From an uncultured Latescibacterota bacterium (GTDB lineage Bacteria > Latescibacterota > UBA2968): a DNA stretch of 64,000 nt. This document shows positions 1 to 64,000 of the stretch, piece after piece. The DNA lies in NCBI GenBank assembly GCA_958295785.1, contig OY282377.1, forward strand, positions 2,060,394 through 2,124,393. Reading direction: 5' to 3'. How positions within the stretch are numbered: position 1 is the stretch's first letter; the number at the start of each line of letters is the position of its first letter. A model generated the notes under the pieces. It saw nothing but the letters and a program-made list of their open reading frames with translations. It ran no database searches and had not been told where the DNA came from. The position numbers were made by a program, and so were the translations under genes.

Positions 1-261
1 GATATCGACGCGGTCGCTTATGCCGTAAAACAGATCCAAAAACAACTGGCGGGTTTGGTACGTGGCACCCGCGGGAATTGCACCCGCGTCGCCAGTTGTA
101 CCATATCGCTCTGTTGTCGATTGCGTCAAACCGGTGATTTTGCCCCAAAAACGGCCCTTTTCGAGTGTCCACGCGCCAGCATAAACCGCATGCGGCAAAA
201 GAACACAAAGGGAGACGATGAGAAATGGCTTTACAAACGGGTTAAAGGTGGCAGGTCGCAT
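1..261 (-). CDS. Outer-membrane beta-barrel-like protein, 3' part cut by window edge
   Basis: An open frame of 87 codons begins at an ATG at 261 and runs off the left edge with no stop. A clear ribosome-binding site (AGAAAGGA) lies 7 bases upstream. Residues 1-28 form a signal peptide: basic start, hydrophobic FLIVSLCVLLP stretch and an A-x-A-like end. The mature part starts AWTLEKGRFWGKI and continues with alternating aromatic and polar residues, ending LFLDLFYGISDRVDI. This resembles the first strands of porin-like or transporter-family outer-membrane barrels. The exact family cannot be named from 87 residues. It is transcribed toward the left edge, away from the DUF3179 gene's terminator. 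Confidence 0.7.
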   Translation of the reverse strand, partial: MRPATFNPFVKPFLIVSLCVLLPHAVYAGAWTLEKGRFWGKITGLTQSTTERYGTTGDAGAIPAGATYQTRQLFLDLFYGISDRVDI

Positions 262-348
262 GTTCAATTCCTTTCTAAAAGTGCCGTGGTTTGCCCGGAT
301 GTTTTCCGAATCAAAACAGAGGACGGGAGGAAAAATACCTGTCGTTCT

Positions 349-406
349 GAAAAATAAAAAAAGACGGTCGTTTAGGAAAACAAAAAATGTGAAACGCCGC
401 CCGTCT
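349..406 (-). terminator. Rho-independent terminator of the DUF3179 gene
   Basis: Read on the minus strand, AGACGG (from 406) pairs with CCGTCT and is followed by TTTTTTTATTTTT. The loop is long (about 33 bases). The first stem base falls in the stop codon of the DUF3179 gene, so termination is immediate. Confidence 0.6.
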
Positions 407-1583
407 AATAAATCCCCGTATTCTGCCAAAAGGTTGCCCATGCAAACCAGAAGGCATTGTGGGCAGGCAGGGGTTGCAGGGTTTTGTTTTTCAAAGGGCC
501 GGCAATGGCTTCGCCTTTGAGGTTCCATGTGCTGCCCGTCTCTCGGTCGCGCAGCATAAACGGATAGGGCTGATCCGCGGAGGGCACTTTTTCAAATGCG
601 AGGGTCTGCCCGTCAACCACGCGCGCAAAGGGCACGGCGTATTGCTCTGCGTCATAATGGATGATCGCAACCGCATTGCCCGCGACCACATCGTTAATAA
701 CGGCTTCTGCGCCCATAGTGGAAAAGGGATAGGCTTTGGTCGTTTTGCCGAAACGCACCCCTAGGGCCATAGTTTTGGGTGGGAAGAGTTGCGCGGTGGG
801 GTTGGCGGACAGATCTGGGAAGGATGGAAAATTCGGCCCGACATTCGGGCTTCGATATCCGCCATACGGATAGGACTGGTATGTGCTGGGCGCGTAGATC
901 CCGGTGTTGACGCTGACAACCTTTGAATCCGGATAGAGTTGCTTCCAGTAACGCCAAGTGGTTTCGATCACGGGCAGGAGTTGTAATTCTTCGGATCCGG
1001 GGCCTTCGACCGGAACGTGAAGCATCTGCGGGTACAGGGTCGCGCTATCGCGGCGGTCGTACATGATCAGGTTGTTGTTAAAAAGCAAGCCGGAGACCCC
1101 AAGGTGAATGCGCGACCCATCGCTGCCCTGCCCGTCAAAAATAAGCCCCGTTCCGGTCAGGGGGCAAAAACTCACCACAATGGGTTGTCCGCCGATCATA
1201 TCGTTGATAATTTCGTGCCACCAACCCATGTTGTGCGGATAGGCTTTGGCCTCGCCATTGACGACCGCGCCGAGGACCAAATCATCGTCTCTGAGGTACG
1301 CGGCTTCGCTGGCTGTGAGATCGACAAATGGCGGATCGGTCAGCGCGGGAATGCCATCCGGGGGCACGCCGCCCGATAGGATTCTCTCTGTGGGAAAATC
1401 GTCGAGAAAATGGCCGCCGGTTCGCGGTTCGCGGTTGATAGGCTGATCGGTTTGCGAATCGCCGGACGCATTGGGCGCGCCATTGCCCGACTCACTCGGC
1501 CCCACCGCGTCTTTGCTGTTTCCGCCGCAGGCCATCAGGCCAAAAAGTGCAAACAGTGCGATGTATTTGAAAAAGGTCGTCAC
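405..1583 (-). CDS. DUF3179 domain lipoprotein
   Basis: This 392-residue protein starts at a GTG at 1583 that sits 6 bases after a perfect AGGAGG. A longer reading from 1622 is possible but has no such site. Residues 1-18 are a lipoprotein signal with lipobox LMAC followed by GGNSKD, so the protein is probably anchored to a membrane by a lipidated cysteine. The rest matches the DUF3179 family, for example AVVNGEAKAYPHNMGWWHEI and VSFCPLTGTGLIFD, with the conserved F-C-P-L-T-G segment. The biochemical role of DUF3179 proteins is not established. The gene appears monocistronic, with a terminator at its stop codon. Confidence 0.85.
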   Translation of the reverse strand: MTTFFKYIALFALFGLMACGGNSKDAVGPSESGNGAPNASGDSQTDQPINREPRTGGHFLDDFPTERILSGGVPPDGIPALTDPPFVDLTASEAAYLRDDDLVLGAVVNGEAKAYPHNMGWWHEIINDMIGGQPIVVSFCPLTGTGLIFDGQGSDGSRIHLGVSGLLFNNNLIMYDRRDSATLYPQMLHVPVEGPGSEELQLLPVIETTWRYWKQLYPDSKVVSVNTGIYAPSTYQSYPYGGYRSPNVGPNFPSFPDLSANPTAQLFPPKTMALGVRFGKTTKAYPFSTMGAEAVINDVVAGNAVAIIHYDAEQYAVPFARVVDGQTLAFEKVPSADQPYPFMLRDRETGSTWNLKGEAIAGPLKNKTLQPLPAHNAFWFAWATFWQNTGIY

Positions 1584-1812
1584 GAGAACCTCCTGTCGGA
1601 CAGCGATTGCGTTACGCGACAAAGCGCATAGACACAGCCTACAGCAAGCAAATCTACGGAACGGGGTAACAACTGCGATAGCAATTTCATCAGTTAATCA
1701 AAGCACGCAGGGGCTGAAGCGACGGAGGGGACTGACCACTGCGGGCGGGCACAGGGGCCGCGCTTCTGCGATTCGCGTTTGGTGTGTGTGGCGGCCTTCT
1801 CCCGTCTTATTT
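1584..1812. repeat. Intergenic patchwork of short repeats
   Basis: No gene is seen here. The stretch contains a CGCATAGACACAGCCTAC block near 1624 that recurs near 19960, a partial AACGGGGTA(A)CAAC block near 1658, and a family A palindrome (GCGGGCACAGGGGCCGCGC) near 1742. All are intergenic repeats found elsewhere in the window. Confidence 0.6.
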
Positions 1813-2556
1813 TTAGACCATATTCATGCCACATGACCGGCCGTGTTCTTCGAGCAACGCCTTCCCCGCATCGTAGATCACGCGAAAAGCATCGACACTG
1901 ACTGTCACATCGCCAATCATGTGCTTCCCGGCTGCGCGAACCTTTTCACAGGCTTCCCGATATGCCGCCACGCATTCCGGGTGGTTCGGCTCTCCGGGAT
2001 GCCCCATGGACTGGGCGATATCTTGAGGCCCGCCCGCGAAAAACACGAGCCCTTCAACTTGTAGGATCTCATCCAAATTATCAAAAGCCGTCTTGCTTTC
2101 GAGTTGCGGCACAATAATGGTATTGTCGTTTGTGAATTTGAAAATCTCCCGGCTGTCGCTCGTGTCACTCAAGCTATAGGCCACGCGCTGGCTCATCGCG
2201 CTTCGCCGTCCCAAGGGGCCATAAAATCCAAACTGGACAATCCGCTCGGCTTCTTCGGCGGTCTGCAAATTGGGCACTGTGATCATCTGCATGCCCCGGT
2301 CCAATGCCGTGAGAATGGCCGCTTCTGACTGATCGACAATCCGCATTGCCGGCGTGATCCCAAAACCGTCGCAGATGCGACAGACCGTCTCAATCGTCGG
2401 CAGTGTCAATGCGCCGTGTTGCCCATCCAGAGAGATAAAATCCATCCCCATTTTAGCGGCCACTTCAATCGCGACCTCTGAAACAAAACTCATTTGTACG
2501 CCAATGGCTTTTTCGCCATTGCGATAACGCTCGAGAATGCGATTTGGTGTTGCCAT
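1813..2556 (-). CDS. HpcH/HpaI aldolase/citrate lyase family protein
   Basis: The start ATG at 2556 has TTGGAGGA 5 bases upstream, giving 247 residues, the usual size for this class II aldolase-like family. The TIM-barrel signatures are present: GVQMSFVSEVAIEVAAKMG, FISLDGQHG (the place of the usual D-x-E-H-G), TPAMRIVD with the substrate-carboxylate arginine, the metal-binding stretch MITVPNLQTAEEAERIV, and YGPLGRRS. Family members reversibly cleave 2-keto-3-deoxy sugar acids or 4-hydroxy-2-keto acids to pyruvate plus an aldehyde, using a divalent metal. Glutamate is replaced by glutamine in the D-x-E-H-G-like motif, which may change catalysis. The substrate is unknown. It lies just downstream of the NHL gene, separated by a hairpin repeat. 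Confidence 0.85.
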   Translation of the reverse strand: MATPNRILERYRNGEKAIGVQMSFVSEVAIEVAAKMGMDFISLDGQHGALTLPTIETVCRICDGFGITPAMRIVDQSEAAILTALDRGMQMITVPNLQTAEEAERIVQFGFYGPLGRRSAMSQRVAYSLSDTSDSREIFKFTNDNTIIVPQLESKTAFDNLDEILQVEGLVFFAGGPQDIAQSMGHPGEPNHPECVAAYREACEKVRAAGKHMIGDVTVSVDAFRVIYDAGKALLEEHGRSCGMNMV

Positions 2557-2581
2557 AAAATCCTCCAAGAAACGAATCAAC

Positions 2582-2641
2582 GGAACGGGGTACAACTGGC
2601 CGGTGGACAGGCTTGAGAGGTAGCCCGTTGTACCCCGTTGC
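2582..2641. repeat. Family B hairpin repeat (AACGGGGTACAAC inverted repeat)
   Basis: A 13-base perfect inverted repeat, AACGGGGTACAAC ... GTTGTACCCCGTT, encloses about 34 bases. A second full-length but eroded copy is at about 54071-54121 with the same core (ACAACTGGCCGGTG). It lies between two same-strand genes and may fold in their mRNA. Confidence 0.7.
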
Positions 2642-2717
2642 TCAGGCCCGTTCATCAGCGAATAAAAAAATAAAAGGTTGCGGGTTTTGGGGGTTGAGCG
2701 GAAGTCGTCTGACTTTC

Positions 2718-3599
2718 TCAAACCCTTGCAAATTTCTGCAACCGTTGCCCCTGCCCCTCTGTACCGATTTCGGCCACATAGATGCTGCCCTCGTCATCCA
2801 CGCACAGGCCATGCGGCGATTGGACGGCGCTTGGGTCTGCAAACCGGCAGATCAATTCCCCGTCGGCAGACCACACGCTGACGCGCCCGCCGCCGCCTTG
2901 CTCGGCCACGTAAATCGCGTTGTCGTCCGTAATCCACACGTCGCCCGGCATCATCAGATCGGTCCACATTTCCATGAATTTGCCATCTGGATCGAAAATT
3001 TGAATGCGGTTGTTCTCCCGGTCGCACACCAAAACCCGGCCCGTCTTATCGCATCCGATGTTGTGGACCAAGGCAAATTGCCCGGGGCCACTCCCGCCCT
3101 CGCCCCACACCGCCAAGTGCTCGCCCTCGCGCGAATACTTGTGGACGCACCGGCTGCCGTATCCATCCGACACGTAAAACGACTTGCCATCAGGCGCGTA
3201 CGCAACGCCGGTTGGCATGTTGTATTCCCTGCGGTGAAAGGTCGGGCCGGGCACGCCGCGATTGCCCCATTCGCGTTCCAACTCGCCCAAGCGGGTATAA
3301 CGCCTGACAATGTGCTGATACGAGTCGGTCAAAAACACCTTGTCGTCTGGGTCGATAAAAATGCCGTGCGATTGGCTGATCAGATTTGGCGAAATCCCAA
3401 AATCGCCATATCCCCACGACGTGATAAAATTGCCCGCTTTGTCAAACACGATCACGGGGTGAACCCCGCGCGTAAAAGCGTAAATGCGGCCCTGCGAATC
3501 CACAGCGGCGTCCGACACCTGCGTAAACACCCAGCCCTCGGGCAATTTCGCCCAGCCATCCACTTCTTCGTACCGATAATCACCTTCTCCAAACACCAT
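2718..3599 (-). CDS. NHL-repeat beta-propeller protein
   Basis: The start chosen is the ATG at 3599, preceded by TTGGAGG 6 bases upstream. This gives 293 residues without a signal peptide. About six propeller blades are visible, each with the NHL/6-bladed pattern of D-x-x-G-x-I/V-Y/F-V-x-D (DSQGRIYAF, DPDDKVFLTDSYQH, APDGKSFYVSDGYGS, DKTGRVLVCDRENNRIQIF, DDNAIYVAEQGGGG, DDEGSIYVAEIG). The family resembles peptidyl-alpha-hydroxyglycine alpha-amidating lyase and SMP-30-like propellers. No catalytic assignment is justified. It is probably co-transcribed with the aldolase downstream. Confidence 0.85.
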   Translation of the reverse strand: MVFGEGDYRYEEVDGWAKLPEGWVFTQVSDAAVDSQGRIYAFTRGVHPVIVFDKAGNFITSWGYGDFGISPNLISQSHGIFIDPDDKVFLTDSYQHIVRRYTRLGELEREWGNRGVPGPTFHRREYNMPTGVAYAPDGKSFYVSDGYGSRCVHKYSREGEHLAVWGEGGSGPGQFALVHNIGCDKTGRVLVCDRENNRIQIFDPDGKFMEMWTDLMMPGDVWITDDNAIYVAEQGGGGRVSVWSADGELICRFADPSAVQSPHGLCVDDEGSIYVAEIGTEGQGQRLQKFARV

Positions 3600-3962
3600 G
3601 TTGCACCTCCAAAAAAATGGCGTGATTTTAGCGGTGGGCATTGCACATCCCAAACCTACACACAAAAATCAAATCTGACAAGCGCGATTAGAGGTAAGAT
3701 GGATCGCGGATTAAACGGATGACGCTGATTGCACGGATTAAAGGCGAAAAGCAAACCCAGATGAAGCGGATGAACGCATAAGAAAGATGCGAGGATAGAA
3801 ACGTAGGGACAGGCCCCCATGCCCGCCCGAAAAGGCAAGATACAAGTTGATTCGTCTATTCGTCTATTCGGGCGGATCACTTTGGGGATTGATATTTTTT
3901 TTTATAGATTATACTACATCCCATTGACAAAATGTTAATCCCCAACTCTTTAGGAGGTCGCA
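3600..3962. repeat. Repeat-rich gap upstream of the substrate-binding lipoprotein
   Basis: No gene is supported. It holds a family C block (GCGGATTAAACGGATGACGC, about 3707-3760, again at 9215-9262), a family A palindrome (TAGGGACAGGCCCCCATGCCCGCCCG, split here as TAGGGACAGGCCCCCATG then CCCGCCCG, about 3805-3831), and tandem TTCGTCTATTCG (3850-3871). A weak promoter-like pair, TTGATA (3889) and TATACT (3910) with a 15-base spacer, precedes the next gene. Confidence 0.55.
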
Positions 3963-5471
3963 ATGTTGAAAAACATTTGCAGTGCAATTGTGCTGGCACT
4001 CGCCGGCGGATTGATGTGGAGTTGTGAGCGCGTGATGGCGCCGAGCGATGAGATGGGACAGCCCTTGAGCAAATTGGCTACGGGTGGGCAGTCAGAGGCG
4101 GTGGTCATCGCCTCTGTGTCGCGGGATGGCGCCCCCATAAGGGGTGCGATGGTGGAATTTTCGCGTTCGATAGCGGGACGGGCCGCAAATTACGAGTGGT
4201 CGGGCATGACCGGTGCAGATGGTCGGGCGCGTGTGACTATCGCATCGGACAATGTGACGGGGTATTATCGCGCACGCGCCATGCAAGGCAAAGGCGCGTT
4301 GGGTTCGTGGTCGAGCATTCCGATCAATGCGGGCTACGAAGTGATGCTCAACCTGCCCATTGGCGGAAAGGCGCGCGTGATTGAGGCATCCATGCTGAAA
4401 AGCGCGATCAAAATTGGCATGCTCTATTCTGCAAAAGCACCGCTCACGACCACGCGGCCGGGCGCGGAATTGGCCGTTCATGAGGTGAACAAAGCGGGTG
4501 GCGTAGGCGGCAGACCGATACAACTCATCATGAGAGATGACGAGTTCAATACTGCACGCAGCGTTGAACTCGCAGAGGTGCTGATCGCAACCGATAACGT
4601 CTTGGCAATCGTCGGTCCCGACTGGGCTATACACGCCTTTGAGGTGGGGAAAATTGTCCAAAGCAAGGGGATACCGATGGTGACCACATATCCCACCAAT
4701 CCGGCGACGCCCAGTGCGGGCGATTTTGTGTTTATGGCAGCATTTACCGACGAGTTTCAGGGAAATGCGATGGGCGCGTTTGCCGCTGCGTCCAACGGAT
4801 TGCGGGCGACAACTGCCGCCATCCTGATAATGAGAGGGTACATCTATTCGGAGGGTATGGCGACATATTTTACAAACAGCTTTGGCGAGGGTGGGGGCAC
4901 GGTTGTACTAGAACAATTTTACAATGCGGGCGATACGGATTTCAGCACGCAGTTGCAGGCCATTGATCGGGTCGCGCCCGACGTAATTTTTCTGCCCGGC
5001 TTTATCCCCGAAATCCCGCTGGTGGTGAAACAGGCCAAAGACATGGGCATAACGGCGACCTTTCTCGGTGGCGATGGGTTTGAGCACCCCGACCTGTTTG
5101 ACATCGGGGGACAAGACGCGCTCGAAGGCAGTTATTTTACGGCTGGCTTTATCGCGCAAGACGATATCAGCGGCATGAGCGCAGATGCGCGTCAATTTGT
5201 AACGGCATACACGGCGATGTTTGGCACTGCGCCCACTTGGGCGGCCTCGTTGGAATACGATGCCGTCAGGATCGTCACGCAGGCGATGGCGCGCGTGGAT
5301 GCAGAGAACCTGACGCCAAGGGCAATTCGCGATCAGATCGCAGCGACCCATAACTACAGTGGGGCGGGAATGATCGCCGGTTTCGACGAAAACCGCCACC
5401 CGATCAGAGGCGTGGGCATCTATAAAATTGAGGGTGGCGCGATCGCGTTGCACCAATGGATCGATCCCTAA
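3963..5471 (+). CDS. Branched-chain amino acid-type ABC transporter substrate-binding lipoprotein
   Basis: This 502-residue protein starts at an ATG preceded by TTAGGAGG. Residues 1-21 are a lipoprotein signal with lipobox LMWSC. Residues of about 45-135 form a separate beta-rich domain (SVSRDGAPIRGAMVEFSR ... GADGRARVTI), resembling carboxypeptidase-regulatory or Ig-like modules. From about residue 140 a type-I periplasmic-binding fold begins: KIGMLYSAKAPL, GAELAVHEVNKAGGVGGR, IAIVGP-like LAIVGPDWA, YSEGMATYF, and DVIFLPGF. This matches the Peripla_BP_6 (LivJ-like) family, which binds amino acids or related ligands in the periplasm. No permease or ATPase genes are adjacent, so the transporter partner is unknown. 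The N-terminal domain is an unusual addition. Confidence 0.85.
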   Translation: MLKNICSAIVLALAGGLMWSCERVMAPSDEMGQPLSKLATGGQSEAVVIASVSRDGAPIRGAMVEFSRSIAGRAANYEWSGMTGADGRARVTIASDNVTGYYRARAMQGKGALGSWSSIPINAGYEVMLNLPIGGKARVIEASMLKSAIKIGMLYSAKAPLTTTRPGAELAVHEVNKAGGVGGRPIQLIMRDDEFNTARSVELAEVLIATDNVLAIVGPDWAIHAFEVGKIVQSKGIPMVTTYPTNPATPSAGDFVFMAAFTDEFQGNAMGAFAAASNGLRATTAAILIMRGYIYSEGMATYFTNSFGEGGGTVVLEQFYNAGDTDFSTQLQAIDRVAPDVIFLPGFIPEIPLVVKQAKDMGITATFLGGDGFEHPDLFDIGGQDALEGSYFTAGFIAQDDISGMSADARQFVTAYTAMFGTAPTWAASLEYDAVRIVTQAMARVDAENLTPRAIRDQIAATHNYSGAGMIAGFDENRHPIRGVGIYKIEGGAIALHQWIDP

Positions 5472-5857
5472 TATTCGCCGATTCGCACATTCAGACAGGC
5501 AAAAGGGCCCGCGCCCCTGCGTTTATTCGCATCGCTGCGTTGTAGGTTGCGCCTGTGCGTTGATGAATTGCTATCGTAGCTATACACTGTCCATCTATTA
5601 CTTGCTTCGCTGCGTGCGCCTGTGCGTCCATTCGGGCGTTGCGATCAGGAGTCATTTACCCAGCCCTGCCCCATCAGCCGTAGGGACAAGCCCCTGTGCC
5701 CGTCTTCGCACCCAACCTCCTCCAATGAATAAATACGTCTCCGATATGTAGGGACAGGCCCCTGTGCCTGTCCTCGCACCCAACCCTAGTAGCAGTCCGC
5801 TGTCCATAAATCGATGCCCTGGGGCGAAAGAGAAGGGACGGAAACCCGATAGCCGAC
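5472..5857. repeat. Repeat-rich gap with two family A palindromes
   Basis: No gene is supported. Two near-identical family A copies occur in tandem: GTAGGGACAAGCCCCTGTGC at 5681 and GTAGGGACAGGCCCCTGTGC at 5749. Each is followed by CG(T)C(T)TCGCACCCAACC. The rest has no recognised content. Confidence 0.6.
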
Positions 5858-5896
5858 AAAAAAACCGCCGCGCAGGTCGTCTCTGCGCGGCGGTTT
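5858..5896 (-). terminator. Strong Rho-independent terminator of the RND gene
   Basis: On the minus strand a 14-base perfect stem (AAACCGCCGCGCAG with CTGCGCGGCGGTTT) has a 7-base loop and runs into TTTTTTT. It lies 18 bases past the RND stop codon. Confidence 0.9.
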
Positions 5897-5913
5897 GCGT
5901 TGCGAAAATGTGC

Positions 5914-8900
5914 TTAGGCCCGTTTTGCCACGGCCACAACCCGCTTTGCATATCCGGACAAATCGTCCATCAGCGAGTAAATGGTCGGCAAGATGACCAG
6001 CGTGAGGACGGTCGAAATCGACAGGCCGGAAATGATCACCAGGCCGATGGGGCCCCAGCGCCGCGCATTGCCTTCCGCATTGCCGTAAATCATCGGAATC
6101 ACCAGCGGCGCGAGACCCAAAATGGTCGTGGTTGCGGTCATCAAAATCGGGCGCACGCGATCTTGCCCCCCGCGCAAAATCGCGTCTTTGCGATACAACC
6201 CCTGCTTGCGATACCGGTTGATGTGATCGATCAACACAATGCCGTTGTTGACCACAATGCCGAATAAAATGAGCAACCCATAAGTCGCGTTGCTATCCAT
6301 CGAGACGCCAAAGATGTAAAGCCCCAAGGCCACGCCGATGAAGGCAAAACTGATGGAAAACATGATCGTGAACGGGTGGATGTAGGATTCAAAGAGCGAC
6401 GCCATGATCAGATAAATGAGCAACGCGGCAAAAACCATCGTGAAATTGGTTTCCCCCTCTTCGGAAGACATATAGCGGAAGCGGCGGTCCATCTGCCAGC
6501 TATACCCTTCGGGCAAGGGGATCGCCCCCATGCGGTCGCGCATTTCAAAGCCGACCTTTTGCACCTCTGAGGCTTCTGTATTGGCAAATACGGTCACGGT
6601 GGACATGCGATCTTGACGTTCGATAGATTGAGGGCCTTTGGTCAATTCAAAATCCGCGAGGCTGGCAAATGAAATCATGCTGCCTTGGCTGCTTTCAAAA
6701 GACAGGGTTTTGAGTTGATCCAGCGTGGCGCGGTCCTCTTCCCGCAATTGCAGGGCAATGTCGATTTCCCCATCCGGCGTTTTGAACTTGCTGTTCCCGC
6801 GCGACCCCAATGCCGTGGCGACCGTGGTGGCGATTTGCTGAGACGAGAGGCCGTATAGTTGTGCGCGTTCTCTGTTCACGGAAACGCGAATTTCTTCCGT
6901 GCCACTCTCCAAGCTGGTCTCCACGTCGTGAATGCCCTCAATATCGTCCATTCGCAGGCGAATGTCTTCGGCCAAAATCGCCAGCACTTCCTGATTTCTG
7001 CCCTTGAGCTCCACGCCTACGCCCGTGCCACTGCTGCCCCCGCGCCTGAAGCCCGACTTAAACCGCACGCCGGGGATGTCTTTGGGCAGCAACGCACTCA
7101 CCCGTTTTTTGACTTCATCCGTGCTGAACGCGCTTTCTTCGGCGGATTTTAAGTACAGGTAAATCGTATTGCCGCGCCGATTGCTAAACCGCGTTTTGAT
7201 GGCTTCGATGTCGAGTTCTTCCTTGTGCGGCATCAATATGGCCTCGATTTGTTTGTACAGCGCGCGCGCGTCGTCAATATCGTAGGTGCGCGGGACTTCC
7301 ACTGTATAGCCCACCATGCGGTCGGGCTGATAGCGATAGCGCTGGACTTCAATTTTGCTAAAAATGTAAATGCCGGCAAAGAGAATGAAGGTGGCAACCA
7401 CAACCGTGGTCCAGCGATAGTGCAGCGTCTTGCCGATGATGCGCACGTACACGCCCTTGAGGCCGAGGTGCCGGAAGCGGAAATAGAGCGCGGCCACAAC
7501 GCCGACAAACACCCCCAGCGCGACCCAAACGCCCATTGCCACGGTGGAAAGCCCGCCCAAAAGCCACAGCGCGTTTTCCGCGAGCCACGCGCTGGATTCG
7601 GCAAGGCCCTCCCTGTGAATGAGGTATATCGCGCCCGCGCCAAATAACGCGCCCAGCCCAATTTTCAAAGCGAGATCTATGCGGGCGCCGGCATTTGAAA
7701 AGGCCCGAGAACAGGCCAGCGGAATGAGGGTCAGCGCGACGCACAGGGCCGCCACCACAGAAATGCACACGGTAATGGCAAAATCGCGCATCCACATCGT
7801 ATTGTACGATCCAGAAATAAAAATGAGGGGCACAAAAACGCAGATCGTCGTCAGCGCGGCCGCCAGCACGGGGATGCCGATTTCCCGGCTGCCCTCCATT
7901 GCTGCGGCGCGCATGCCGCGGCTTTCGTCAAAGCGTTTGCGATAAATATTTTCCAACGCCACGACAGCCGGATCGACCAGCATCCCAATGGCGACCATGA
8001 GGCCCATCATCGAGATCATGTTCAGCGTGATATTCGAGCCAAAAATTTGCCGCATCAAATACATGATCACAAAAACGCACAACACCGAAATGGGAATGGC
8101 CGACCCCACGATGAGCGTGCTGCGGAAGTTTCGCAAAAAGAAAAAAATGACGCCAATAGCCAGCATGCCCCCCAAAATAGCCGATTGCCCCAGGTCCGCG
8201 ATGCCCGCTGTCACGGCTTCCGATTGGTCTCGGCGCAGATGCAAGCGCAATTTGTCGCGCCCAATTTCATCTTGCAGGGCCTCGATCTCTGCCCTGACCA
8301 ATTTGCAGGTTTCCACCAAATTGGCGGTCGAGGCTTTGCGAATTTCCAACGAGACCGCATCGCGCCCGTCCATGCGTTCAAAATACCGCTTTTCCGGATA
8401 GTCGTAACTCACCTGCGCCACATCTTTTATCTCCAGACCATTGGGCAGGGTGAGATCGCGTATTTGATCCACTTCATCAAATTCGCCCACGGATCGAACC
8501 GCGAGGCGTTTTCCGCCCTCCGTGACATAGCCGCCCGACATGTTGATGTTGTTCGAGCGAATCGTTCTGTTGAGGGTGCGGATATCCAAGCCGTGCGCGT
8601 GCATGCGATTTTGATCCACATCGACTTTGAGTACCTTTTCATCGGCGCCTTCCATTTCGACATTGCCCACGCCGGGGATGCGCTGCAAGCGCGGCAAAAT
8701 GGTGGTTTTATACACTATGGCGAGTTCAGAGGGATCGTCGCCCAACCAAATCATGTGGTAGTCTAAAATTTCCCAATCTGACGAATCCCATTTGCGCGTT
8801 TCAATGCGTTCCAAATCTTCGGGCAACAAGTTGCGAACCTGATCGATGCGGTCGCGCACTTGAATCGACTTGATATCCATATCGGTACCGAAGTCAAATT

Positions 8901-9180
8901 CCATGAACACATAGCCCCGACTGTCATAAGACCGCGCTCGGATCGACTCGACGCCGGGAATGGTGCCCAGCATTTCTTCCAAGGGCTTGGTAATTTTTCG
9001 TTCGATCTCTTCGGGCGAAGACGAGGGATATGTAAAGCTCACATACATTCTGGGATACTGCAAATCGGGCGCGTATTCAAGGGGCAACCTGAACAGAGAA
9101 ATAAAGCCAATGACCACGAGACTCAGCGCGGCCATCACTGTGGTAATGGGTTTGTTGATCGCATATTCGGAAAGTTTCAT
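5914..9180 (-). CDS. RND-family efflux transporter permease subunit
   Basis: This 1088-residue protein has the AcrB/MdtB layout: MKLSEYAINKPITTVMAALS at the N-terminus, a first porter half with FTYPSSSPEEIERKITKPLE, the first membrane bundle (about 330-510), a second porter half (about 615-860), and a second bundle to the C-terminus. Such pumps use the proton gradient to export drugs, lipids or metals through a tripartite complex. In TM4 the AcrB Asp407-Asp408 pair is Asp403-Pro404 (GMLVDPAVVALENI), and TM10 has VVNNGIVLIDHIN without the AcrB lysine. Proton coupling must therefore differ from AcrB. An inserted hydrophobic stretch near 530-570 adds predicted membrane segments. No adaptor or outer-membrane partner gene is adjacent, so it is an orphan. 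Confidence 0.92.
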   Translation of the reverse strand: MKLSEYAINKPITTVMAALSLVVIGFISLFRLPLEYAPDLQYPRMYVSFTYPSSSPEEIERKITKPLEEMLGTIPGVESIRARSYDSRGYVFMEFDFGTDMDIKSIQVRDRIDQVRNLLPEDLERIETRKWDSSDWEILDYHMIWLGDDPSELAIVYKTTILPRLQRIPGVGNVEMEGADEKVLKVDVDQNRMHAHGLDIRTLNRTIRSNNINMSGGYVTEGGKRLAVRSVGEFDEVDQIRDLTLPNGLEIKDVAQVSYDYPEKRYFERMDGRDAVSLEIRKASTANLVETCKLVRAEIEALQDEIGRDKLRLHLRRDQSEAVTAGIADLGQSAILGGMLAIGVIFFFLRNFRSTLIVGSAIPISVLCVFVIMYLMRQIFGSNITLNMISMMGLMVAIGMLVDPAVVALENIYRKRFDESRGMRAAAMEGSREIGIPVLAAALTTICVFVPLIFISGSYNTMWMRDFAITVCISVVAALCVALTLIPLACSRAFSNAGARIDLALKIGLGALFGAGAIYLIHREGLAESSAWLAENALWLLGGLSTVAMGVWVALGVFVGVVAALYFRFRHLGLKGVYVRIIGKTLHYRWTTVVVATFILFAGIYIFSKIEVQRYRYQPDRMVGYTVEVPRTYDIDDARALYKQIEAILMPHKEELDIEAIKTRFSNRRGNTIYLYLKSAEESAFSTDEVKKRVSALLPKDIPGVRFKSGFRRGGSSGTGVGVELKGRNQEVLAILAEDIRLRMDDIEGIHDVETSLESGTEEIRVSVNRERAQLYGLSSQQIATTVATALGSRGNSKFKTPDGEIDIALQLREEDRATLDQLKTLSFESSQGSMISFASLADFELTKGPQSIERQDRMSTVTVFANTEASEVQKVGFEMRDRMGAIPLPEGYSWQMDRRFRYMSSEEGETNFTMVFAALLIYLIMASLFESYIHPFTIMFSISFAFIGVALGLYIFGVSMDSNATYGLLILFGIVVNNGIVLIDHINRYRKQGLYRKDAILRGGQDRVRPILMTATTTILGLAPLVIPMIYGNAEGNARRWGPIGLVIISGLSISTVLTLVILPTIYSLMDDLSGYAKRVVAVAKRA

Positions 9181-9390
9181 AATATGACCTTAAGTGAGAA
9201 GTGAGAGGCAAGACGGATCGCGGATTAAGCAGATTGCGCGGATGACACGGATGAAAGGCAAAGGCAAGATGCAAGAATAGCAACGTAGGGGCGCGGCCCC
9301 TGTGCCCATCCTAAATAATTCTTTACCCCTTATGCCTGCACAATATACTATATTTATACCCAAAATCAACTCTACTTTTTCGGAGGCGAC
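9181..9390. repeat. Intergenic repeats between RND and GerW-like genes
   Basis: A second family C block (GCGGATTAAGCAGATTGCGC near 9217) and a family A palindrome (GTAGGGGCGCGGCCCCTGTGC at 9283, quoted here without its last bases) fill this divergent gap. The GerW-like gene has its own Shine-Dalgarno TCGGAGG at the right end. Confidence 0.6.
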
Positions 9391-9789
9391 ATGGCAATTG
9401 AAGATGTGGTGCGAACGATGTTGCACGAACTGCGCGAGATTGTGAAAACCGAAACCGTGGTGGGCGAGCCTGTTGTCGTAGGCGATGTCACCATCATTCC
9501 CGTGTCCAAAATTTCCTTTGGATTCGGCGCGGGAGGCGGACAGGGCGAAAAAGACGACGGCGGCAGTGGCACGGGCGGCGGCGGGTCCGTGCAACCCGTG
9601 GCGTTTATCGTCATTCAAAAGGGCAAGGCACAACTGCTCCCCTTGGATGACAAGGGCATGTCGCTCGGGGATTTGCTCAAATACGCGCCCGGGGTGCTCG
9701 AAAAAATTAAGGCGTTTAAGGACAAACGCCAAAAAAAGAAAGCGGACGATGGCGAGACGGGCGACGAGAAAAAAGAAAAAAAATCATAG
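9391..9789 (+). CDS. GerW (YtfJ)-family protein
   Basis: This 132-residue protein starts at an ATG with TCGGAGG 6 bases upstream. It follows the GerW/YtfJ family pattern: an N-terminal helix (VVRTMLHELREIVKTETVVG), then GDVTIIPVSKISFGFGAGGG, a glycine-rich patch of about residues 47-66, and a strand with PVAFIVIQKG. The C-terminus (about 105-132) is very lysine- and glutamate-rich. The family is named after a Bacillus germination protein but is widespread in non-spore-formers, where its role is unknown. It is flanked by repeats and appears to be a single-gene unit. Confidence 0.8.
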   Translation: MAIEDVVRTMLHELREIVKTETVVGEPVVVGDVTIIPVSKISFGFGAGGGQGEKDDGGSGTGGGGSVQPVAFIVIQKGKAQLLPLDDKGMSLGDLLKYAPGVLEKIKAFKDKRQKKKADDGETGDEKKEKKS

Positions 9790-9892
9790 CTTTGACCAGA
9801 GTACGCGATCAAAAGTGCGAATAGACGAATCAGCAGACCGAGAACGGGTCGTTTTTCAGGCCAGTTCACAGACGAATCTCCCTCCAACGCAT

Positions 9893-9927
9893 CGCAGGGA
9901 CGCGGCCCTCGTGCCCGCCCGAAAGCG
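9893..9927. repeat. Family A palindromic repeat
   Basis: The copy reads GCAGGGACGCGGCCCTCGTG followed by CCCGCCCGAAAG. It ends 15 bases before the restriction-modification gene. Confidence 0.6.
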
Positions 9928-9941
9928 AAATTGTATGTATT

Positions 9942-12900
9942 ATGAGCGACTTTTTCAACATCCTGTTTTCCGGAACACTCTTTGCCGACGATTTTCTGCG
10001 GCAAACTGTCGTTCACTCAGACGCCTATCGCGCATTGGACGATGCGGCACTCGGCGCCATAGAAAGCGCGTTCCGGGAAATTTTCGACCGATTCCCCACG
10101 GATCAGATGCCCAACGAGAGCCAGACCGAGGACGACTTGATCTGGCCCATCCTGCGGCTTCTCGGCTGGACCGAGCACCTGCGGCAACAAAACCTCGCGC
10201 CGCGCGGTCGATCTCATGTGCCCGATGGCCTGCTGTTTGCCGATGACGAGACAAAAGACCGCGCCAACACCTGTCAAGAGTCTCAACGCTATGCGTTTGG
10301 CCTCGCCATTGTCGAGTCCAAGCGGTGGCACACAACACTCGACCGCGGCGCCAAAAACGATGGCGAACGGATCGCGCCTTCAACGCAGATGCTCCGCTAT
10401 TTGCGGCGCGTTGATGATCTGACCCAGGGCAAGCTCCGCTGGGGTATCCTGACCAATGGCGCGAAGTGGCGGCTCTATGACCAAGGTGCCCGATCCGTCT
10501 CAGAACAGTTTTTTGAGATCGATCTCGCCGCGCTGTTCAACCTGCATTCTCAAAGCGATTTCACCCTCTCCGATGATGAAAGACGACACCATCTAAAGTT
10601 GTTTGTGCTGTTCTTTCGGCGGGAGAGTTTTGTCGGCGATCCCACGTTTCACCAATACGCGCTTGACGAAGGGCGTTTCTACGAAGAGCGCGTCGCCAAC
10701 AATCTTTCCGGGTTGGTCTTCGACGACATTTTTCCCCAACTCGTACGTGCCATTATCCAAGCCGCGGCCGATGCGTCGTTGCCCCATGTGCGCGATGCCG
10801 CCTTGACCCTGCTCTACCGCCTGTTGTTCATCCTCTATGCCGAAGACCGCGACCTGTTGCCCGTGCGCGATAGACGCTACGACGATTACAGCCTGCGAAA
10901 AGTGCGCGACGATGTGCGTGCGCGAAAAGAAAGAGGCGATACCTTCTCGGGCACCGCGGCCCGCTACTATCACGCCATTGACGATTTGTGCCGGATCATC
11001 GACAAGGGCGATTCCTCTATCGGTCTGCCGCCGTACAACGGGGGCCTGTTTGACCGCGAACGCATGCCGCTTTTATCGACTATCCGCCTCGGCGATCAGG
11101 TCGTGACCGATGTGATCGACGCCCTGTCCTTTGAGAAGACGCCCGAAGGCCGCCGCTATATCAATTATCGCAGCCTGAGTGTTGAGCAACTCGGATCGAT
11201 CTACGAGCGGTTGCTCGAACACGAGGTCATACGCGATGGCGATGGGGTTGTGAGCCGTCCAAACATTTTTGCGCGCAAGGAATCGGGTAGCTACTACACG
11301 CCGGATGGACTCGTGCGGCTGATTATCGAAAAGACGGTTGGCCCTTTGGTGCAGGACAGGATGGATGCCTTTGCCAGCAAGGTGGCAGAACTCAAGAGAA
11401 GCCGCCGCGCCAAGCGGCTCAAAATTGCCGAACTCAAGCGCGTTGATCCCGCCGTGAACCTGCTCGATCTGAAAATCTGCGACCCGGCGATGGGTTCAGG
11501 GCCTTTTTTGGTGGGCCTTGTGGATCATCTCGCGGACCGCGTGATTGCGGCCATGGCCGAAGACGCGATAGCGGGTTATGTCTCGCCGCTGACCGAGCGC
11601 GTTGACGCCATCCGCGACACCATTATGGAAAACGCCGAGATGAACGGCTGGGCCATTGACGCCGAAAAACTCGACGACCGCCACATCATCCGGCGCATGG
11701 TGCTCAAGCGGTGCGTGTATGGCGTGGATAAAAACCCGATGGTGGTTGAACTCGCCAAGGTGTCGCTGTGGCTCCACACGTTCACCGCAGGCGCGCCATT
11801 GAGTTTTCTCGATCACCACCTGCGCTGCGGCGATTCGCTCATCGGCCTGCGCGTCAAGGAGGCCACCGACGAGTTGAGCCGACTCGGCGGGTTGTTCGCC
11901 GCCAGCGCCATTGCCGGGGCCGAAGCCGCCACCGAGAGCATGCAGCGCATCGAGGACATGTCTGACGCGGATGTGGCCGAGGTGCGGAAATCCGCATCCC
12001 TATTTGGGCAAGTGGAGGAGACGACCGCCGACCTGCGCGGCCTGCTCGACTTTCTCGGCGGCTTGCGCTATCTGACCGCGGGGATGAAGAAACGAGAACA
12101 CGCCACTTATGAAGGGCCGCTGGTGACAACGCTCGGCAGACAGCCGGACAAGGCTTACGCGCTTTTGTCCCGAGGGCCCAATCATGCAGGCGATAGGGCA
12201 TCCGACATCGGCGACGCGGCTTGGTTGAGCTTTTCCGAGTTGTGGCGCGAGGCCAAAGCCATTGCCCACCGCGAGCGTTTTTTGCATTGGGAGGCCGCGT
12301 TCCCCGGCGTGTGGCGACACTGGCAAAACCAGCGTCCCCAAGGCGGCTTCGACGCGGTGATCGGCAACCCGCCGTGGGATCGCATCAAGCTACAGGAGGT
12401 CGAGTGGTTCGCTAACCGCGCGCCCGAATTGGCACGCGCTCCGACGGCAGCGGCGCGGCGAGCCGCCATCCAAAAACGCCGCAACCAGGGCGATCCGATA
12501 GCCGCCGCGTTCGACGCCGCAAAAGAACGGGCAGACAAACTCGGTTCACTGGTGCGCGCCTCTGGTCACTACCCCCTGCTCGGCGGCGGCGACATCAACC
12601 TCTATTCCCTGTTCGTGGAGCGGGCGATGCGTCTCGTAAAGCCGGACGGACTCATCGGCTTGCTCACGCCATCCGGCATCTACGCGGACAAAACTGCTGC
12701 CCGCTTCTTCAAATCCGTTTCCACCGCCGGGCACGTCGCCTGCGTGTTCGATTTCGAGAACAAGAAAATTTTCTTCCCGGATGTTCACGCCTCATTCAAG
12801 TTCTGCGCCCTCGTATTCGGCGGCGAGAAACGCGCGTTCGCCGAGACGCACTGCGCCTTCTTTCTCCACGACATCGCAACGGTCGACGATCCCCAACGTT

Positions 12901-14033
12901 GCTTCCCGCTGACGCCGGACGACTTCGCCCGCTTCAACCCAAACACCGGCACCGCGCCCGTCTTTCGCAACCGCCGCGACGCCGACATCACCCGCCACAT
13001 CTACGAACACCACCCCGTGCTCGTAGATCGTTCAGGGGATAAAGAGTACCGTGTTTGGCCGGTGCGTTACAACAGAATGTTCGATATGACCAACGACTCC
13101 GGCCTATTTCGCACGCGGGAAGAATTGGAAGAGCGGGAGGGCGCGTATCCCATCGGCGGCAATCGCTTCAATAGCCCGAGTGGAGAATGGTTTCCGTTGT
13201 ACGAGGGCAAAATGGTTCAGGCTTATGATCACCGCGCCGCCAGCATCGTCGTTAACCCAGAGAATCGACACCGCCCTGCACAATCGCAACAGGCGACATT
13301 GGAGCAACACAAAAACCCGGACTGGCTCCCAGAGCCTCGATTCTGGGTCAGCACAGACTCTTGCAAGTGGCCCAAAGGACTGGAATGGATCGTATCCTTC
13401 AAGCACGTTACAGCCCCGACCAATGTCCGAACAATGATTGCCTCTATCTTGCCACGCGCCGGTTTTGGCAACAGTTTGCCAATCCTATTACCCATCGCCG
13501 AAGACCGCGATGCCGTGCAAGCATACAAAGAGGGGGCGTATCTGCTGACCGCGAATTTGAACGCTTTTGCATTCGATTTCGTTACGCGCCAGAAAGTGCA
13601 AGGCCAAAATTTGAACTGGTTCATCGTCGAGCAACTCCCCGTTGTCCCGCCGGATCGATTCGCGTCCGTTCGCTTTGGCCCCAAAACCGCCGGGGAGATC
13701 GTCCGCGAAGCCGTGTTGGAACTCACGTACACCGCGCACGACATGGCCCCGTTCGCCCGCGACTTGGGCTATGTCAATGAATCGGGCGATGCGCTACCGC
13801 CTTTTGTTTGGAACGCGGACCGCCGCTTGCGTTTGCGCGCTCGCCTCGACGCGGTGTTTTTCCACCTCTACGGCGTTACGGACCGCGATGATGTGCGCTA
13901 TGTCTATTCGACATTTCCCATCGTCGAGCGGCAAGAAACCGCCGCCTACGGAACCTACCGCTCCCGCGACCTGTGCCTCGCTTACATGAACGCACTGGCG
14001 GCTGGCGATGCGGATGCTGATCCCGTTGTGTGA
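9942..14033 (+). CDS. Single-chain restriction-modification enzyme (Eco57I-type methylase with N-terminal nuclease)
   Basis: This 1363-residue protein combines cleavage and methylation. Residues 60-190 look like an HsdR_N/PD-(D/E)xK nuclease: VPDGLLF (Asp95) and AIVESKRW (Glu125, Lys127). Residues 440-640 hold a gamma-type N6-adenine methylase, with SGSYYTPDGLVRLI, the AdoMet-binding motif I DPAMGSGPFL (514-523) and GVDKNPMVVELAKVSLW. The catalytic motif IV NPPW is at 809-812 (Eco57I family). The C-terminal third, with segments such as EGKMVQAYDHRA, is the likely target-recognition region. The architecture fits type IIG/IIL-like enzymes that methylate and cut the same site. Start context is weak. 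The DUF2971-like gene follows 45 bases later on the same strand. It could instead act as the methylase-nuclease of a larger defence system. Confidence 0.85.
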   Translation: MSDFFNILFSGTLFADDFLRQTVVHSDAYRALDDAALGAIESAFREIFDRFPTDQMPNESQTEDDLIWPILRLLGWTEHLRQQNLAPRGRSHVPDGLLFADDETKDRANTCQESQRYAFGLAIVESKRWHTTLDRGAKNDGERIAPSTQMLRYLRRVDDLTQGKLRWGILTNGAKWRLYDQGARSVSEQFFEIDLAALFNLHSQSDFTLSDDERRHHLKLFVLFFRRESFVGDPTFHQYALDEGRFYEERVANNLSGLVFDDIFPQLVRAIIQAAADASLPHVRDAALTLLYRLLFILYAEDRDLLPVRDRRYDDYSLRKVRDDVRARKERGDTFSGTAARYYHAIDDLCRIIDKGDSSIGLPPYNGGLFDRERMPLLSTIRLGDQVVTDVIDALSFEKTPEGRRYINYRSLSVEQLGSIYERLLEHEVIRDGDGVVSRPNIFARKESGSYYTPDGLVRLIIEKTVGPLVQDRMDAFASKVAELKRSRRAKRLKIAELKRVDPAVNLLDLKICDPAMGSGPFLVGLVDHLADRVIAAMAEDAIAGYVSPLTERVDAIRDTIMENAEMNGWAIDAEKLDDRHIIRRMVLKRCVYGVDKNPMVVELAKVSLWLHTFTAGAPLSFLDHHLRCGDSLIGLRVKEATDELSRLGGLFAASAIAGAEAATESMQRIEDMSDADVAEVRKSASLFGQVEETTADLRGLLDFLGGLRYLTAGMKKREHATYEGPLVTTLGRQPDKAYALLSRGPNHAGDRASDIGDAAWLSFSELWREAKAIAHRERFLHWEAAFPGVWRHWQNQRPQGGFDAVIGNPPWDRIKLQEVEWFANRAPELARAPTAAARRAAIQKRRNQGDPIAAAFDAAKERADKLGSLVRASGHYPLLGGGDINLYSLFVERAMRLVKPDGLIGLLTPSGIYADKTAARFFKSVSTAGHVACVFDFENKKIFFPDVHASFKFCALVFGGEKRAFAETHCAFFLHDIATVDDPQRCFPLTPDDFARFNPNTGTAPVFRNRRDADITRHIYEHHPVLVDRSGDKEYRVWPVRYNRMFDMTNDSGLFRTREELEEREGAYPIGGNRFNSPSGEWFPLYEGKMVQAYDHRAASIVVNPENRHRPAQSQQATLEQHKNPDWLPEPRFWVSTDSCKWPKGLEWIVSFKHVTAPTNVRTMIASILPRAGFGNSLPILLPIAEDRDAVQAYKEGAYLLTANLNAFAFDFVTRQKVQGQNLNWFIVEQLPVVPPDRFASVRFGPKTAGEIVREAVLELTYTAHDMAPFARDLGYVNESGDALPPFVWNADRRLRLRARLDAVFFHLYGVTDRDDVRYVYSTFPIVERQETAAYGTYRSRDLCLAYMNALAAGDADADPVV

Positions 14034-14078
14034 GGATTTGTTGGGATAGGATATGAGATTGATGAAAGGAGGAACGGA

Positions 14079-15146
14079 GTGAACAACAGAGAAGAGAGGA
14101 TGGAAAAGCTAAAAACGCGCGTAGAGGAGGGAATGAGAGTACTTAAAAAAGACGAGTATCTCGGTTTGAGCTATGTAGATGAGATTGTGATTCCAGTGTT
14201 GAAGGAGGTGTTGCAAGACTTGTGCCTCGAAATCGAAGAACGTCATAAGCTTGATGAACCTGAAAGCTGGCAAGAAAATTTTGTCATTCACTACACAAGT
14301 ATCGATACTCTCGTTTCCATGCTTCAGCAAGAAGCAAAGAACAAACAGAATGCAGCAAAGAACGGACAGAATGAGGCGAAGGACGAGCAAGAATCTTCAA
14401 AGGACGAACAGAATGCTTCGTTGCGGCTGTACGACTCCGTACATTTCAACGATCCAGACGAGGGCAATTACTTTTTTCGCAATCTGGACCTGCCGAAAAA
14501 ATACGATTGGCTAGGCAAAAAAAAGGAATCCCACGCCTATATCGCCTCTTTTATTATTCCCGCTATTGAAAAAAATAGCGACAATCTCGTGTTTTGGTGT
14601 ACTTATGGGAAAGAGGGCGAAGGATGCTCTTTGAAGCTCCGCATCCCGAGGAATCGATTGCGGAAAGTTCTTTACGGTGCTGATGAGGATAAATGCACGG
14701 AGGAGATCCTACAGCGTATCTTGGATATTCTAGATAATGCTCTAAAGCCGTTGATAAGCATTGGGGAACGGTCACTGAAGGAAAAGGTCCGAGAAAAATT
14801 AGCAGAGGTCATTTGGAGGTATTTGGAAAAAATTCGCTACTTGTACAAGAGCGAAGCGTACAGTTATGAGCAAGAATGTCGTTTTGTTATTCCTGAATTA
14901 GATACTAAAAAAGACAAAATCTGCTTTGAGGATCAGGAGCAAAACAATTCTCCTGACGTAAGACACTACTATGAGCATGAGGATCTCAAAGTCAAAAATA
15001 TATTGACTACTGGCAGTTCAATCACGCTCGGCCCTCGTGTACCTTATCCCTACAATATGAGCTATTACATCAAAAGCCTGCTTACTAAAGCAGGCTTAGC
15101 TGGTCCGGAAATCAAGACCTCCAAAATATCCTATCGAAAACCTTGA
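14079..15146 (+). CDS. DUF2971-like protein with heptad repeats
   Basis: This 355-residue protein starts at GTG 14079, 7 bases after AAAGGAGG. DUF2971-like features are FVIHYTSIDTLVSML (about 68-82), RLYDSVHFNDPDEGNYF (about 118-134), DNLVFWCTYGKEGEGCSLKL (about 168-187), and YLYKSEAYSYEQECRFVI (about 250-270). The function of the family is unknown, although it is common in defence neighbourhoods. Four seven-residue units rich in Lys, Gln and Asn (about 85-112) interrupt the first domain and correspond to a 21-base tandem repeat. The DNA is more AT-rich than its neighbours, suggesting recent transfer. It follows the restriction-modification gene and ends tail-to-tail with the JAB-E1 gene, overlapping it by 35 bases. 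Confidence 0.7.
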   Translation: MNNREERMEKLKTRVEEGMRVLKKDEYLGLSYVDEIVIPVLKEVLQDLCLEIEERHKLDEPESWQENFVIHYTSIDTLVSMLQQEAKNKQNAAKNGQNEAKDEQESSKDEQNASLRLYDSVHFNDPDEGNYFFRNLDLPKKYDWLGKKKESHAYIASFIIPAIEKNSDNLVFWCTYGKEGEGCSLKLRIPRNRLRKVLYGADEDKCTEEILQRILDILDNALKPLISIGERSLKEKVREKLAEVIWRYLEKIRYLYKSEAYSYEQECRFVIPELDTKKDKICFEDQEQNNSPDVRHYYEHEDLKVKNILTTGSSITLGPRVPYPYNMSYYIKSLLTKAGLAGPEIKTSKISYRKP

Positions 15147-16581
15147 CGATGTTTCGCCAAATCCCGCGCCATATAGATTGCGGCGGTTCTTTGTGTTCTT
15201 CTTCCAAATAGGGTGGATTCTCCGCATCCCCCTGTGCGCGGCGTTGGCGGAAAGAGCAATGGGGATGGCATTCGTCATTGATGATTCGCGTCTCGGCGGT
15301 TACAAATTGGTAGTCCTGTTGCCGCACCAACGGCCACCACTCCTCGGCGAGCAGGTAGCGGAGCATCAAATTCACCTCCATTCCGGCAACGCCCAAGCTG
15401 AACGGAAATACATTTTGATTGCCGACCCGTTCTTCAGGCGGCAAGTTGTTGATATAAGACGGATCGTCGAGCGACCCGTCCAATTCCATGACCACCATGC
15501 TCGAATTGTATTGTTTGTTGCAACGCAGACATTGATGATAGGGCGTGACGATGTGTGCGCGCCAATGCGCTGAAAACAGGCTGTCTTTGCGGCGGTCTGT
15601 TTCCACTGCAATGCCGCCATCAATGACCGGAATCAGATGGGCGTGTGCGAGATAATTTAAGACATCGCGGGCAACGGGTCGGTCAACGCAACTGAAAAGG
15701 AGATCGCAATCCAATGCGGCCTTGTAAGCGGTGCTGTTGTGAACCGAAACCGGCAAGGGCGTTATTTGGATGCTTTCAGCGGTCGCATTGCGCTGCATCG
15801 CTCGCGCCGCCAAATCGACCTTTAATTGACCGATGTCATGTACTGTTCCGTAAAGCAAGCGGTCGAGATTGTGCTCTTCAACTTTATCGGGATCGATCAG
15901 GGTGACTTGTGCTATTCCGATTCGCGCCATCGCCTCGGCGACGATGCAACCGACGCTACCAAGCCCGACAATACCGACGTTCAAACGCGAGATAGTATTC
16001 TGCGCTTCGCGCCCCCATGTATCAAAAGTGCGCCTGAGTATCTCTCTCCGTAGTGGAGGTGGCGCGCTGTTGTCATTAAAAAAAAATTTGTAGGACTGCG
16101 GCCCGACAACGCGGACCTTCTCGCACCAATGGCGGCGCATCTGCCTGTCCTCTCTCTCCCAAAAACGCGCACTCCAATAACCGTCTGTTCCGATGGTCAA
16201 TCCCACCAACGGCAAGTCGGTCGCTCCCGCCGGATACGCCAGAACATCCCGCTCTGCTTCGACATCCGTAGCACTCATTCCCTGCCATCCATCGCTTGGA
16301 TGGCTGTGCATAAAGGCCAACCCCACTTTTTTGTCTCGCGCTATTTTCATCGCCCGTGCGAGGTAAGCTGGCTCGAAACTGGCGTTGCCGTGCAGAAGCC
16401 GCTCGCCTTTTTTAGGGAGAATGATTTCGTCTATCAGCGCGGCGCGGCGCAATTGTCCCGTGGAAGGACGCCACAGGGCAAAGCACAGATCTTCCTGCCG
16501 TTTGTCGCGCCGATAATGCTGCAACAGATGCTCGCTGGCGGTTGAATCCGCCTCTGCGGTGAGAACGGTCTCGAACCTCAT
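15112..16581 (-). CDS. JAB peptidase-E1 (ThiF-like) fusion protein
   Basis: This is the last gene of the ubiquitin-like operon. The start chosen is ATG 16581, which overlaps the E2 stop as ATGA, giving 489 residues. Residues of about 1-150 are a JAB/MPN deubiquitinase-like domain with HSHP (His92, His94), Ser103 and Asp106. The His-to-Ser spacing is one residue longer than the standard JAMM motif. Residues 195-445 are a ThiF/E1 adenylation domain: VGIVGLGSVG (203-211), LIDPDKVEEHNLDR (Asp230, Arg241), Lys254 and Asp300. CLRC (351, 354) and CHPHC (438, 442) probably bind zinc. No cysteine lies between residues 355 and 437, where ThiF-type catalytic cysteines usually sit. The expected role is adenylation of the Ubl C-terminus and removal or trimming of Ubl. 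Confidence 0.88.
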   Translation of the reverse strand: MRFETVLTAEADSTASEHLLQHYRRDKRQEDLCFALWRPSTGQLRRAALIDEIILPKKGERLLHGNASFEPAYLARAMKIARDKKVGLAFMHSHPSDGWQGMSATDVEAERDVLAYPAGATDLPLVGLTIGTDGYWSARFWEREDRQMRRHWCEKVRVVGPQSYKFFFNDNSAPPPLRREILRRTFDTWGREAQNTISRLNVGIVGLGSVGCIVAEAMARIGIAQVTLIDPDKVEEHNLDRLLYGTVHDIGQLKVDLAARAMQRNATAESIQITPLPVSVHNSTAYKAALDCDLLFSCVDRPVARDVLNYLAHAHLIPVIDGGIAVETDRRKDSLFSAHWRAHIVTPYHQCLRCNKQYNSSMVVMELDGSLDDPSYINNLPPEERVGNQNVFPFSLGVAGMEVNLMLRYLLAEEWWPLVRQQDYQFVTAETRIINDECHPHCSFRQRRAQGDAENPPYLEEEHKEPPQSIWRGIWRNIVKVFDRIFWRS

Positions 16582-16949
16582 ACGTCTTTCCAAATTCGTC
16601 GCAAGTGTTCGCTTATGTAGGCACCCATGTGCTTTGTCGGTAGCCGATCCCATATTTCCCCTGGGGGCCTACTCATTGCGACCCATTCGCGGCCATTTGC
16701 GTTGTATCTTTCAACCGCACCGCCTTTCCCGTCGTCAATTGGCGGCGTGACATGGATCCAATGAGGGGGATAATCGGGGTACCCGATTTCTTGGAAACTG
16801 ACGCCTACCGTGACCTTCTCGCCCCTGTGGGAACCGGTCTCGACCGTGTAGTTAAAAGCAACCACTTTTCCGTGCGGGCTATCAGACCACGATGTTTCAT
16901 ACCCCAAGGCTTCCAACTCAGCCTTTATCCGGTTGATGTCGTCGGACAT
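16578..16949 (-). CDS. E2/UBC-fold protein (prokaryotic E2 family E-like) without cysteine
   Basis: This 123-residue protein lies between the Ubl genes and the JAB-E1 gene, with which it overlaps by ATGA. The UBC core is visible: an N-terminal helix (INRIKAELEALGYE), strands (VVAFNYTVET, KVTVGVSFQEIGYPDYPP), the post-strand segment HWIHVTPPID and a C-terminal helix (GAYISEHLRRIW). E2 proteins carry Ubl as a thioester on a cysteine, but this protein contains no cysteine at all. It may act as a UEV-like scaffold, use another nucleophile, or belong to a branch that never forms thioesters. I place it near Pfam Prok-E2_E from memory of the motif and the gene order. A profile search would settle the family. 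Confidence 0.8.
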   Translation of the reverse strand: MSDDINRIKAELEALGYETSWSDSPHGKVVAFNYTVETGSHRGEKVTVGVSFQEIGYPDYPPHWIHVTPPIDDGKGGAVERYNANGREWVAMSRPPGEIWDRLPTKHMGAYISEHLRRIWKDV

Positions 16950-16960
16950 TTTTCTCTACC

Positions 16961-17209
16961 TTATGCTACTAGCGTGGGTTGATTGGGAATCGTGATGAAG
17001 CGGTTGTCTTCCTCCAGATCGATCCAGTCATTCCAGCCATACTGTCTCTTGTTGCCCTGAAGGAGGTAAGCCTCCGGATTACCGGGAATGGCACCTCTCT
17101 CTTCAGCGAGCTTCAGAATATCCCGTGCGACGACTCCCAGATACGGCATCGTCATTTCGATGCCGTTTGCTTGGAGCGAAAAGGAACGGCTCTCCTCTTT
17201 TTTTTTCAT
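16961..17209 (-). CDS. Ubiquitin-like (Multi_ubiq-type beta-grasp) protein A
   Basis: This 82-residue protein starts at ATG 17209 behind AGGAGG. An upstream in-frame start at 17239 lacks this site. It follows the bacterial Multi_ubiq pattern: SFSLQANGIEMTM strands, the helix ARDILKLAEERG, the loop PGNPEAYLLQG, and strands WIDLEEDNRFITI. The C-terminal tail is NQPTLVA, with no Gly-Gly. It is a tandem duplicate of the 77-residue gene upstream, about 70 percent identical in protein, with an evident DNA match that includes the Shine-Dalgarno region. It is expected to be the modifier or adenylation substrate for the JAB-E1 protein. The E2-like gene starts 11 bases later. Confidence 0.8.
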   Translation of the reverse strand: MKKKEESRSFSLQANGIEMTMPYLGVVARDILKLAEERGAIPGNPEAYLLQGNKRQYGWNDWIDLEEDNRFITIPNQPTLVA

Positions 17210-17250
17210 TTTATGCCTCCTGATAATTCTATCGGACATTATAGAAAAGG

Positions 17251-17484
17251 CTACGCCACCGGCGTGGGTTGGTTGCGAATCGTGATGAAGCAGTTGTCTT
17301 CCTCCAGATCGACCCAGTTATCCCAGCCATACTGTCCCTTGTCGCCCTGAAGGATATAATCCTCCGGCTTGCCGGGGATGGCACCGCTCTTTTCTGCGAG
17401 TTCCAAAATATCGTGCGCGACGACTCTCGCAGTTTGCATCGTCATTTCGATGCCGTTCACCTTCAACACAAAAGAAGTTGCCAT
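17251..17484 (-). CDS. Ubiquitin-like (Multi_ubiq-type beta-grasp) protein B
   Basis: This is the first gene of the operon, 77 residues, with AGAAGGA 7 bases before its ATG. The fold signs match protein A: SFVLKVNGIEMTM, helix AHDILELAEKSG, loop PGKPEDYILQG, strands WVDLEEDNCFITI, tail NQPTPVA. It carries one cysteine (EDNCF) where A has arginine. The pair looks like a recent duplication that diverged mainly in the first loop (MPYLGV versus MQTARV). Having two Ubls could give two modifiers or one plus a decoy. It sits directly behind the promoter at 17569-17597. Confidence 0.8.
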   Translation of the reverse strand: MATSFVLKVNGIEMTMQTARVVAHDILELAEKSGAIPGKPEDYILQGDKGQYGWDNWVDLEEDNCFITIRNQPTPVA

Positions 17485-17568
17485 TTTTTTTCCTTCTGAT
17501 AATGGGATTGAGAAACTCCCGGTTCTCCAAGCTGTCTAAAAAAGAATGAACACCCGATCTGTAAGAAA

Positions 17569-17597
17569 AATATAGCCGATGGCACTGGGCATGTCAA
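17569..17597 (-). promoter_or_regulatory. Near-consensus sigma-70 promoter of the Ubl operon
   Basis: On the minus strand TTGACA (17597-17592) and TATATT (17574-17569) are separated by exactly 17 bases. Transcription would start about 75 bases before the Ubl-B gene. A 57-base block containing this promoter is duplicated at 19851-19907. Confidence 0.8.
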
Positions 17598-17798
17598 GGA
17601 TGGGAGAGTGCCGAAGAAACATTGGGCGTTCTTTAGAACGAATCTACGAATCAGTGAATCGAAACGCACAGTGGTTGGGCGGGGACTTAGAAGCCCTAAC
17701 ATAAAGAGTTGACATGGATTTGTGAGAGGCCGATTTTCTTCTCAGCCCAACCCTTACAACGTCCATGCCCGGCATCTTTATCGGGCGAGGAGGAACAA

Positions 17799-18194
17799 AT
17801 GACCAAACCACTCGTGAGCGATGAACTCTGGGAAAAGGTCCAACCCCTTTTGCCGGTTCCCAAGCCGAGACGATTCCGCTACCCCGGACGTAAGCGCATT
17901 GATGACCGCAAGGCGTTGACCGGCATTCTATTCGTCCTGAAGAGCGGCATCCCGTGGGAGCAGTTGCCCCAAGAGATGGGGTGGGGTTCCGGGATGACAT
18001 GCTGGCGTCGTCTGAAGGAGTGGCATGAAGCAGGCGTGTGGGAGCGGCTTCATCATCTGCTGTTGTCCAAACTGCGAGCGGCCGATGGCCTGGACGGGTC
18101 TCGTGCCTGCGTGGACAGCGCCTGCCTGCGTGCGGTAGGTGCTGGGGGGAAAAACCGGCCCCAATCCCACAGACCGCCGCAAGCCCGGGCGTAA
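17799..18194 (+). CDS. IS5-family transposase, N-terminal frame
   Basis: The start ATG at 17799 follows GAGGAGGAACAA, giving 131 residues. The frame shows the DUF4096-like N-terminus typical of IS5 transposases (LVSDELWEKVQPLLP, FRYPGRKRIDDRKALTGILF, SGIPWEQLPQEMGWGSGMT) and the first catalytic aspartate region (SRACVDSACLRAVGAG). At about 18143 a GGGGGGAAAAA run marks where the homology jumps to the frame one base ahead. This frame then ends at an unrelated TAA at 18194. Full transposase needs a +1 (or -2) frameshift at that run. Confidence 0.85.
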   Translation: MTKPLVSDELWEKVQPLLPVPKPRRFRYPGRKRIDDRKALTGILFVLKSGIPWEQLPQEMGWGSGMTCWRRLKEWHEAGVWERLHHLLLSKLRAADGLDGSRACVDSACLRAVGAGGKNRPQSHRPPQARA

Positions 18195-18609
18195 GCATCA
18201 TGGGACCACCGATGCCAACGGGCTACCTCTGGCCGCGATTGTGACCGAGGCGAACCGGCCAGAGGTGACGCAATGGTTGCCATGGGTGGACGCCGTGCCT
18301 GCGGTCAGAGGCAAACGTGGTCGTCCGCGCCGCAGACCCCAACGGCTGTATGCAGACCGTGCCTATGACTCGAAGGCATGCCGGAAGGCCCTGCGTGCGC
18401 GCCACATCTGGCCGGTGATCGCCCGGCGGGGTACAGCGCATGGCAGCGGGTTGGGCGTGTACCGGTGGGTCGTTGAGCGGACGCTGGCCTGGCTCCGGCA
18501 GTTCCGCAGACTGCGGGTGCGCGACGAGCGCAGAGCGGACATCCATGAGGCGTTCCTCTCCATCGGCTGTTCACTCCTCTGTTTCAGACGCTTGATTTCT
18601 TTATGTTAG
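18139..18609 (+). CDS. IS5-family transposase, C-terminal frame
   Basis: This frame has no start of its own with a ribosome-binding site and is probably reached by frameshifting near 18143. It continues the DDE domain: KTGPNPTDRRKPGRKHH, ANGLPLAAIVTEANRPE, RPQRLYADRAYDSKACRKAL (second aspartate), YRWVVERTLAWLRQFRRL (catalytic glutamate) and RADIHEAFLSIGCSLLCFR. The stop at 18609 lies within the right inverted repeat. If frameshifting does not occur, the element is defective. Confidence 0.8.
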   Translation: MLGGKTGPNPTDRRKPGRKHHGTTDANGLPLAAIVTEANRPEVTQWLPWVDAVPAVRGKRGRPRRRPQRLYADRAYDSKACRKALRARHIWPVIARRGTAHGSGLGVYRWVVERTLAWLRQFRRLRVRDERRADIHEAFLSIGCSLLCFRRLISLC

Positions 18610-18818
18610 GGCTTCTTAATGTTAAAAACCACATTGTTAAAAACTACATCTGCATCATCTTTATCATTGAGATGATATTCACCGTTCCCCTCAGAGAAAT
18701 TGTATCCCAATGTAACGCCATAATTTTCACTGAGAAGGGATCTTTGTAAAAGTGGCCCCTTTTCGACCCAAACTACATTCTGAAGGTTATACACTTTGTT
18801 TCGGTATTCATAGATCAT
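18606..18818 (-). CDS. Small protein of unknown function, 3' end altered by IS insertion
   Basis: The start ATG at 18818 has CAGGAGAG 6 bases upstream, giving 70 residues (MIYEYRNKVYNLQNVVWVEKG ... in short). No family is recognised. The last four codons and the stop lie in the insertion sequence end. Reconstructing the pre-insertion DNA by joining the two TTA flanks, the frame would have continued about 15 codons (SPPNHCAFRFTDS) to a TAG. The DNA is AT-rich compared with the core genes. It is preceded on the same strand by the 133-residue unknown gene. Confidence 0.5.
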   Translation of the reverse strand: MIYEYRNKVYNLQNVVWVEKGPLLQRSLLSENYGVTLGYNFSEGNGEYHLNDKDDADVVFNNVVFNIKKP

Positions 18819-18932
18819 GTTTCTCTCCTGTGGAATGATGTTTTTTAGCAACCTGCCTTGTCAGACGCCTGCCGGTCCGTGCAGACGTGACACCCCTTTA
18901 CAAGCAGGTGTTTCGGCTTATCTCCTACTTGC

Positions 18933-18970
18933 AAATCAGGCAACCCATTTTGTGACAGGTTGCCTGATTT
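18933..18970 (+). terminator. Hairpin terminator
   Basis: A 13-base perfect stem (AAATCAGGCAACC with GGTTGCCTGATTT) encloses a 12-base loop, and T residues follow on the plus strand. The plus-strand T-tract suits transcription leaving the insertion sequence. On the minus strand it lies after the gene at 19019-19420. Confidence 0.65.
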
Positions 18971-18997
18971 TTCTCAAGGCTTAAAAGGTGTTATTGC

Positions 18998-19033
18998 TTT
19001 TTTGCCCTCTTTTTTGCCCTACTTTTTTGCCCT
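18998..19033. repeat. Three tandem TTTTTTGCCC units
   Basis: Units of about 12 bases repeat three times and include the stop codon of the 133-residue gene. Expansion or contraction here would change that protein's C-terminal lysine run. Confidence 0.6.
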
Positions 19034-19420
19034 ATTGAGAGTATACAATGGCTCCCCAACTTTTCTCCAATATCTATAATCAGCAATTTCTTTGTCCGTA
19101 GGGGCTTTCACATTGAACACACATTTTGCTGAATAGACATGGTTTCCTTCTTCCGTGGCATCCTCGTATCTAAGCCAAAGTTGCAACCGGTGTCTTGGCG
19201 AAGGAGGAGTGCAACAAAGAGTAGAAAAATCGGTCACAGACGAAACATCTTTGAGATTTTTCTCAATGTCAAAAACACCATAAAGCATAGGCCCTGACCA
19301 ACCATAAGGATGGGTCGCTCTTTTTTCTTCTTGCCAAATCAAAAAGAAACGACCTTTAGTGTTTCTGAGCACCAAAAAAGCATCATCAAAGAAAATCTCA
19401 TCATTCATCTTGAATGCCAT
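19019..19420 (-). CDS. Protein of unknown function
   Basis: This 133-residue protein starts at an ATG preceded by GAAAGGAGAACAGT, a good ribosome-binding site. Aromatic-rich beta segments are visible (DDAFLVLRNTKGRFFLIWQE, LQLWLRYEDAT, NHVYSAKCVFNV), followed by a basic C-terminal tail that ends inside a tandem repeat. No known domain is recognised. The DNA is AT-rich. It lies downstream of the Ubl remnant and may once have been under the duplicated Ubl-type promoter at 19854-19882. Confidence 0.6.
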   Translation of the reverse strand: MAFKMNDEIFFDDAFLVLRNTKGRFFLIWQEEKRATHPYGWSGPMLYGVFDIEKNLKDVSSVTDFSTLCCTPPSPRHRLQLWLRYEDATEEGNHVYSAKCVFNVKAPTDKEIADYRYWRKVGEPLYTLNRAKK

Positions 19421-19479
19421 ACTGTTCTCCTTTCAATTTCATGTTTTGGATCATTTTTCCCCACCGGTGAAAAAGAAAA

Positions 19480-19531
19480 TGCTACTGATGTAGATTGGTT
19501 GCGAATCGTGATGAAGCGGTTGTCTTCCTCA
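19480..19531 (-). pseudogene. Remnant 3' end of a third ubiquitin-like gene
   Basis: The minus strand encodes EEDNRFITIRNQSTSVA, matching the ends of Ubl A (EEDNRFITIPNQPTLVA) and Ubl B (EEDNCFITIRNQPTPVA). The DNA matches base for base over most of the stretch. The upstream part of the gene is missing and replaced by a HicB-like fragment. The NQ-x-T-x-VA tail is conserved in all three copies. Confidence 0.75.
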
Positions 19532-19597
19532 AGCCTTGGCGTCATAGCCGCCTTCAATCGCCTCGGTCACTTCAAAAATAATTTCGCTTGGTCTCAT
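19529..19597 (-). pseudogene. N-terminal scrap of a HicB-like antitoxin
   Basis: The 22-codon frame MRPSEIIFEVTEAIEGGYDA (plus KA) resembles the first strands of HicB/DUF1902-like antitoxins (EIIFEVTE..EGGYxA). It ends at a TGA formed exactly where the Ubl remnant begins, so it is a recombination joint, not an intact gene. Confidence 0.5.
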
Positions 19598-19664
19598 TAT
19601 GGGATCCCCAGTTTGTGGGCGTATATTCGATTACATTTTGACCCTGTGCGATAGCTGTTACACT

Positions 19665-19765
19665 CGATTGATCGTCGGGCAGACCCGCCGCTTCCCGCAC
19701 ATCCACTTGCCCACCACGTCGGCAATCAGGCGGGTGCGGTATTCGCTCAACAATTCGATCAGCAC
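19665..19765 (-). pseudogene. Frameshifted C-terminal scrap of a type I specificity subunit (hsdS)
   Basis: The minus strand encodes LIELLSEYRTRLIADVV, then after a one-base shift VDVREAAGLPDD. Together these match the common HsdS C-terminal ending (LxEYRTRLIADVVTGKxDVREAAxxLPD). No other hsd gene is present nearby. Confidence 0.65.
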
Positions 19766-19850
19766 AGCCTATTTGAAAGCCAAGGCCCCAGATGCCTTGT
19801 CGCAATTGCTTCGGTGTGATATATTGGCTTTTTCGAAACATGGCGAACAA

Positions 19851-19907
19851 AAAAATATAGCCGATGGCACTGGGCCTGTCAAGGATGGGGGAGTGTCGAA
19901 GAAACAT
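19851..19907 (-). repeat. Second copy of the Ubl-operon promoter block
   Basis: This 57-base block matches 17566-17622 with about four differences and keeps TTGACA (19882-19877), a 17-base spacer and TATATT (19859-19854). It faces the hsdS, HicB and Ubl scraps. With the Ubl remnant it marks the outer limits of a former second Ubl cassette. Confidence 0.75.
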
Positions 19908-20110
19908 CCTTTTGATCGACAAAATCAAAACACAAAATTATCACAGTACGCAACAAAACGCATAGACACAGCCTGCGACAAGTGAATCTACGAATTGCAT
20001 TTTCGGGCGGGCACGGGGGCACCGCCCCTACGAAGGTGGTCGGGTGGAGTTGGGTTCGTCTATTCGTCTATTCGCACACACCATAGAACTTAAAACCCAC
20101 TGGACACTTT
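19908..20110. repeat. Intergenic repeats before recG
   Basis: Contains the ACGCATAGACACAGCCTGCG block (also near 1622), a family A palindrome (GCGGGCACGGGGGCACCGCC, about 20008-20027) and tandem TTCGTCTATTCG (20058-20078). No gene is supported. Confidence 0.6.
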
Positions 20111-22204
20111 ATGCTCTCAAATTTGAACCAGCCCTTGCGAACCCTGCCGGGCATTGGGTTGAAGCGCGAAAAGGTATTGGAAGACGCCGGTATTGCTACG
20201 GTGGGCGATCTCCTGTTGTATTTGCCCTATCGGTATGTGGATCGGTCCACCGAAGTGGGGATTGCACACTTGCCGTTGGATCGGGAAGTGACCGCTGTTG
20301 GCGAGATCGTGAGCATGCAGATGCTCCCGGGCAAGCGGCGGCGGTTTGTGATGGCGGTTGAAGACGAGACCGGAGCGGTGGCGTGTACGTGGTTTGCCGG
20401 ATTTCAGTACTTCAAAAATTCCTATCGGGCCGGCGATACCGTGGCACTGGGGGGGAAATTGACGCGGTTTGGGCGCACCTTGCAGATGGTGCATCCGGAA
20501 ATCGAAGTGCTGGCAAATGAAGGCGACGACAATCAGCGGTTGCATACCGGGCGCATTATTCCCCTGTATTCGACAACGGCAAAGATGAAGGCGGACCGGC
20601 TCACGGCGCGCGCGCTTCGCCGGCTGTTATTCGCCGCATTGGAAGCGGTTGGCAATGATATTGAAGACCCCTTAGACGAGGCGATTCGCAAGCGGTGCGG
20701 GGTGATGGGCCTGTGCGCGGCAATAGAGAAACTCCATTTTCCCGACGCCATTTCAGAGGTGGATATGGCGCGACAGCGGCTGGCGTTTGATGAAATTCTC
20801 TATGTCCAACTCCACATCGGGCAGCGAAAAAAGACGCGCCAACACGCGCCCGGTCGCGTGCTCATATCCGATGGGCCGCTCGCGCGACAACTCATAGCGC
20901 GGTTGCCGTTTGAATTGACGCAGGCGCAAGCGCGAGCCATAGCCGAGATCGCCCGCGATTTACAACGGCCCGTGCCCATGCACCGCTTGTTGCAAGGCGA
21001 CGTGGGGTCTGGCAAAACCCTGGTGGCCCTTCTGGCGATGTTGGCCGCCGCAGACAGCGGCGCGCAGGCCGCATTGATGGCGCCAACCGAGATTTTGGTC
21101 GAGCAACACGCCCGCACCATTCGGGAGTGGGTCGCGCCCTTGGGCTTGGAGGTGGCGTTGATAACCGCGCGCATGCGAAAGGCAGAGCGCGTGGAGGTGT
21201 TGGATGGATTGCGCTGTGGCGCCATCAAATTGGTCGTGGGCACGCATGCCCTGTTGCAACCCGATGTCGCATTTGCCGATCTCGCGCTGATCGCGGTGGA
21301 TGAGCAACACCGGTTCGGCGTGGTTCAGCGCGCGGCGTTGCGCGAAAAGGGCCATACGGCCCATCTCTTGGTGATGACCGCCACGCCCATTCCGAGGTCC
21401 CTATCCCTGACCCTGTACGGCGATTTGGACGTCACGGTCATAGACGCTTTGCCGCCCGGTCGTCTGCCCGTGCGTACCGGGTGGCGTTTTGCACGCGAGC
21501 GCGACAGGGCATTGCAATTTTTGTCCAGCGAATTGGGACAGGGCCGCCAGGCGTATATCGTGTATCCTCTGGTCTCCGAATCCGAAAAGAGCGACCTACA
21601 AGCAGCAACTGAGGCTTACGAGGACTTGCAGGGCGGCGCGCTGTCCAAGTTTCGCTTGGGCTTGTTGCACGGCCGGCTCAAGCGCGAGAAAAAAGAGGCG
21701 GCGATGTCGGCGTTCAGGTGCGGGGATCTGGACGCGCTGGTGACGACGACGGTCGTTGAAGTGGGCGTGGATGTGCCCAATGCAACGGTGGTGATGGTCG
21801 AACACGCGGAGCGGTTTGGCCTGTCGCAGTTGCACCAGTTGCGCGGGCGCGTGGGCCGCGGGCCATGCCAATCCTACTGTATTTTGATCGCCGATCCCCA
21901 AGACGCGCTGTCGAACGAAGCGCGTGAACGCCTCGACGCAATGGCGCGAACAACGGATGGATTCGAGATTTCAGAAGCCGATTTACGCATCCGAGGCCCC
22001 GGGCACATTTTTGGCACGCAACAAGCCGGCTTTCCCCGGTTTCACTTTGCCGATCTCGCCCGCGATGGAGCAATCATTCGCGCGGCACGCCGAGAAGCAC
22101 AAGCCCTGTTAGACCGCGATATAGACCTGACTTCGCACGCGGTATTAAAACGCGAATTAGACGCGGTTTCGCTTCGGGATATGCAGATCGTGGAGGCGGG
22201 ATAA
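20111..22204 (+). CDS. recG: ATP-dependent DNA helicase RecG
   Basis: This 697-residue protein is full length for RecG, which remodels stalled replication forks and branches Holliday junctions. The N-terminal wedge/OB domain (about 1-260) begins LRTLPGIGLKREKVLEDAGI and GDLLLYLPYRYVDRS. The helicase motifs follow: Q/I region ELTQAQARAIAEI, Walker A GDVGSGKT, MAPTEILVEQH, DEQHRFGV (motif II), TATPIPRSL (III), TTTVVEVGVDVPNA (V) and QLHQLRGRVGRG (VI). The TRG motif region RIRGPGHIFGTQQAGFP is present near the C-terminus. There is no clear Shine-Dalgarno before the ATG. It is flanked by intergenic repeats and seems to stand alone. Confidence 0.97.
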   Translation: MLSNLNQPLRTLPGIGLKREKVLEDAGIATVGDLLLYLPYRYVDRSTEVGIAHLPLDREVTAVGEIVSMQMLPGKRRRFVMAVEDETGAVACTWFAGFQYFKNSYRAGDTVALGGKLTRFGRTLQMVHPEIEVLANEGDDNQRLHTGRIIPLYSTTAKMKADRLTARALRRLLFAALEAVGNDIEDPLDEAIRKRCGVMGLCAAIEKLHFPDAISEVDMARQRLAFDEILYVQLHIGQRKKTRQHAPGRVLISDGPLARQLIARLPFELTQAQARAIAEIARDLQRPVPMHRLLQGDVGSGKTLVALLAMLAAADSGAQAALMAPTEILVEQHARTIREWVAPLGLEVALITARMRKAERVEVLDGLRCGAIKLVVGTHALLQPDVAFADLALIAVDEQHRFGVVQRAALREKGHTAHLLVMTATPIPRSLSLTLYGDLDVTVIDALPPGRLPVRTGWRFARERDRALQFLSSELGQGRQAYIVYPLVSESEKSDLQAATEAYEDLQGGALSKFRLGLLHGRLKREKKEAAMSAFRCGDLDALVTTTVVEVGVDVPNATVVMVEHAERFGLSQLHQLRGRVGRGPCQSYCILIADPQDALSNEARERLDAMARTTDGFEISEADLRIRGPGHIFGTQQAGFPRFHFADLARDGAIIRAARREAQALLDRDIDLTSHAVLKRELDAVSLRDMQIVEAG

Positions 22205-22472
22205 GCCCCAAGTCAGTAGCCCCGCCCATCGGCGTAGGGACAGGCCCCTGTCCTCGCACTCGGCGATAGGGACGGGTTAAAACCGGCTGCCAGCCACTGA
22301 CCGCTGATCCTTCGGGCGGGCACGGGGGCCGCGCCCCTACATCTCACAATTCAATTTTGGGGTTAGGCGGTGGTCTTCTCGCGTCTTACGTCTTTGTTGA
22401 CACTCCTGTTTGATTATCGTAGATTGCTTTTCACCTGCGTTCATTTTTCACCCGATTCCCGGAACCTGACGG
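22205..22472. repeat. Intergenic repeats between recG and the PfkB gene
   Basis: Two family A copies are present (GTAGGGACAGGCCCCTGTCC at 22232 and GCGGGCACGGGGGCCGCGCC at 22316), with a GCCACTGACCGCTGAT block between them. No gene is supported. Confidence 0.55.
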
Positions 22473-23456
22473 ATGTTGGATCACGGGCCGCGTATTGCGT
22501 TGCTGGGCACGATTAACCGCGATACAATTTACACCGCCGATGGCGTGACAACCGAGAGCTACGGCGGTTTGTTGTACAGCATCTTGGCATTGGCCGAGAT
22601 CGCGCCCGCGCCTTCTCGCGCCGCGATTTATCCGATCTGCAATGTGGGGGGCGATATGGAGGCTGTGGTGCGCGAAACGCTCGCGCCATATCCCCACGTC
22701 AAATTGGACGGCATTCGGTTTGTGCCGGGCAAAAATCCCCATTGCTTTTTGGATTACGACTCGCAGGGGCGCAAACGCGAAACCCTGCGCTATGATGTCC
22801 CGCAAATTTCCTTTTCGCAAATCGAACCGTTTTTGGACTGCGATGCGATGTGCTTCAATTTTATCACCGGGATGGAACTCGCGCTGGAGACCGCGCAGCG
22901 CGTGCGCCAATTTGCCACCGGCTTGTTGTTGATGGATGTCCACAGTTTGACCTTGGGCATGGATGAAAAACGCCGCCGGTTCTGGCGCGTGCCCCCGCAG
23001 TGGAAAAAGTGGGTCGGATGCGTGGATGTCGTTCAGATGAACGAGCAGGAGGGCGCGTTGCTCGCCGGCGAAACGCTCGATGGCGAAGACGCGCCGCGCC
23101 GGTTTGCAAGACGAGTGTTGTCCGCAGGGCCTTCGGTGGTGATCATCACGCGCAGGCACCGAGGGTCAGAGACGATTGTCCAAGATGACCGCGCAGAGAT
23201 TGTGATCCATCGGTTCGATTCCGCGCCCATGGGCGAACCCCGTGACGAAACCGGGTGTGGCGATACGTTTTTGATGGGCTATACCTGGGCTTTTTTGCAA
23301 ACCGGTGATCGCGCCGTTGCCAGTCGCTTTGCCAACCGCGTGGCGGGGATCAATGTGTGTTTGCGCGGGATTGAAGGCATTGGGCAAATCGGCCAATTTT
23401 TAACCCCCGAAGACCTGGCCATGCGAGACGCGCACCAGGTCGAGTTGCCGTGTTAA
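22473..23456 (+). CDS. PfkB-family carbohydrate/nucleoside kinase
   Basis: This 327-residue protein has the ribokinase fold: a start RIALLGTINRDTIY, ESYGGLLYSILALA in the substrate-binding region, and the C-terminal anion-hole motif DETGCGDTF with the catalytic aspartate (canonical D-T-x-G-A-G-D). Members phosphorylate sugars, nucleosides or related compounds with ATP. The substrate cannot be told from sequence. The second PfkB signature has a cysteine instead of alanine. The Shine-Dalgarno is poor, so the start could be slightly different. It lies 33 bases before hflK on the same strand. Confidence 0.88.
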   Translation: MLDHGPRIALLGTINRDTIYTADGVTTESYGGLLYSILALAEIAPAPSRAAIYPICNVGGDMEAVVRETLAPYPHVKLDGIRFVPGKNPHCFLDYDSQGRKRETLRYDVPQISFSQIEPFLDCDAMCFNFITGMELALETAQRVRQFATGLLLMDVHSLTLGMDEKRRRFWRVPPQWKKWVGCVDVVQMNEQEGALLAGETLDGEDAPRRFARRVLSAGPSVVIITRRHRGSETIVQDDRAEIVIHRFDSAPMGEPRDETGCGDTFLMGYTWAFLQTGDRAVASRFANRVAGINVCLRGIEGIGQIGQFLTPEDLAMRDAHQVELPC

Positions 23457-23489
23457 ACGGCGTTTCCCCGATCCTGAAAGGAGGATCTG

Positions 23490-24464
23490 ATGCAAGAATA
23501 TCAATTTCCAAATCGTCCAAATTTCGATTTGCAATTTAACCCCAAGATGATCTACTACGGGTTAATTGTGATCGCGTTGCTCTGGTTGGGCAGCGGCATC
23601 TATACGGTGCGACAGGACGAGCAGGCGGTGGTGTTTCGGTTTGGCGAGGCAGTGACCTTGTCCGATCCCGGGATTCACTACCATTGGCCCGCACCCATCG
23701 AGCGCGTTGAAAAAGAGCGCGTGTCTGAGGTGAAACGGCTGGAGGTGGGCTTTCGCACCATCAGCGTGAGTCCCACGCCGAGGTATCAAAAGGTGACGGC
23801 CGAGTCCGTGATGTTGACCGGCGATGAGAACATCGTGGATGTGGAACTGATCGTTCAGTATCGCATCCGCGATTTGGAGGCCTATTTGTTTCGGGTCAAC
23901 GATCAGCGCAAAGCCATCAAAGATGTGACTGAGGCGGCATTGCGTCAGGTGATTGGGCAACACACCATTGACGAGGCATTGACAGAGGGCAAACTGGTGA
24001 TTCAGGAAGAGATTCAGCAGCAAGTGCAAGAGGTGCTCGATCTCTACAATTTGGGCGTGCGCGTGGATCAGGCCAAGTTGCAGACCGTGTCTGTGCCCCA
24101 AGAAGTCGATCACGCTTTTAAGGATGTGGCGAGCGCGCGAGAAGACCGCGAACGCTCCCGCAACGAGGCGGAAGCATATCGCAATGACATCATCCCCAAA
24201 ACGCGCGGCGAGGCCGAAAAGATGATCCGAGAAGCCGAAGCCTATACGGTTGAGCGGGTCAAACGCTCGCAGGGCGATGCGGACCGCTTCGTGGAGGTGC
24301 TCAAAGAATATCGCAAGGCAAAAGACGTGACGGAAACGCGCCTGTACCTCGAAACGATGGAAAAAATTCTGCCCGGCATGCAAAAATTCATCGTCGAATC
24401 CGACGGCAAGGGCGGCATTTTGAACGTGCTCAATTTGCAAAAGCCAACTGTAGGAGGAAAATAA
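23490..24464 (+). CDS. hflK: HflK, FtsH protease-modulating membrane protein
   Basis: This 324-residue SPFH/band-7 protein starts at an ATG after GAAAGGAGG. One transmembrane helix (about 22-38, IYYGLIVIALLWLGSGIY) is followed by the prohibitin fold (QDEQAVVFRFGEAV, GIHYHWPAPIERVEK) and a long coiled coil (about 200-270). HflK and HflC form a large inner-membrane cage that encloses FtsH and restrains its proteolysis. The N-terminus is short and lacks the proline/glycine-rich extension of E. coli HflK. The stop lies one base before the hflC start, so the pair is an operon. Confidence 0.93.
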   Translation: MQEYQFPNRPNFDLQFNPKMIYYGLIVIALLWLGSGIYTVRQDEQAVVFRFGEAVTLSDPGIHYHWPAPIERVEKERVSEVKRLEVGFRTISVSPTPRYQKVTAESVMLTGDENIVDVELIVQYRIRDLEAYLFRVNDQRKAIKDVTEAALRQVIGQHTIDEALTEGKLVIQEEIQQQVQEVLDLYNLGVRVDQAKLQTVSVPQEVDHAFKDVASAREDRERSRNEAEAYRNDIIPKTRGEAEKMIREAEAYTVERVKRSQGDADRFVEVLKEYRKAKDVTETRLYLETMEKILPGMQKFIVESDGKGGILNVLNLQKPTVGGK

Positions 24465-24465
24465 G

Positions 24466-25326
24466 ATGCGAAATCTGGTGACTTTGGCGGTCGTTTTGAT
24501 CGCAGCGGTTATTTTGTTGCAGACCTCGTGTTATATCGTGGATGAACGCGAGCAGGTCGTCGTCACGGAATTTGGACAACCCGTTCGCACGGTGCAGACC
24601 CCGGGCCTGTATTTCAAAATTCCGTTTATTCAGCAGTTGCACACCTTTGATGATCGCCTGTTGTACAGCGATGCCGATCCCAGGCAGATTTACACGCAGG
24701 ACAAGAAAAACCTGATCGTGGATAATTTCGCGCGGTGGCGCGTCGCCGATCCCCTCAAGTTTTTGGTGTCTGTGCAAAATGTCTCGTACGCACAATCGCG
24801 CTTGGATGACATCATTTTTTCCGCGGTTCGAGAGGAACTCGGGCAGCGCTCCTTGACCGAGATCGTGGCTGAGAGCCGCGAGGAAATTATGCAAAAAGTG
24901 ACCGATCGGTCCCGCGATGCCGCGCTCGCGCTGGGCATCGACATCTTGGATGTGCGGATCAAGCGCGCGGATTTGCCGCTTGAGAACAAAGCCAATGTGT
25001 TTGAACGCATGCGCGCCGAACGCACGCGGCAGGCCAAAGAATACCGCGCCGAAGGCGAAGAGATCGCCACGAAAATCCGCGCACAGACCGATCTCGACGT
25101 GACGACCCTCACCTCTGAGGCCTTTCAGAAATCGCAGTTTATTCGCGGCGAGGGCGATGCCGAGGCATTGCGTATTTACGCCGATGCGTTTGAGCAAGAC
25201 CCGCGCTTTTATGAATTTTGGCGCACCCTTGAAGCGTATGAAAAAACCCTGGGGCAAGGCACGACCGTTGTGATGCCGCCCAGCAGCGATTTTTTCAAAT
25301 ACTTGAGCAAGGCGCGTCCGCGGTAG
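24466..25326 (+). CDS. hflC: HflC, partner of HflK
   Basis: This 286-residue protein starts at an ATG behind GTAGGAGG located in the hflK 3' end. It has an N-terminal membrane helix (about 4-20), the SPFH pattern IVDEREQVVVTEFGQPVRTV, PGLYFKIPFIQQLHTFDDR, and a coiled-coil tail ending in SSDFFKYLSKARPR. The DFFKYL-like ending is common in HflC. It is the second subunit of the FtsH-modulating cage. No ftsH gene is in the window. Confidence 0.93.
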   Translation: MRNLVTLAVVLIAAVILLQTSCYIVDEREQVVVTEFGQPVRTVQTPGLYFKIPFIQQLHTFDDRLLYSDADPRQIYTQDKKNLIVDNFARWRVADPLKFLVSVQNVSYAQSRLDDIIFSAVREELGQRSLTEIVAESREEIMQKVTDRSRDAALALGIDILDVRIKRADLPLENKANVFERMRAERTRQAKEYRAEGEEIATKIRAQTDLDVTTLTSEAFQKSQFIRGEGDAEALRIYADAFEQDPRFYEFWRTLEAYEKTLGQGTTVVMPPSSDFFKYLSKARPR

Positions 25327-25426
25327 AAGGTGGCGATCAGCGGTCGGCAATCAGCGGGTAGCGGTGGATGGGCGGGGACTAAAAGCTGAAAGCTGATGGC
25401 TGAAAGCGATTTACCCCGACAATCTC

Positions 25427-26359
25427 ATGTCCGCCCGTTCAATGCAAATTTTGTGGCTGTGGGTTCTCCTCGTCTCCGCGTTTTCCACGGCGCGGGCGAC
25501 ACAGTGGCATGGGTTTGACCGCGACGGCCTCGCGCTTTATCTCGCGCATGCGGATACGGGTCGGGCGCATGCGTTGTTGGGCGATCTCCTTATCGGGCGC
25601 AGTGAGATTCAGCGCAAATTGGGGGGCGCGCCCGCTGTTCCCATCGCGGTCTATCTCGCGCCATCCAAAGATGTTTTTCGCGAACTGACACAGGGTCGGT
25701 TGCCGCATTGGAGCGCGGGGGTCGCGTTTCTCGAGTCGCGCACCATTGTTTTGCAAGCTCGGGTCGGCAATTTGCGCCAGGTTGCGCGGCACGAATTTGC
25801 CCATGTGTTGTTGCACGCCACAGTGCCCGGGCGCATGCCCGTTTGGTTTCACGAAGGCGTGGCGATGTGGGCGTCTCACGAGTGGCGGTTGCGGCAAAGC
25901 GCGGCGATTTTTTACGCGGTTTTTTCTGGGGGATTGATCCCGCTGTCCGAAATTGACGATGTGTTGTCGTTCCCTTCGGCAAAAGCCGATTTGGCCTATA
26001 CGGAAAGTTTGATGGCGGTCGGGTTTTTGATCCGCTTGGGCGGGCCAAATGCCGTGGTGGCGATGCTTTCCGAATTGGAAGCGGGCGCGCCTTTTGAGGT
26101 GGCTTTGTTTCGCATCACGGGCATCACGCCCCGCGAATTTGAGCACCGATGGCGCGACAATGTGCAGGGGCGGTTTGGCCTGATGGCATTGCTCTTTTCG
26201 CCCGATTTGATCTGGCTGTATCTCACCTTGCTCTTGCTGTTCGCATATCTCGGTGTGCGCCTGCGGAATCGCGCGACCCTGCGCCGGTGGGAAGCCGAAG
26301 AGGCCGCCGAGGAATTGCCTGTGATGTTGCGCGTTTATCGCCGGGAGGACGAGCCGTGA
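25427..26359 (+). CDS. Peptidase MA-like membrane-anchored metalloprotease
   Basis: This 310-residue protein begins with a signal-like helix (ILWLWVLLVSAFSTARA); a start at 25427 or the inner ATG at 25442 are both possible. The gluzincin signature is HEFAH (about 122-126), followed after about 17 residues by WFHEGVAMW with the third zinc ligand glutamate. This matches the peptidase MA family. A C-terminal transmembrane helix (about 258-280) and a basic tail follow, so the catalytic domain is probably periplasmic. The gene overlaps coaE by GTGA, indicating translational coupling. Targets are unknown. Confidence 0.8.
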   Translation: MSARSMQILWLWVLLVSAFSTARATQWHGFDRDGLALYLAHADTGRAHALLGDLLIGRSEIQRKLGGAPAVPIAVYLAPSKDVFRELTQGRLPHWSAGVAFLESRTIVLQARVGNLRQVARHEFAHVLLHATVPGRMPVWFHEGVAMWASHEWRLRQSAAIFYAVFSGGLIPLSEIDDVLSFPSAKADLAYTESLMAVGFLIRLGGPNAVVAMLSELEAGAPFEVALFRITGITPREFEHRWRDNVQGRFGLMALLFSPDLIWLYLTLLLLFAYLGVRLRNRATLRRWEAEEAAEELPVMLRVYRREDEP

Positions 26360-26958
26360 TTGTGGGCGTGACAGGGGGGATTGGCGCGGGCAAGAGCACG
26401 GTGTGTGCGGTGTTTGAAAAAGCCGGCGCACGCGTGCTCGATGCCGATGCGGTGGGTCACGAAGTGCTCTGCGACCCGGGCATAATTCGCAACTTGACCG
26501 ATGCGTTTGGGCGAGAAATTTTGGATTCAGACGGGCAAATCGTGCGCCGTGTGTTGGGCGCGCGGGCATTTGCCTCTGAAGAAGGCCGGGGAAAACTCAA
26601 TGCCGCGGTGTGGCAACCGCTTCGGCAGGCGTTGCTGGACAAAATTCAAGCGGCCCTGGATCAAAACCCCGAAAGCTCGGTTGTGGTGGATGCGGCCCTG
26701 CTGCTGGAGCGCGGCGATCCCAAAGCATGGATCGATGTGTTAGTGGTGGTGACGGCGCCCGAACCCGTGAGAATTGAGCGCACAATGGCGCGATTGGGCA
26801 TTTCAAAAGCCGAGGTCAAAGCGCGAATGGCCGCGCAACTGCCCGAAGCGGACAAAGTGGCGGTTGCGGATTTTGTCGTGGTCAATGACGCGACCCCGGC
26901 CGCGTGTCGCAAACGTGCGCGATGCGTTTGGACGCAACTACAAGGCGAGGAGCGATGA
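26356..26958 (+). CDS. coaE: Dephospho-CoA kinase
   Basis: The chosen start is GTG 26356, which overlaps the previous stop codon and has GGGAGGA upstream. This gives 200 residues, the normal length for CoaE. Motifs are the P-loop GGIGAGKST at residues 7-15, DADAVGHEVL, the FG(R)EIL segment, the L-x-x-x-V-W helix region, and DAALLLERG. The enzyme phosphorylates the 3'-hydroxyl of dephospho-CoA in the last step of CoA synthesis. It is tightly coupled to gcvPA through an ATGA overlap. Confidence 0.95.
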   Translation: MIVGVTGGIGAGKSTVCAVFEKAGARVLDADAVGHEVLCDPGIIRNLTDAFGREILDSDGQIVRRVLGARAFASEEGRGKLNAAVWQPLRQALLDKIQAALDQNPESSVVVDAALLLERGDPKAWIDVLVVVTAPEPVRIERTMARLGISKAEVKARMAAQLPEADKVAVADFVVVNDATPAACRKRARCVWTQLQGEER

Positions 26959-28292
26959 ATTATACACCGCATACAGCGCGCGATATTGAGCACATGCTCG
27001 GGGTGCTCGGGGTTTCGTCTGTCGGCGAGTTATTTGCCCCGGTGCCCGAATCGTTGCGTTTGAAAAACCTCGCGTTGCCGCACGGGATCAGCGAAATGGA
27101 GGCGGTGGCTTTTGTGCAATCGCTGGCCGATGGCATACGCGAACAGGGCGCGGTCGCGTCGTTTTTGGGCGGCGGCGCTTACGATCATTTTTCGCCGAGT
27201 GTGGTCGATGCCATGATTTCACGCGGCGAATTTTTTACGGCCTATACGCCCTACCAGCCCGAGGTGAGCCAAGGAACGCTTCGGGCTATTTTTGAATTTC
27301 AGTCCATGATTTGCGAACTGACCGGCATGGAGGTCGCCAATGCGTCGATGTACGATGGCGCGTCTGCACTGGCCGAAGCCGTGCTGATGGCGGTGCGGAT
27401 GAACAATGGCACGCGCGTTTTGTTGCCTCAAAGTCTGCACCCGTTTTACCGGCAGGTGGTGGCTACGTATGTGCGGGGCATTGGCCTCGAATTGGTGGAT
27501 ATTCCATGGTCGGATTCCGGCGCTGTGGATCTGGCGGTTTTGAAGCGCGAATTGACGGCGCAGACAGCGGCTGTGGTCGTGCAAAATCCCAATTTTTTCG
27601 GCGTGCTTGAGTCCTTGGGCGAGATCGGGGATTTGGTCAATCAGACGCAGACGGCTTTTGTGGCGTGCGTCAATCCCATGTCGTTGAGCGCGATTCGTCC
27701 GCCGGGGGATTTTGGCGCGGATATCGTCGTGGGCGATGGGCAACCCTTGGGCCTGCCCCTGTCCTATGGCGGGCCCTATGTCGGATTCTTTGCGTCTCGA
27801 GAAGCGCACGTCCGCAAAATGCCCGGGCGAATCTGCGGCGAGACGACCGATGTGGATGGCGTGCGCGGCTTTGTGCTGACGTTGCAAACGCGCGAGCAAC
27901 ACATTCGGCGCGAGCGCGCCACGTCGAATATCTGCACCAATCAAACCCTGTGTGCAACGGCGGTCACCGTGTATTTGGCAGCGGTCGGGCCGCAGGGGTT
28001 TCGAGAAGTGGGCGAATTGAATTGGCATCAAAGCCATCGCGCGTTGCACGCCTTGACCGCATTGGACGGGGTGCGCCAAAAGTTTTCAGGGGCGATATTT
28101 AACGAGTTTGTTTTGCAAACCGATCACAAGGCATCGGAGGTGCTGGCTGCTTTGCGGCAACAAGGCGTTGAGGCCGGCATCGATTTGGGGCGATTTTATC
28201 CCGCGTTGGAAAATTGCATTTTGACGTGCGTGACGGAAAAGCGGACCGATGCGGATCTCGACCGCCTGATCGATGCGTGGAGGGCGTTGTGA
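26955..28292 (+). CDS. gcvPA: Glycine dehydrogenase (decarboxylating) subunit 1
   Basis: This 445-residue protein starts at ATG 26955 inside the coaE stop, with GGCGAGGAG upstream. It is the N-terminal half of the P-protein in organisms with a split enzyme: FFTAYTPYQPEVSQGTLRAIFEFQSM, TGMEVANASMYDGASALAEA (written here as two motifs), GDGQPLGLPLSYGGPYVGFF and NICTNQTLCA are typical. With subunit 2 it decarboxylates glycine with PLP and loads the aminomethyl group on the H protein. gcvH, gcvT and lpd are not in the window. Confidence 0.95.
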   Translation: MNYTPHTARDIEHMLGVLGVSSVGELFAPVPESLRLKNLALPHGISEMEAVAFVQSLADGIREQGAVASFLGGGAYDHFSPSVVDAMISRGEFFTAYTPYQPEVSQGTLRAIFEFQSMICELTGMEVANASMYDGASALAEAVLMAVRMNNGTRVLLPQSLHPFYRQVVATYVRGIGLELVDIPWSDSGAVDLAVLKRELTAQTAAVVVQNPNFFGVLESLGEIGDLVNQTQTAFVACVNPMSLSAIRPPGDFGADIVVGDGQPLGLPLSYGGPYVGFFASREAHVRKMPGRICGETTDVDGVRGFVLTLQTREQHIRRERATSNICTNQTLCATAVTVYLAAVGPQGFREVGELNWHQSHRALHALTALDGVRQKFSGAIFNEFVLQTDHKASEVLAALRQQGVEAGIDLGRFYPALENCILTCVTEKRTDADLDRLIDAWRAL

Positions 28293-29761
28293 TGATTGGC
28301 GAGAAATTGATTTTTGAACGCGGCGCGCCGGGCAGGCGATGCGCGACTTTTCCGATGGCGGTGGATTCCGGAGCCGCGATTCCCACAACCATGCGCCGCG
28401 ACATTCCGGCCGCGCTGCCCGAAGTGGGCGAACTCGAACTCGTGCGCCACTATACCGCGCTTTCGCAGATGAATTTCAGCATCGATACGCAGTTTTACCC
28501 CCTGGGATCGTGTACGATGAAATACAATCCCCGAGTGCATGAAAAAGCCGCGCGCCTGCCCGAGATCGCGGGGTTGCATCCGCTATCGGAAGACGCCCAA
28601 CCCGCGTTGCGAGTGATCTGGGAGATGGAGCAGGTGCTCAAAGCCATCAGCGGCATGGATGGGTTCACATTTCAACCCGCGGCCGGCGCGCAGGGCGAGT
28701 TTGTGGGAATTTCCCTGATCGCGGCATACCACCGGGCGCGGGGCTATCGCAAAAAGGTGGTGCTGATCCCGGATTCCGCGCACGGCACGAATCCGGCGAC
28801 TGCGGCGATGTGCGGCTATACCGTGCAGGCGATCAAATCAACCGCACGCGGCACAGTGGATGTGGCGGATCTCGAGGCGCGGTTGACCGATGACGTGGCC
28901 GGGCTGATGCTGACCAATCCCAATACGTTTGGCGTGTTTGAAGACGAGATCGAAAAAATTGCCGCGCTGGTACACGGGGTCGGGGGGTTGTTGTACTACG
29001 ATGGCGCGAATCTCAACGCCTTTCTCGGCCAGTGCCGGCCCGGGGACATGGGCTTTGACGTGGTGCATATCAATTTGCACAAGACATTTACCACGCCGCA
29101 CGGCGGAGGCGGCCCGGGGTCTGGGCCCGTGGGCGTTACAAAGGCCCTGTTGCCCTTTTTGCCCCTGCCGGTTGTGGCAAAAAAGGGCGGTGCGTTTCAT
29201 CTCGATTTTGACCGCCCGCAGTCGATAGGCAAGGTGAGTTCGTTTTACGGGAATTTTGGGATGCTGGTGCGCGCGCTGGTCTATGCCGAGATGCTCGGCG
29301 CAGAGGGCATGCGCCGCACGAGCGAGATGGCGGTTTTGAATGCCAATTACATCGCGGCAAAACTCCACGCGCACTACGACCGCCCCAAAAATGGACAACC
29401 CATGCACGAGATGGTGTTTTCCGCGTCGCGCCAAAAAAAGGCGAATGGGATTTCCGCAACCGATATCGCCAAGCGTCTGATCGATTTCGGCATCCATCCG
29501 CCCACGATTTATTTTCCCCTGCCCAATGTCGCACCCGAGACCATGCTGATCGAGCCGACCGAGACCGAGAGCCTGGAGCAACTCGACGTTTTTATTGACG
29601 CGATGATTCGCATTGCACGGGAAGCCGAAGAAAATCCCGCGCTGCTCAAAGATGCCCCGCACGCGACGCCCGTGCGAAGGCTGGACGAAGCCACCGCCGC
29701 GCGCAAACCAATCCTGCGCTGGAAGCGAGGCGCAACGGCAACCGCCGTTCAAAAACCATGA
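28292..29761 (+). CDS. gcvPB: Glycine dehydrogenase (decarboxylating) subunit 2
   Basis: This 489-residue protein starts at ATG 28292, sharing one base with the gcvPA stop (TGATG). It is the PLP-binding half of the P-protein: FYPLGSCTMKYNPRVHEK, PAAGAQGEFVG, DSAHGTNPATAAMCGY, and the PLP lysine in NLHKTFTTPHGGGGPGSG. The four genes peptidase MA, coaE, gcvPA and gcvPB overlap one another and form one transcription unit. The C-terminal tail (about 470-489) is basic and variable. The restriction methylase gene starts 13 bases after the stop, with no terminator between, so its mRNA may continue into the mod/res pair. Confidence 0.95.
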   Translation: MIGEKLIFERGAPGRRCATFPMAVDSGAAIPTTMRRDIPAALPEVGELELVRHYTALSQMNFSIDTQFYPLGSCTMKYNPRVHEKAARLPEIAGLHPLSEDAQPALRVIWEMEQVLKAISGMDGFTFQPAAGAQGEFVGISLIAAYHRARGYRKKVVLIPDSAHGTNPATAAMCGYTVQAIKSTARGTVDVADLEARLTDDVAGLMLTNPNTFGVFEDEIEKIAALVHGVGGLLYYDGANLNAFLGQCRPGDMGFDVVHINLHKTFTTPHGGGGPGSGPVGVTKALLPFLPLPVVAKKGGAFHLDFDRPQSIGKVSSFYGNFGMLVRALVYAEMLGAEGMRRTSEMAVLNANYIAAKLHAHYDRPKNGQPMHEMVFSASRQKKANGISATDIAKRLIDFGIHPPTIYFPLPNVAPETMLIEPTETESLEQLDVFIDAMIRIAREAEENPALLKDAPHATPVRRLDEATAARKPILRWKRGATATAVQKP

Positions 29762-29774
29762 GAGATACCGCAAC

Positions 29775-32700
29775 ATGACAACCCCATCTGCCAAACCAAA
29801 GGCCCACATTGAAAAATTCCAGCACCTGCTACGCGAGTTGTTTCAGTTCGACAGCACGGACCTCGATTTCGGCATTTACCGCATCATGAATTACAAGCGG
29901 GATGTGATCGAAAAGTTCATTGCGGAGGACTTGCCCAAGGCTATCTCCGATGATCTGAAGCGGGGCGTGTTGGCCGAACAAGATCGGGCCGCTACGGAAC
30001 TGGCGGAAATCGAGCAACAGGTCAAGGATAACATCGGCGAAAACGCGATTGATGACAATGGTGAGCTGCTCCGTGACTATCGAAATACGCGGGTCGGCAA
30101 GAAGTACTTGGACGCCAAAGACAGATTAGCTAATGGTCGGAGCCGCGAAGCTGTCGAGATCGACATCTTCAACCACCTGTACGCCTTTTTTAGCTCTTAC
30201 TACGAGGACGGCGATTTTATCTCCAAGCGCCGCTACGCCAAGCGTCAGCAATACGCCATCCCCTACAACGGCGAGGAAGTCCATCTCCATTGGGCCAACC
30301 GCGACCAGTACTATGTCAAAACCGGCGAACACTTCCGCGACTACGACTGGAAAGCCCCCAACGGCATCGCGGTGCATTTTCGGATCAAGGCTGCGGATGT
30401 GGAGCAGAACAACGTCAAGGGCGACAAGCGATTTTTCCTGCCCCTCGTCGCTAAGACGGAATGGGATGCCAAGGCACGCGCAATCACCATTCCCTTTGAA
30501 TACCGCCCCCTAACCGAACGGGAAAAGCGCGACTACGGAACAAAAAATCAGCAGGAGAAAATTATCGACGCGGCGGTTGGCGCCATCCCCGAACAGATCG
30601 GGGCTGGTGCCGAAGCGTTGCCGGCACTGACCGGCGAGCGGCATCGCAATGGCAAGGACGAATCCGTCTGCGACTTGGAGCACCACCTGATTCAGTACAC
30701 GCGGCGCAACACGTCGGATTTTTTTATTCACAAAGATCTGGAGGGATTCCTCTCCCGCGAGCTCGACTTCTACCTGAAAAACGAGGTGCTGAATTTAGAC
30801 GAAATGACCGTTGCGGGCGAAAATATGACCAAAGGCTGGTTCCAGATGCTGCGGCTCATAAAGGCCGTCGGCAATCGGATTATCGCGTTTTTGGCGCAGA
30901 TCGAGAATTTTCAAAAGATGCTGTGGGAAAAGCGCAAGTTCATCACTGAAACGCAGTACTGCATCACCGTTGGCAACATCGACGAAAGGTTCTATCCCGC
31001 CATCGCCGCGTGCGAGGCGCAATGGGCGAAGTGGAAAGCGTTGTTCCACATTGACGAGGACGCGATCAACCTGTTCAATTCGGGTCAGGATACGCAGGGC
31101 AAGCGCATCGCATTTGTGCAGGCGCACCCCACGCTCGTGCTGGACACCCGATATTTTGACGCGGACTTCACCGACCGCCTGCTCGCGTCTTTTGACGACT
31201 TGGACGGGATGACCGACGGATTGCTGATTCACGGCGACAACTGGCAGGCGTTGAATTTGTTGCGGGAAAAGTACGCCGAGGAAGTGAAGTGCATCTACAT
31301 CGATCCACCGTATAACACATCGGCTTCTGAAATCATTTACAAGAACGGGTATAAGCATTCGTCTTGGCTTAGCCTTATGGAAAATCGCATTAGCATATCG
31401 GCTGATCTAATGCGGGATTCTGCGGTTTTGACAATCGCTATTGATGAGAATGAAATGGAGCGCTTGAGCTTCCTCCTTGACAGGCTATTTCCACTTCATT
31501 CGAAGACTTGTGTGTCTGTGGTACATAATCCGGGAGGAATTCAAGGTGATAACTTTTCGTACAATAACGAGTTCGCCTATTTTGTGTATCCCGCGGCAAA
31601 AGGGCGATACATTGGCATGCAAAAGCGCGACGATAACCCCGACGTCAGGCCATTGAGGGATGTTTCTACAGGTGAACATCTCCGTACAGACGCTGCAAAC
31701 TGCTTTTATCCCATATATGTCAAAGAAGCCAAAGTTATTGGCTTTGGAGATGTTTGTGAGGATGCTTTTCACCCAAGCGAAGTTAATGTAGATGCGGGAA
31801 ACGGCGTGCTTGCGGTGTATCCGATAGATGCCCAGGGGAATGAGCGGAAATGGGTGTTTAGCAGACAGAATGTCGAAGGCATCAAAGACGAACTTACGGT
31901 GGAATGGAACAAATCGCGTAAGATTTGGGATATTATACGCCGAAAAACCCGCTTCAATTACAAAACCGTTTGGGACAGCAAGCGTTACAACGCCAACAGC
32001 TACGGCTCCAAATTGCTTAGAGACATTCTTGGAAACAGGTCTTTTCAGTTTCCCAAATCCATCAACACTGTGCGAGACTGTGTGGATGCTTGCATCCATA
32101 GTTTCGACGATGCTACTGTCCTCGACTACTTCGCCGGCTCTGGCACCACGGGTCACGCCGTTATCAACCTCAACCGGGAAGATGGCGGGCGGCGCGCGTT
32201 CATTCTCGTCGAGATGGGCGAATACTTCGACACCGTGCTCTTGCCCCGCATCGAGAAAGTCACCTTCACGCCCGAATGGCGGGATGGGAAGCCCAAGCGC
32301 ATGGCGACGTTAGATGAGGCCGAGCGATCTCCGCGCATCGTCAAATACATGTGCGTCGAGAATTACGAAGACGCGCTGAACAACATCGCCTTTGACGAGG
32401 CGGCCGGGCAGTTGAAATTGGAGGAGCAACTCGACGACTACCTGATCAAATACATGCTGCAATGGGAAACCAAAGACAGCGCGACCCTGCTCAATGTGGC
32501 AAAGATCGCCAGTCCGTTCACTTACCGCTTGCGGGTTCAAACCAATGGAGAAACGCAGGAGCGGACAGCGGACATTCCCGAGACGTTCAACTATTTGTTG
32601 GGGCTGAACGTGCGAACGCGTCGGGTGTATGAGGACGAGGGGCGACGCTATGTGGTCTATCGGGGCGAAACCCGCGATGCGCCCGGGCGCGAGGTGGCGG

Positions 32701-32885
32701 TTATCTGGCGGAAAACCGAAGGATGGGAACGAGTCGACTTTGATCGGGATCGGCAGTTCATCGCCGATCAAGGGCTGGCCGATGGCGTGGCGGTGGTTTA
32801 TGTCAACGGGGATTCCTGCATTCCCGGAGCCATAGCAATAGAGCCGATGTTCAAAGCGCGCATGTTCGCAGAGGTGGAGACATGA
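29775..32885 (+). CDS. Type III-like DNA adenine methyltransferase (Mod)
   Basis: The start ATG at 29775 is chosen because upstream codons overlap gcvPB; it gives 1036 residues, but its Shine-Dalgarno is weak. The order of motifs is that of beta-class N6-adenine methylases: catalytic DPPYNT at 510-515, a target-recognition region, then AdoMet-binding DYFAGSGTT at 784-792. The first 480 residues are a large N-terminal extension (DSTDLDFGIYRIMNYKRD) seen in Mod proteins paired with helicase-type Res subunits. The region between the two motifs (about 31310-32100) is more AT-rich than its flanks, consistent with a swapped recognition domain. It methylates DNA to protect it from, and guide, the Res partner. 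Confidence 0.88.
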   Translation: MTTPSAKPKAHIEKFQHLLRELFQFDSTDLDFGIYRIMNYKRDVIEKFIAEDLPKAISDDLKRGVLAEQDRAATELAEIEQQVKDNIGENAIDDNGELLRDYRNTRVGKKYLDAKDRLANGRSREAVEIDIFNHLYAFFSSYYEDGDFISKRRYAKRQQYAIPYNGEEVHLHWANRDQYYVKTGEHFRDYDWKAPNGIAVHFRIKAADVEQNNVKGDKRFFLPLVAKTEWDAKARAITIPFEYRPLTEREKRDYGTKNQQEKIIDAAVGAIPEQIGAGAEALPALTGERHRNGKDESVCDLEHHLIQYTRRNTSDFFIHKDLEGFLSRELDFYLKNEVLNLDEMTVAGENMTKGWFQMLRLIKAVGNRIIAFLAQIENFQKMLWEKRKFITETQYCITVGNIDERFYPAIAACEAQWAKWKALFHIDEDAINLFNSGQDTQGKRIAFVQAHPTLVLDTRYFDADFTDRLLASFDDLDGMTDGLLIHGDNWQALNLLREKYAEEVKCIYIDPPYNTSASEIIYKNGYKHSSWLSLMENRISISADLMRDSAVLTIAIDENEMERLSFLLDRLFPLHSKTCVSVVHNPGGIQGDNFSYNNEFAYFVYPAAKGRYIGMQKRDDNPDVRPLRDVSTGEHLRTDAANCFYPIYVKEAKVIGFGDVCEDAFHPSEVNVDAGNGVLAVYPIDAQGNERKWVFSRQNVEGIKDELTVEWNKSRKIWDIIRRKTRFNYKTVWDSKRYNANSYGSKLLRDILGNRSFQFPKSINTVRDCVDACIHSFDDATVLDYFAGSGTTGHAVINLNREDGGRRAFILVEMGEYFDTVLLPRIEKVTFTPEWRDGKPKRMATLDEAERSPRIVKYMCVENYEDALNNIAFDEAAGQLKLEEQLDDYLIKYMLQWETKDSATLLNVAKIASPFTYRLRVQTNGETQERTADIPETFNYLLGLNVRTRRVYEDEGRRYVVYRGETRDAPGREVAVIWRKTEGWERVDFDRDRQFIADQGLADGVAVVYVNGDSCIPGAIAIEPMFKARMFAEVET

Positions 32886-32932
32886 ATGCGAAAATCGATC
32901 AACTGAAAGCAATTACTGGGGAAAGGATCTAG
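32882..32932 (+). other. 16-codon mini-frame coupling mod to res
   Basis: An ATG overlapping the mod stop as ATGA opens MNAKIDQLKAITGERI and ends at TAG 32930-32932, four bases before the res start. There is no Shine-Dalgarno of its own. It may be a gene scrap or a translational coupler. Confidence 0.3.
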
Positions 32933-32935
32933 CTG

Positions 32936-35900
32936 ATGTCTCGCCGCCGAACCCAAGCGCGACCGAGCGATTATGCCAGTCTGGAACGACGGCTGGTTCT
33001 GTTGGCTTGGCTGAATGAACGGCTGGGCTACCGAGAGAACCGCGCTCTCTTAGCGGACATGGCGCAGGCCGATGAGGGCTTTGACGCCGAGGGGCGCAGC
33101 TACATTTACGCCCGGCTGGCGTCTGGAGAGAGCCGCCTAAAAGACGTTTCGCTGACCGACTTGGCGCGTTACGACGCCAATATCCGCGTGCATCTAACGG
33201 CGATGAACAAGGGCAGGTTGCGGCCCATCGCCCTGCGCTACTTTCAATATCTGGCGGCCCTATACACTGAAATTTTTCTCGACTGGTCCTGCAACCGCCG
33301 CGGCGCGCTGTTGCGCTCGCTGAACGATTTGGTCAAGCGGCGCAATGTCAACCGTCCCGCCCGAGAGGCGCGGGAAACGGAATTTGCAACGTCGGATTTG
33401 CGAAAACTGGCGTTCTGGATGGCGACGGGCAGCGGCAAGACGCTCATCATGCACCTGAACTACCGGCAGTTTCTCCATTACAATCGCGATCCGCTGGACA
33501 ACATCCTGTTAATTACGCCCAACGAAGGATTGAGCGATCAGCATTTGGCGGAACTGCAAACGTCCAACATCCCCGCCGCGCGGTTCGACCTGACCAAAAG
33601 CAACCTGCTGAGGGCTGGGCGAAACGCCATTGAAGTTACCGAGATTACCAAACTGGTAGAGACAAAGCGGGGCGGTGGGGTGCGCGTACCCGTCGAGGCA
33701 TTTGCGGGCAACAACCTGATTTTTGTCGACGAGGGGCACAAAGGCTCAGGCGGCGAAGCGTGGCGCAATCTGCGCGATGCGCTGGGCGAAACCGGGTTCA
33801 CGTTTGAATACAGTGCCACCTTTGGGCAAGCCCTGGCCGCGGCGCAGAACCCCGAGTTGATGGCTGAATACGGCAAGGCCATCGCGTTTGACTATTCCTA
33901 TCGCTACTTCTACGGCGATGGCTATGGCAAGGACTTCCACATTCTCAACTTGCAACAGGCGACGACCGCGGATCGGACGGATAGGCTGTTGCTCGCCAAC
34001 CTGCTCTCCTTTTGCGAACAGCAACTCGTCTTTGCCGAGCAGGGCGAGGCGTTCCGGCCCTACAATCTGGCCCGGCCGCTGTGGGTTTTCGTAGGCGGCA
34101 GCGTCAACGCGGTCTATACGGAAAGACGCCAACCCCGGAGCGACATCTTGACGGTGGTGCGGTTCTTGCATCGGCTGATAGCGAATAGCAGTTGGGCGAT
34201 GGCCGCTATCGGCGAGTTGATGGCGGGGAACTCGGGCCTGCGCGACGCGGATGGAAAGGACATTTTCGCCGACAAATTTGAGTACCTGCGCGGACGGGAT
34301 TCGGCAACGGTGTATCGGGATATACTGGCGAGGGTGTTGCACGCCTCCGCCGGCAGTGGGCTACACCTGTGCAACATACGCGGCCGCGATGGCGAAATAG
34401 GGCTTAAAGTCGGCGGTGCTGAGGATTACTTTGGCCTCATTTACATCGGGGATACCGCGAAATTCAAAAATCTGGTCGCGGCTGACAACGCCGGTATCGC
34501 CCTTGAGGAGGATGCGTTCTCCGGCTCCCTGTTTGACGGGATCAACGCGCCGGGAACGACCATCGAGGTGCTGATTGGCGCCCGAAAATTTATTGAGGGT
34601 TGGGATTCTTGGCGCGTGTCCAATATGGGGTTGCTCAACATCGGCAGGAGCGAGGGGTCGCAGATCATCCAACTGTTCGGCCGCGGCGTGCGTTTGCGCG
34701 GGCGGGATATGACCTTGAAACGCAGCGCAGCACTGGACGGGCAACACCCCGATGACATCAAGCTGTTGGAAACGCTCAATATCTTTGCCGTACGCGCCAA
34801 CTATATGGCCCAATTTCGGGATTACTTGGAGCGAGAAGGCGTGGAACGAGATGGAGTGTTGGATCTGCCGTTGTCCATTGTGCCCAATCGGAATTTTCTC
34901 AACAAGGACTTGGTCATCCCCCGCGTGAACGACGGGCGGGATTTCGCAGCCGAAACCGAGGTGCTGCTGGCTCCCAATCCCGATGTGCGGCGCGTGTTGG
35001 TCGATGTGTCTGCAAAGGTGAGGCAGTTGGACGGCGACTTTGCCGAAATGGCCCGTGCCACATCCGGCGACGAAAGGCGCATACCGCGCGAAAGCTTCGC
35101 GTTGGTCGATTGGGGGGATGTCTATCTCGACTTGCTCGAATACAAGGCGCAACGAGGATGGGGCAATCTGATCATCTGCCCGGATGAGCCGAGACATATC
35201 CTCGGTGCTGAGACGCCTGTGTACCACCTGATCGCCGAGGAGAATGTGGTAAAACCGCGTAGCTATGAGGACCGAGAGCGGTTGCAGGAGACAGTGGTCA
35301 GCATTGTGCGGAAATACGCGGACGCGCTCTATCGGCACGAGCGGGCGCAATGGGAGTCCCGTCATGTGGTCTATAAGACGCTGGATGAAAGCGACCCGAA
35401 TTTCCAATTCAACTTTGACGATGGCGGCGGCAGATACATCGTCAGCGTGCCTCGGTTAGAAAGAGATTTGATAGACGACCTCGAACAACTCATCGCCGAT
35501 AGCCATGCGCTCTACAAAAGCGACATGGGCAATTTGCCGCGCATTCACTTTGATCAACACTTGTACCAGCCCTTGCTCGTGGAAAGCACGGAGAAAATAA
35601 CGCTGTCTCCGCCGGGCTTGAACGAAGGCGAGAAGCAATTTGTCAATGACTTGAAGGCGTTCTGGGCAAAAGAGAAGGACAACGCGCTGGCCGATACAGA
35701 AGTATTTCTCTTGCGGAATCAGGGCCGAGGCAAAGGGGTGGGATTTTTTGAAAACAGCGGATTCTATCCCGATTTCATCCTTTGGATTAAAACGGCGAAT
35801 GAGCAGCGCATCGCGTTTATTGAACCGCACGGCATGCTCAACGCTGTCGCTTATATGCATGACCATAAGGCCCAACTCCACGAGCGGTTGCCAGAATTGG

Positions 35901-36106
35901 CGCGCAGAATAACCCGGCCATCCGGTCTGCCGAAGGTGCGTCTCGATTCTTTCATCATTTCGAAAACGCCTTATGGGGAATTGCACAAGCGTTACGAGAA
36001 TGGCTCGTGGAGCCGTGAAAATTTCGCCGACAAGCACATTCTTTTTTTTCAGCGCGGCGACGACTACGATTATTTGGCGAAAATTTTTCAAGGGAATGCG
36101 GTATAG
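32936..36106 (+). CDS. Type III-like restriction helicase-nuclease (Res)
   Basis: This 1056-residue protein has SF2 helicase motifs: Walker A MATGSGKT at 162-169, DEGH at 265-268, SAT at 293-295 and FGRGVRLRG (motif VI) near 585. The C-terminal region carries a PD-(D/E)xK-like nuclease core, GFYPDFILWIK ... AFIEPHGM, in which the usual E-x-K lysine is histidine. Related Res-like proteins often have a DPHG or EPHG ending. The AGGATCTAGCTG sequence upstream gives a weak ribosome-binding site. With Mod it should form an ATP-dependent restriction complex against unmethylated foreign DNA. Confidence 0.87.
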   Translation: MSRRRTQARPSDYASLERRLVLLAWLNERLGYRENRALLADMAQADEGFDAEGRSYIYARLASGESRLKDVSLTDLARYDANIRVHLTAMNKGRLRPIALRYFQYLAALYTEIFLDWSCNRRGALLRSLNDLVKRRNVNRPAREARETEFATSDLRKLAFWMATGSGKTLIMHLNYRQFLHYNRDPLDNILLITPNEGLSDQHLAELQTSNIPAARFDLTKSNLLRAGRNAIEVTEITKLVETKRGGGVRVPVEAFAGNNLIFVDEGHKGSGGEAWRNLRDALGETGFTFEYSATFGQALAAAQNPELMAEYGKAIAFDYSYRYFYGDGYGKDFHILNLQQATTADRTDRLLLANLLSFCEQQLVFAEQGEAFRPYNLARPLWVFVGGSVNAVYTERRQPRSDILTVVRFLHRLIANSSWAMAAIGELMAGNSGLRDADGKDIFADKFEYLRGRDSATVYRDILARVLHASAGSGLHLCNIRGRDGEIGLKVGGAEDYFGLIYIGDTAKFKNLVAADNAGIALEEDAFSGSLFDGINAPGTTIEVLIGARKFIEGWDSWRVSNMGLLNIGRSEGSQIIQLFGRGVRLRGRDMTLKRSAALDGQHPDDIKLLETLNIFAVRANYMAQFRDYLEREGVERDGVLDLPLSIVPNRNFLNKDLVIPRVNDGRDFAAETEVLLAPNPDVRRVLVDVSAKVRQLDGDFAEMARATSGDERRIPRESFALVDWGDVYLDLLEYKAQRGWGNLIICPDEPRHILGAETPVYHLIAEENVVKPRSYEDRERLQETVVSIVRKYADALYRHERAQWESRHVVYKTLDESDPNFQFNFDDGGGRYIVSVPRLERDLIDDLEQLIADSHALYKSDMGNLPRIHFDQHLYQPLLVESTEKITLSPPGLNEGEKQFVNDLKAFWAKEKDNALADTEVFLLRNQGRGKGVGFFENSGFYPDFILWIKTANEQRIAFIEPHGMLNAVAYMHDHKAQLHERLPELARRITRPSGLPKVRLDSFIISKTPYGELHKRYENGSWSRENFADKHILFFQRGDDYDYLAKIFQGNAV

Positions 36107-36136
36107 GCATCCAGTCCCATTTCTCTATTGCCAAAC

Positions 36137-36168
36137 AAAAAGACCGTCCAAATCAGACGGTCTTTTTG
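36137..36168. terminator. Bidirectional terminator between res and the Gfo/Idh gene
   Basis: AAAAAGACCGTC and GACGGTCTTTTT form a perfect 12-base inverted repeat with a 7-base loop (CAAATCA). T-tracts are present on both strands, so it serves both converging genes. Confidence 0.9.
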
Positions 36169-36214
36169 CGTGATGGCACATTTTATTTTGTTGGCCGGGG
36201 GGTGTCTATTCGTC

Positions 36215-37363
36215 TTATTTTTTTTCTGCAAGTCGCCGCATCGTTGCCGCGTGGCTCATCCCCTCGGCCCGCAGGCGTTTGTACGCGGCTTCATCCATGC
36301 CTTTGGGATTGAGAAATGCGCGGATATCGTATCGCCCGGGTATGAAGGGCAGTTTGCCTTCTTCAATCATCAATCGCAGTGGATCGTCCATTTCCTCGAG
36401 CGGCATGTGGACAACCCGATGCCGCCGAGCAGATTCAAATAGGGCCATCATAATCTCCACGGTGGCGCGTGCTTTGCGGCCCGAAGCGCGGTGTTCCTCG
36501 CCGCCTTCCAACCACGCGATCAATTCGCGCACAGACGCGGCATTGGTCTCGCCGCCGATAGCGCGATAGGTTTCATCGGTTGCAATATCCACCTCTTCCC
36601 ATCCCTTGCTCGCGGCATTGAACAGGCGCACCGCGTTCTCGGTGACATCCATCATGCCCTCCGTGCCGCGAATCTGGAAATGCCCCGCGTTTTCCCTCGG
36701 CCGATTCAGATCCGATTGGATCAAAGCCTGCGCGCCATTTTCAAACGCGATCAACCCCATACACGCATCCTCGATTGGCGTATCGCGTTCAAACCGCTCG
36801 GTCTGCCGCTCCACAGCGCCCATCACCCACTCGGTTTCGGGATCGTCCAGCACAAAGCGAATGCCATCTATCGTATGCGTCGCCCAGTTGATCAAGCCCT
36901 GCGCGACCTGCCCTTGCACCATCGCGGCATCGCCGATCACCTTTTCGCGCATCAGTGCCCGCGCCTTTTCCCAACCGAGCGTAAAGCGACGCTGGTGGCT
37001 GATCACCAGTTTCGCGCCATTTTTCTCACATGCCTCCAGCATGCGGTCGGCCTCGCCTAGGCCAATGGCCATGGGTTTTTCGCAAATAATGCCCGGCACC
37101 CCGCCATTCGCCGCGCCTATCGTGCAATCGGGATGGAGCAAATGCCATGTGCAAACACTGGCGATATCGAGAGTTTCCCTCGCCACCATTTCGTCCAGCG
37201 AAGCGTAGGCATTGGGAATGCCAAACTCCTCGCAAAATCGCGCCCGCGCAAAGGGATGGGGATCGGCAACGGCCACCATCTCCGCATTGGCAACGCGCAA
37301 ATACCCTTCGGCGTGACTGCGCGCAATTGAACCACATCCGATAATGCCGACTCTGTAATTCAT
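36215..37363 (-). CDS. Gfo/Idh/MocA family oxidoreductase
   Basis: This 382-residue protein has the NAD(P)-binding start VGIIGCGSIARSHAEGY and the family E-K-P motif (IICEKPMA, about 92-99), in which the lysine is catalytic. The C-terminal dehydrogenase domain includes GLINWATHTIDGIRFVL, with the H-x-x-D-like active-site segment, and FENGAQALIQSDLNRP. Members oxidise or epimerise sugars and cyclitols, but no substrate can be assigned. The C-terminus has a basic helical extension (about 350-382). It is the last gene of the minus-strand catabolic neighbourhood. Confidence 0.92.
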   Translation of the reverse strand: MNYRVGIIGCGSIARSHAEGYLRVANAEMVAVADPHPFARARFCEEFGIPNAYASLDEMVARETLDIASVCTWHLLHPDCTIGAANGGVPGIICEKPMAIGLGEADRMLEACEKNGAKLVISHQRRFTLGWEKARALMREKVIGDAAMVQGQVAQGLINWATHTIDGIRFVLDDPETEWVMGAVERQTERFERDTPIEDACMGLIAFENGAQALIQSDLNRPRENAGHFQIRGTEGMMDVTENAVRLFNAASKGWEEVDIATDETYRAIGGETNAASVRELIAWLEGGEEHRASGRKARATVEIMMALFESARRHRVVHMPLEEMDDPLRLMIEEGKLPFIPGRYDIRAFLNPKGMDEAAYKRLRAEGMSHAATMRRLAEKK

Positions 37364-37381
37364 GAGAATACTCCGGTGATC

Positions 37382-37417
37382 AGTGGTTAGTGGTCAGTGG
37401 TTAGTGGTTAGTGGTTA
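37382..37417. repeat. Tandem AGTGGTTAGTGG minisatellite
   Basis: Units of AGTGGTTAGTGG-type sequence repeat about three to four times upstream of the Gfo/Idh start. Related GGTCAGTGG and CAGCGGTCAG blocks occur near 22290, 25335, 44430 and 44470. Confidence 0.6.
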
Positions 37418-37459
37418 TACCAATTTGATTTATGGCTGTTAGGATTTTTAAGACAACTT

Positions 37460-38494
37460 CTAAGGACTAGGGCCTTTCAACCAGTCCTCCAACCACGCGC
37501 TGGGATCCTCCGCATCTGCACATTCGCGCAGGACTTCAACGGTCGCTTTCAAATCGTCACCGCACGCGATATAAACGCGGGCAAACACATCGGCGCGTTC
37601 CCGATAGACCCGATACAGGGCCATCCGCGCATTGTTGAGTTTCCACGAGGGAAAACGGGCATAGAGATCGGTCTTGAGCGGCAGGGTGTGAAATTCTGTG
37701 CGTCCCGCCTCGAAAATCTGTTGGCGCAGGGTTGATTTGCGGGGCGAATGGGATTGATACAGCGATTGGAGGCGGGAAGCAATGTCGCGCATAAATTTGC
37801 GAAAGATAACGCGGTCTGCGCGCTCATCCAGCACCTGACGCACGGCTTGGGCATCGGCGCCGCATTCGCGTTGCAACCACATCAGCGCGCCAGTCTCGCC
37901 GACAAAACTCGCGAGGCCCTCGTTGAACGCGACATCGCCTTTGATCCACACGGTGGCATGCGTCAATTCGTGAATGATGAGGTCCGCCAAATCGCCTTCG
38001 GAATAGCGCAACATCGGGCTGACAACCGGATCGGAAAACCACCCTAAGGTGCTATACGCGCTCACCGGGCGCAAATAAGTGTCATAGCCCTCGGCGATGT
38101 ACTTATCGCGAGCTTGTTCGGCTGTTGCGCGATCAAAATACCCGCGATAGGGCACCGTGCCCACTATCGGATACGACCATTCGAGCGGTTCGAGGCGATC
38201 TTGCGGACAAACGACGAGGTTCCACGACACCGGGCCGCGCCCGATATCGACATACGCGGTGTAATTTTGCGAGGGATTCAGGCCGATTTCGCGCTGTGCA
38301 AATTCGCGGATGGCCTGTACGAGCTCCAATTTTGCGCGCTGATCGGGCGAGAGCGCGTCTCCTTGCAGCACCGCGTCAATGGGTTTTGCCTTCCACAGAA
38401 GCGCGATCTGGCCTTTGGCCAACTGGTAGAGATACCCGACCTCAAAGCGGATGCCGAGAACGAGAAGCAACAGACAGATAGATCGCCAAATCAT
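37460..38494 (-). CDS. Putative aminopeptidase (PF10023-type)
   Basis: This 344-residue protein matches the predicted aminopeptidase family PF10023. The N-terminal helix (about 4-25) anchors it in the membrane or serves as a signal. Family motifs are GYFDRATAEQARDKYIAEGYDTYLRPVSAYSTLGWF (quoted in part: GYFDRATAEQAR and AYSTLGWFSDPVVS), and the zinc motif HELTH in LIIHELTHATVW, with FNEGLASFVGETGA carrying the third ligand. The catalytic domain probably faces the periplasm. It lies 10 bases after the sugar isomerase gene, on the same strand. Confidence 0.87.
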   Translation of the reverse strand: MIWRSICLLLLVLGIRFEVGYLYQLAKGQIALLWKAKPIDAVLQGDALSPDQRAKLELVQAIREFAQREIGLNPSQNYTAYVDIGRGPVSWNLVVCPQDRLEPLEWSYPIVGTVPYRGYFDRATAEQARDKYIAEGYDTYLRPVSAYSTLGWFSDPVVSPMLRYSEGDLADLIIHELTHATVWIKGDVAFNEGLASFVGETGALMWLQRECGADAQAVRQVLDERADRVIFRKFMRDIASRLQSLYQSHSPRKSTLRQQIFEAGRTEFHTLPLKTDLYARFPSWKLNNARMALYRVYRERADVFARVYIACGDDLKATVEVLRECADAEDPSAWLEDWLKGPSP

Positions 38495-38504
38495 AGTGCT
38501 CGCG

Positions 38505-39362
38505 TCACGCTAAATCGGCGGCTTGCCACGCCTTGTCCAGCGCGTCGTGGGTGGTTTGCACCGCGTCTTGCGCGGCCATTTCCCGCACGGACTGGCTAAA
38601 CGGCTCGGGCGATACCGGGCCGTCATAGTCCAGTTTTTTCAGCGCTTTCAAAAATCCGACCAGATCGATCACGCCGGTTTCGCCCGGCAAAGCGCGCTTG
38701 TTGTCGATCTGATCCGCCACATCCACGCCTGCGGGCGCGTCATTGACGTGAACGTGAACCACATCCTCAGCGGTCAGCGCCATCAGATCGGATACCGTGC
38801 CCAAACCCGTGTACCAATGCCAGCAATCGAGCAACAAGCCCACATTGCCCGTGCCAATGGCATGGGCGAGGCCGAGCATGCCATCCATTGAGTGAATAAA
38901 CCCGTAGGGCTTATCGACCCGCAGGGTGCGCGGCCCGATAAATTCCAGGCCCAACCGGCAGCCATGCGCGTCCAAAATTTCGGCAATCGGTTTGAAGCGT
39001 TCGATGTGCCACTTGAAATTGTCGCCAAATTTGCGGTCTTCAGACGCAGAAGGCAACCACTGGGCAACCCGAGTCGCGCCCACGGCGGCCCCCGCAGCGG
39101 CAAGACCGGGCAACCGCGCCAAGTCCGCGTCGTATTCGGCGTCATCGCCGCGCCAATTGATGGGCAAGCCCCATGTGCCAGGCCTCAAATCGGCTTCGGC
39201 AAACAGCCCTTTCACACGCGCCGCGCCATGTGCATCGACCAGAGAAGCGATCTCTTGGATATTGACATCGACCCCCTGAAATCCAGCGCGTTTGGCATAG
39301 CCGATCAATTCCTCAATACTTCCGCGTACGCCGAGCGCGCCCGCAGTCAAACTTTTGAACAT
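38505..39362 (-). CDS. Sugar phosphate isomerase/epimerase (AP endonuclease 2-like TIM barrel)
   Basis: The start ATG at 39362 follows GAGGAGGAACA, giving 285 residues. The xylose isomerase-like barrel is clear: SIEELIGYAKRAGFQGVDVN, GCRLGLEFIGPRTL (metal-ligand glutamate), NVGLLLDCWHWYTG (aspartate and histidine), and DVVHVHVNDAPAG. The last part ends with FLKALKKLDYDGPVSPEPF, typical of the inosose or hydroxypyruvate isomerase branch. It isomerises a ketose or cyclitol of unknown identity. It is likely part of the same pathway as the Gfo/Idh and enolase-superfamily enzymes nearby. Confidence 0.9.
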   Translation of the reverse strand: MFKSLTAGALGVRGSIEELIGYAKRAGFQGVDVNIQEIASLVDAHGAARVKGLFAEADLRPGTWGLPINWRGDDAEYDADLARLPGLAAAGAAVGATRVAQWLPSASEDRKFGDNFKWHIERFKPIAEILDAHGCRLGLEFIGPRTLRVDKPYGFIHSMDGMLGLAHAIGTGNVGLLLDCWHWYTGLGTVSDLMALTAEDVVHVHVNDAPAGVDVADQIDNKRALPGETGVIDLVGFLKALKKLDYDGPVSPEPFSQSVREMAAQDAVQTTHDALDKAWQAADLA

Positions 39363-39410
39363 CGCGTGTTCCTCCTCATGGTTTGGATATTTTTTACCCA
39401 CAAAAGGCAA

Positions 39411-39486
39411 ATCTACTCACCTATTCGGGCGGGCACAGGGGCCACGCCCCTACGATTGCCTTTCATCCCGAAAATCCTGATTCAGA
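39411..39486. repeat. Family A palindromic repeat with TATTCG block
   Basis: The gap reads CACCTATTCGGGCGGGCACA followed by GGGGCCACGCCCCTACG, a copy of the window-wide family A palindrome in minus orientation. Confidence 0.65.
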
Positions 39487-40578
39487 TTAAATATTGACCC
39501 TGTGTTTCTCGACCATCTCGGCATTCAATTCGACGCCGAGGCCCGGGCGGTTGTCGATGCGAATGCGGCCATTGACGATCTCCTCTGGCGGAATGGTCAA
39601 ATCCTTTCGCCACGGCACCTCGCCCCAGCCGTATTCCAAAATGAGAAACTCCGGCAAAGACGCCATTGCATGCACGCCCGCCGCGATCACCACGGGGCCA
39701 AAGGGGCCGTGTGGCGCGGTGGGAAGGCCCCAGGCGTGGAGCATATCCCCTATTTTTTTCAATTCGCCGATGCCGCCCACGACCGTCACGTCGGGCATGG
39801 GAATATCCATACTGAGATTTTCCACCACCTCGACCCACTCCCCGCGCATGCCGCGCTGCTCGCCCCCCGCAATGGTCAACCCGCACTGCGCTTTGACCGC
39901 GAGACAGTTTTCAAGGCTCTTTTCGGACGTGGGTTGCTCAAACCAGAAGAGATCGAGCGCGCGCAATTCATCGGCGACTTCGAGCGCGCCGCGCACAGTG
40001 AAGCGGTTGTGGCAATCCACGAGCAGATCGACAGTTGGGCCAATCGCTTCCCGCACCGCCCGCATGCAGGCGATTCCCACGGCAGCGTCTTTGGCGCTGT
40101 TCGCAACGGGCAGGCCGTCAAACGGAGCCAGCTTGACCGCGTCGAATCCCCGCGCCACCGCGGCTTCGGCATTTTTGGCAAATCCACTGGGCGATCGGTC
40201 TGTCGTCGCCCTGTTGATATTGGCGTACAGGCGAATTTCGTCTCGGCACGCGCCGCCCAAAAGCGCGTGGACAGGCGCGTTGAGCGACTTGCCCAGAATG
40301 TCCCACAGGGCTTGTTCCAATGCACCGAGCGCGTACAACTCGGCCTTTGTGCGCGCCACCTGTGTGTAGTTCGACACAATGGCCTCAATTTTTCTCGGAT
40401 CGCGTCCTGTAACGGCTTCGCCGAGGTCGCGCAAAGCCGACAGTTGCGCCGCGTAATTTTTCCCCGAACGCATCTCGCCCAGCCCGCGAATACCCGCATC
40501 GGTGAGCACATGCACAAACACCCAGTCTCCGCGGTGGTTGACGTGTACTGCGTCAAATTCAATACCCGTGATTTTCAT
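39487..40578 (-). CDS. Mandelate racemase/muconate lactonizing (enolase superfamily) dehydratase
   Basis: This 363-residue protein starts at an ATG behind CGAGGAGCG. It has the enolase-superfamily capping domain and barrel: AVKLAPFDG, metal ligands in LLVDCHNRF, FWFEQPTSE and IAGGEQRG, and the general base region TAPHGPFGPV with histidine. This arrangement suits acid-sugar dehydratases of the galactonate/mannonate branch. Substrate is not determined. It is preceded by the DUF6785 gene 17 bases upstream, so both are probably in one operon. Confidence 0.92.
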   Translation of the reverse strand: MKITGIEFDAVHVNHRGDWVFVHVLTDAGIRGLGEMRSGKNYAAQLSALRDLGEAVTGRDPRKIEAIVSNYTQVARTKAELYALGALEQALWDILGKSLNAPVHALLGGACRDEIRLYANINRATTDRSPSGFAKNAEAAVARGFDAVKLAPFDGLPVANSAKDAAVGIACMRAVREAIGPTVDLLVDCHNRFTVRGALEVADELRALDLFWFEQPTSEKSLENCLAVKAQCGLTIAGGEQRGMRGEWVEVVENLSMDIPMPDVTVVGGIGELKKIGDMLHAWGLPTAPHGPFGPVVIAAGVHAMASLPEFLILEYGWGEVPWRKDLTIPPEEIVNGRIRIDNRPGLGVELNAEMVEKHRVNI

Positions 40579-40595
40579 GAAACGCTCCTCGTGAT

Positions 40596-42548
40596 CTAAT
40601 CCGAAAATGGAATGCTATGCCCCTGCCCGGGGAACCAAATCATATCCACGACAAACGAAATGCCGGCACCGACAAAATGCCCCATGATGAGGCCAATAAA
40701 AAAGGGCCGACCCGTGCGATAGGCGCGAATGCCGCCGATTCGCAACACAATGGACTTGATCGCCCACGCGAGAAAAATGGCAAAAATGACATTTCGCACC
40801 GGATACACCGGCCCGGCCGCAAACCCAATCGGATGGAGCGGCCACCGCGAAACCCGGTAGCGCAAGAGCATAAAAAGCAACGTTACCACCGCGCCAATTC
40901 CCATATACATGATGGGCAACCACTGCACGGAAAAGGGGTCTTTCGACTTTTTGACCAGATTATCCCAGGGATACCGCGCGAGGCCCCCGTGAAAAATCCC
41001 GCCGTAATTTGCAGCGCCGTTCACATAACCCATGTAAATCGTATAGATAAATGTCGCCAACACCCCAGCGGCCATTGCCAGCACAATGGGGACGATCAAC
41101 CGCCTCTGATTGACGCGGATGGTGTCGTAGAGTTTCACGGAATGGGCGAGCGCGGGCATGATGGTGGTTTTGGTATCGCTGCACCACGAATACGAAAGCG
41201 CGATGGAAACCTGCGTTTGTTGCGAAAGCACATCAGACCCCATCACAAACATGGCAAAGGGCTGCGGCATTAAGGGGGCGCGAATGGAGATCAAGCCGGT
41301 TTCGGCGATCACCCGCGTGATTCCGAGGTACATCACCAGCGCGCCGAACAGAAAAATCGGGATATACTTAAACGCCATGCCGGTTGCCAAATGCCAGACA
41401 AACAGGTATGTCGAACAAGCGATAAGCCCAAAAACCGCCGTGCGATAGGACACGATCTCGCCGGAATCGTCGACCGATTCGTCGCGGTAAAACGCCTTGC
41501 GCCACACGTCTCGCAAGTGCCCACGCGCCATCCAAAATCCCACGAGCACCACTGCGATAAACGCGCCCATAGATTGCGCGCCCATTGCCAGCGGCCCGGT
41601 GGAATACTCCTCGTCGGCACCGGCCTTTAGGCCAAAGCGGTTAAAAAAGCCATTTTCCAAATTGGTCAGCACATTGAACACCCACAGGCTCAGCGAAATA
41701 TCCAAATTGATAAAATAGCCAAAGCCTATGACCATCAGATACAGGCGCACGGGAATGGCGGGAAACTCGCGCCCAAATTTGATCGCTGTAAAACGCCAGG
41801 GAATCGTCGGAAAGGTGGGGCTAAAATAGGAAATGACATTCCAGAGGATGATGAACAGCGTGAGGCAAAACCCGGCCCAGAACAGCGGGTTGTTCATGAT
41901 GGGACTGGCAAAAAAGCCCTGTCGGTCGTCCTTTTCCATCACCGCCAACGGCATTTCCATCAGCGGATAGTCGATGCGCTCGTGCTCGATCCACTGCTTC
42001 CGCAGAATGACCATTAAGAACAGGCAACAGCCGTAAAAGGCCGCAATTACGCTCATCCACCAGAACACGGGCACAACCCACACATCCCACGGCACGGAAA
42101 CCCCGCGTGGCAACCCTTCAAAAAACCACCGCAAAGGCTCGCCCGCAGGCAGGACAGACCACTCGGGCAAATAGGGTTCACAATAGGTGGCCCATTGATT
42201 CTCGGGCGTTGCCAGATAGTGCGGCACGGTAAAATTGGCGATCAATTTTCCGACAAAGTACGTGGGCATGGTCGCGCCGATCAACGCCATCGTGAACATG
42301 ACAATCAGCTCACCCCTGCTCAACTTGAGCGGGCGCATGAGCAACAGCGCGATGAGCACAATGGGAAAAACCGCGGCGACTGAAAGATGGTTTTGATCCA
42401 GCCTCGTGGTGTGCAAAATAAATCGCGCGTACGACCCGGCAACTGTCGCCATCACCGTGAGAAACGCGCCCAAAACGAGCGCGCGAACCGTCACAGCCGG
42501 TCGGACATCGGCATTTTCAGATGCGACCTCTTCTCGTGCGAAAGCCAC
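40596..42548 (-). CDS. DUF6785-type multi-pass membrane protein
   Basis: I place the start at GTG 42548 (GAAAGG 6 bases upstream), giving 650 residues. An in-frame TTG at 42776 is actually the promoter -35 box. At least 12 hydrophobic helices are visible, for example ALVLGAFLTVMATVAGSYARF, written in part as ALVLGAFLTVMATVA, plus VFPIVLIALLLMRPL, VPVFWWMSVIAAFYGCCLF and LAWAIKSIVLRIGG. The pattern matches large membrane proteins annotated as DUF6785/DUF6784, common in Poribacteria-like genomes and distantly like oligopeptide transporters. A role in importing substrates for the neighbouring sugar-acid enzymes is inferred from position only. Its 190-base leader is structured. Confidence 0.75.
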   Translation of the reverse strand: MAFAREEVASENADVRPAVTVRALVLGAFLTVMATVAGSYARFILHTTRLDQNHLSVAAVFPIVLIALLLMRPLKLSRGELIVMFTMALIGATMPTYFVGKLIANFTVPHYLATPENQWATYCEPYLPEWSVLPAGEPLRWFFEGLPRGVSVPWDVWVVPVFWWMSVIAAFYGCCLFLMVILRKQWIEHERIDYPLMEMPLAVMEKDDRQGFFASPIMNNPLFWAGFCLTLFIILWNVISYFSPTFPTIPWRFTAIKFGREFPAIPVRLYLMVIGFGYFINLDISLSLWVFNVLTNLENGFFNRFGLKAGADEEYSTGPLAMGAQSMGAFIAVVLVGFWMARGHLRDVWRKAFYRDESVDDSGEIVSYRTAVFGLIACSTYLFVWHLATGMAFKYIPIFLFGALVMYLGITRVIAETGLISIRAPLMPQPFAMFVMGSDVLSQQTQVSIALSYSWCSDTKTTIMPALAHSVKLYDTIRVNQRRLIVPIVLAMAAGVLATFIYTIYMGYVNGAANYGGIFHGGLARYPWDNLVKKSKDPFSVQWLPIMYMGIGAVVTLLFMLLRYRVSRWPLHPIGFAAGPVYPVRNVIFAIFLAWAIKSIVLRIGGIRAYRTGRPFFIGLIMGHFVGAGISFVVDMIWFPGQGHSIPFSD

Positions 42549-42740
42549 GCGAAACCTTTCGATCAAATAAACCCCAAGGGCGATCCCCGCTCCGTCCCAA
42601 CCCTCGTGGGCATTGGAAGCAGTGCATTGACCACCATAAAAACGCCCTTCTCCCGGTTCAGTGACCCCAACACAGGGATTCCTACTTGGGAGAAGGGCAC
42701 ATGACCTCGGGTCACCCTTTGCCCGAGACCATAAATTTTG
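42549..42740 (-). promoter_or_regulatory. Structured 5' leader with alternative hairpins
   Basis: Between the promoter and the GTG start, the minus-strand RNA can form CTCGGG/CCCGAG (42727-42706) and a terminator-like stem (42698-42644). Alternatively AAGGG-TGACC (42719-42710, as CCCTT/GGTCA on the plus strand) can pair with GGTCA and CCCTT at 42706-42693, which would break the terminator. This looks like an attenuator or riboswitch-type switch, but no known class is recognised. Confidence 0.5.
42644..42698 (-). terminator. Attenuator-like terminator in the leader
   Basis: GCCCTTCTCCC and GGGAGAAGGGC form an 11-base perfect stem around a 33-base loop, followed on the minus strand by GTTTTTAT. 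It lies about 95 bases before the membrane protein start. Confidence 0.6.
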
Positions 42741-42746
42741 GTTGCA

Positions 42747-42776
42747 AATATCGTTATATTTACAATGTCGTGTCAA
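42747..42776 (-). promoter_or_regulatory. Sigma-70-like promoter for the leader
   Basis: On the minus strand TTGACA (42776-42771) is followed after 18 bases by GATATT (42752-42747), a four-of-six match to TATAAT. It lies just downstream of the MNT gene stop. Confidence 0.5.
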
Positions 42777-42788
42777 GTAAAAATTTAT

Positions 42789-43115
42789 TCAAGGGGCCGT
42801 TCCCTCTTGTAAAACCACGTATTCGCGCTCAATTTCGCGGTGGAAACGCGCGGGCAGTTTCGCCCAGTCGCGTGCGTCCATGAGAAATGGGATGGTCGAT
42901 GCCGTGAACGCCTCTTTGAAGGCCATCAGTTGATCAATGGAAATGGCCTCGAGGGTTGGGCTACGCAAGGCCAAATCGAGGTCGCTGCCCGGATGGCTGG
43001 TGCCATCGACCCTGCTGCCGTAGGCCCACACCGCAATGCCGGGCAAATGTTCTTGCAACAGGCTCTCGATCTGCTTTCTGTGCCTCGGCAACATGTTCAA
43101 CTGATCCGTCCTCAT
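42789..43115 (-). CDS. MNT-type nucleotidyltransferase
   Basis: The start ATG at 43115 has TTGGAG 6 bases upstream, giving 108 residues. The minimal nucleotidyltransferase signature is AVWAYGSRVDGTSHPGSDLDLAL, quoted in part as YGSRVDGTSHPGSDLDLAL, with the G-S and D-x-D metal-binding residues intact. Such proteins pair with HEPN partners as toxin-antitoxin or substrate-binding modules. In HEPN-MNT pairs, MntA-like enzymes inactivate the HEPN RNase by adding AMP. The gene overlaps the upstream HEPN-like frame by about 155 bases, which is unusual and reflects damage in the partner. Confidence 0.82.
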   Translation of the reverse strand: MRTDQLNMLPRHRKQIESLLQEHLPGIAVWAYGSRVDGTSHPGSDLDLALRSPTLEAISIDQLMAFKEAFTASTIPFLMDARDWAKLPARFHREIEREYVVLQEGTAP

Positions 43116-43413
43116 AATCCGCTCCAATAATATTCGCGAGTTCTTTGGCGGCGGCGATCAACCCGTGCTTGGTAGCGTGTCGAAAAATGTCTCTGAAGTT
43201 GAGGCGGTCGGCCTGACGGTTGGAGGCGAAATAGGGTCGCAACCGTTTTTTCAGCAAGTTGCTGCACTGCTCCAAGACGATTTCAAATTCCTGGACGCAG
43301 GCAGCGCGGTAGATGTCGTAGATGATCTCGTCCGAATCCTGCTGCTGTATCTCCTCAAACGCAACGATCAGCGTTTGTATGCACCGGTTGAGGTAGTCCG
43401 TGTTGATGTTCAT
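42961..43413 (-). pseudogene. HEPN-like (HI0074 family) gene lacking its C-terminal half
   Basis: The frame from ATG 43413 encodes MNINTDYLNRCIQTLIVAFE, YDIYRAACVQEFEIVLEQC, LLKKRLRPYFASNRQADRL and FRHATKHGLI, a close match to the N-terminal 85 residues of HI0074-type partners. The conserved remainder, which contains the R-x4-6-H RNase motif (usually RDNRNxTAH), is missing. After AAAKELANII the frame simply runs into the MNT gene in another phase until 42961. The protein therefore should be inactive as an RNase. No convincing Shine-Dalgarno is seen. Confidence 0.7.
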
Positions 43414-43451
43414 TGTCAGCATTTTTAATTGTGGCTGGATATCGCCTGACG

Positions 43452-44396
43452 TCAATACCCCTTTTGTTTGTCGATCACACTGAGCATATCTTCGCCCTTT
43501 CTGAAACGCCGCAAGTTCTCGCAAAACAGGTTCACGGTGCGGTCTTGTCTGTTGGGCGACCCGCCTGCGGTATGCGGCGTGACAATGACATTGGGCATGC
43601 GCCACAGCGGATGATCGTCTGGCAATGGCTCTTGGGGCGTCACATCCAACCCCGCGCCTGCGATTTGTCCATTTTCCAATGCCGCGAGCAGCGCGCCTTC
43701 ATCGACGATTTTGCCCCGCGTGACATTGATCAAAAGCGCGTGCGGCTGCATCTTGCCAAAAGCCACGCGGTCGAAAAGCCCGTGCGTTTCTTTTGTCAAA
43801 GGGCAGCAGACCACCACGATGTCGGATGCGGATAACAGATCGCAAAAGCGATCCATGGGCCAGCAGGCCGACACGCAATCGGGCACATCGACCGATTCTG
43901 CATCCACAGCGATAATTTTCATGCCAAACGCATGCGCCCGCACGGCCACATGTTGCCCGGTGCCGCCCAATCCCACAATGCCCATAGTTTTGTCGATCAA
44001 TTCCCACGATGCGTGGCGAATGGGCATGCGCTCGTTCCAATCGGATGTTCTGATCGCACGCGCAATGCCTCGGGTCAATCCGAGCAAAAGGGCCATCGCG
44101 TGTTCGGACAGGTGAACGCCCACTGTGCCCTTCGCGCTGGTCAAGAGGACCTCGCTGTGGACAAATTCGGGATACATCATCCCATCCACACCCGCGCCCC
44201 ATGTTTGCACCCACTTCAGGCGTTCGGCGCGTTTGAACATCTCGCGGCTCATGCCCCCAAAAATGATGTCAATTTCGGGCATCACCGCCAGCGCATCGTC
44301 CCGCGAAGTGGGGATGATCAGGTCGATATCCGCAAACGCGGATCGAATTTGCGCGATGTGGTGATCGTCTAAGCGATCATTGATCAAAACTTTCAC
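43452..44396 (-). CDS. D-isomer-specific 2-hydroxyacid dehydrogenase
   Basis: The start is GTG 44396, 5 bases after AGGAGG, giving 314 residues. A longer in-frame reading lacks such a site. The Rossmann motif is GIVGLGGTGQHVAV, with catalytic residues in NVTRGKIVDEGAL (arginine), the AGAGLDVTPQEPLP glutamate and the histidine of VIVTPHTAGG. The family reduces 2-keto acids such as glyoxylate or hydroxypyruvate with NAD(P)H. It would fit downstream of the keto-deoxy sugar acid steps encoded nearby. No operon partner overlaps it. Confidence 0.9.
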   Translation of the reverse strand: MKVLINDRLDDHHIAQIRSAFADIDLIIPTSRDDALAVMPEIDIIFGGMSREMFKRAERLKWVQTWGAGVDGMMYPEFVHSEVLLTSAKGTVGVHLSEHAMALLLGLTRGIARAIRTSDWNERMPIRHASWELIDKTMGIVGLGGTGQHVAVRAHAFGMKIIAVDAESVDVPDCVSACWPMDRFCDLLSASDIVVVCCPLTKETHGLFDRVAFGKMQPHALLINVTRGKIVDEGALLAALENGQIAGAGLDVTPQEPLPDDHPLWRMPNVIVTPHTAGGSPNRQDRTVNLFCENLRRFRKGEDMLSVIDKQKGY

Positions 44397-44513
44397 GACA
44401 ACCTCCTGGTGAATCACCAGTGAATCAGCGGTCAGTACAGGCATCGCCTTGGGGCGGATGGGCGGGGACTGACCACTGATTTTGGGGCGGGGTTTGTCTA
44501 TTCGTTGATTCGT
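44397..44513. repeat. Short intergenic repeats
   Basis: Contains CAGCGGTCAGTAC and GACTGACCACTGA blocks and three TTCGTCTATTCG-like units (44497-44527, running into the 3' end of the next gene). No gene is supported. Confidence 0.5.
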
Positions 44514-45422
44514 CTATTCGTCTATTCGCGCTTTTTGTTGCTCGAATTTTTCAACTGTCGTCAGGCGTTTGCGCCGGTGCAATTCGACATGCGCGGGCCA
44601 AACGCCCGTGTCTCGATCAGAACCGGTTTCGCGGTCAAAAAAAAGTGGAAATTCACTGGACGCGGGCTTGGTTCTCGCATAGCCGCTGTTGTAACTCCGC
44701 ATCATGATGCGCTGTTCGCGGTTGAGCGTGGCGAGCCAATCCGGGGCGCATTGGTGCCGGTCGGCCTCGCAAACCCACGACGGACAATAGGCCAAAAAGA
44801 TGTTCTTCCGCACAATATCCGTGTGATTGGGCGCCACGCGATGCCATGTATTGCAGTGCATAAACGTCATCGTGCCGCGCCTCGGGCAAAGGATTTTTTC
44901 CCCGGGCACGCTGTCGTGGGTGTCGTAAAAATCAAAGTACTGCCCCTTGTGGCTACCGGGCATATAGACAAAATTGCCCATATCCGGTTCGGGCAGGTCG
45001 GTCAGCCAATACGCGACCTTGATTTGGATGGGCAAAAAGGGCGAAAAAACCCCGTAAGGCACGGCGCGGGCGCCATCGGGATGCCACTTATTGCGGCTCG
45101 TGTCCCGAGGGCGCAGGAAAAATTGCGAGATGTGGAGCTTGAGCAACTCGCCGTACACGTCGTACATAAAGCCGATATGTCGCGGGTGATCGATCAACTC
45201 GGCAAACTCGGAATACCGCTCAACGATGTTGTTTGGCCCAAAAAATTTGGCGGGATCGTATTTGTCACTGCGGGCCGCAGCGGCATCGACCATCTCGATG
45301 TAGCGGTCGCATTCTTCGCCGGTCAACGCATCTTCAATGACCAGCATCCCCTCTTCTTGAAATGCGTCCCATTGTTCGCGCGCAAACCCCGGCGGTGCCA
45401 CGCGATAATTCTGCCCTGACAT
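44514..45422 (-). CDS. Phytanoyl-CoA dioxygenase (PhyH) family protein
   Basis: The start ATG at 45422 follows CAAGGAGATCGAC, giving 302 residues. The Fe(II)/2-oxoglutarate double-stranded helix is recognisable: the H-x-D pair in NKWHPDGARAV, the distal histidine in FMHCNTWHRVAPN and the 2-oxoglutarate-binding arginine in IVRKNIFLAY. The opening FQEEGMLVIEDALTGEECDR is typical of PhyH proteins. It hydroxylates an unknown small molecule. The last codons lie in a TTCGTCTATTCG repeat, so the C-terminal ARIDE tail derives from repeat DNA. Confidence 0.9.
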   Translation of the reverse strand: MSGQNYRVAPPGFAREQWDAFQEEGMLVIEDALTGEECDRYIEMVDAAAARSDKYDPAKFFGPNNIVERYSEFAELIDHPRHIGFMYDVYGELLKLHISQFFLRPRDTSRNKWHPDGARAVPYGVFSPFLPIQIKVAYWLTDLPEPDMGNFVYMPGSHKGQYFDFYDTHDSVPGEKILCPRRGTMTFMHCNTWHRVAPNHTDIVRKNIFLAYCPSWVCEADRHQCAPDWLATLNREQRIMMRSYNSGYARTKPASSEFPLFFDRETGSDRDTGVWPAHVELHRRKRLTTVEKFEQQKARIDE

Positions 45423-45462
45423 GTCGATCTCCTTGTTTTTGTGATGGTGGTTGCAGCGGACG

Positions 45463-46404
45463 TCACAGTCGCAGATGTGGGCCAATGTAACCGATTTCAA
45501 CTTCACGAGAACTTGGATCAAAACGGAGATGAATGCGCCCACCGCTCCCGAAGCGAGCGTGCCATTCGAACAATTCCCTCATGCCCCGATGAGACCGGAA
45601 TCTCCGTTCCTCACGCAAACGCGGGTTGTCCATTACCGATTGGCTCTCGGGCGTTACCTTGCATTTCCAAGGAGGCATCGCGCCACCGGTGACGCGCCAT
45701 TCGCTGGCCGATTCATCCAAGCTCACCAGACATTTGACGACAACCTGCAAGTCCCCAGTATTCAATCTCTCGAGATGGCGTTCCACATCCGGGCCAAACA
45801 CGAGGTTCGGAAATGCCAGTTCTTTGTCATTCCACAATGACCCGAAACTTGTGAAATGGTGGCGAAGCTCTGCGCGATGTCGTCGACAAATTGGTTGAGC
45901 ATGGGCGGGTCGCGTGAGATTGTCGATCATTTCAGACGCTTCCCCAATGCTTCCATCGGGCAACATCTCGATGAAGTGGATCGTTAGCTGGTCACAGTCC
46001 CAAATCGAAACCGATGGAAACCCCACTGCAATGCCAGCGGTGATAGCGCACAAAACGAGCGGTTCACCGTCTTCCGTCGGCAATATTTTTGCCTCGCATC
46101 CGCGGAACCGATCCGCTATATCCCGATCGATTTCGCTCAAAAGCGGGACCTTTGATGCCAAGCGCGAAAAGAATAGGTACTCGTCCCGTGACCCATCTTT
46201 CCGCATTTCCTGAAGCGCGTCCCCCAGCGACCAGTTAGACAGGCAAAGGGTCTCCTGTAGGGATTGGCGCATTCGCAGAGATCGTTCTACAATCTTATCC
46301 CTAACCAACATCGTCATGCCAACCGTCACATCTTTCAGCCACACCACAGCGGTATGCTGCTCGGGAGACGCAAGGCTCGCGTGGTTTAGCACCATCTCGC
46401 GCAT
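45463..46404 (-). CDS. Third protein of the DUF262-AAA cassette, function unknown
   Basis: This 313-residue protein starts one base after the AAA gene stop. No named domain is recognised. It begins MREMVLNHASLASPEQHTAV, continues with a helical segment MRQSLQETLCLSNWSLGDAL, and has the segment YLFFSRLASKVPLLSEIDRD followed by RFRGCE. A middle beta-rich part (LVLCAITAGIAVGFPSVSIW) and a basic C-terminal part (RSHRGMRELFEWH ... GGRIHLRFD) follow. The RGMRELFEWHARFG ending resembles tails of proteins that accompany AAA ATPases in defence islands, but I cannot name a family. It is the likely effector or specificity factor of the triad. Confidence 0.65.
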   Translation of the reverse strand: MREMVLNHASLASPEQHTAVVWLKDVTVGMTMLVRDKIVERSLRMRQSLQETLCLSNWSLGDALQEMRKDGSRDEYLFFSRLASKVPLLSEIDRDIADRFRGCEAKILPTEDGEPLVLCAITAGIAVGFPSVSIWDCDQLTIHFIEMLPDGSIGEASEMIDNLTRPAHAQPICRRHRAELRHHFTSFGSLWNDKELAFPNLVFGPDVERHLERLNTGDLQVVVKCLVSLDESASEWRVTGGAMPPWKCKVTPESQSVMDNPRLREERRFRSHRGMRELFEWHARFGSGGRIHLRFDPSSREVEIGYIGPHLRL

Positions 46405-46405
46405 A

Positions 46406-47527
46406 TCAATACCTCGGGTCGAGCAGGCGAGCTAGATTTTCTTCGTGCTGATCGAAAAAACCGGCCGGCCAATGCGACAAACGCCCGTCCGCATCAACTC
46501 GAGGTGAAGATACGACTGTCTTACTCCCGTCGCGCTCAAAGTAGTGAAACGCAGTATCCTCCGGTGCGATGAGTCCGTCGCGAACAGCAATGCGGACGCC
46601 GTCGATGAAGTGATCGCTATGAGTCTCGGAGAATACTTGGACACCTACGCTCGCGGCTCGGGCCGCCAATTCCGCCAATTTCGTCTGCCCGCGCGGGTGC
46701 AGGTGCGCCTCCGGGTTCTCGATCAGGCAAAGCGTCCCGCGATCCGAGAGCAAAGCGAGGATGACTGGCAACACATAAGACAGCCCAAACCCGACATTGG
46801 TCGCACGGTATCGGCTCGTCGCAATATCTCCCGGCCGATCAAACGAAAACCCTGCAATGACCGAATCGGCGTTCGCAACTGCCTCAAGTCGCAAGTGTAC
46901 GCCTGGGCATACATCCTGTAGCCATTGATCGACGATATCGAGCAGTCGCCGACTCGCGCCTTCAACGCAACGAGGGTCGCCCTCCGGCAGAAGATCGTTC
47001 TGATGGCGATTCAGATAATTCCACGCGTACTCGCCGCTTGTACCAAAGTCACCGCGCTTAGCCAACATCTCGGAGAGCGGGTACAACTTCCGGGGGCCGA
47101 CCCGTTCCGCATTCACATAGACGAGACGCCCTCCAAACAGCGATGTCTGTTGCCACTCAGCGGGTATATAATCGGTAGATCTGTCGGGGAGCACCACGCT
47201 CAATTGGTCGGCCTCCCGCGAATAGTCAAAGGCCATGAACCACCCATCCGGCATTTCGTCGTCCCCAAGCACGAAACCCACAATATCCTGCTCGGCACCC
47301 TCAAACAACACATCCGAACCCGCGCCGAGGTCTATTCTTTCGCCGCCCAAAACGAGTCTGCCGCTGTGCAATTCCCCGGTTTCAAACGATTGCCGCAACA
47401 CCAGCAATGCTTGAATAACGCTACTCTTGCCCATCCCGTTCAAGCCGCACAGCAAATTGAGAGACGTGCAATCCAAGTCCAACCGCTCAAAGCACTTGAA
47501 ATTCTCAAGGTTTATTTGTCGAAGCAT
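46406..47527 (-). CDS. AAA family ATPase (DUF3696/OLD-like)
   Basis: This 373-residue protein starts at an ATG sharing one base with the DUF262 stop (TGATG). It has the ABC/SMC-like P-loop CGLNGMGKSS at 27-36 behind INLENFKCF, a Q-loop region, the signature-side segment TNVGFGLSYVLPVILALL, Walker B LCLIENPEAHLHPRGQ and the switch FSETHSDHF. This matches the AAA_15/DUF3696 group, related to OLD and RecF ATPases but without a TOPRIM nuclease domain. Such ATPases act as sensors or motors in phage-defence cassettes. Its partners are the DUF262 protein and the unknown protein. Confidence 0.85.
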   Translation of the reverse strand: MLRQINLENFKCFERLDLDCTSLNLLCGLNGMGKSSVIQALLVLRQSFETGELHSGRLVLGGERIDLGAGSDVLFEGAEQDIVGFVLGDDEMPDGWFMAFDYSREADQLSVVLPDRSTDYIPAEWQQTSLFGGRLVYVNAERVGPRKLYPLSEMLAKRGDFGTSGEYAWNYLNRHQNDLLPEGDPRCVEGASRRLLDIVDQWLQDVCPGVHLRLEAVANADSVIAGFSFDRPGDIATSRYRATNVGFGLSYVLPVILALLSDRGTLCLIENPEAHLHPRGQTKLAELAARAASVGVQVFSETHSDHFIDGVRIAVRDGLIAPEDTAFHYFERDGSKTVVSSPRVDADGRLSHWPAGFFDQHEENLARLLDPRY

Positions 47528-49032
47528 CAGATGAACTCCTCAACGAGTTGTTTTACCGCTTGAAAACGCTTCTGCACGCGCCGAACTGTGTTGGTCGATA
47601 AAGAGATCGCCCTTTCAAACTCATCGTCCTCTGCGATTAGTTGCATGAAACGACGTTGAACATCCTCGCGCCGTTTGACGAGAACGCGAATCTGATCGGG
47701 CGAACAGCGCGCCAACTGAACGCTCCACACTTCGAACAATATTTTGCTGATCGGGCGTTTTCTGTCGTCCAGGCTAGTCCGCTTGCGGAAGGCATACTCG
47801 CCGAAGATGGCGGACGCCGCACCCATTGCTTTCTCGAAATCCGCGCCGAGCGCATCGCGCTTTTCAGAACTCATGTTGTTGATGTTTTCCATGGCATTTC
47901 CGAGAAAACCATCGAGATCACCTTTGTCATATTTTTCTGGGGAATGAACGTAAAAAGCCAAAAAGCGCAACACACACTCCCGGTCAGCCATTCGAATCGG
48001 CTTTATGCTACCACCCGTGGCTTTGATGAACTCGGCGGATTCGGCGAGAGTTTTCAGGTAATCCCGGACGGGCCCCGGGTGGATAGCATGGCGAATTTCC
48101 TGCCCGTTCAACATCGTGCCTCCGGTATTGATTCGGCGAAAAACGTTAAACATGACCTCCGGTGGTGTACCCGGTTCAATGACATTGACGATGAGTTGGG
48201 TCTCGCTAATTCGCCGTTGCAAGGAGCGCGGAAGTGCATCGTGCTTCAGTCCATCTAGTCCCAAGTATTCAAGTCGCGTCAGGGAAAACACACCCGTCAC
48301 ATAATCATAAATGGTTGACATACGCTGAACACCATCGACGACAGCCCAGTTATCGGACTTGTCAGCAGCGACATAAAATACCGGGATGGGAATACTCAGC
48401 AGGAGCGATTCAATAAGGCGGCTTCTGATCTCGTCGTTCCAGATGCCGCGATGACGCTGGAAATCGGGCGCGAGATCAATTTCCTTATGCTTAATGCGCG
48501 AGACGAGTTGCTCGACGAGGATGTGGCGCGTATTGATCTTGATCCGTTCAGGATTGAATGGATGTGTGATCGTTTCTTCTGGATCTTCCCGCTCAATTTC
48601 GAGACCGCTCTCCTCGTCTTCCTCACTGTTGGGTACGATGCCTTTTTTTTGGGAAATTCGCTCATGTGCGGGCCTGATCACCAACTCGTCTTCCTCACTG
48701 TTGGTATCGCGTGTTGTATTTTCTGCAACCTCTTTCCGGTTTACGATGCCTTTTTTTTTCAAGTATGTCTCAAAGTGGGGCCGGTTGTCATCAAACCATT
48801 GGTTTGTCACCCTGACAGTTTTTCCGCACACATCATAAGGGCCTATCCGCTTCCAGTATCTTTTTGATTTTTCTCCCGTGATAATTGTTGCTTCCCTACA
48901 GAAGGAAAAATTAATCCCAAACTTTTGCTTGGAGTATTTCTCGTCCAGCAGGTTATTTAGTTCATCGGGATTCTCTTCGCAATAAGCGAAAATTTCGGGG
49001 ATGTATTTTTGCACCAATTTTCCAATTTTCAT
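47527..49032 (-). CDS. DUF262 domain protein with N-terminal extension
   Basis: This 501-residue protein has a DUF262 (GmrS-like, ParB/sulfiredoxin-type fold) domain at about 165-400: ILVEQLVSRIKHKEIDLAPDF, given in part as LAPDFQRHRGIW, then the nucleotide-binding motif VVDGVQRMSTIYDY (DGVQR at 233-237) and FNVFRRINTGGTMLNGQEIR. DUF262 domains hydrolyse NTPs in GmrSD-type enzymes. The C-terminal GmrD-like HNH domain is absent. The first 160 residues include two copies of a KKGIV ... NSEEDE unit (93-117 and 129-140). It starts inside an ATGA overlap with a small frame upstream. Confidence 0.85.
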   Translation of the reverse strand: MKIGKLVQKYIPEIFAYCEENPDELNNLLDEKYSKQKFGINFSFCREATIITGEKSKRYWKRIGPYDVCGKTVRVTNQWFDDNRPHFETYLKKKGIVNRKEVAENTTRDTNSEEDELVIRPAHERISQKKGIVPNSEEDEESGLEIEREDPEETITHPFNPERIKINTRHILVEQLVSRIKHKEIDLAPDFQRHRGIWNDEIRSRLIESLLLSIPIPVFYVAADKSDNWAVVDGVQRMSTIYDYVTGVFSLTRLEYLGLDGLKHDALPRSLQRRISETQLIVNVIEPGTPPEVMFNVFRRINTGGTMLNGQEIRHAIHPGPVRDYLKTLAESAEFIKATGGSIKPIRMADRECVLRFLAFYVHSPEKYDKGDLDGFLGNAMENINNMSSEKRDALGADFEKAMGAASAIFGEYAFRKRTSLDDRKRPISKILFEVWSVQLARCSPDQIRVLVKRREDVQRRFMQLIAEDDEFERAISLSTNTVRRVQKRFQAVKQLVEEFI

Positions 49033-49378
49033 TTTTTTCTCGTTGGCCCCTTATCGCCTTGGACCTGCTCACACAGGGCACTGTCCGCCTGTTCCGCTGC
49101 CTCGCGTGGGTCAATGCCCAACGCCGCGACCACCTTCGATTTCGACGGGTTGCCGGTCGAAATCGTCCTCGGGTACGAAAATGCCGTCGGATCTCCTGAC
49201 CAGACCGACCGGCCCCCTGTGCCACTCGCACGATTCCGTGCCGAACGGAAGCAACGAATCCGCGATGGCAGTGAACCGTTCCGCCGCCAGTCGTTGTACC
49301 GAACGGATGTGGGTTTTGGGATCATCTCTCTTCCCGAGTTTGGGTGTCCCGCCGGGCGTTCAGGTCGGTGATCACCAT
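49029..49378 (-). pseudogene. Probable frameshifted gene upstream of DUF262
   Basis: Three short frames form a chain on the minus strand. MVITDLNARRDTQTREE starts at 49378, 10 bases after the coiled-coil gene. A second frame without start reads THIRSVQRLAAERFTAIAD and GIFVPEDDFDRQPVEIEG. A third ends VVAALGIDPREAAEQADSAL and overlaps the DUF262 start as ATGA. The pieces look protein-like only when read in sequence with two frameshifts. A single 98-codon frame (49029-49325) also spans the region, with ATGA links on both sides, but its first half is arginine- and serine-rich and looks out of frame. Confidence 0.4.
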
Positions 49379-49388
49379 GTCGTAGCCT

Positions 49389-50141
49389 TTACTCTTTGAC
49401 GATGACGACTGTGACGCCGGTTGTCTCGGCACGCTGACGGTCCTGGACAGTGATACTGTCTCCGATTACGACAGGGGTGACGGGCTGCTGAGTGATTAGC
49501 GCGAAGGTCTTGGCGCGGTCAGCCACGCGGCTGATGTCGCTTGCGTCAATGGTTAGGGAGATTTCTATGACCGCGCATATCTCGGTCAGATCGCTCCTGC
49601 GGCGTCCGGTCAGTACAATGTCAGTGTTTCCCAGATTCTGGCCCTGCTCGGCGGTGATTATCCCCTGGTCCTCAGCATCCAGTATCTGGACTGACAGGTC
49701 ATCGCTGTGGGGGATGTATTCGCTCCACACGACTCTTACATCACGCATATTGAGTTTGTGATTGGCGGTGTTGGTGATGAAACGCGTAATGCGGTGTTCG
49801 TAATTTCTGCCTCTCAGGTTACCAACTCTCCCCTCTACTCTGGACAGGCCGGCTTCCAGCTTTGCTTGGCCGGCTTCCAGCTTTGCTTGACCGGCTTTGA
49901 GATCGGATACATCCGCTTCCAGCCTTGCTTGGCCGGCTTTGAGCTCAGATACATCCCGCTCCAGACGTTCCACTCTGGCCGGCAGATCCATCAGCCGGTC
50001 CACTTTGGCCGGGAGCATCAGAAAGTCGTCCGTCAGCAGGGTTCTAAGCAGGATGGAGCGGGCCTCCGGGTTTTCATTCAACTCGGCGACCATCCGGGCT
50101 GCCAAGCTTTCTGGGTTTAGAGTTTCGATGGCTGGGATCAT
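49389..50141 (-). CDS. Coiled-coil protein with a nuclease-like C-terminal domain
   Basis: This 250-residue protein starts at an ATG with GAGGAG about 8 bases upstream. Residues 45-110 are a coiled coil with tandem 7-residue units (LKAGQARLEADVSDLKAGQ, then AKLEAGQAKLEAG). The C-terminal domain (about 110-250) has NTDIVLTGRRRSDLTEICAV and VIEISLTIDASDISR, then VTPVVIGDSI. This pattern of D ... E-x-S with alternating strands resembles PD-(D/E)xK-like domains in coiled-coil proteins such as DUF3782-type families. The lysine of the motif is not obvious. It sits upstream of the frameshifted gene and the DUF262 triad on the same strand. Confidence 0.65.
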   Translation of the reverse strand: MIPAIETLNPESLAARMVAELNENPEARSILLRTLLTDDFLMLPAKVDRLMDLPARVERLERDVSELKAGQARLEADVSDLKAGQAKLEAGQAKLEAGLSRVEGRVGNLRGRNYEHRITRFITNTANHKLNMRDVRVVWSEYIPHSDDLSVQILDAEDQGIITAEQGQNLGNTDIVLTGRRRSDLTEICAVIEISLTIDASDISRVADRAKTFALITQQPVTPVVIGDSITVQDRQRAETTGVTVVIVKE

Positions 50142-50496
50142 TTGGAATAGCTCCTCAATTGCTCGATGCCGGTATTTTATCAGAAATGTCGGATGGGTAT
50201 TTTCATGACAATCCCCATCGTAGCCGTATCAATTTAGTCGGTCATGCTATCTCCACGGCTGGCCCACATTTTTTGGCGATCTGCTTTTGGCCCGTATCGC
50301 AGGACTAGACGATGGCGGCGATGCCGGCCAAGAACAGCGCAGGGCAAAAAATATCATGTCATCTCCCAGCGGTCGCCAATAACGACCAATTCCTTGTTTC
50401 CGATTCGCATTGTGAGTATCCAATTCGCGTGCAAACAACCGACTTTATTTTGCCAAACTTAAAAAATACCTTTCACAGCGTCAACCGTTTTATACA
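50142..50496. other. Intergenic stretch with possible gene scraps
   Basis: No full gene is supported. On the minus strand an 18-codon frame starting at 50410 reads MRIGNKELVVIGDRWEMT. Its first 14 residues resemble the start of small GroES-like proteins, but there is no Shine-Dalgarno and it stops at once. The stretch ends at the insertion sequence. Confidence 0.4.
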
Positions 50497-51593
50497 GATT
50501 AGGACTTACGCAATCTCCATTGGAATATGAGGTGCTTTGAGTTGTTGTCTCAAGAAGTCAGCCAGCCCTCGGTATTTGACTTGATAAATGGTTTGTCCTG
50601 TTTGATAGGCCACCTGCGCGAGTCGAATCCAAACGAACATCGCACACCCAATATGATTTCGTACCATGCGTGCCAACCGACATGGACACTTTTCAAGCCC
50701 GGTCACCTGTTTGACTTCGCGGTGAAATGGCTCAATTTTCCATCGCCTGTGACACACCTGTTGTACCCCTGAAGAATCGTTTTGAGCATGGTCGTTGGTC
50801 ACGACATACGCCGTGCGTCTATCAGCAGACGCCACCCGGAATCATTTCACTTTGTGGTCTTTGGGAAACCCTCTGATTTTAATGGGCTTGCCTTGTTTGC
50901 GTTGCGCTTGAGTCCAAGTTAAGCTATCTACGCGCTGGTAGGGGGTTGTGCCTGCCGAATCGTCCACGCGCCGGTTCGTCTTGAGGGGACAAGAATAGGT
51001 TTTTTGCATCTGCTCTCTGTGTAACATGACCGTTTTGGTCGCATACCCACTGTCCATCAAGACCCCGGTAAAAGGAAGGCCCTTCTGATAGACCCACACA
51101 GAGCGCATGTCCTTGAGAGGATCCCATTTGGTTTTGCCATCGCCTTGCGGGTCATAAATCCGATAGTCAATCAGCCAGAACCGATCCTCTTGCGGATGGA
51201 CATAGACACATGTAACCACCCCAATGCCGTTGATGACGCCTTGGGCGTTGCCGCTCTATTGACGACGCACTCACGCGATCTTGCGCGCGTGTCGCTTGTC
51301 TAAAACCGGGTCATCAAAGATCACATCGCCTTTGGGCGTCAACGCGATGTGGTCTTTGACGTGTTCCCACACCAAGCGGGGGGGGATACGCTCACCGGCG
51401 AGATAGCGGTTGATCCTATCATGACTGAACCCTTCGCTATGGTCGGCGAAATGGGTCAGGGTATCGTTGAGGGGACTGCTAAGCAGATACTGACAGGAAT
51501 CCAAACGCGTCGGGTGGCGCATTGACACCTCCTCAAAGTGATAAATTTTACGGAATTGCACCCTTTTTTAACTCAGCATGCGTAAGTCCTAAT
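50497..51593 (-). mobile_element. Inactive IS4/IS701-like insertion sequence, about 1.1 kb
   Basis: The ends are ATTAGGACTTACGCA (50497-50511) and TGCGTAAGTCCTAAT (51579-51593), a perfect 15-base inverted repeat. TTTATACA lies next to both ends (50488-50495, one base away from the left end, and 51594-51601), consistent with a target duplication of 8 or 9 bases. The transposase inside is broken. Confidence 0.8.
50506..51561 (-). pseudogene. IS4/IS701-like DDE transposase with three in-frame stop codons
   Basis: One continuous minus frame encodes a full transposase interrupted by TGA (51273-51271), TAG (about 51258-51256) and TGA (50844-50842). Recognisable parts are IALTPKGDVIFDDPVLDKRH (first aspartate), GVVTCVYVHPQEDRFWLID, FTGVLMDSGYATKTVM (second aspartate) and CHRRWKIEPFHREVKQVTG (glutamate). 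There are no frameshifts, so decay is by point mutation only. The start may be the inner ATG of MRHPTRLDSCQYLLSSP. Confidence 0.85.
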
Positions 51594-51997
51594 TTTATAC
51601 AATCGCGCCCGTCATTTCCACTCAAAAAGGTTCCGCGTATTTCTGATTTGCACCGCGTATTTCTGCATTTTTCAGTTTTTTTCATTGCACGCAAAAAAAA
51701 CCGTGGCAGTTGTACTCCATTCACAGGTTCAGTTTGAATGTAGAGAAGCGATCTAGCAGGAGAGTTGTCAGTCTGCCTCCAACCCCAAGCGGTCAACTAC
51801 CACCTCCAAGCCCCAAACGCCAATCGTAGGGGGGTTGCCTCCCTAGATAGAAACAGCGGACACACAATCGCGTGTCCGCTGTTTTGCGAAACCCTGACCC
51901 CATGAACAGATTGTGGCTTACGCCTTTTGGGGCTGGGTGTGCGAAGACAGGCACGGGGGCCTGTCCCTACAAATCGTCGAATCGTCTATTCCATTCC
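51594..51997. repeat. Gap after the IS with a family A repeat
   Basis: No gene is supported. It includes a hairpin (51851-51884) and a family A palindrome in minus orientation (GCACGGGGGCCTGTCCCTAC, about 51951-51970), preceded by GGCTGGGTGTGCGAAGACAG as in the copies at 5681 and 5749. Confidence 0.55.
51851..51884. terminator. Hairpin terminator downstream of acs
   Basis: AAACAGCGGACAC pairs with GTGTCCGCTGTTT (13 bases, 8-base loop). T-tracts on both strands are short, so it may be a weak terminator or an mRNA-protecting 3' stem. Confidence 0.6.
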
Positions 51998-53992
51998 CTA
52001 CCGGTTGGTGAGGAGGTCGTCGACCACGGCGGGATCGGCGAGGGTGGAGGTATCGCCGAGGTCCGAGGTGTCGTTTTCCGCGATCTTGCGGAGAATGCGG
52101 CGCATGATTTTGCCCGACCGGGTTTTGGGCAACCCAGGTGCCCAGTGGATCACGTCTGGCGTGGCGATGGGGCCGATCTCCGTGCGAACTTGTTGCACGA
52201 GTTCGGCCTTGAGGTCGTCGGTATAGGCTTCGCCCGCATTGAGGGTGACATAGGCGTAAATGCCCTGCCCCTTGATTTCGTGCGGGAAACCGACCACAGC
52301 GGCTTCGGCCACTTTGCCGTGTGAGACCAACGCGCTTTCGACTTCGGCGGTGCCCATGCGGTGGCCCGAAATATTGATCACGTCATCGACCCGCCCCGTG
52401 ATCCAGTAGTAGCCATCTTCGTCCCGGCGGCAACCGTCGCCTGTGAAATAAAAGCCCTTGTACTGTTGAAAATAGGTTTCCTCAAACCGCTCGTGATCCC
52501 CATAAACCGTCCGCATTTGGCCGGGCCAGGGTTCGGAAATCGCGAGCACGCCATCCACGCCATTGCCTTTGACGATTTTGCCCGATTCCGGTTCGAGCAC
52601 CACGGGCTCAATGCCGTGCAGGGGCAGGGTGGCCGATCCGGGTTTGGTGGGGGTCGCGCCAGGCAAGGGGCTGATGAGAATGCCCCCGGTCTCGGTTTGC
52701 CACCACGTATCCACAATGGGGCATCGCCCGCGCCCGATATTGCGGTGATACCACTGCCACGCTTCGGGGTTGATGGGTTCGCCCACAGTGCCGAGGAGTT
52801 TGAGAGACGACAAATCGTATTTGGCCGGCCATGCGTCGCCTTCTCGGGTGAGGGCGCGAATGGCCGTGGGCGCGGTGTAGAATTGGTTGACTTGGTATTT
52901 GTCGATGACCTGCCAGTAACGTCCCGGATCTGGATAGACGGGCGTGCTTTCAAACATGGTGGTGGTGGCCGCATTGGCCAGCGGCCCGTAAATGATGTAG
53001 GAATGACCCGTGATCCAGCCGATGTCAGCCGCGCAAAAGTAGATGTCGCCATCTCGATAGTCAAAGACGTTTTTGTGCGTAAAACCCGTGTACACCATGT
53101 AGCCCCCCACATTGTGTTGCACGCCCTTGGGTTTGCCCGTCGAGCCAGAGGTGTAGAGGATGAAGAGCGGGTCTTCGGCGTCCATTTCTTCGCACGGGCA
53201 ATCCGCACGCGCTTCTGCCATCGCGTCGTGCCACCACAAGTCGCGGCCTTCCCGCATGGGACACGCCATGCCTTGGTCTTCCCCAACGCGCCGCACAACG
53301 ATGCAGGTGTGGACGCTGGCATCGCCCATGCGCGAATCGGCCAATGCAATGGCTTCATCCGCGGGTTGCTTGCGCGCCATTGGGCGGTCGCCGCGGAACA
53401 TGCCATCGGTGGTCAGCACCACCCGACAGGCGGAATCCACAATGCGATCCGCCAATGCCTCGGCGGAAAAGCCGCCAAAGACGATGGAATGGATCGCGCC
53501 GATGCGCGCACAGGCCAGCATGGCAATGGCGAGTTCGGGGATCATGGGCATGTAAATGGAGACGCAGTCGCCCTTTGTCACGCCGCGCGATTTGAGCACA
53601 TTGGCGAATTTGCACACTTGCTCGTGCAATTCTTTGTACGTGAGTTTGGCGTCTTCGCCGGGTTCGTTGCCCTCCCACAAAATGGCGACCTGATCCCCCC
53701 GAGAATCGAGGTGACGGTCGATGCAGTTGTACGCGATATTGGTTTTCGCCCCTTCAAACCATCGGATGGAAATTGGCCCCTGATCCATGTCGTAATTGTA
53801 GGATCGCACGGTATCCCATTTTTTGTACCAGTGGAACGAATCGGCAACATCTGCCCAGAATGCCTCGGGATCGGCAATTGACTTTTCGTATTGCTTCCGG
53901 TACGCATCCAAGCTGGACACATGCGCCGCGGCACTGAGATTTTCCGGGGGGATGTATTTCCCGTTTTGTTCAACCACCTGATTTGCCGCCAT
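51998..53992 (-). CDS. acs: Acetyl-CoA synthetase
   Basis: The start ATG at 53992 has GCGAGGAA 7 bases upstream, giving 664 residues, the normal Acs length. ANL-superfamily motifs are present: the P-loop-like [12 protein letters not shown], the WWQTETGG adenylation motif, [20 protein letters not shown] and the catalytic, acetylatable lysine in [11 protein letters not shown]. The Acs N-terminal segment [10 protein letters not shown] and [10 protein letters not shown]-like [15 protein letters not shown] are also present. It activates acetate to acetyl-CoA through acetyl-AMP and would allow growth on acetate or use of overflow acetate. It is divergent from the sigma factor gene. Confidence 0.97.
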
Positions 53993-54327
53993 TGGGATTC
54001 CTCGCTTTCTCCAATACATCGGTTTGGGTGTCGTAAGATTTCAGTACGCGACAAAACGCACAGATACAGCGGGGTACAACTGGCCGGTGAACGGGCTTGA
54101 GAGACAACCCGTTGTATTGGGTTCGCTGCGTTGTAGGCTATGCTGGCGTTGAATATAAGGCGAGATCGGCAAGGGCGCAATGCGGAAAACCGAGGGGATT
54201 CTCAGCGTCCACCCCGCGCTCGGCTCGCATTTTTGGGAACCCTTATGATGCGTGAGGGTTTAAGTTGTGACCAACGATATCAGACCTCGGGGCTGCTGAG
54301 AACGCAGGCCCGATGGGGGAGGATTTT
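53993..54327. repeat. Divergent intergenic region between acs and the sigma factor
   Basis: Contains the CGACAAAACGCACAGATACA block (54050), a family B hairpin copy (about 54071-54121, core ACAACTGGCCGGTG with GTTGTA), and the ECF-type promoter described separately. The rest shows nothing recognisable. Confidence 0.55.
54236..54263 (+). promoter_or_regulatory. ECF (sigma-E type) promoter upstream of the sigma factor
   Basis: GGAACCC (54236-54242) and GTTTAA (54258-54263) are separated by 15 bases, close to the GGAACTT-N15/16-GTCTAA pattern of RpoE-like sigma factors. It suggests that the sigma factor activates its own operon. Confidence 0.55.
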
Positions 54328-54939
54328 ATGCTTATGGTAAATTCGAGATACGGACATGGCGAACAATCAGATATAGAGGTTTTGGCTGAGGTATCCGCAG
54401 GAGATATCGATGCTTATGGGAAAATTGTGCGGCGCTACCAAGGGCGGTTGTACAATTTTGTCTTCCGGTTTGTGGGCGACAAGGAAACAGCAGAAGATAT
54501 CGTCCAAGAGGCGTTTTTGCGCGCATTTGGCAAGCGGGAGGAATACCGCGCTATCGCCAATTTTTCGACTTGGCTGTTCACCATTGCCGGGAATTTGGCA
54601 AAAAGTGAACTGAGAAGGCGCAAGCGATGGCGATTGTTTTCGATACATCGAGACGAAGAGTCCGACACCGGCATGGAATTGCCCGATGAGTCGAGGCGCC
54701 CAGATCGCATGGCAGAATCCTCGCTGACCGATGTGGAAATTCAAAATGCCATTGCTTCGCTGGCCGATAATTACCGCCAAGTGATTTTGTTGCGCGATGT
54801 GGAGGGTCTGTCCTATTACGAAATCTCCCAAGTCGTGAACTGTCCGGTTGGCACGGTCAAATCGCGCGTCAACCGCGCCCGCTTAAAATTGCAACAGAAA
54901 TTGAAAAACGAAGGTCGAGATGTGGGCATTACCGTCTAA
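54328..54939 (+). CDS. ECF RNA polymerase sigma factor (RpoE-like)
   Basis: The start ATG at 54328 follows GGGGGAGGA, giving 203 residues. An ATG 5 codons upstream is also in frame. Region 2 is clear (YGKIVRRYQGRLYNFVFRFV, AEDIVQEAFLRAFGKREEYR) and region 4 carries the DNA-binding helix-turn-helix (VEGLSYYEISQVVNCPVGTV, KSRVNRARLKL). It directs RNA polymerase to envelope-stress-type promoters. The anti-sigma gene follows 44 bases later. The GGAACCC-type promoter upstream suggests autoregulation. Confidence 0.93.
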   Translation: MLMVNSRYGHGEQSDIEVLAEVSAGDIDAYGKIVRRYQGRLYNFVFRFVGDKETAEDIVQEAFLRAFGKREEYRAIANFSTWLFTIAGNLAKSELRRRKRWRLFSIHRDEESDTGMELPDESRRPDRMAESSLTDVEIQNAIASLADNYRQVILLRDVEGLSYYEISQVVNCPVGTVKSRVNRARLKLQQKLKNEGRDVGITV

Positions 54940-54983
54940 CATCCCAAACCCTGAAAATCCCGATAGGAGGATAAAAAGAGACC

Positions 54984-55544
54984 ATGACTGTTAAGGAGTT
55001 TGAATCGCGGGTTTCAGCTTATGTCGAAGGCGAACTGAACCCGGTTGAAATGGCGACAATGGAGCGCAAAGCCGCCGAATGCGCGCACTGTCGCGCTTTG
55101 TTGACCGATGTGCGCGCCCTGATAGAGCGCGTCGGTAAATTGCCGCAGGTGCGCCCCTCGGCCGAGTTTCATTTTGCGCTGCGTAGCCATTTCTTGATGG
55201 AAGGATCGAAAAAGAGACGCGGTTTGCACAAGGCGCTGTTTTCTTCCCCCACGCGAACCATCACAACGCTGGCCGCTGCTGTGGTGATCGGCTTGGGGTT
55301 GACGCAGGTGGTTTTCAACGCCGATACCTCCCCAATGGCGGTGGAGCAGGTGGAAATTCCATTGGCGCCGGGCGAACGGCTCGATGTGGGCGCGCTGGAG
55401 TTGGAACGCTTGTCCGAGGAATCCTATAGTCTAAATGGTCGTCATCTTCGGGATTCGGTGCGCGTGGATTCCGTGAAACAACGACCATCAGATGTGCGCG
55501 ATCAACACCGGGTAAAACAAGTTCCGGTATCGTATTCATTTTGA
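54984..55544 (+). CDS. Anti-sigma factor with ZAS-like domain
   Basis: This 186-residue protein starts at an ATG 13 bases after GATAGGAGG. Residues 5-50 resemble the zinc-binding anti-sigma domain: FESRVSAYVEGELNPVEMAT and KAAECAHCRALL. The C-x-x-C pair is kept, but the usual histidine before it is lysine, so zinc binding is uncertain. A transmembrane helix lies near 85-105 (TTLAAAVVIGLGLTQVVF). The periplasmic part is short. It should hold the upstream sigma factor at the membrane until a signal triggers release. Confidence 0.82.
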   Translation: MTVKEFESRVSAYVEGELNPVEMATMERKAAECAHCRALLTDVRALIERVGKLPQVRPSAEFHFALRSHFLMEGSKKRRGLHKALFSSPTRTITTLAAAVVIGLGLTQVVFNADTSPMAVEQVEIPLAPGERLDVGALELERLSEESYSLNGRHLRDSVRVDSVKQRPSDVRDQHRVKQVPVSYSF

Positions 55545-55581
55545 CGTTGACGCAGTGGGATCAGAGGTTGGGCTGGCATCT

Positions 55582-56703
55582 ATGGCGATGACGATGAGAT
55601 CTTTTTGGTGTGCAATGGCACTGTGCCTGTTCGTCGGCAAGGGGTGGGCCGATGGTTTGTTGCACGCGCTCGAAAATGAGATTGCAGCGATACTGGAGAA
55701 AAATCGGCAGGGTGTGGTGTGCATTCACGCGCTGTATCCCCGGCCGCAGGCAGACAATGGGCCATTTGGTTCGGTGTTTGCCCACGGCACGGGGTTTGTT
55801 TTTGATCCTCGCGGGTATATTCTCACCATAGAAGCCGCGGTTAAAGATGCCGAGGAGATTCGCGTCACGCTCGCCTCTGGCGTGCAGGCGCGGGCTTCGC
55901 TCGTGGGAACAGACCCGATTTCGGGGATTGCCGTCATTCGCACAGAGGCAGAAAATTTGCCCGCGGTTGTGATTGGCGATTCGCAAAAGATTCGCATTGG
56001 GCACTACGCCTTTTTGCTGGGCAATGATTTTGGCAATCTGGTGCCGGCTTTTGGAACCGTGCATGAAGTCTATCCGGATACGGACTTGATTCAGGTGTCT
56101 GCCCATGTGCAGAGCAGTTATGGCGGCGCGCCCGTGTTTTGCAGCAGTGGACGGGTTGGGGGCATGGTGTGGCGCTATCAAGACCCGGTCAGAGCTATCG
56201 CCCAAGATGGCACGCCACTGTCTCAGACTGTCTTTGGATGGCGGCCTATGCCGTCCTCGATTTTTGTTATCCCGATCAATCGCGCGATGCGCGTGGCGCG
56301 GGCACTGGTCGCGCATGGGCAAATGGTTTATGGCAAATTGGGCGTAGAGGTCGCGCAACGGGGCGACGAGGTGGTGGTGGTCAATGTGCAACCCAACAGC
56401 CCCGCAATAGATGGCGGGCTTCAGCCGGGCGATGTGGTGCTCTCATTTCGGGGACGCGCCATTGCCGGCCCGATTCATCTGCAGCGAATGGTGATGGAAA
56501 GCGCGCCGGGCGAGGCCGCAACCCTGGGGATTCGGCGAGACGGACAGGGGGTGACAAAGCAAGTCGTGCTGTGTCAGATGGATAGATCAACGCTGGCCTC
56601 TTCGCGGCCCGCGCCAACGCCCGAGGATGTCGCCGTGTATCAGCAAATCAATTACCTGCAACGAGAAGTCGGGCGTCTGTGGCAAATTTTGCATCGCAAA
56701 TAA
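55582..56703 (+). CDS. HtrA-like pseudoprotease with PDZ domain
   Basis: I use ATG 55582 (373 residues) as start, because it begins the signal peptide (MRSFWCAMALCLFVGKGWA); a GTG at 55555 is possible. Residues 45-250 have the trypsin-like HtrA fold and a PDZ domain follows (about 265-350, NSPAIDGGLQPGDVVLSFRG). All three catalytic residues appear lost: the N-H-V histidine is Ala85 (ILTIEAAV), the D-L-A aspartate is Gly115 (SGIAVIR), and the G-N-S-G-G serine is Tyr180 (SSYGGAP). It is therefore a candidate sensor or chaperone rather than a protease. It follows the sigma and anti-sigma genes and probably shares their mRNA. Confidence 0.85.
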   Translation: MAMTMRSFWCAMALCLFVGKGWADGLLHALENEIAAILEKNRQGVVCIHALYPRPQADNGPFGSVFAHGTGFVFDPRGYILTIEAAVKDAEEIRVTLASGVQARASLVGTDPISGIAVIRTEAENLPAVVIGDSQKIRIGHYAFLLGNDFGNLVPAFGTVHEVYPDTDLIQVSAHVQSSYGGAPVFCSSGRVGGMVWRYQDPVRAIAQDGTPLSQTVFGWRPMPSSIFVIPINRAMRVARALVAHGQMVYGKLGVEVAQRGDEVVVVNVQPNSPAIDGGLQPGDVVLSFRGRAIAGPIHLQRMVMESAPGEAATLGIRRDGQGVTKQVVLCQMDRSTLASSRPAPTPEDVAVYQQINYLQREVGRLWQILHRK

Positions 56704-56728
56704 ACGCGCTACAATAAACGCCAAACGC

Positions 56729-56767
56729 AAAAAAGCGGTGATCCGAAGATCGCCGCTTTTATTTTTT
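56729..56767 (+). terminator. Rho-independent terminator of the sigma-factor operon
   Basis: AAAAAAGCGG-T-GATC pairs with GATC-G-CCGCTTTT around a CGAA loop, followed by ATTTTTT. It lies 27 bases after the HtrA-like stop. Confidence 0.9.
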
Positions 56768-56842
56768 CGTGAATCCTGCAAGGACAAGGGCTTATACTAA
56801 AACGATTGTTTAATTGTTTTCCATTAAACTGGTAATTTTTCC

Positions 56843-56871
56843 TTGACACCTGTTCTTTTGTTTAGTATTAT
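56843..56871 (+). promoter_or_regulatory. Consensus sigma-70 promoter
   Basis: TTGACA (56843-56848), a 17-base spacer and TATTAT (56866-56871) precede the 98-residue gene by about 40 bases. It is among the strongest-looking promoters in the window. Confidence 0.85.
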
Positions 56872-56913
56872 TGCATTGAGCATTGAAACGCACTTTTTCG
56901 ACAGGAGGTAGCC

Positions 56914-57210
56914 ATGGCGAGCATGATGCTTCAAAACGAGCGGGGAATTGAGGAAGTTCGGTTGTCCGATTTGAGTCGGGATTTGCTCAAAGTTGCCGAC
57001 CGCATTCAGGCCGAGATGCCGTCTGTGCCTTTTGACGCCATTCGCCCCGAAGCGATGGCGCGAGTTGAAGCCGCTGAACAGGCTGTCGATACGCTGGCCC
57101 GAGATTTGAGCCAAGGGCAAGGGGAACTCATCGAGTGGCACGGCGCACTCACGGCTTATGAATCGGCTTGGTTTCAGGTCATCGAGTCTTTGGGCGCGCG
57201 CAACAATTAG
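56914..57210 (+). CDS. Small helical protein of unknown function
   Basis: This 98-residue protein starts at an ATG behind GACAGGAGG. It is predicted to be largely helical (RLSDLSRDLLKVADRIQAEM, RVEAAEQAVDTLARDLSQGQ) and acidic. No family is recognised. A strong promoter lies upstream, and the 238-residue gene follows 81 bases later on the same strand. Co-transcription with that DNA-metabolism-like protein is the only clue to its role. Confidence 0.7.
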   Translation: MASMMLQNERGIEEVRLSDLSRDLLKVADRIQAEMPSVPFDAIRPEAMARVEAAEQAVDTLARDLSQGQGELIEWHGALTAYESAWFQVIESLGARNN

Positions 57211-57291
57211 ATCGCAAACGCATATTGACATTGTTTTCGGCGAAAGGCCCGTTGTGTCGCCGATTTTCACAAAAGGAAAGGAGAAATTGCG

Positions 57292-58008
57292 ATGGCCCAT
57301 GCTTCAACAGTTCAACCGATTAACGGTATGCCCGATAGGGTCAAGCAGATTGCAGAATCCGAAAATTTTCCCCTTGAGAAGATCGATGAATTTGTGGTGT
57401 TCATCCAAAATGAGCCTTACATCACGTCTGCGGGGTTGCAGTGCAAAATGTTGCAAACCTATAAGGCCGGCAAATTCGCGGTGCAAGCTCTTATGCCCTC
57501 CAAAGAGGAATACGCCCTTTTGCGGCGGATGATGGGGTTGAAAGACGAAGAACCTCTCGTGGTTATGCGCGGCGAAGTGTGGGTTGAGGGGCTCGACCGG
57601 CCTTTTGTGGATTACGGCACCACAACGCCCAAAAATCTCAAAGGCTTTGTCCGATTTTCAGATTATCCGCTCGAAATGGCGACGCGACGCGCCACCAATC
57701 GGGCGATGCGCTTGGCAACGGCGACCGGGATGTGTTCCGTAGATGAGATTCAGGCGGGTACGGGTTCTGGTAGCGGAATTGCTCCAAATGGTTCTATCGG
57801 GGAAACGCATGATGCAGCGACGCCAAATCAGATCGATTTGATCAAAAATTTGGGGCGAAGCTCACTGCTCACAGATACAGAGCGCAAGCGTTTGGAAACC
57901 CAGATCCGCGATGGACTGGGCAAACGCCAAGCATCCGAATTGATCGACAAAATCAAAGCGAGGTTAGACCTGCGGCGAAAAGCCGATGTCCAACCCGTTG
58001 CCGCCTAA
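57292..58008 (+). CDS. Putative ssDNA-annealing or recombination-type protein
   Basis: This 238-residue protein starts at an ATG behind AAAGGAAAGGAG. The N-terminal part resembles phage-like recombination mediators, with YGTTTPKNLKGFVRFSDYPLEMATRRATNRAMRLATATG, cited here in pieces: VDYGTTTPKN, YPLEMATRRATNRAMRLATA. A glycine/serine linker (about 158-170) leads to a small C-terminal domain (ATPNQIDLIKNLGRSSLLTD, ASELIDKIKARLD), similar to the C-terminal mini-domains seen in ERF, RecT or Rad52-like annealing proteins. The assignment is tentative. It ends with a hairpin terminator about 150 bases downstream. Confidence 0.6.
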   Translation: MAHASTVQPINGMPDRVKQIAESENFPLEKIDEFVVFIQNEPYITSAGLQCKMLQTYKAGKFAVQALMPSKEEYALLRRMMGLKDEEPLVVMRGEVWVEGLDRPFVDYGTTTPKNLKGFVRFSDYPLEMATRRATNRAMRLATATGMCSVDEIQAGTGSGSGIAPNGSIGETHDAATPNQIDLIKNLGRSSLLTDTERKRLETQIRDGLGKRQASELIDKIKARLDLRRKADVQPVAA

Positions 58009-58155
58009 TGCGAAGATGCGTTCCCAACTCATGTATCTATCGGGGAACGACTTATAGAACCAGATCTCGCGCCGGTTGTGCCGCGCATTCTTTCGTCAGG
58101 GGAGAGGGGAAAGATAGGTGCTGAAAGTCAGTACTGTAGCGTGCAACCGGCCCGT

Positions 58156-58192
58156 AAAACGGAGGTTCCTTTTGGAATCTCCGTTTTTTTAG
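58156..58192 (+). terminator. Rho-independent terminator
   Basis: AAAACGGAG-GTTCC pairs with GGAAT-CTCCGTTTT (one mismatch) around a TTTT loop, followed by TTT. It separates the recombination-like gene from the GWxTD gene. Confidence 0.85.
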
Positions 58193-58275
58193 TCGTTGTC
58201 CAATGGCTTGTGTTTTCTAGTTTTTTTTCGTATCATAAGATCGAACACAGGCGATCAAAAACGAGGGGGCTCGTT

Positions 58276-60630
58276 ATGAAATGGATGATGCTGGGCGTTT
58301 TGTGCGCCGCGCTGGTCGTGGCGACAGAGGGGCAGGCAAAAAATGCTTCGCCAGAGGCAATCGCCGCAGCGGAAAAAGCATATCGAGAAGGACTGAAACA
58401 ATTGGCGTCCGGCGATTTGGATGCGGCGCGCTTGTCTTTTCAATCCGCGATAGATCAGCATGAAAAATACGCACCCGCCTATGTGGGCCTGGGCCATACC
58501 CATTTGAAACAGGGCGATTTGGATGCGGCGGAAAAGGCGTTTAAGCATGCGGTGGCAAAAGACAAAAAGCACGCGCCCGCATACAATGGGTTGGGCCTGG
58601 TTTATCGCAATAAAAACAAGGAATTGCGGCGGGCAATTGCGTATTTTCGGGATGCAATCAGGGCGGACAAACAGTATTCGGAAGCGCGATACAACCTGGC
58701 GCGAACACTGGAAGAATACGGCAACAGCGAGACGCTCAAAGCCTATCGCAATGTCTTGGAAATCGATCCCAAACACCCCAATGCGAATTATCGCCTGGGA
58801 ATATTGCTGGATGAGAACCGGGAATATGAAAAGGCCGTGCAGGCGTATCGCGATCAGTTGGCAGCAAAGCCGGATCACTACGGCGCGCGGTTGAATTTGG
58901 GCATCGATCTCAAAGCACTCGGGCAATTGCGCGAAGCACTTCAGCATCTGGTCGAGGTTGCAAAAGTTGCCAACGATTTTCAGCGGCGGGCCGTGCTGGA
59001 ATTGGCGCAGGTGTTTCAAAAGGCCAAGGCGTTTGACAATGCCGCGCAATTGTTCGCATCTTATATCAAACAATTGCCAGAAAAAGACAGGGAACTGTAT
59101 TGGGATCTGACATTCGCCGCATCAGGCCCCATTCTCGATCAATACAACGCCGCCGAGACGATGGCCGAGCGAACGCGCATTTTCAGGGCATTTTGGTCGC
59201 GCTTAGACCCGGCACCCGTCACAGAGGCCAATGAGCGGTTGTTGGAACACTATCGCCGAGTCGCGTACGCACGCGAATTTTTTGGCGCGCACCGGTTTCC
59301 GTGGGACGCACGCGGCGAGGCGTATATCCGCTATGGGGCTCCCGATCATGTGAGCAATTCTGGCAATATCCGCTTGGAGCGAACCAAGGATGTGGTTGCT
59401 GTCAAAGAGCGGCTCATTCAAAAGGCAGGGCCTGCGGCAGAACAACTGGCGAAAGCGCGGATCGATGAGGTGAGCGAAAACATGGTGGGCATGCGCGATC
59501 AGTTGCGCCGTGAAGCCAACACAGTTGAGAATCGCGCCCGCGACCGAGCGCGCGTGGCCGGCGCGACCATTTTGGGGTGGCCCGTATATCCGGTGGATGG
59601 GATATGGGAATACTGGATCTATGCAGATGTGGGCGATGGCATTGAGGTCGTGTTTGAACAGCGCATGAACCAAGGCGCCTGGGATTATGCCGATGTGCCG
59701 CTCGGTCGCGGGCGCGTTGCGCGAATATGGCAAGAGATGCACTCAGAGCGCGTTTTGCACCAAGTCGCCGCGTTCGCGCCGACGCATTATCGCCCGGATT
59801 TTGCGACCGGGCCCTTGGATTTTTATTTGGCCTCATCGGCGTTTCGCGGGAAAGATGGCCTGACCGCGCTCGAAGTTTATTACGGCATTCCAACGTCGCA
59901 GTTGCACTTTGCGCCTGGGCCGGATGGCAAACAGGTCGCACACCTAAATCGCGGTGTGGCGGTGTACAATCGGAAGGGCGATCCGGTGTATCGCACAAGT
60001 CGGGAAATGGTGCTGCCTGGTGAGATCAATCGGTCCGCAGGCGCGTACCTGCCCGAGTTTGATCGCTTGCTCCTAACCCCGGGCGAGTATCGCATTGCGG
60101 TTCAGATCTTGGATCGCCGTTCGAGAAAATCGCAGGTGTACCAGATCCAGCGCGTCATCCCGGAATTTGATGCAGACGATGAATTGAAAATCAGCGACGT
60201 GGAACTCGCCGCCACCATCGACATAAGCGATAAGAGCCGATTCCAAAAGGGCGACTTGGCCGTGATCCCACTCGCTTCAAAAACGTATTCGCCCGCGCAA
60301 CCCGTGTTCATCTATTTTGAAATCTACAACTTGAAACGCAATGCGTTCGGCCAAACCCGATACCGCGTGTCTTATGTGGTGCGCTCGCGCGACCAAAAGA
60401 CTATCGGCGTGCGAATTTTGGGCGGCGTGGGCAACTTGCTCGGTCAAAAGCGCGATCAGGGCGTTATATCCATTGAATACGAACAGGTGGGCGCAGAAAC
60501 GCAAGCACCGGGGTATCTTGAATTGGATATGTCGCGCTCTGAACCGGGAGAAAAAATCGTGGAAATTGCAATTGTAGATGAAACCACAGGCCAAACCGCA
60601 AGCGCGACAACAACGCTTGTCATTCAATAG
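58276..60630 (+). CDS. TPR and GWxTD domain protein
   Basis: The start ATG at 58276 begins a signal peptide (MKWMMLGVLCAALVVATEGQ) and has GAGGGGG upstream, giving 784 residues. Residues 25-330 contain about seven TPR-type helix pairs (GDLDAARLSFQSAIDQHEKY, GDLDAAEKAFKHAVAKDKKH, EYEKAVQAYRDQLAAKPDHY). From about 345 the GWxTD domain follows, with a variant core FPWDARGEAYIRYGAPDHV. The C-terminal 200 residues are beta-rich. GWxTD proteins are typical of FCB-group bacteria and their function is unknown. They are often secreted or periplasmic. The last 17 codons are duplicated three more times downstream with the coiled-coil genes. Confidence 0.85.
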   Translation: MKWMMLGVLCAALVVATEGQAKNASPEAIAAAEKAYREGLKQLASGDLDAARLSFQSAIDQHEKYAPAYVGLGHTHLKQGDLDAAEKAFKHAVAKDKKHAPAYNGLGLVYRNKNKELRRAIAYFRDAIRADKQYSEARYNLARTLEEYGNSETLKAYRNVLEIDPKHPNANYRLGILLDENREYEKAVQAYRDQLAAKPDHYGARLNLGIDLKALGQLREALQHLVEVAKVANDFQRRAVLELAQVFQKAKAFDNAAQLFASYIKQLPEKDRELYWDLTFAASGPILDQYNAAETMAERTRIFRAFWSRLDPAPVTEANERLLEHYRRVAYAREFFGAHRFPWDARGEAYIRYGAPDHVSNSGNIRLERTKDVVAVKERLIQKAGPAAEQLAKARIDEVSENMVGMRDQLRREANTVENRARDRARVAGATILGWPVYPVDGIWEYWIYADVGDGIEVVFEQRMNQGAWDYADVPLGRGRVARIWQEMHSERVLHQVAAFAPTHYRPDFATGPLDFYLASSAFRGKDGLTALEVYYGIPTSQLHFAPGPDGKQVAHLNRGVAVYNRKGDPVYRTSREMVLPGEINRSAGAYLPEFDRLLLTPGEYRIAVQILDRRSRKSQVYQIQRVIPEFDADDELKISDVELAATIDISDKSRFQKGDLAVIPLASKTYSPAQPVFIYFEIYNLKRNAFGQTRYRVSYVVRSRDQKTIGVRILGGVGNLLGQKRDQGVISIEYEQVGAETQAPGYLELDMSRSEPGEKIVEIAIVDETTGQTASATTTLVIQ

Positions 60631-60642
60631 AGGAGCAACACC

Positions 60643-61041
60643 ATGACTGGATTCGATACCCTCAAGGTAGCCGTGCGGTTGCAGGAGGAAGCAGGCTTTG
60701 AAGAACACCAAGCGCGTGCCTTGGTGACCGCTTTTGCCGAAGGCATGGGTGAGGAACTGGCGACAAAAAATGATCTGGAGAAGACAGAGGCTGCTCTGCA
60801 AGGCCAGATTGTCGCTCTGAAAAGCGATCTGGAGAAAACAGAAACTGCTCTGCAAGGCCAGATTGTCGCTCTGAAAAACGATCTGGAGAAAACAGAGGCG
60901 ACACTGAGGAGCGATCTGGAAAAGATGGCTGCGATATTGCGGAGTGAGATGCGCGAACTTGAGCAGCGTATGACCTTGCGGCTTGGGGCGATGATTGCCG
61001 CCGCGGTGGGAATTATCGTGGCGGTGGATAAGTTGCTATAA
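60643..61041 (+). CDS. DUF1640-like coiled-coil membrane protein, copy 1
   Basis: This 132-residue protein starts at an ATG behind GAGGAGCAACACC. It has an N-terminal helical part (FDTLKVAVRLQEEAGFEEHQ, ALVTAFAEGMGEELATKNDL), a coiled coil built from modules of 18, 18 and 11 residues (LEKTEAALQGQIVALKSD and LEKTEATLRSD types), and a C-terminal transmembrane helix (LGAMIAAAVGIIVAVDKLL). This is the DUF1640/CCDC90-like layout. The N-terminal part would lie in the cytoplasm, with the protein tail-anchored. It is separated from the GWxTD stop by 12 bases. Confidence 0.85.
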   Translation: MTGFDTLKVAVRLQEEAGFEEHQARALVTAFAEGMGEELATKNDLEKTEAALQGQIVALKSDLEKTETALQGQIVALKNDLEKTEATLRSDLEKMAAILRSEMRELEQRMTLRLGAMIAAAVGIIVAVDKLL

Positions 61042-61170
61042 GCGAGAACGGATCCGTGTTAAAAAACGCAGAAAAAATAGGGGACTGTATTTGTGAACTC
61101 CACCACTGAAACCACAGGTTAAACAGCAAGCGCGACAACAATGCTTGTCATTCAATAGAGGAGCAACACC

Positions 61171-61635
61171 ATGACTGGATTCGATACCCTCAAGGTAGCC
61201 GTGCGGTTGCAGGAGGAAGCAGGCTTCGAAGAACACCAAGCGCGTGCCTTGGTGACCGCTTTTGCCGAAGGCATGGGTGAGGAACTGGCGACAAAAAATG
61301 ATCTGGAGAAGACAGAGGCTGCCTTGAAGAGCGATCTGGAGAAGACAGAGGCTGCTCTGCAAGGCCAGATTGTCGCTCTGAAAAGCGATCTGGAGAAGAC
61401 AGAGACCGCTCTGAAAAGCGATCTGGAGAAGACAGAAACTGCTCTGCAAGGCCAGATTGTCGCTCTGAAAAACGATCTGGAGAAAACAGAGGCGACACTG
61501 AGGAGCGATCTGGAAAAGATGGCTACGATATTGCGGAGTGAGATGCGCGAACTTGAGCAACGTATGACCTTGCGGCTCGGGGCGATGATTGCCGCCGCGG
61601 TGGGAATTATCGTGGCAGTGGATAAGTTGCTATAA
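61171..61635 (+). CDS. DUF1640-like coiled-coil membrane protein, copy 2
   Basis: This 154-residue copy keeps the ATG start and Shine-Dalgarno. The module order is 11, 18, 11, 18, 11 residues before the invariant LEKMATILRSEMRELEQRM segment. The N-terminal and transmembrane parts are identical or nearly so to copy 1. The difference from copy 1 is two extra 11-residue (33-base) modules. Confidence 0.85.
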   Translation: MTGFDTLKVAVRLQEEAGFEEHQARALVTAFAEGMGEELATKNDLEKTEAALKSDLEKTEAALQGQIVALKSDLEKTETALKSDLEKTETALQGQIVALKNDLEKTEATLRSDLEKMATILRSEMRELEQRMTLRLGAMIAAAVGIIVAVDKLL

Positions 61636-61764
61636 GCGAGAGCGAATCCGTGTTAAAAAACGCAGAAAAAATAGGGGACTGTATTTGTGAACTCCACCAC
61701 TGAAACCACAGGTTAAACAGCAAGCGCGACAACAATGCTTGTCATTCAATAGAGGAGCAACACC

Positions 61765-62175
61765 CTGACTGGATTCGATACCCTCAAGGCAGCCGTGCGG
61801 TTGCAGGAGGAAGCAGGCTTCGAAGAACACCAAGCGCGTGCCTTGGTGACCGCTTTTGCCGAAGGCATGGGTGAGGAACTGGCGACAAAAAATGATCTGG
61901 AGAAGACAGAGGCTGCCTTGAAGAGCGATCTGGAGAAGACAGAGGCTGCTCTGCAAGGCCAGATTGTCGCTCTGAAAAGCGATCTGGAGAAAACAGAGAC
62001 CGCTCTGAGGAGCGATCTGGAGAAAACAGAGGCGACACTGAGGAGCGATCTGGAAAAGATGGCTACGATATTGCGGAGTGAGATGCGCGAACTTGAGCAA
62101 CGTATGACCTTGCGGCTCGGGGCGATGATTGCCGCTGCGGTGGGAATTATCGTGGCAGTGGATAAGTTGCTATAA
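61765..62175 (+). CDS. DUF1640-like coiled-coil membrane protein, copy 3 (CTG start)
   Basis: The start codon has changed from ATG to CTG at 61765 while the Shine-Dalgarno GAGGAG and the rest of the frame are intact. Reading from the CTG gives 136 residues; the next methionine is well inside the conserved region. Modules are 11, 18, 11, 11. CTG is a poor bacterial start, so expression may be low or absent. The lack of other damage suggests recent duplication. Confidence 0.65.
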   Translation: MTGFDTLKAAVRLQEEAGFEEHQARALVTAFAEGMGEELATKNDLEKTEAALKSDLEKTEAALQGQIVALKSDLEKTETALRSDLEKTEATLRSDLEKMATILRSEMRELEQRMTLRLGAMIAAAVGIIVAVDKLL

Positions 62176-62304
62176 GCGAGAACGGATCCGTGTTAAAAAA
62201 CGCAGAAAAAATAGGGGACTGTATTTGTGAACTCCACCACTGAAACCACAGGTTAAACAGCAAGCGCGACAACAATGCTTGTCATTCAATAGAGGAGCAA
62301 CACC

Positions 62305-62802
62305 CTGACTGGATTCGATACCCTCAAGGTAGCCGTGCGGTTGCAGGAGGAAGCAGGCTTCGAAGAACACCAAGCGCGTGCCTTGGTGACCGCTTTTGCC
62401 GAAGGCATGGGTGAGGAACTGGCGACAAAAAATGATTTGGAGAAGACAGAGGCTGCCTTGAAGAGCGATCTGGAGAAGACAGAGGCTGCTCTGCAAGGCC
62501 AGATTGTCGCTCTGAAAAACGATCTGGAGAAAACAGAGGCGACACTGAAGAGCGATCTGGAGAAAACAGAGGCGACACTGAGGAGCGATCTGGAGAAGAC
62601 AGAAACTGCTCTGCAAGGCCAGATTGTCGCTCTGAAAAACGATCTGGAGAAAACAGAGGCGACACTGAGGAGCGATCTGGAAAAGATGGCTGCGATATTG
62701 CGGAGTGAGATGCGCGAACTTGAGCAACGTATGACCTTGCGGCTAGGGGCGATGATTGCCGCCGCGGTGGGAATTATCGTGGCGGTGGATAAGTTGCTAT
62801 AA
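62305..62802 (+). CDS. DUF1640-like coiled-coil membrane protein, copy 4 (CTG start)
   Basis: This copy shares the CTG start change with copy 3, so copies 3 and 4 probably derive from one another. It is the longest, 165 residues, with modules 11, 18, 11, 11, 18, 11 before LEKMAAILRSE. The frame is intact to the transmembrane helix and stop. The unit's downstream segment differs slightly from those of the other copies (GCAGGAAAAATAGGTGAC). Confidence 0.65.
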   Translation: MTGFDTLKVAVRLQEEAGFEEHQARALVTAFAEGMGEELATKNDLEKTEAALKSDLEKTEAALQGQIVALKNDLEKTEATLKSDLEKTEATLRSDLEKTETALQGQIVALKNDLEKTEATLRSDLEKMAAILRSEMRELEQRMTLRLGAMIAAAVGIIVAVDKLL

Positions 62803-62988
62803 GCGAGAGCGAATCCGTTGTTAAAAAACGCAGGAAAAATAGGTGACTGTATTTGTGAACTCCACCACTTAGCCACGTTGCCCCAAGCGCGATACCCATG
62901 GAGCGGCACTGTACAAGTATCAACCAACGACACGGTTCGCATCAACATACGCGACCTCTTGCCGTGTTTTCTTTAAGGAGCAAATTCA

Positions 62989-64000
62989 ATGCGTGTTTTC
63001 GATGTATCAGTCATGCGAGCACAGGCGCGTGAAATTTTTGATGCGGCGGTCAAAGCGGTCGATGCCGAGCAATGCGTGCGGCAATTTGTCTCGCTGAAAG
63101 GCGATCAGTTGCGCGTGGGGGATCAACAGTACGATTTGGGCACGTATCGGCGCATCTTGGTGGTGGGAACGGGCAAAGCGTCTCCGCAAATGGGGGCCGC
63201 GCTCGAAGATGTATTGGGCGAGCGCATTTCTGGCGGATCCATGAATACCAAATACGACCACGCCTTGCCCCTCAAGCGTATTGACGTGGTGGAATGCGGC
63301 CATCCCGTGCCCGACGAAGCCGGCGTTGCGGGTGTGGCACGCATGGTGCGCCTGTTGAAAGAAGCAGACGAAAAGACGCTGGTGATCTGTTTGATTTCCG
63401 GCGGTGGCTCGGCACTCGCGCCCGCGCCTGCGGAGGGCTTGACGCTGACCGACAAACAAGAGACCACGAGTTTGTTGTTGGCCTGTGGTGCAAATATCGT
63501 GGAACTCAATGCCATTCGCAAACACCTGTCGCGCTTAAAAGGAGGCGGTTTGGCGCGTGCGGCGTTTCCCGCAACGGTTGTGGCATTGATGTTGTCCGAT
63601 GTGATTGGCGATCCCATGGATGTCATTGCCTCTGGCCCCACGGTGCCCGATACGGCGACATTTCAGACGTGTATGGATATTTTGGACAAATACGACTTGG
63701 TTGTCCAAGTACCCGAGCGCGTGCGGTCTCGGCTCGAAGCCGGTGTGGCCGGGCAGATTGAGGACACGCCCAAGCCGGGGGATGTGGCTTTGTCCAAAGT
63801 TCAAAATCTCATTGTGGGCAGCAATGGCCTCGCAGTGGCTGCGGCAAATGAGAAGGCCAAAGCATTGGGCTATCACACGCTGGTGTTATCGACCCGCATC
63901 GAGGGCGAGGCGCGAGAAGTCGCCTGCGTTTATGCGGGCATTGCCAAAGAAATCGCGACCTCTAGACAGCCCATCGCGCCACCCGCCTGTGTGATTGCCG
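62989..64000 (+). CDS. Glycerate 2-kinase (GckA/TtuD, DUF4147-MOFRL type), cut by window edge
   Basis: The frame starts at ATG 62989, 8 bases after TTTAAGGAG, and stays open for 337 codons to the right edge. The family motifs are VVGTGKASPQMG (with a conserved lysine), VECGHPVPDEAG, CLISGGGSALAPAP, LNAIRKHLSRLKGGGLA, LMLSDVIGDPMDVIASGPT and IVGSNGLAV. Class II glycerate kinases phosphorylate D-glycerate to 2-phosphoglycerate, feeding sugar-acid breakdown into glycolysis. This suits the acid-sugar enzymes elsewhere in the window. The C-terminal MOFRL domain would lie beyond the edge. Confidence 0.93.
   Translation, partial: MRVFDVSVMRAQAREIFDAAVKAVDAEQCVRQFVSLKGDQLRVGDQQYDLGTYRRILVVGTGKASPQMGAALEDVLGERISGGSMNTKYDHALPLKRIDVVECGHPVPDEAGVAGVARMVRLLKEADEKTLVICLISGGGSALAPAPAEGLTLTDKQETTSLLLACGANIVELNAIRKHLSRLKGGGLARAAFPATVVALMLSDVIGDPMDVIASGPTVPDTATFQTCMDILDKYDLVVQVPERVRSRLEAGVAGQIEDTPKPGDVALSKVQNLIVGSNGLAVAAANEKAKALGYHTLVLSTRIEGEAREVACVYAGIAKEIATSRQPIAPPACVIA

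Follow-up and report, generated by a model that had tools for sequence, protein, structure and literature searches.

A putative ubiquitin-like protein-tagging operon, a distant cousin of Bub, in a defence island of an uncultured Latescibacterota bacterium

The window that we analysed, a stretch of 64,000 nucleotides from an uncultured Latescibacterota bacterium, contains a compact set of genes for ubiquitin-like (Ubl), E2-fold and JAMM-E1 proteins. The question is what kind of system these genes form, and how a ubiquitin-like relay could proceed with an E2-fold protein that has no cysteine. A sequence-only reading had proposed four minus-strand genes behind a near-consensus promoter, with the E2 and JAB-E1 genes coupled by an ATGA overlap, and this layout was confirmed. 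The gene order is Ubl1-Ubl2-E2-JAMM/E1: the BubA-like Ubl1 (17251-17484, 77 aa) ends in NQPTPVA and the BubA-like Ubl2 (16961-17209, 82 aa) in NQPTLVA, and they are followed by the BubB-like, Cys-less E2-fold protein (16578-16949, 123 aa) and the BubCD-like JAMM-E1 fusion (15112-16581, 489 aa), all four on the minus strand. The overlap of the last two genes is 4 nt, and the remaining gaps are 41 nt (Ubl1/Ubl2) and 11 nt (Ubl2/E2). The promoter is of the sigma-70 type (TTGACA-N17-TATATT, minus strand, 17569-17597) and matches the consensus at 11 of 12 positions. Judged by its sequences, the operon appears to be a bacterial ubiquitin-like protein-tagging system that is a distant cousin of Bub.

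To place the operon, GTDB genomes were scanned with an alignment of the JAMM-E1 protein; 122 of them encoded a relative, and 80 loci were collected. The clade set used below comprises 89 collected loci, including eight actinobacterial plasmid loci. The window JAMM-E1 matched ThiF in Pfam with 107.6 bits and Citrobacter BubCD (PDB 9ea4) with E-values of 5e-23 for the sequence alone (phmmer) and 1e-33 for the profile. The BubCD match spans the JAMM domain and the E1 core; MoeB and MccB were also among the E1 matches. The JAMM motif is intact (E30/H92/H94/S103/D106), as is the site of the adenylation core (approximately residues 186-412), and the JAMM E/H/H/S/D and ATP-site residues are retained across nearly all of the 89 loci. 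Window D106 aligns with a JAMM aspartate; by the numbering of the alignment, this would be the residue mutated in the deposited D104A structures. The protein is indeed a JAB-E1 fusion, as had been proposed.

For the Ubl and E2-fold proteins, the profile searches were less productive. Neither window Ubl matched any family in the Pfam scan, Multi_ubiq (PF14452) included, and the window E2 reached 17.4 bits with Prok-E2_E (PF14462), below the gathering cut-off of 25. Among the relatives, 10 of 36 Ubls matched Multi_ubiq and 19 of 49 E2s matched Prok-E2_E at E-values up to 0.01. Structure prediction, for which the Ubl and E2 alignments were built without the sequences of plasmid records, supported both assigned folds. 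Ubl2 was predicted (AF2, 32 aligned sequences) as a beta-grasp protein with pLDDT 85; in Foldseek, the top PDB hit was Citrobacter BubA (9ea8_B, prob 1.00, E 2e-3), followed by multi-ubiquitin proteins and ubiquitin. Ubl1 is a paralogue of Ubl2 (69% identity). The E2 model (pLDDT 94) was most similar to Ubc12 and then to Citrobacter BubB. The Foldseek scores are modest, with E-values above 0.001 for both the Ubl and the E2 models. A comparison of the E2 family with canonical BubB profiles in hhalign gave 95% and an E-value of 2.4e-8, with WxxxSR aligned with RWSR. Since dN/dS between Ubl1 and Ubl2 is about 0.4-0.6, both Ubls seem to be kept under moderate constraint. The start of Ubl2 is backed by AGGAGG, and an alternative 92-aa reading from 17239 is possible.

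Because the closest solved proteins by sequence and fold are Citrobacter BubCD, BubA and BubB, we assign the operon, on sequences and models, to the Bub type (row 6e of Iyer et al.) and not to a separate class. The earlier reading had listed Bub among other classes; it turned out to be the nearest relative, with the operon being a diverged Bub. In the E1 tree, six canonical Bub proteins and the 89 family members lie on the two sides of a long branch with a support of 100, and the window E1 does not group with the canonical BubCD-type E1s. The nearest relatives by E1 identity are found in Nitrospirales (L015, 74%) and Dehalococcoidia (L016, 71%), followed by L017 (57%). Relatives occur in about a dozen phyla, namely Nitrospirota, Chloroflexota, Acidobacteriota, Bacteroidota, Pseudomonadota, Actinomycetota, Gemmatimonadota, Patescibacteria and others, and one was found in an archaeal bin. 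Nearly all loci keep the order Ubl, E2, JAMM-E1, with single-domain Ubls, Ubls of two or more domains, or Ubl-E2 fusions; two separate Ubl genes were present only in the window operon among the collected loci. No close relative of the window JAMM-E1 was found in the other genomes of the order, and only one other genome among 64 of the phylum has one. A phage origin was rejected: no relatives were found in viral contigs, and phage records match the E1 core only partially.

The same genome carries a canonical Bub operon elsewhere (5594-8203 of locus L002, about 2975593-2978202 of contig C1), consisting of a Ubl, an E2, a JAMM-E1 with 306 bits to BubCD and a DUF6527-like fourth gene. The same kind of IS transposase adjoins the canonical and the window operon. 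With a canonical operon alongside the diverged one, this host provides a natural setting in which to compare the two.

The same components (Ubl, E2 fold, E1 and JAMM) would also make up a canonical cascade, in which E1~Ubl and E2~Ubl cysteine thioesters precede a lysine isopeptide bond, and such an ordinary relay was implied in the sequence-only reading. The window E2 contains no cysteine, and none is conserved among 49 E2s; the sole invariant E2 residue, in sets of 49 and 44 sequences, is S93 of the W-x-x-x-S-R motif. In the E1 half, the family-conserved cysteines are C298 in a core strand (FSC-VD), C351 and C354 of a CxxC motif, and C442, of which the last three look like a zinc site. No further E1-half cysteine was conserved above 80% among the 89 loci, and none of the conserved ones is a free crossover-loop cysteine; C33 (72 of 89 loci) belongs to the JAMM half. 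With no catalytic cysteine in E2 or E1, a thioester relay is largely refuted by sequence, and we consider the canonical cascade extremely unlikely.

In the conjugated ubiquitin-like modifiers that have been studied well, the last residue is glycine, and transfer mostly runs via cysteines. In the window clade, all 80 Ubls with a readable domain end have a V-S/A/G tail (with a single V-G), which is located at the C-terminus in 64 cases, directly before an E2 domain in 13 and before 2-5 further residues in 3. Where the Ubl is directly joined to an E2 domain, the residue after the tail is D in 11 of 13 cases. The tails of the six canonical Bub loci are QTEG, QREG, QTDG and VNNG, i.e., a single G stands at the corresponding site, followed by E or D if the protein is fused or extended. 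This pattern in the clade and the canonical loci suggests cutting after the last tail residue.

On the basis of homology, folds, motifs, gene order and the island insertion, we conclude that the operon is probably a Bub-type cassette for ubiquitin-like conjugation that has diverged and lies in a defence island gained by horizontal transfer. In such a cassette, the E1 half would adenylate either Ubl at its C-terminal alanine, and the E2-fold protein would position the activated Ubl. The transfer would proceed without a cysteine thioester, either via the invariant serine S93 of the E2 or with the target attacking the adenylate directly. The idea of an oxyester comes from this invariant serine and from the chemistry of canonical Bub, which uses oxyester intermediates. 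The JAMM half would take the Ubl off again and, in relatives with a Ubl-E2 fusion, would cut after V-S/V-A. With two Ubls, the system may produce two distinct marks or chains that contain both. A more specific version, which we put forward tentatively, is that this widespread clade runs a relay without a catalytic cysteine and with a modifier ending in Ala or Ser, combined here with two separate Ubls and a DUF2971-type effector.

Two other uses of the same proteins have to be weighed. In a sulfur or small-molecule carrier of the MoaD/ThiS/CysO or MccB type, the E1 would activate the Ubl tail to transfer a thiocarboxylate, an amino acid or a nucleotide, and the JAMM domain would trim it. The MoeB-like CxxC of the E1, the absence of a catalytic cysteine and the E1 matches to MoeB and MccB agree with this, and so does the fact that MccB adenylates a peptide end other than Gly. 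However, the tail is V-A and not G-G, an E2 fold is present, the relatives are associated with CapP, and the island has no rhodanese, cofactor or peptide-biosynthesis genes. Since these partner genes are absent, the sulfur-carrier reading was dropped, and we regard a carrier function as highly unlikely. Alternatively, the system may not conjugate at all: the Ubls would bind or oligomerise, the E2 would be a non-catalytic RWD-like reader, and the E1 and JAMM would regulate assembly or act elsewhere. The E2 domain of type 6e has been termed inactive and RWD-like (Iyer et al. 2006, PMC1779556), multi-ubiquitin proteins form filaments (PDB 9d59, 9d5b), and Ubl-E2 fusions hold both parts in one chain. 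Against this, the adenylation site and the JAMM motif are almost invariant across the 89 loci, and the extreme C-terminus of the Ubl is strongly conserved, which fits a chemically used C-terminus; we therefore judge the non-conjugating alternative unlikely and prefer conjugation.

The defence island that harbours the operon was acquired horizontally. Comparison with congeners revealed a 10.3-kb insertion (9790-20110) between a ytfJ-like gene and recG, which are about 6-13 nt apart in most congeners, and this supports the defence-like setting that had been proposed. The neighbouring restriction-modification gene (plus strand, 9942-14033) in the same island was verified as well: it encodes a type IIG-like enzyme with PADLOC matches at 5e-96 and 2e-80. 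Three congeners (L113, L114, L115) carry a different ytfJ-recG insert of 1.6-1.8 kb with genes for 431-aa and 149-aa proteins; PADLOC gave no match on the insert of L114. The ytfJ-recG junction may therefore be an insertion hotspot. Just upstream of the operon promoter lies an IS element (17689-18616) with 19-bp perfect terminal inverted repeats. Beyond it, seen from the operon, are the C-terminal part of a decayed third Ubl (minus strand, 19471-19602, with three stops inside the match) and a duplicate of the promoter region (minus strand, 19851-19907; 57 nt, 95% identical), indicating a history of Ubl gain and loss at this site. The relics in this region (19420-19640 and 19851-19907) also include a fragment resembling a HicB-type antitoxin. 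Two small A+T-rich genes (41% GC; 18606-18836 and 19019-19420) without a family match lie between the IS element and the promoter copy. No RNA families were found in the 9-21 kb part of the window.

Convergent to the operon, with a 35-nt overlap with the end of the E1 gene, is a gene for a 355-aa DUF2971-like protein (plus strand, 14079-15146); the sequence-only reading had listed this gene as a neighbour but had missed the convergent, overlapping arrangement. Its previous assignment to DUF2971 was weak in Pfam (E 0.12) for the window protein and gained support from the L016 homologue, which matches DUF2971 at E 0.0024, and from a match of the window protein to PADLOC PDC-S31 at 1.6e-7. The sole match in a PDB sequence profile search for the DUF2971 fold was due to chance and was discarded. 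Homologues occupy the same convergent place in L015 (43% identity) and L016 (39%); searches of plasmids and viral contigs returned none. The conservation of these proteins is below that of the corresponding E1s (71-74%), as might be expected for an effector; this comparison covers three linked loci only. As an effector or partner of the system, this gene is the strongest candidate. It also contains short 21-nt tandem repeats (14335-14416) that code for a K/N/Q/E-rich stretch.

The most likely role would be anti-phage defence or a stress response. Of 131 proteins encoded upstream of relatives, 37 belong to the M78 peptidases and 33 have a capP match in PADLOC; CapP is a DNA-damage regulator previously described for CBASS and Bub operons (PMC13373217). 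No CapP, CapW or CapK/S was found beside the window operon. The sequence-only reading had counted Bub among classes acting in phage defence; protection against phage has not been shown for Bub, the closest characterised system (PMC13373217). With its V-S/V-A tail and Cys-free E2, a clade spread over about a dozen phyla would make the minimal chemistry of ubiquitin-type tagging testable, and the window system is paired with a new candidate effector.

Compared with known systems, the operon shares an E1, an E2 fold, a JAMM domain and putatively also Ubl or Ubl-like conjugation with Bil (BilA-D) and type II CBASS (Cap2/Cap3). In both of these, the E2 has a catalytic cysteine and the JAMM is separate from E1, whereas the window E2 lacks cysteine and its JAMM is fused to E1; unlike in type II CBASS, the window E1 is fused to JAMM and not to E2. 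CBASS further needs a CD-NTase, and none was found among the scanned island genes. Type 6e of Iyer, Burroughs and Aravind (2006, PMC1779556) has 1-3 Ubl domains, a JAB-E1 fusion and an inactive E2/RWD-like domain that is sometimes encoded by its own gene between Ubl and JAB-E1. Its Ubl count, RWD-like E2 and JAB-E1 fusion recur here, but the window has two single Ubls as separate genes and no metal-binding protein Y (DUF6527-like). Indeed, a DUF6527-like profile built from six proteins found one ORF in the 89 loci (L077, 2 kb off and on the opposite strand) and none in the window. The two separate Ubl genes and the missing DUF6527 also distinguish the operon from Citrobacter Bub (PDB 9ea4, 9ea5, 9ea8, 9eae, 9eav), as do the V-A tail instead of the canonical G, the zinc-type CxxC in E1, where canonical proteins have S/T and S/D, and the score of its E1 against BubCD (84 bits, compared with 306 for the canonical copy in the genome). 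With Bub it has in common the Ubl, the Cys-less E2 fold with W-S-R, the JAMM fused N-terminally to E1 and the gene order, and the relatives of the window clade carry the same CapP-type regulators.

What the first reader, a model, noticed from the sequence alone, without database searches (positions are those of the whole stretch)
16578..17484. Conjugation chemistry is missing: E2-fold has no cysteine, Ubls end in Val-Ala
The 123-residue E2-like protein contains no cysteine. Both Ubls and the remnant third copy end NQ-x-T-x-VA instead of Gly-Gly. The E1 has no cysteine between its two zinc-ligand pairs. Either the Ubl is only adenylated, another nucleophile is used, the JAB domain trims the tail first, or this is a non-conjugating signalling branch. 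Conservation of the VA tail in three copies argues that it matters.
Basis: partly seen in the sequence, partly recalled or inferred. Interest (0 to 1): 0.78.

Follow-up and report, generated by a model that had tools for sequence, protein, structure and literature searches.

The report
Cysteine-free bacterial ubiquitin-like conjugation branch
A bacterial gene cluster resembling the ubiquitin-tagging machinery lacks the usual reactive cysteine and glycine tail, and its relatives in many distant bacteria lack them too while keeping other fixed residues instead, so it looks like a working branch of a recently described pathway rather than a broken copy.

Summary
The window holds Ubl-Ubl-E2-JAB/E1 on the minus strand. 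The E2-fold protein has no cysteine, both Ubls end -TPVA/-TLVA, and the E1 has no cysteine between its zinc pairs. The 'third copy' is only a 39-57 nt fragment that reads on past VA. Cysteine-less E2 in such operons was published in 2006 (Iyer et al., row 6e). The closest solved relatives are Citrobacter Bub proteins (BubB, BubCD, BubA). In 28 same-architecture loci no E2 cysteine column is conserved (at most 2 of 28), but Ser93 is invariant (28/28). The VA/VS tail is nearly universal; Gly-Gly is absent (0 of 27). JAMM and adenylation residues are intact. On an E1 tree, VA-tailed operons separate cleanly from DUF6527-containing Bub-type operons, mostly Gly-tailed (100/99); this genome carries one of each. 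The VA branch has conserved neighbours: a DUF2971-like gene tail-to-tail with E1, or an AriA/NsnB-like ATPase plus a PIN-like protein. Most likely it adenylates and transfers the Ubl without a cysteine thioester; the nucleophile (Ser93 best candidate) and target are inferred. New variant of a known kind.

The parts
17251..17484 (-). Ubl1, 77 aa beta-grasp ubiquitin-like protein ending -NQPTPVA
   Evidence: ORF; AlphaFold model from 27-row alignment, pLDDT 88.0; best PDB matches are bacterial multi-ubiquitin proteins and ubiquitin, 9EA8_B BubA at rank 9
16961..17239 (-). Ubl2, 92 aa Ubl ending -NQPTLVA; tandem duplicate of Ubl1 (225 nt at 81%)
16578..16949 (-). E2/UEV-fold protein, 123 aa, no Cys; invariant Ser93 in the MSRPP motif
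   Evidence: AlphaFold pLDDT 93.4; top PDB match by Foldseek and VIA is Citrobacter BubB 9EAE_C (Z 9.2, 116 residues, rmsd 4.0); weak Prok-E2_E hit, 17.4 bits against cut-off 25
15112..16581 (-). JAB (JAMM) domain fused to ThiF-type E1, 489 aa; start overlaps the E2 stop (ATGA)
   Evidence: ThiF 8e-31; family profile matches Citrobacter BubCD 9EA4 at 4.4e-33 across both domains; JAMM residues E30, H92, H94, S103, D106 and E1 residues G206, G208, G211, D230, D232, R241, K254, D300
17569..17597 (-). promoter-like site TTGACA-17-TATATT (11 of 12) upstream of Ubl1
   Evidence: consensus match only; inside a 57-nt direct repeat with 19851-19907
14079..15146 (+). DUF2971-like 355-aa protein, tail-to-tail with the E1 (35-nt overlap); a conserved neighbour of this branch
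   Evidence: homologue in the same place in 9 of 13 mono-Ubl loci; weak DUF2971 and PDC-S31 hits
19471..19533 (-). fragment of a third Ubl 3' end, no stop after VA
19854..19882 (-). second copy of the TTGACA-17-TATATT promoter-like site, ahead of the fragment

Best explanation
This is a Ubl activation and (probably) conjugation system related to, but a separate branch from, the Bub pathway. Steps shown by sequence or model: Ubl fold, E2/UEV fold without cysteine, JAB peptidase with all JAMM residues, ThiF-type E1 with an intact adenylation site but no crossover-loop cysteine. Inferred steps: the E1 uses ATP to adenylate the C-terminal carboxylate of the Ubl tail (T-P-V-A, or T-P-V/-VS after trimming); the E2-fold protein docks on the JAB-E1 as BubB does on BubCD and receives or positions the activated Ubl without a cysteine thioester. 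The most likely acceptor or intermediate is the invariant serine of its [x]S[R/x][P/H] motif (oxyester) or a target nucleophile attacking the acyl-adenylate directly. The JAB domain trims extended or E2-fused Ubls and reverses conjugates. The conserved DUF2971-like neighbour (or, in the sister subclade, an AriA/NsnB-like ATPase with a PIN-like protein) is the likely partner or output, as in a defence or stress module.
For: E2 model: rank 1 in PDB by Foldseek (weak, E 0.089) and VIA (Z 9.2) is Citrobacter BubB in complex with BubCD(D104A). E1 profile matches BubCD across JAB and E1 at 4.4e-33. Ubl model matches bacterial multi-ubiquitin proteins, ubiquitin and BubA. JAMM E/H/H/D in 27 of 27 usable same-branch E1s, Ser in 25 (Asn in 2); R241, K254, D300 in 43 of 43. 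Ser93 invariant in 28 of 28 E2s; in a 44-row wider alignment Ser in 41 of 44, the other 3 with a Ser nearby in a similar W/F-rich motif. Tails: of 28 loci a Ubl was found in 27: 16 end exactly -(P/L)VA, 3 PVA plus 5 residues, 1 TRVS plus 4, 2 PPAV, 5 are Ubl-E2 fusions with (P/T)V(S/A) at the junction. VA branch is one side of an E1-tree branch, 31 rows, support 100/99. Conserved neighbours.
Against: No biochemical evidence. Foldseek E-values for E2 are all above 0.001 and VIA Z 8-9 is only slightly above the background of ordinary E2s/UEVs. Where Ser93 lies relative to the canonical E2 cysteine could not be mapped: sequence alignment is confident only up to the PP motif and no coordinates were accessible. 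Ser and its neighbours could be conserved for structure. A non-canonical E1 cysteine (C153, C292, invariant 27 of 27) is not excluded. The text of the Bub mechanism paper was not held.
Confidence: 0.6

Rival explanations
1. Adenylation-only signalling: the E1 makes Ubl-AMP, or modifies the Ubl terminus as MccB does its peptide, and the E2-fold protein is just an adaptor; no conjugate is formed.
For: No conserved Cys in E2 and none in the E1 crossover region in 24 of 27; E1 core resembles MccB, TcdA and MoeB, which act without a Ubl thioester (the biochemistry is recalled).
Against: The JAMM site is kept in every usable relative, though most Ubls (16 of 27 loci) already end at VA and need no trimming, which points to an isopeptidase role; sister pathway is titled 'protein conjugation'.
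Confidence: 0.2
2. A non-canonical cysteine of the JAB-E1 (C153 in the linker or C292 in the Rossmann core) carries the thioester, and E2 is a scaffold.
For: C33, C153 and C292 are invariant in 27 of 27 same-branch E1s.
Against: In the wider family C153 is Cys in 29 of 43 and C292 in 33 of 43; C292 lies just ahead of the Mg-binding Asp strand, not in the crossover loop of known E1s (recalled); C33 sits in the JAMM Glu strand.
Confidence: 0.12
3. Degenerate or dead copy in this genome.
For: Tandem and fragmentary Ubl copies and an IS5-like element next door.
Against: All ORFs intact, translational overlap kept, all family-invariant residues present, and the 'missing' residues are missing in the whole branch.
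Confidence: 0.03
4. The Ubl acts mainly by self-assembly (filaments), with the enzymes regulating assembly.
For: Closest Ubl structures are bacterial multi-ubiquitin proteins, several solved as filaments by PDB title.
Against: The window Ubls are single-domain; one domain per protein is unlike the three-domain filament proteins.
Confidence: 0.05

Closest known systems
Bub (bacterial ubiquitination-like) pathway: BubA/BubB/BubCD (PDB 9EA4, 9EA8, 9EAE; Ye et al. 2026, Gong et al. 2025, title level only)
   Same: Ubl, E2-fold protein without conserved cysteine, JAB fused N-terminally to ThiF-type E1; E2 best fold match is BubB; E1 profile hit to BubCD 4e-33; Ubl matches BubA; Ubl-E2 fusions exist in both
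   Different: Ubl tail -TPVA instead of Gly (BubA construct 155-229 maps to a terminal Gly in the IncHI2 plasmid homologue L039); no DUF6527 gene; zinc CxxC pairs kept where Citrobacter/Enterobacter Bub lost them; different conserved neighbours
Iyer et al. 2006 operon type 6e (polyUbl, inactive E2/RWD, JAB-E1, metal-binding protein)
   Same: Gene content and the missing E2 cysteine are described there
   Different: Metal-binding C-x3-C...H-x2-C protein not found; the VA tail and the DUF2971/AAA-PIN neighbours are not in the passages and section read
Canonical Ubl conjugation (ubiquitin, Bil/BilABCD, CBASS Cap2)
   Same: E1-E2-Ubl-JAB logic
   Different: No E2 cysteine, no E1 crossover cysteine, no Gly-Gly
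UEV/RWD domains (TSG101 and others)
   Same: Cysteine-less E2 fold; TSG101 UEV among the VIA matches (Z about 7)
   Different: Here encoded with its own Ubl and E1, with an invariant Ser

Membership tests
Bub pathway (features inferred from PDB titles, IncHI2 operons L039/L040 and passages of PMC13373217) | Beta-grasp Ubl of the multi-ubiquitin type | tested here: met
   Model matches 9D59, 8U38, 9EA8_B
Bub pathway (features inferred from PDB titles, IncHI2 operons L039/L040 and passages of PMC13373217) | E2-fold BubB-like protein without catalytic Cys | tested here: met
   Top match 9EAE_C by both methods; no conserved Cys
Bub pathway (features inferred from PDB titles, IncHI2 operons L039/L040 and passages of PMC13373217) | JAB-E1 fusion homologous to BubCD | tested here: met
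   E 4.4e-33 over profile 49-378
Bub pathway (features inferred from PDB titles, IncHI2 operons L039/L040 and passages of PMC13373217) | Gly-ended Ubl (after processing) | tested here: not met
   VA/VS tails in this branch, 0 of 27 Gly-Gly; BubA 155-229 maps to Gly229 of L039 (assumes a 3-residue tag on the crystal construct)
Bub pathway (features inferred from PDB titles, IncHI2 operons L039/L040 and passages of PMC13373217) | DUF6527 gene in the operon | tested here: not met
   HMM found it in 10 of 16 annotated loci and in L002/L049, none in the window or the same-branch loci; flanks of L027 and L031 are short or broken
Bub pathway (features inferred from PDB titles, IncHI2 operons L039/L040 and passages of PMC13373217) | Cap-type regulator upstream (CapW, CapH+CapP, CapK+CapS) | tested here: inconclusive
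   None seen by the window operon; HTH plus M78 peptidase upstream in L012, M78 in L029. PMC13373217 itself gives Cap regulators for only part of Bub operons
Iyer 2006 type 6e | 1-3 Ubl repeats, cysteine-less E2/RWD, JAB fused N-terminal to E1 | tested here: met
Iyer 2006 type 6e | C-x3-C-x(35-38)-H-x2-C metal-binding protein | tested here: not met
   No DUF6527-like ORF (taken here as that protein) in the branch
Canonical E1-E2 thioester conjugation | E2 catalytic Cys | tested here: not met
Canonical E1-E2 thioester conjugation | Ubl C-terminal Gly-Gly | tested here: not met
Canonical E1-E2 thioester conjugation | E1 Cys between the zinc-ligand pairs | tested here: not met
   absent in 24 of 27, not conserved in the other 3
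Covalent conjugation as such | Ubl covalently linked to targets | not testable with these tools
   needs biochemistry

The most novel reading that the evidence does not exclude
A cysteine-free and glycine-free branch of ubiquitin-like conjugation, spread over at least seven phyla, in which a -TPV-A carboxylate is adenylated and passed through an invariant E2 serine as an oxyester, coupled to interchangeable effector modules (DUF2971-like protein, or AriA/NsnB-like ATPase plus PIN-like nuclease) as a defence or stress system, and running in the same cell beside a Gly-tailed Bub-type pathway.
Probability: 0.25. Interest if true: 0.85.

Novelty: new variant of a known kind. Interest (0 to 1): 0.6.

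Why it matters
Ubiquitin-like transfer is taught as Gly-Gly plus cysteine thioesters. A branch that lacks both, yet keeps a fixed tail, a fixed E2 serine, an intact adenylation site and an intact JAB in distant bacteria, makes it directly testable whether Ubl transfer can run without thioesters, and which tail chemistry an E1 can take. The genome holding both a VA-tailed and a Bub-type operon is a natural test bed for orthogonality. The conserved neighbours suggest outputs to test in phage assays.

Tried and rejected
Degenerate copy or sequencing error: rejected by the family alignments. Third Ubl copy as independent support for the VA end: rejected; it is a fragment that reads on. Single-protein PDB searches with the E2 (0 hits at E 10) and Ubl (one chance hit) failed; E2 and Ubl profiles gave only weak hits, so identification rests on models plus the E1 profile. 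Mapping Ser93 onto the E2 cysteine by profile alignment with four eukaryotic E2s was inconclusive. Viral contigs gave no relative; phage records only ThiF-core matches covering at most about a third of the query. The DUF6527/tail split is one event on the tree, so the tail-DUF6527 correlation is a clade difference, not repeated independent evidence. Two haloarchaeal relatives (L033, L038) have neither VA nor Gly tail nor DUF6527, and two DUF6527 operons (L034, L045) end FGHGNH and FGGGV, so 'Gly tail' is clean only for the other DUF6527 operons. Tails of L009 and L010 (PPAV) and L016 (TRVS) break the exact VA rule. No Ubl was found in L023. Of 28 E2s, 15 do contain one or more scattered cysteines; only 13, the window's among them, have none. 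L031's E1 is broken and was left out of E1 counts; L021 is the same locus as L004 and was counted once. Alignment A5 left out L018, L019 and L031 (25 of 28). Alignment A6 held two partial duplicate rows by slip and was replaced by A7; A7 leaves out L010 and L023 and holds the window twice. I could not read Ye et al. 2026, Gong et al. 2025, Chambers et al. 2024 or Burroughs et al. 2011 (not held); I have only a vague memory that the Bub paper involves non-cysteine chemistry and did not use it as evidence. That the VA branch is not described rests on searches of the held library and on the passages read of PMC1779556, PMC13373217, PMC12687455, PMC12355090 and PMC11354881; it may be in the unread papers.
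Full report
What is there. On the minus strand lie, in order, Ubl1 (17251-17484, 77 aa), Ubl2 (16961-17239, 92 aa), an E2-like protein (16578-16949, 123 aa) and a JAB-E1 protein (15112-16581, 489 aa), the last starting inside the E2 stop codon (ATGA). A strong promoter-like site, TTGACA-17-TATATT, precedes Ubl1. The E2 has no cysteine; the Ubls end TPVA and TLVA; the E1 cysteines are at 33, 153, 212, 292, 298, 351, 354, 438 and 442, so the crossover region between the zinc pairs has none. The 'third copy' is a short repeat at 19471-19533 that contains NQSTSVA and reads on without a stop. It lies behind a second copy of the promoter repeat (57 nt, 95%), so a promoter-Ubl unit was probably duplicated and then decayed.

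Folds. Pfam sees ThiF clearly and Prok-E2_E only weakly (17.4 bits, cut-off 25). AlphaFold models from family alignments are confident: E2 pLDDT 93.4, Ubl 88.0. For the E2 the first PDB match by both programs is 9EAE_C, 'Citrobacter BubCD(D104A)-BubB' (Foldseek E 0.089, probability 0.87; VIA Z 9.2, rmsd 4.0, 116 residues), followed by ordinary E2s and TSG101 UEV. The margin is small and the Foldseek E-value is not significant on its own. The Ubl matches bacterial multi-ubiquitin proteins (9D59, 8U38, 9D5B), ubiquitin, and BubA (9EA8_B). The E1 profile matches BubCD across both domains at 4.4e-33, while other E1s match only over the Rossmann part.

Same-branch relatives. One genome scan gave 27 loci; L021 is the same locus as L004. 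With the window and L004 that makes 28 loci, from Pseudomonadota, Nitrospirota, Chloroflexota, Gemmatimonadota, Actinomycetota, Acidobacteriota and Rhodothermota as the record titles and the tree labels give them. In this genome's own neighbourhood the system is sporadic: 2 of 64 genomes of the phylum set (window's own included) carry the E2, and 2 of 100 relatives the E1.

E2. In the 28-row alignment no column has more than 2 cysteines and 13 rows have none; invariant are G39, P62, S93, P95, W100. In a 44-row alignment with 16 annotated plasmid homologues the serine column has Ser in 41 of 44; the other three carry a Ser nearby in RWSHL or FSWH. The most frequent Cys column has 3 of 44. So a serine, not a cysteine, is the conserved side chain. 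Whether it stands at the cysteine site could not be mapped.

Ubl tail. Of the 28 loci a Ubl was found in 27 (none in L023). Sixteen end exactly in -(P/L)VA; L014, L015, L022 have PVA plus five residues; L016 TRVS plus four; L009 and L010 PPAV; L024 and L027-L030 are Ubl-E2 fusions with (P/T)V(A/S) at the junction. Val is present in 26 of 27 rows of alignment A7 and Thr in 25 of 27, as conserved as the core of the domain. In di-Ubl proteins only the last domain carries the motif.

E1 and JAB. In 43 aligned proteins H92, H94, D106, R241, K254 and D300 are present in 43 of 43, E30 in 42, S103 in 41; in the 27 same-branch rows all JAMM residues are kept except Asn for Ser in L009 and L010. The residue roles are assigned by motif from recalled JAMM and MoeB biochemistry. 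Cysteine between the zinc pairs occurs in 3 of 27 and is not conserved; C33, C153 and C292 are invariant in 27 of 27.

Two branches. Plasmid records gave 132 and 201 E1 matches for two queries; I fetched 17 stretches and used 16 (L032 lacks the upstream genes). Ten carry DUF6527: the IncHI2 plasmid operons of Enterobacter and Citrobacter (Ubl-E2 fusion, JAB-E1, DUF6527), Rhizobium, Robbsia, cyanobacteria, Paracoccus, Bradyrhizobium, Deinococcus. Their Ubls end TTTEG, TTEGGAA, an internal NGE at the fusion, or FGHGNH and FGGGV. The crystallised BubA 155-229 maps to Gly229 of L039 if the construct has a three-residue tag. Four actinobacterial plasmid operons end APVA, GGVA, GGVA, ADVA and lack DUF6527. 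On a 44-row E1 tree the 31 VA rows, the 11 DUF6527 rows and the 2 haloarchaeal rows separate without exception (100/99, 100/99, 100/100). That is a single split, not repeated evidence. The window's own genome carries both: a Prok-E2_E (9e-38), Multi_ubiq, DUF6527 operon lies at G000:C1 about 2975593-2978202, its Ubl ending TEG-ENVITASI.

Neighbours. Clustering the flanking ORFs of the VA loci showed two conserved partners. In 9 of 13 mono-Ubl loci a DUF2971-like gene lies tail-to-tail with the E1, in most with a 3' overlap (35 nt in the window; L006 has none); its alignment keeps HYT, NDPxEG and ExExR, which recalls ADP-ribosyltransferase motifs but was not tested. In 9 of 9 di-Ubl loci with a usable E1 an ATPase of the AriA/NsnB/GajA kind follows E1 on the same strand, and 8 of 9 have a further small ORF with PIN-like acidic residues (one weak PIN hit). 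Upstream, L012 has HTH plus M78 peptidase and L029 an M78 peptidase, the arrangement that PMC13373217 calls CapH+CapP and reports for part of Bub operons. PMC13373217 also says that Bub has not been shown to protect against phage.

Mechanism. Shown: folds, architecture, conserved residues. Inferred: adenylation of the VA carboxylate, BubB-like docking of the E2, transfer without cysteine, JAB trimming and reversal. Ser93 as an oxyester carrier is the most economical guess, about one in four to one in three.

Literature. Iyer et al. 2006 (section 14 and table passages read) described this operon type and its inactive, cysteine-less E2. Ye et al. 2026 and Gong et al. 2025 were seen only as titles in reference lists. 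So the cysteine part of the finding is known; the VA-tailed, DUF6527-free branch, its invariant serine and its conserved neighbours I did not find in the papers I could search.

Noticed in passing
G000:C1 about 2975593-2978202 (L049 5594-8203, minus): A second, Bub-type operon in the same genome: multi-ubiquitin Ubl, Prok-E2_E, JAB-E1, DUF6527.
   Followed up: partly
window 17689-18616 and L049 4581-5391: An IS5-like element with 19-nt perfect inverted ends sits just upstream of the window operon; a transposase of nearly the same sequence sits next to the second operon.
   Followed up: no
window 14079-15146: DUF2971-like gene conserved tail-to-tail with the E1 in 9 of 13 related loci; invariant HYT, NDPxEG, ExExR.
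   Followed up: partly
L004 5390-7201, also L017-L020, L022, L023, L025, L026: AriA/NsnB-like ATPase plus PIN-like small protein directly downstream of di-Ubl/E2/JAB-E1 operons.
   Followed up: partly
window 9942-14033: Large DrmMI / type IIG-like methylase gene next to the module; L004 has an Eco57I/MmeI-type methylase upstream too.
   Followed up: no
window 18606-18851 and 19019-19420, minus: Two small ORFs without any family match lie between the decayed promoter-Ubl copy and the operon.
   Followed up: no
L046 4775-6561 (Paracoccus marcusii plasmid): DUF4433 and macro-domain genes follow a Bub-type operon, as in DarT-DarG pairs (recalled).
   Followed up: no
L033, L038 (haloarchaeal plasmids): Ubl-E2-JAB/E1 operons in archaea with neither VA nor Gly tails and no DUF6527.
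   Followed up: no

Follow-up and report, generated by a model that had tools for sequence, protein, structure and literature searches.

Four tandem copies of a CCDC90-like (PF07798, formerly DUF1640) membrane protein gene lie in the window, that is, the whole stretch of 64,000 nucleotides analysed here, and they differ almost only in the modules from which their coiled-coil stalks are built. The array would encode isoforms of a single inner-membrane protein, tail-anchored and of the MCUR1/CCDC90 kind, in which the head would sit on a cytoplasm-facing stalk of variable length, and its gene number and stalk lengths would have been shaped by recombination. This account of anatomy and recombination is given a probability of about 0.72. 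It overlaps with an explanation by neutral change of length, the sole point of disagreement being whether gene number and stalk length are of consequence.

Anatomy of the window array

An array of four tandem copies of a DUF1640-like membrane gene had been described in an earlier note on this DNA; the array is real, it is located at 60643-62802, and every described detail holds. Its features and those adjoining it upstream are given below.

58078-60630, TPR gene with a weak GWxTD-domain match, upstream of the array
60579..60642, plus strand, 3' end of the TPR gene and a leader containing GAGGAG, source of the piece repeated in units 2-4 (direct-repeat family, by sequence)
60643..61041, plus strand, copy 1, 132 aa, ATG start, stalk 18-18-11 and fixed 11
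61107..61170, plus strand, unit 2 remnant, TPR gene 3' end and leader
61171..61635, plus strand, copy 2, 154 aa, ATG start, stalk 11-18-11-18-11 and fixed 11
61701..61764, plus strand, unit 3 remnant, TPR gene 3' end and leader
61765..62175, plus strand, copy 3, 136 codons from CTG, stalk 11-18-11-11 and fixed 11
62241..62304, plus strand, unit 4 remnant, TPR gene 3' end and leader
62305..62802, plus strand, copy 4, 165 codons from CTG, stalk 11-18-11-11-18-11 and fixed 11

The four module orders had been reported before and proved exact, all four stalks being parsed without remainder. Apart from how many 33- and 54-bp modules they have and how these are ordered, the copies hardly differ: outside the stalk their identity amounts to 97-99% over the 393 bases compared, far beyond chance. 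Some features had been overlooked, among them a fixed 11-residue module, SDLEKMA(A/T)ILR, which ends each stalk and had not been counted, and the start codon, which is ATG in copies 1 and 2 and CTG in copies 3 and 4. Translation of copies 3 and 4, which lack ATG, may be weak or absent.

It had also gone unnoticed that the repeated unit takes in more than the gene itself: some 50 bp copied from the 3' end of the TPR gene upstream accompany each of units 2-4. The units are spaced at 528, 594 and 540 bp, differences that correspond to stalk modules. The TPR remnants of units 2-4 have four substitutions in common, one of which is an in-frame stop, and for this reason the three units most likely descend from one duplicated unit and not from separate events. 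A promoter scan of the array found none, and shuffled sequences give 1.3. The ATG to CTG change is common to 61765 and 62305, and a Shine-Dalgarno-like site is retained.

Past the array, a gene starting near 62990 resembles glycerate kinase by eye. Two other places in the window contain repeats. On the minus strand at 49389-50141 a coiled-coil protein with 7-residue repeats (SDLKAGQAKLEAGQAKLEAG) is encoded, for which Pfam gives weak coil matches only and whose C-terminal part may be a nuclease-like domain. At 14334-14417 four imperfect 21-bp repeats (EAKNKQNAAKNGQNEAKDEQ) are located in a 355-codon reading frame without a Pfam match.

Protein family and coiled-coil register

In the window proteins a small head is joined through an ATK "neck" to a coiled-coil stalk, which leads into a predicted membrane helix at the C-terminus. 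With the curated Pfam cut-off for PF07798 at 33.5 bits, copies 2, 3 and 4 score 34.0, 38.6 and 34.8 bits respectively, and copy 1 stays just under it (32.8 bits, 0.7 bits short). The neck ELATKND is present in all four copies and fits the beta-layer motif [aliphatic]-A-T-K-[polar]-[DE], with which DUF1640 stalks start (PMC4786415). A profile made from the four window copies and seven relatives gave matches, with modest scores, to two solved structures, 6h9l (E 5e-4) and 6h9m (E 0.0066). The latter contains human CCDC90B, and its match covers the head, where the motif FDT...L...GF...QA is aligned. AlphaFold predicts helices at residues 6-17 and 21-131 with a mean pLDDT of 89, in a single-chain model that is silent on oligomers. 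The Foldseek search of the PDB gave no significant match, as is expected of a single long helix, and is uninformative. The hydrophobic segment is located at the C-terminus, the 20 residues preceding it hold four K+R and three D+E, and no signal peptide or export signal is evident in the window proteins. The product would most likely be a rod in the inner membrane, of tunable length and with its head in the cytoplasm. This orientation is taken from the analogous Put6/Put7, hetero-oligomer-forming proteins that face the matrix of mitochondria (PMC7519068); the stalk itself would presumably be trimeric.

It had been proposed that 11- and 18-residue steps keep the coiled-coil register, and this is upheld both by the sums of the modules and by the measured period. 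Modules of 11 residues correspond to 3 turns and those of 18 residues to 5, an unstrained helix having 3.63 residues per turn (PMC4786415). The window stalks, including the fixed module, amount to 58/16, 80/22, 62/17 and 91/25 residues per turn, which is by arithmetic 3.625-3.647 and close to the unstrained value. Fourier analysis puts the hydrophobic period at 3.585-3.62 in the window copies and at 3.64 in the longest copy of a 16-gene array in the same genome, with a power about 2-3 times the 99th percentile of shuffles. Since each module is either a hendecad (11 residues, 3 turns) or a hendecad with a heptad (18 residues, 5 turns), mixtures retain the reading frame together with the coil phase, and because this applies to any mixture, changes of length are tolerated, which is no proof that length is selected.

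A second array, recombination and relatives

The 5.66-Mb single-contig genome contains 33 PF07798 matches, and two arrays are present, of which that in the window is the smaller. The other one, which the earlier note missed, is more striking.

about 1.7036-1.7141 Mb (L061:5599-16121), 16-gene tandem array of a second CCDC90-like subfamily

Genes of this array score up to 50.6 bits with PF07798, their spacers are mostly 99-110 bp long and bear AAAGGAGGAG, and two different insertions of transposase-like genes interrupt the series. All 16 stalk arrangements are distinct; they are composed of 11- and 7-residue units and measure 22-113 residues, which would make them roughly 3 to 17 nm long if each residue adds 0.148 nm. 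The whole proteins range from 87 to 181 aa. Identical DNA modules are found at several ordinal positions in different genes. It was also seen that two 7-residue units are never adjacent, a pattern which is not significant (permutation P 0.08). Other members with 11/18 stalks in the genome are a 326-residue single gene (L063), a 190-residue gene (L062) and a pair (L064), and in the long gene and in other subfamilies the stalk parse is less clean. How hendecad and heptad modules combine could readily be tested on the 16-gene array, and the genes form a natural experiment in which both protein ends are constant and coil length alone changes.

Repeats of more than 500 bp are difficult for short reads, and an error of assembly or sequencing could in principle produce such arrays. 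This is extremely improbable here, given that the genome is a single contig with 99% completeness, the window copies carry distinct, diagnostic substitutions, frameshifts occur in none of the 20 genes and the 16-copy sister array is interrupted by two different transposase insertions; assembly artefact was rejected on these grounds.

The non-stalk bases of the window copies contain 5 parsimony-informative sites, and 8 of the 10 site pairs show all four combinations. The start codon unites copies 3 and 4, two downstream sites unite copies 1 and 4, and two others copies 1 and 3, by which all three possible groupings of four copies are present. These variants are incompatible with any single tree, and the copies have therefore recombined. 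Exchange between copies would be the simple cause, repeated mutation seeming unlikely at 1-3% divergence. The 16-gene array has 35 incompatible pairs among 66 informative ones, and its 12 head and 7 anchor haplotypes occur in 14 combinations. It had been suggested that the window array is an actively recombining length-variation system. Recombination on the scale of evolutionary time is supported by the incompatible pairs; variation within the present population may occur, and ordinary repeat recombination may account for the array as well as a dedicated "system".

The head and anchor of the window genes have a dN of 0.003 and a dS of 0.060 (dN/dS about 0.05); judging from these sequences, the invariant ends of the copies are under purifying selection. 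For the head and anchor of the 16-gene array (192 bases), mean dN is 0.005 and dS 0.127, with 3 nonsynonymous versus 16 synonymous changes.

Ten congeneric genomes have 0-3 family matches each versus 33 here, one single-contig congener having none, and in a phylum sample of 64 genomes the next highest count is 5. Length variation of the kind supposed earlier was found when genomes of the lineage were searched: at one syntenic locus, near the same SDR gene in three congeners, module number has changed, the ortholog stalks differing by 66 and 21 bp and the sequence flanking these differences being nearly identical. At the counterpart of this locus in the genome under study, the SDR gene is located at 1314510-1315232 and has no CCDC90-like match beside it. 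The closest relatives found outside the genus belong to Alphaproteobacteria and Nitrospirales. In a tree of head and anchor the window genes are placed beside a Nitrospirales gene with support of 85/77, which is not strong. The members from this genome are scattered over several groups that also contain other phyla; strong branches force three label changes or more, and the mixture would likely result from transfer between phyla. On the Nitrospirales chromosome OY282373 (L092:2224-5823), from a genome with 19 PF07798 matches, two CCDC90-like genes are each followed by a transposase gene, IS30-type by eye. Relatives also occur in phages and phage-like plasmids. The genes adjoining family members vary by locus and give no functional hint, and a literature search found nothing linking sponge symbionts with the CCDC90-like family.

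An alphaproteobacterial chromosome (OY282368) bears three copies (L094, L095 and L098), two of them 6 kb apart and one about 240 kb away, whose head and anchor have no differences (0/225) and whose 11/18 stalks have three different orders. Directly downstream of the stop codon, 13 of 46 bases differ between two of these copies. Such identical ends beside diverged flanks point to gene conversion and not merely to recent copying. Taken together, the 16 distinct stalks, the identical-ended alphaproteobacterial copies and the differences among congeners indicate that the turnover of modules outpaces substitution of the ends.

The window array could have been formed in the following manner, of which we infer the order of the duplication steps. 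A first illegitimate duplication, carrying the end of the upstream TPR gene, would have given a tandem pair, after which homologous recombination between units of more than 500 bp would have altered the number of genes and spread variants from copy to copy. Stalk length would have changed by whole modules through unequal exchange or slippage between the 33- and 54-bp modules. Head and anchor would have stayed constant under purifying selection, with gene conversion between copies also acting in one related genome or more. It may be supposed that the rods serve the cell as spacers or scaffolds of graded reach.

According to a neutral explanation, arrays and module changes are a by-product of repeat recombination, any length works and gene number has no function; this is a serious possibility, if with somewhat less than an even chance. 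Steps of whole modules are automatic when in-frame repeats recombine, so that they need no selection and are no proof of selection for length. The low match counts in the congeners suggest that the arrays are dispensable in the genus, and some copies may be decaying, to judge from the CTG starts of copies 3 and 4. However, the heads and anchors of 20 genes are open and nearly invariant in protein at a synonymous divergence of 6-13%, whereas unneeded copies would be expected to have accumulated frameshifts, stops and amino-acid changes, which counts against useless genes but not against neutral length.

The opposite idea, that length variation is selected as such, for example in evasion of phages or in tuning contact at different partner distances, is unlikely. 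It draws on the fact that no two stalks in the 16-gene array are alike, on the occurrence of relatives in phages and phage-like plasmids, and on the recurrence of the pattern in the alphaproteobacterium and in Borrelia (bdrT repeat numbers, PMC3303823). Nevertheless, varied stalks are expected even without selection, and neither a recombinase nor an expression-site arrangement was seen next to the window array. Evasion at the surface is made unlikely by the lack of an evident signal peptide and by the description of the Borrelia Bdr proteins as inner-membrane ones (PMC4370689). Variation of a surface antigen is likewise not favoured, an export signal not being evident. Purposeful length diversity is at best unlikely, and tolerated variation in functional genes receives the larger share. 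Quite doubtful is a true length library, in which a co-transcribed ladder of trimeric membrane rods, about 3 to 17 nm long and otherwise identical, would have the length set itself as its function; recombination in the 11/18 code would then keep the rods diverse, and gene conversion and selection would keep the ends uniform.

Comparison with known systems

MCUR1/CCDC90B and yeast Put6/Put7 share with the window proteins the Pfam family, the neck, the stalk and, probably, the C-terminal anchor; unlike the latter they are eukaryotic mitochondrial proteins, and we know of no tandem arrays or module shuffling among them. In streptococcal M proteins and trimeric autotransporter stalks the length of the coiled coil changes via recombination between in-frame repeats, but these are surface proteins, whereas the window proteins are without an evident export signal. 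The DUF16 / RepMP1 proteins of Mycoplasma pneumoniae are a large coiled-coil paralog family in which the number of 21-nt (7-residue) repeats varies between strains (PMC3472980); they differ from the window proteins in their 7-residue steps, in an unrelated domain and in having many copies spread over the genome. Tandem chromosomal arrays of CCDC90-like genes in which the ends are invariant and every stalk is different are, as far as found, undescribed.

The closest precedent, missed in the earlier note, is the family Bdr (Borrelia direct repeat, PFam80) of Lyme-group spirochetes. A tblastn search of plasmids with copy 1 gave mostly Borrelia records, annotated as Bdr among the matches listed. 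Like the window genes, bdr genes are multicopy paralogs whose products have a repeat stalk between an N-terminal domain and a membrane helix at the C-terminus. The one B. miyamotoi Bdr inspected, which was found by tblastn with a window protein via the stalk (E 3e-5), has an 18-11-11-18 stalk of modules similar to those of the window (ASLKSDIRDLDNKIDKVE, TSLKSDIEKVE) and a C-terminal hydrophobic segment; its PF07798 score of 28.0 bits is below the cut-off. The head is different, since Bdr_N_group1 (NF040499) matches the B. miyamotoi protein and neither of the two window proteins scanned. The location is different as well: the B. miyamotoi gene (L117:1039-1635) sits on a cp30 plasmid, flanked by genes for a phage terminase and portal, whereas the window genes form a chromosomal tandem array. 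Bdr repeat number varies between B. burgdorferi strains, bdrT orthologs of two strains having about 9 versus about 6 repeats (PMC3303823). As the 11/18 modules and the variation between strains are shared with Bdr, this kind of thing is already known. Bdr proteins have been described as unique to Borrelia and are an unexplained multicopy repeat family (PMC4370689), and a CCDC90-linked 11/18 code in another phylum and in Alphaproteobacteria widens the base.
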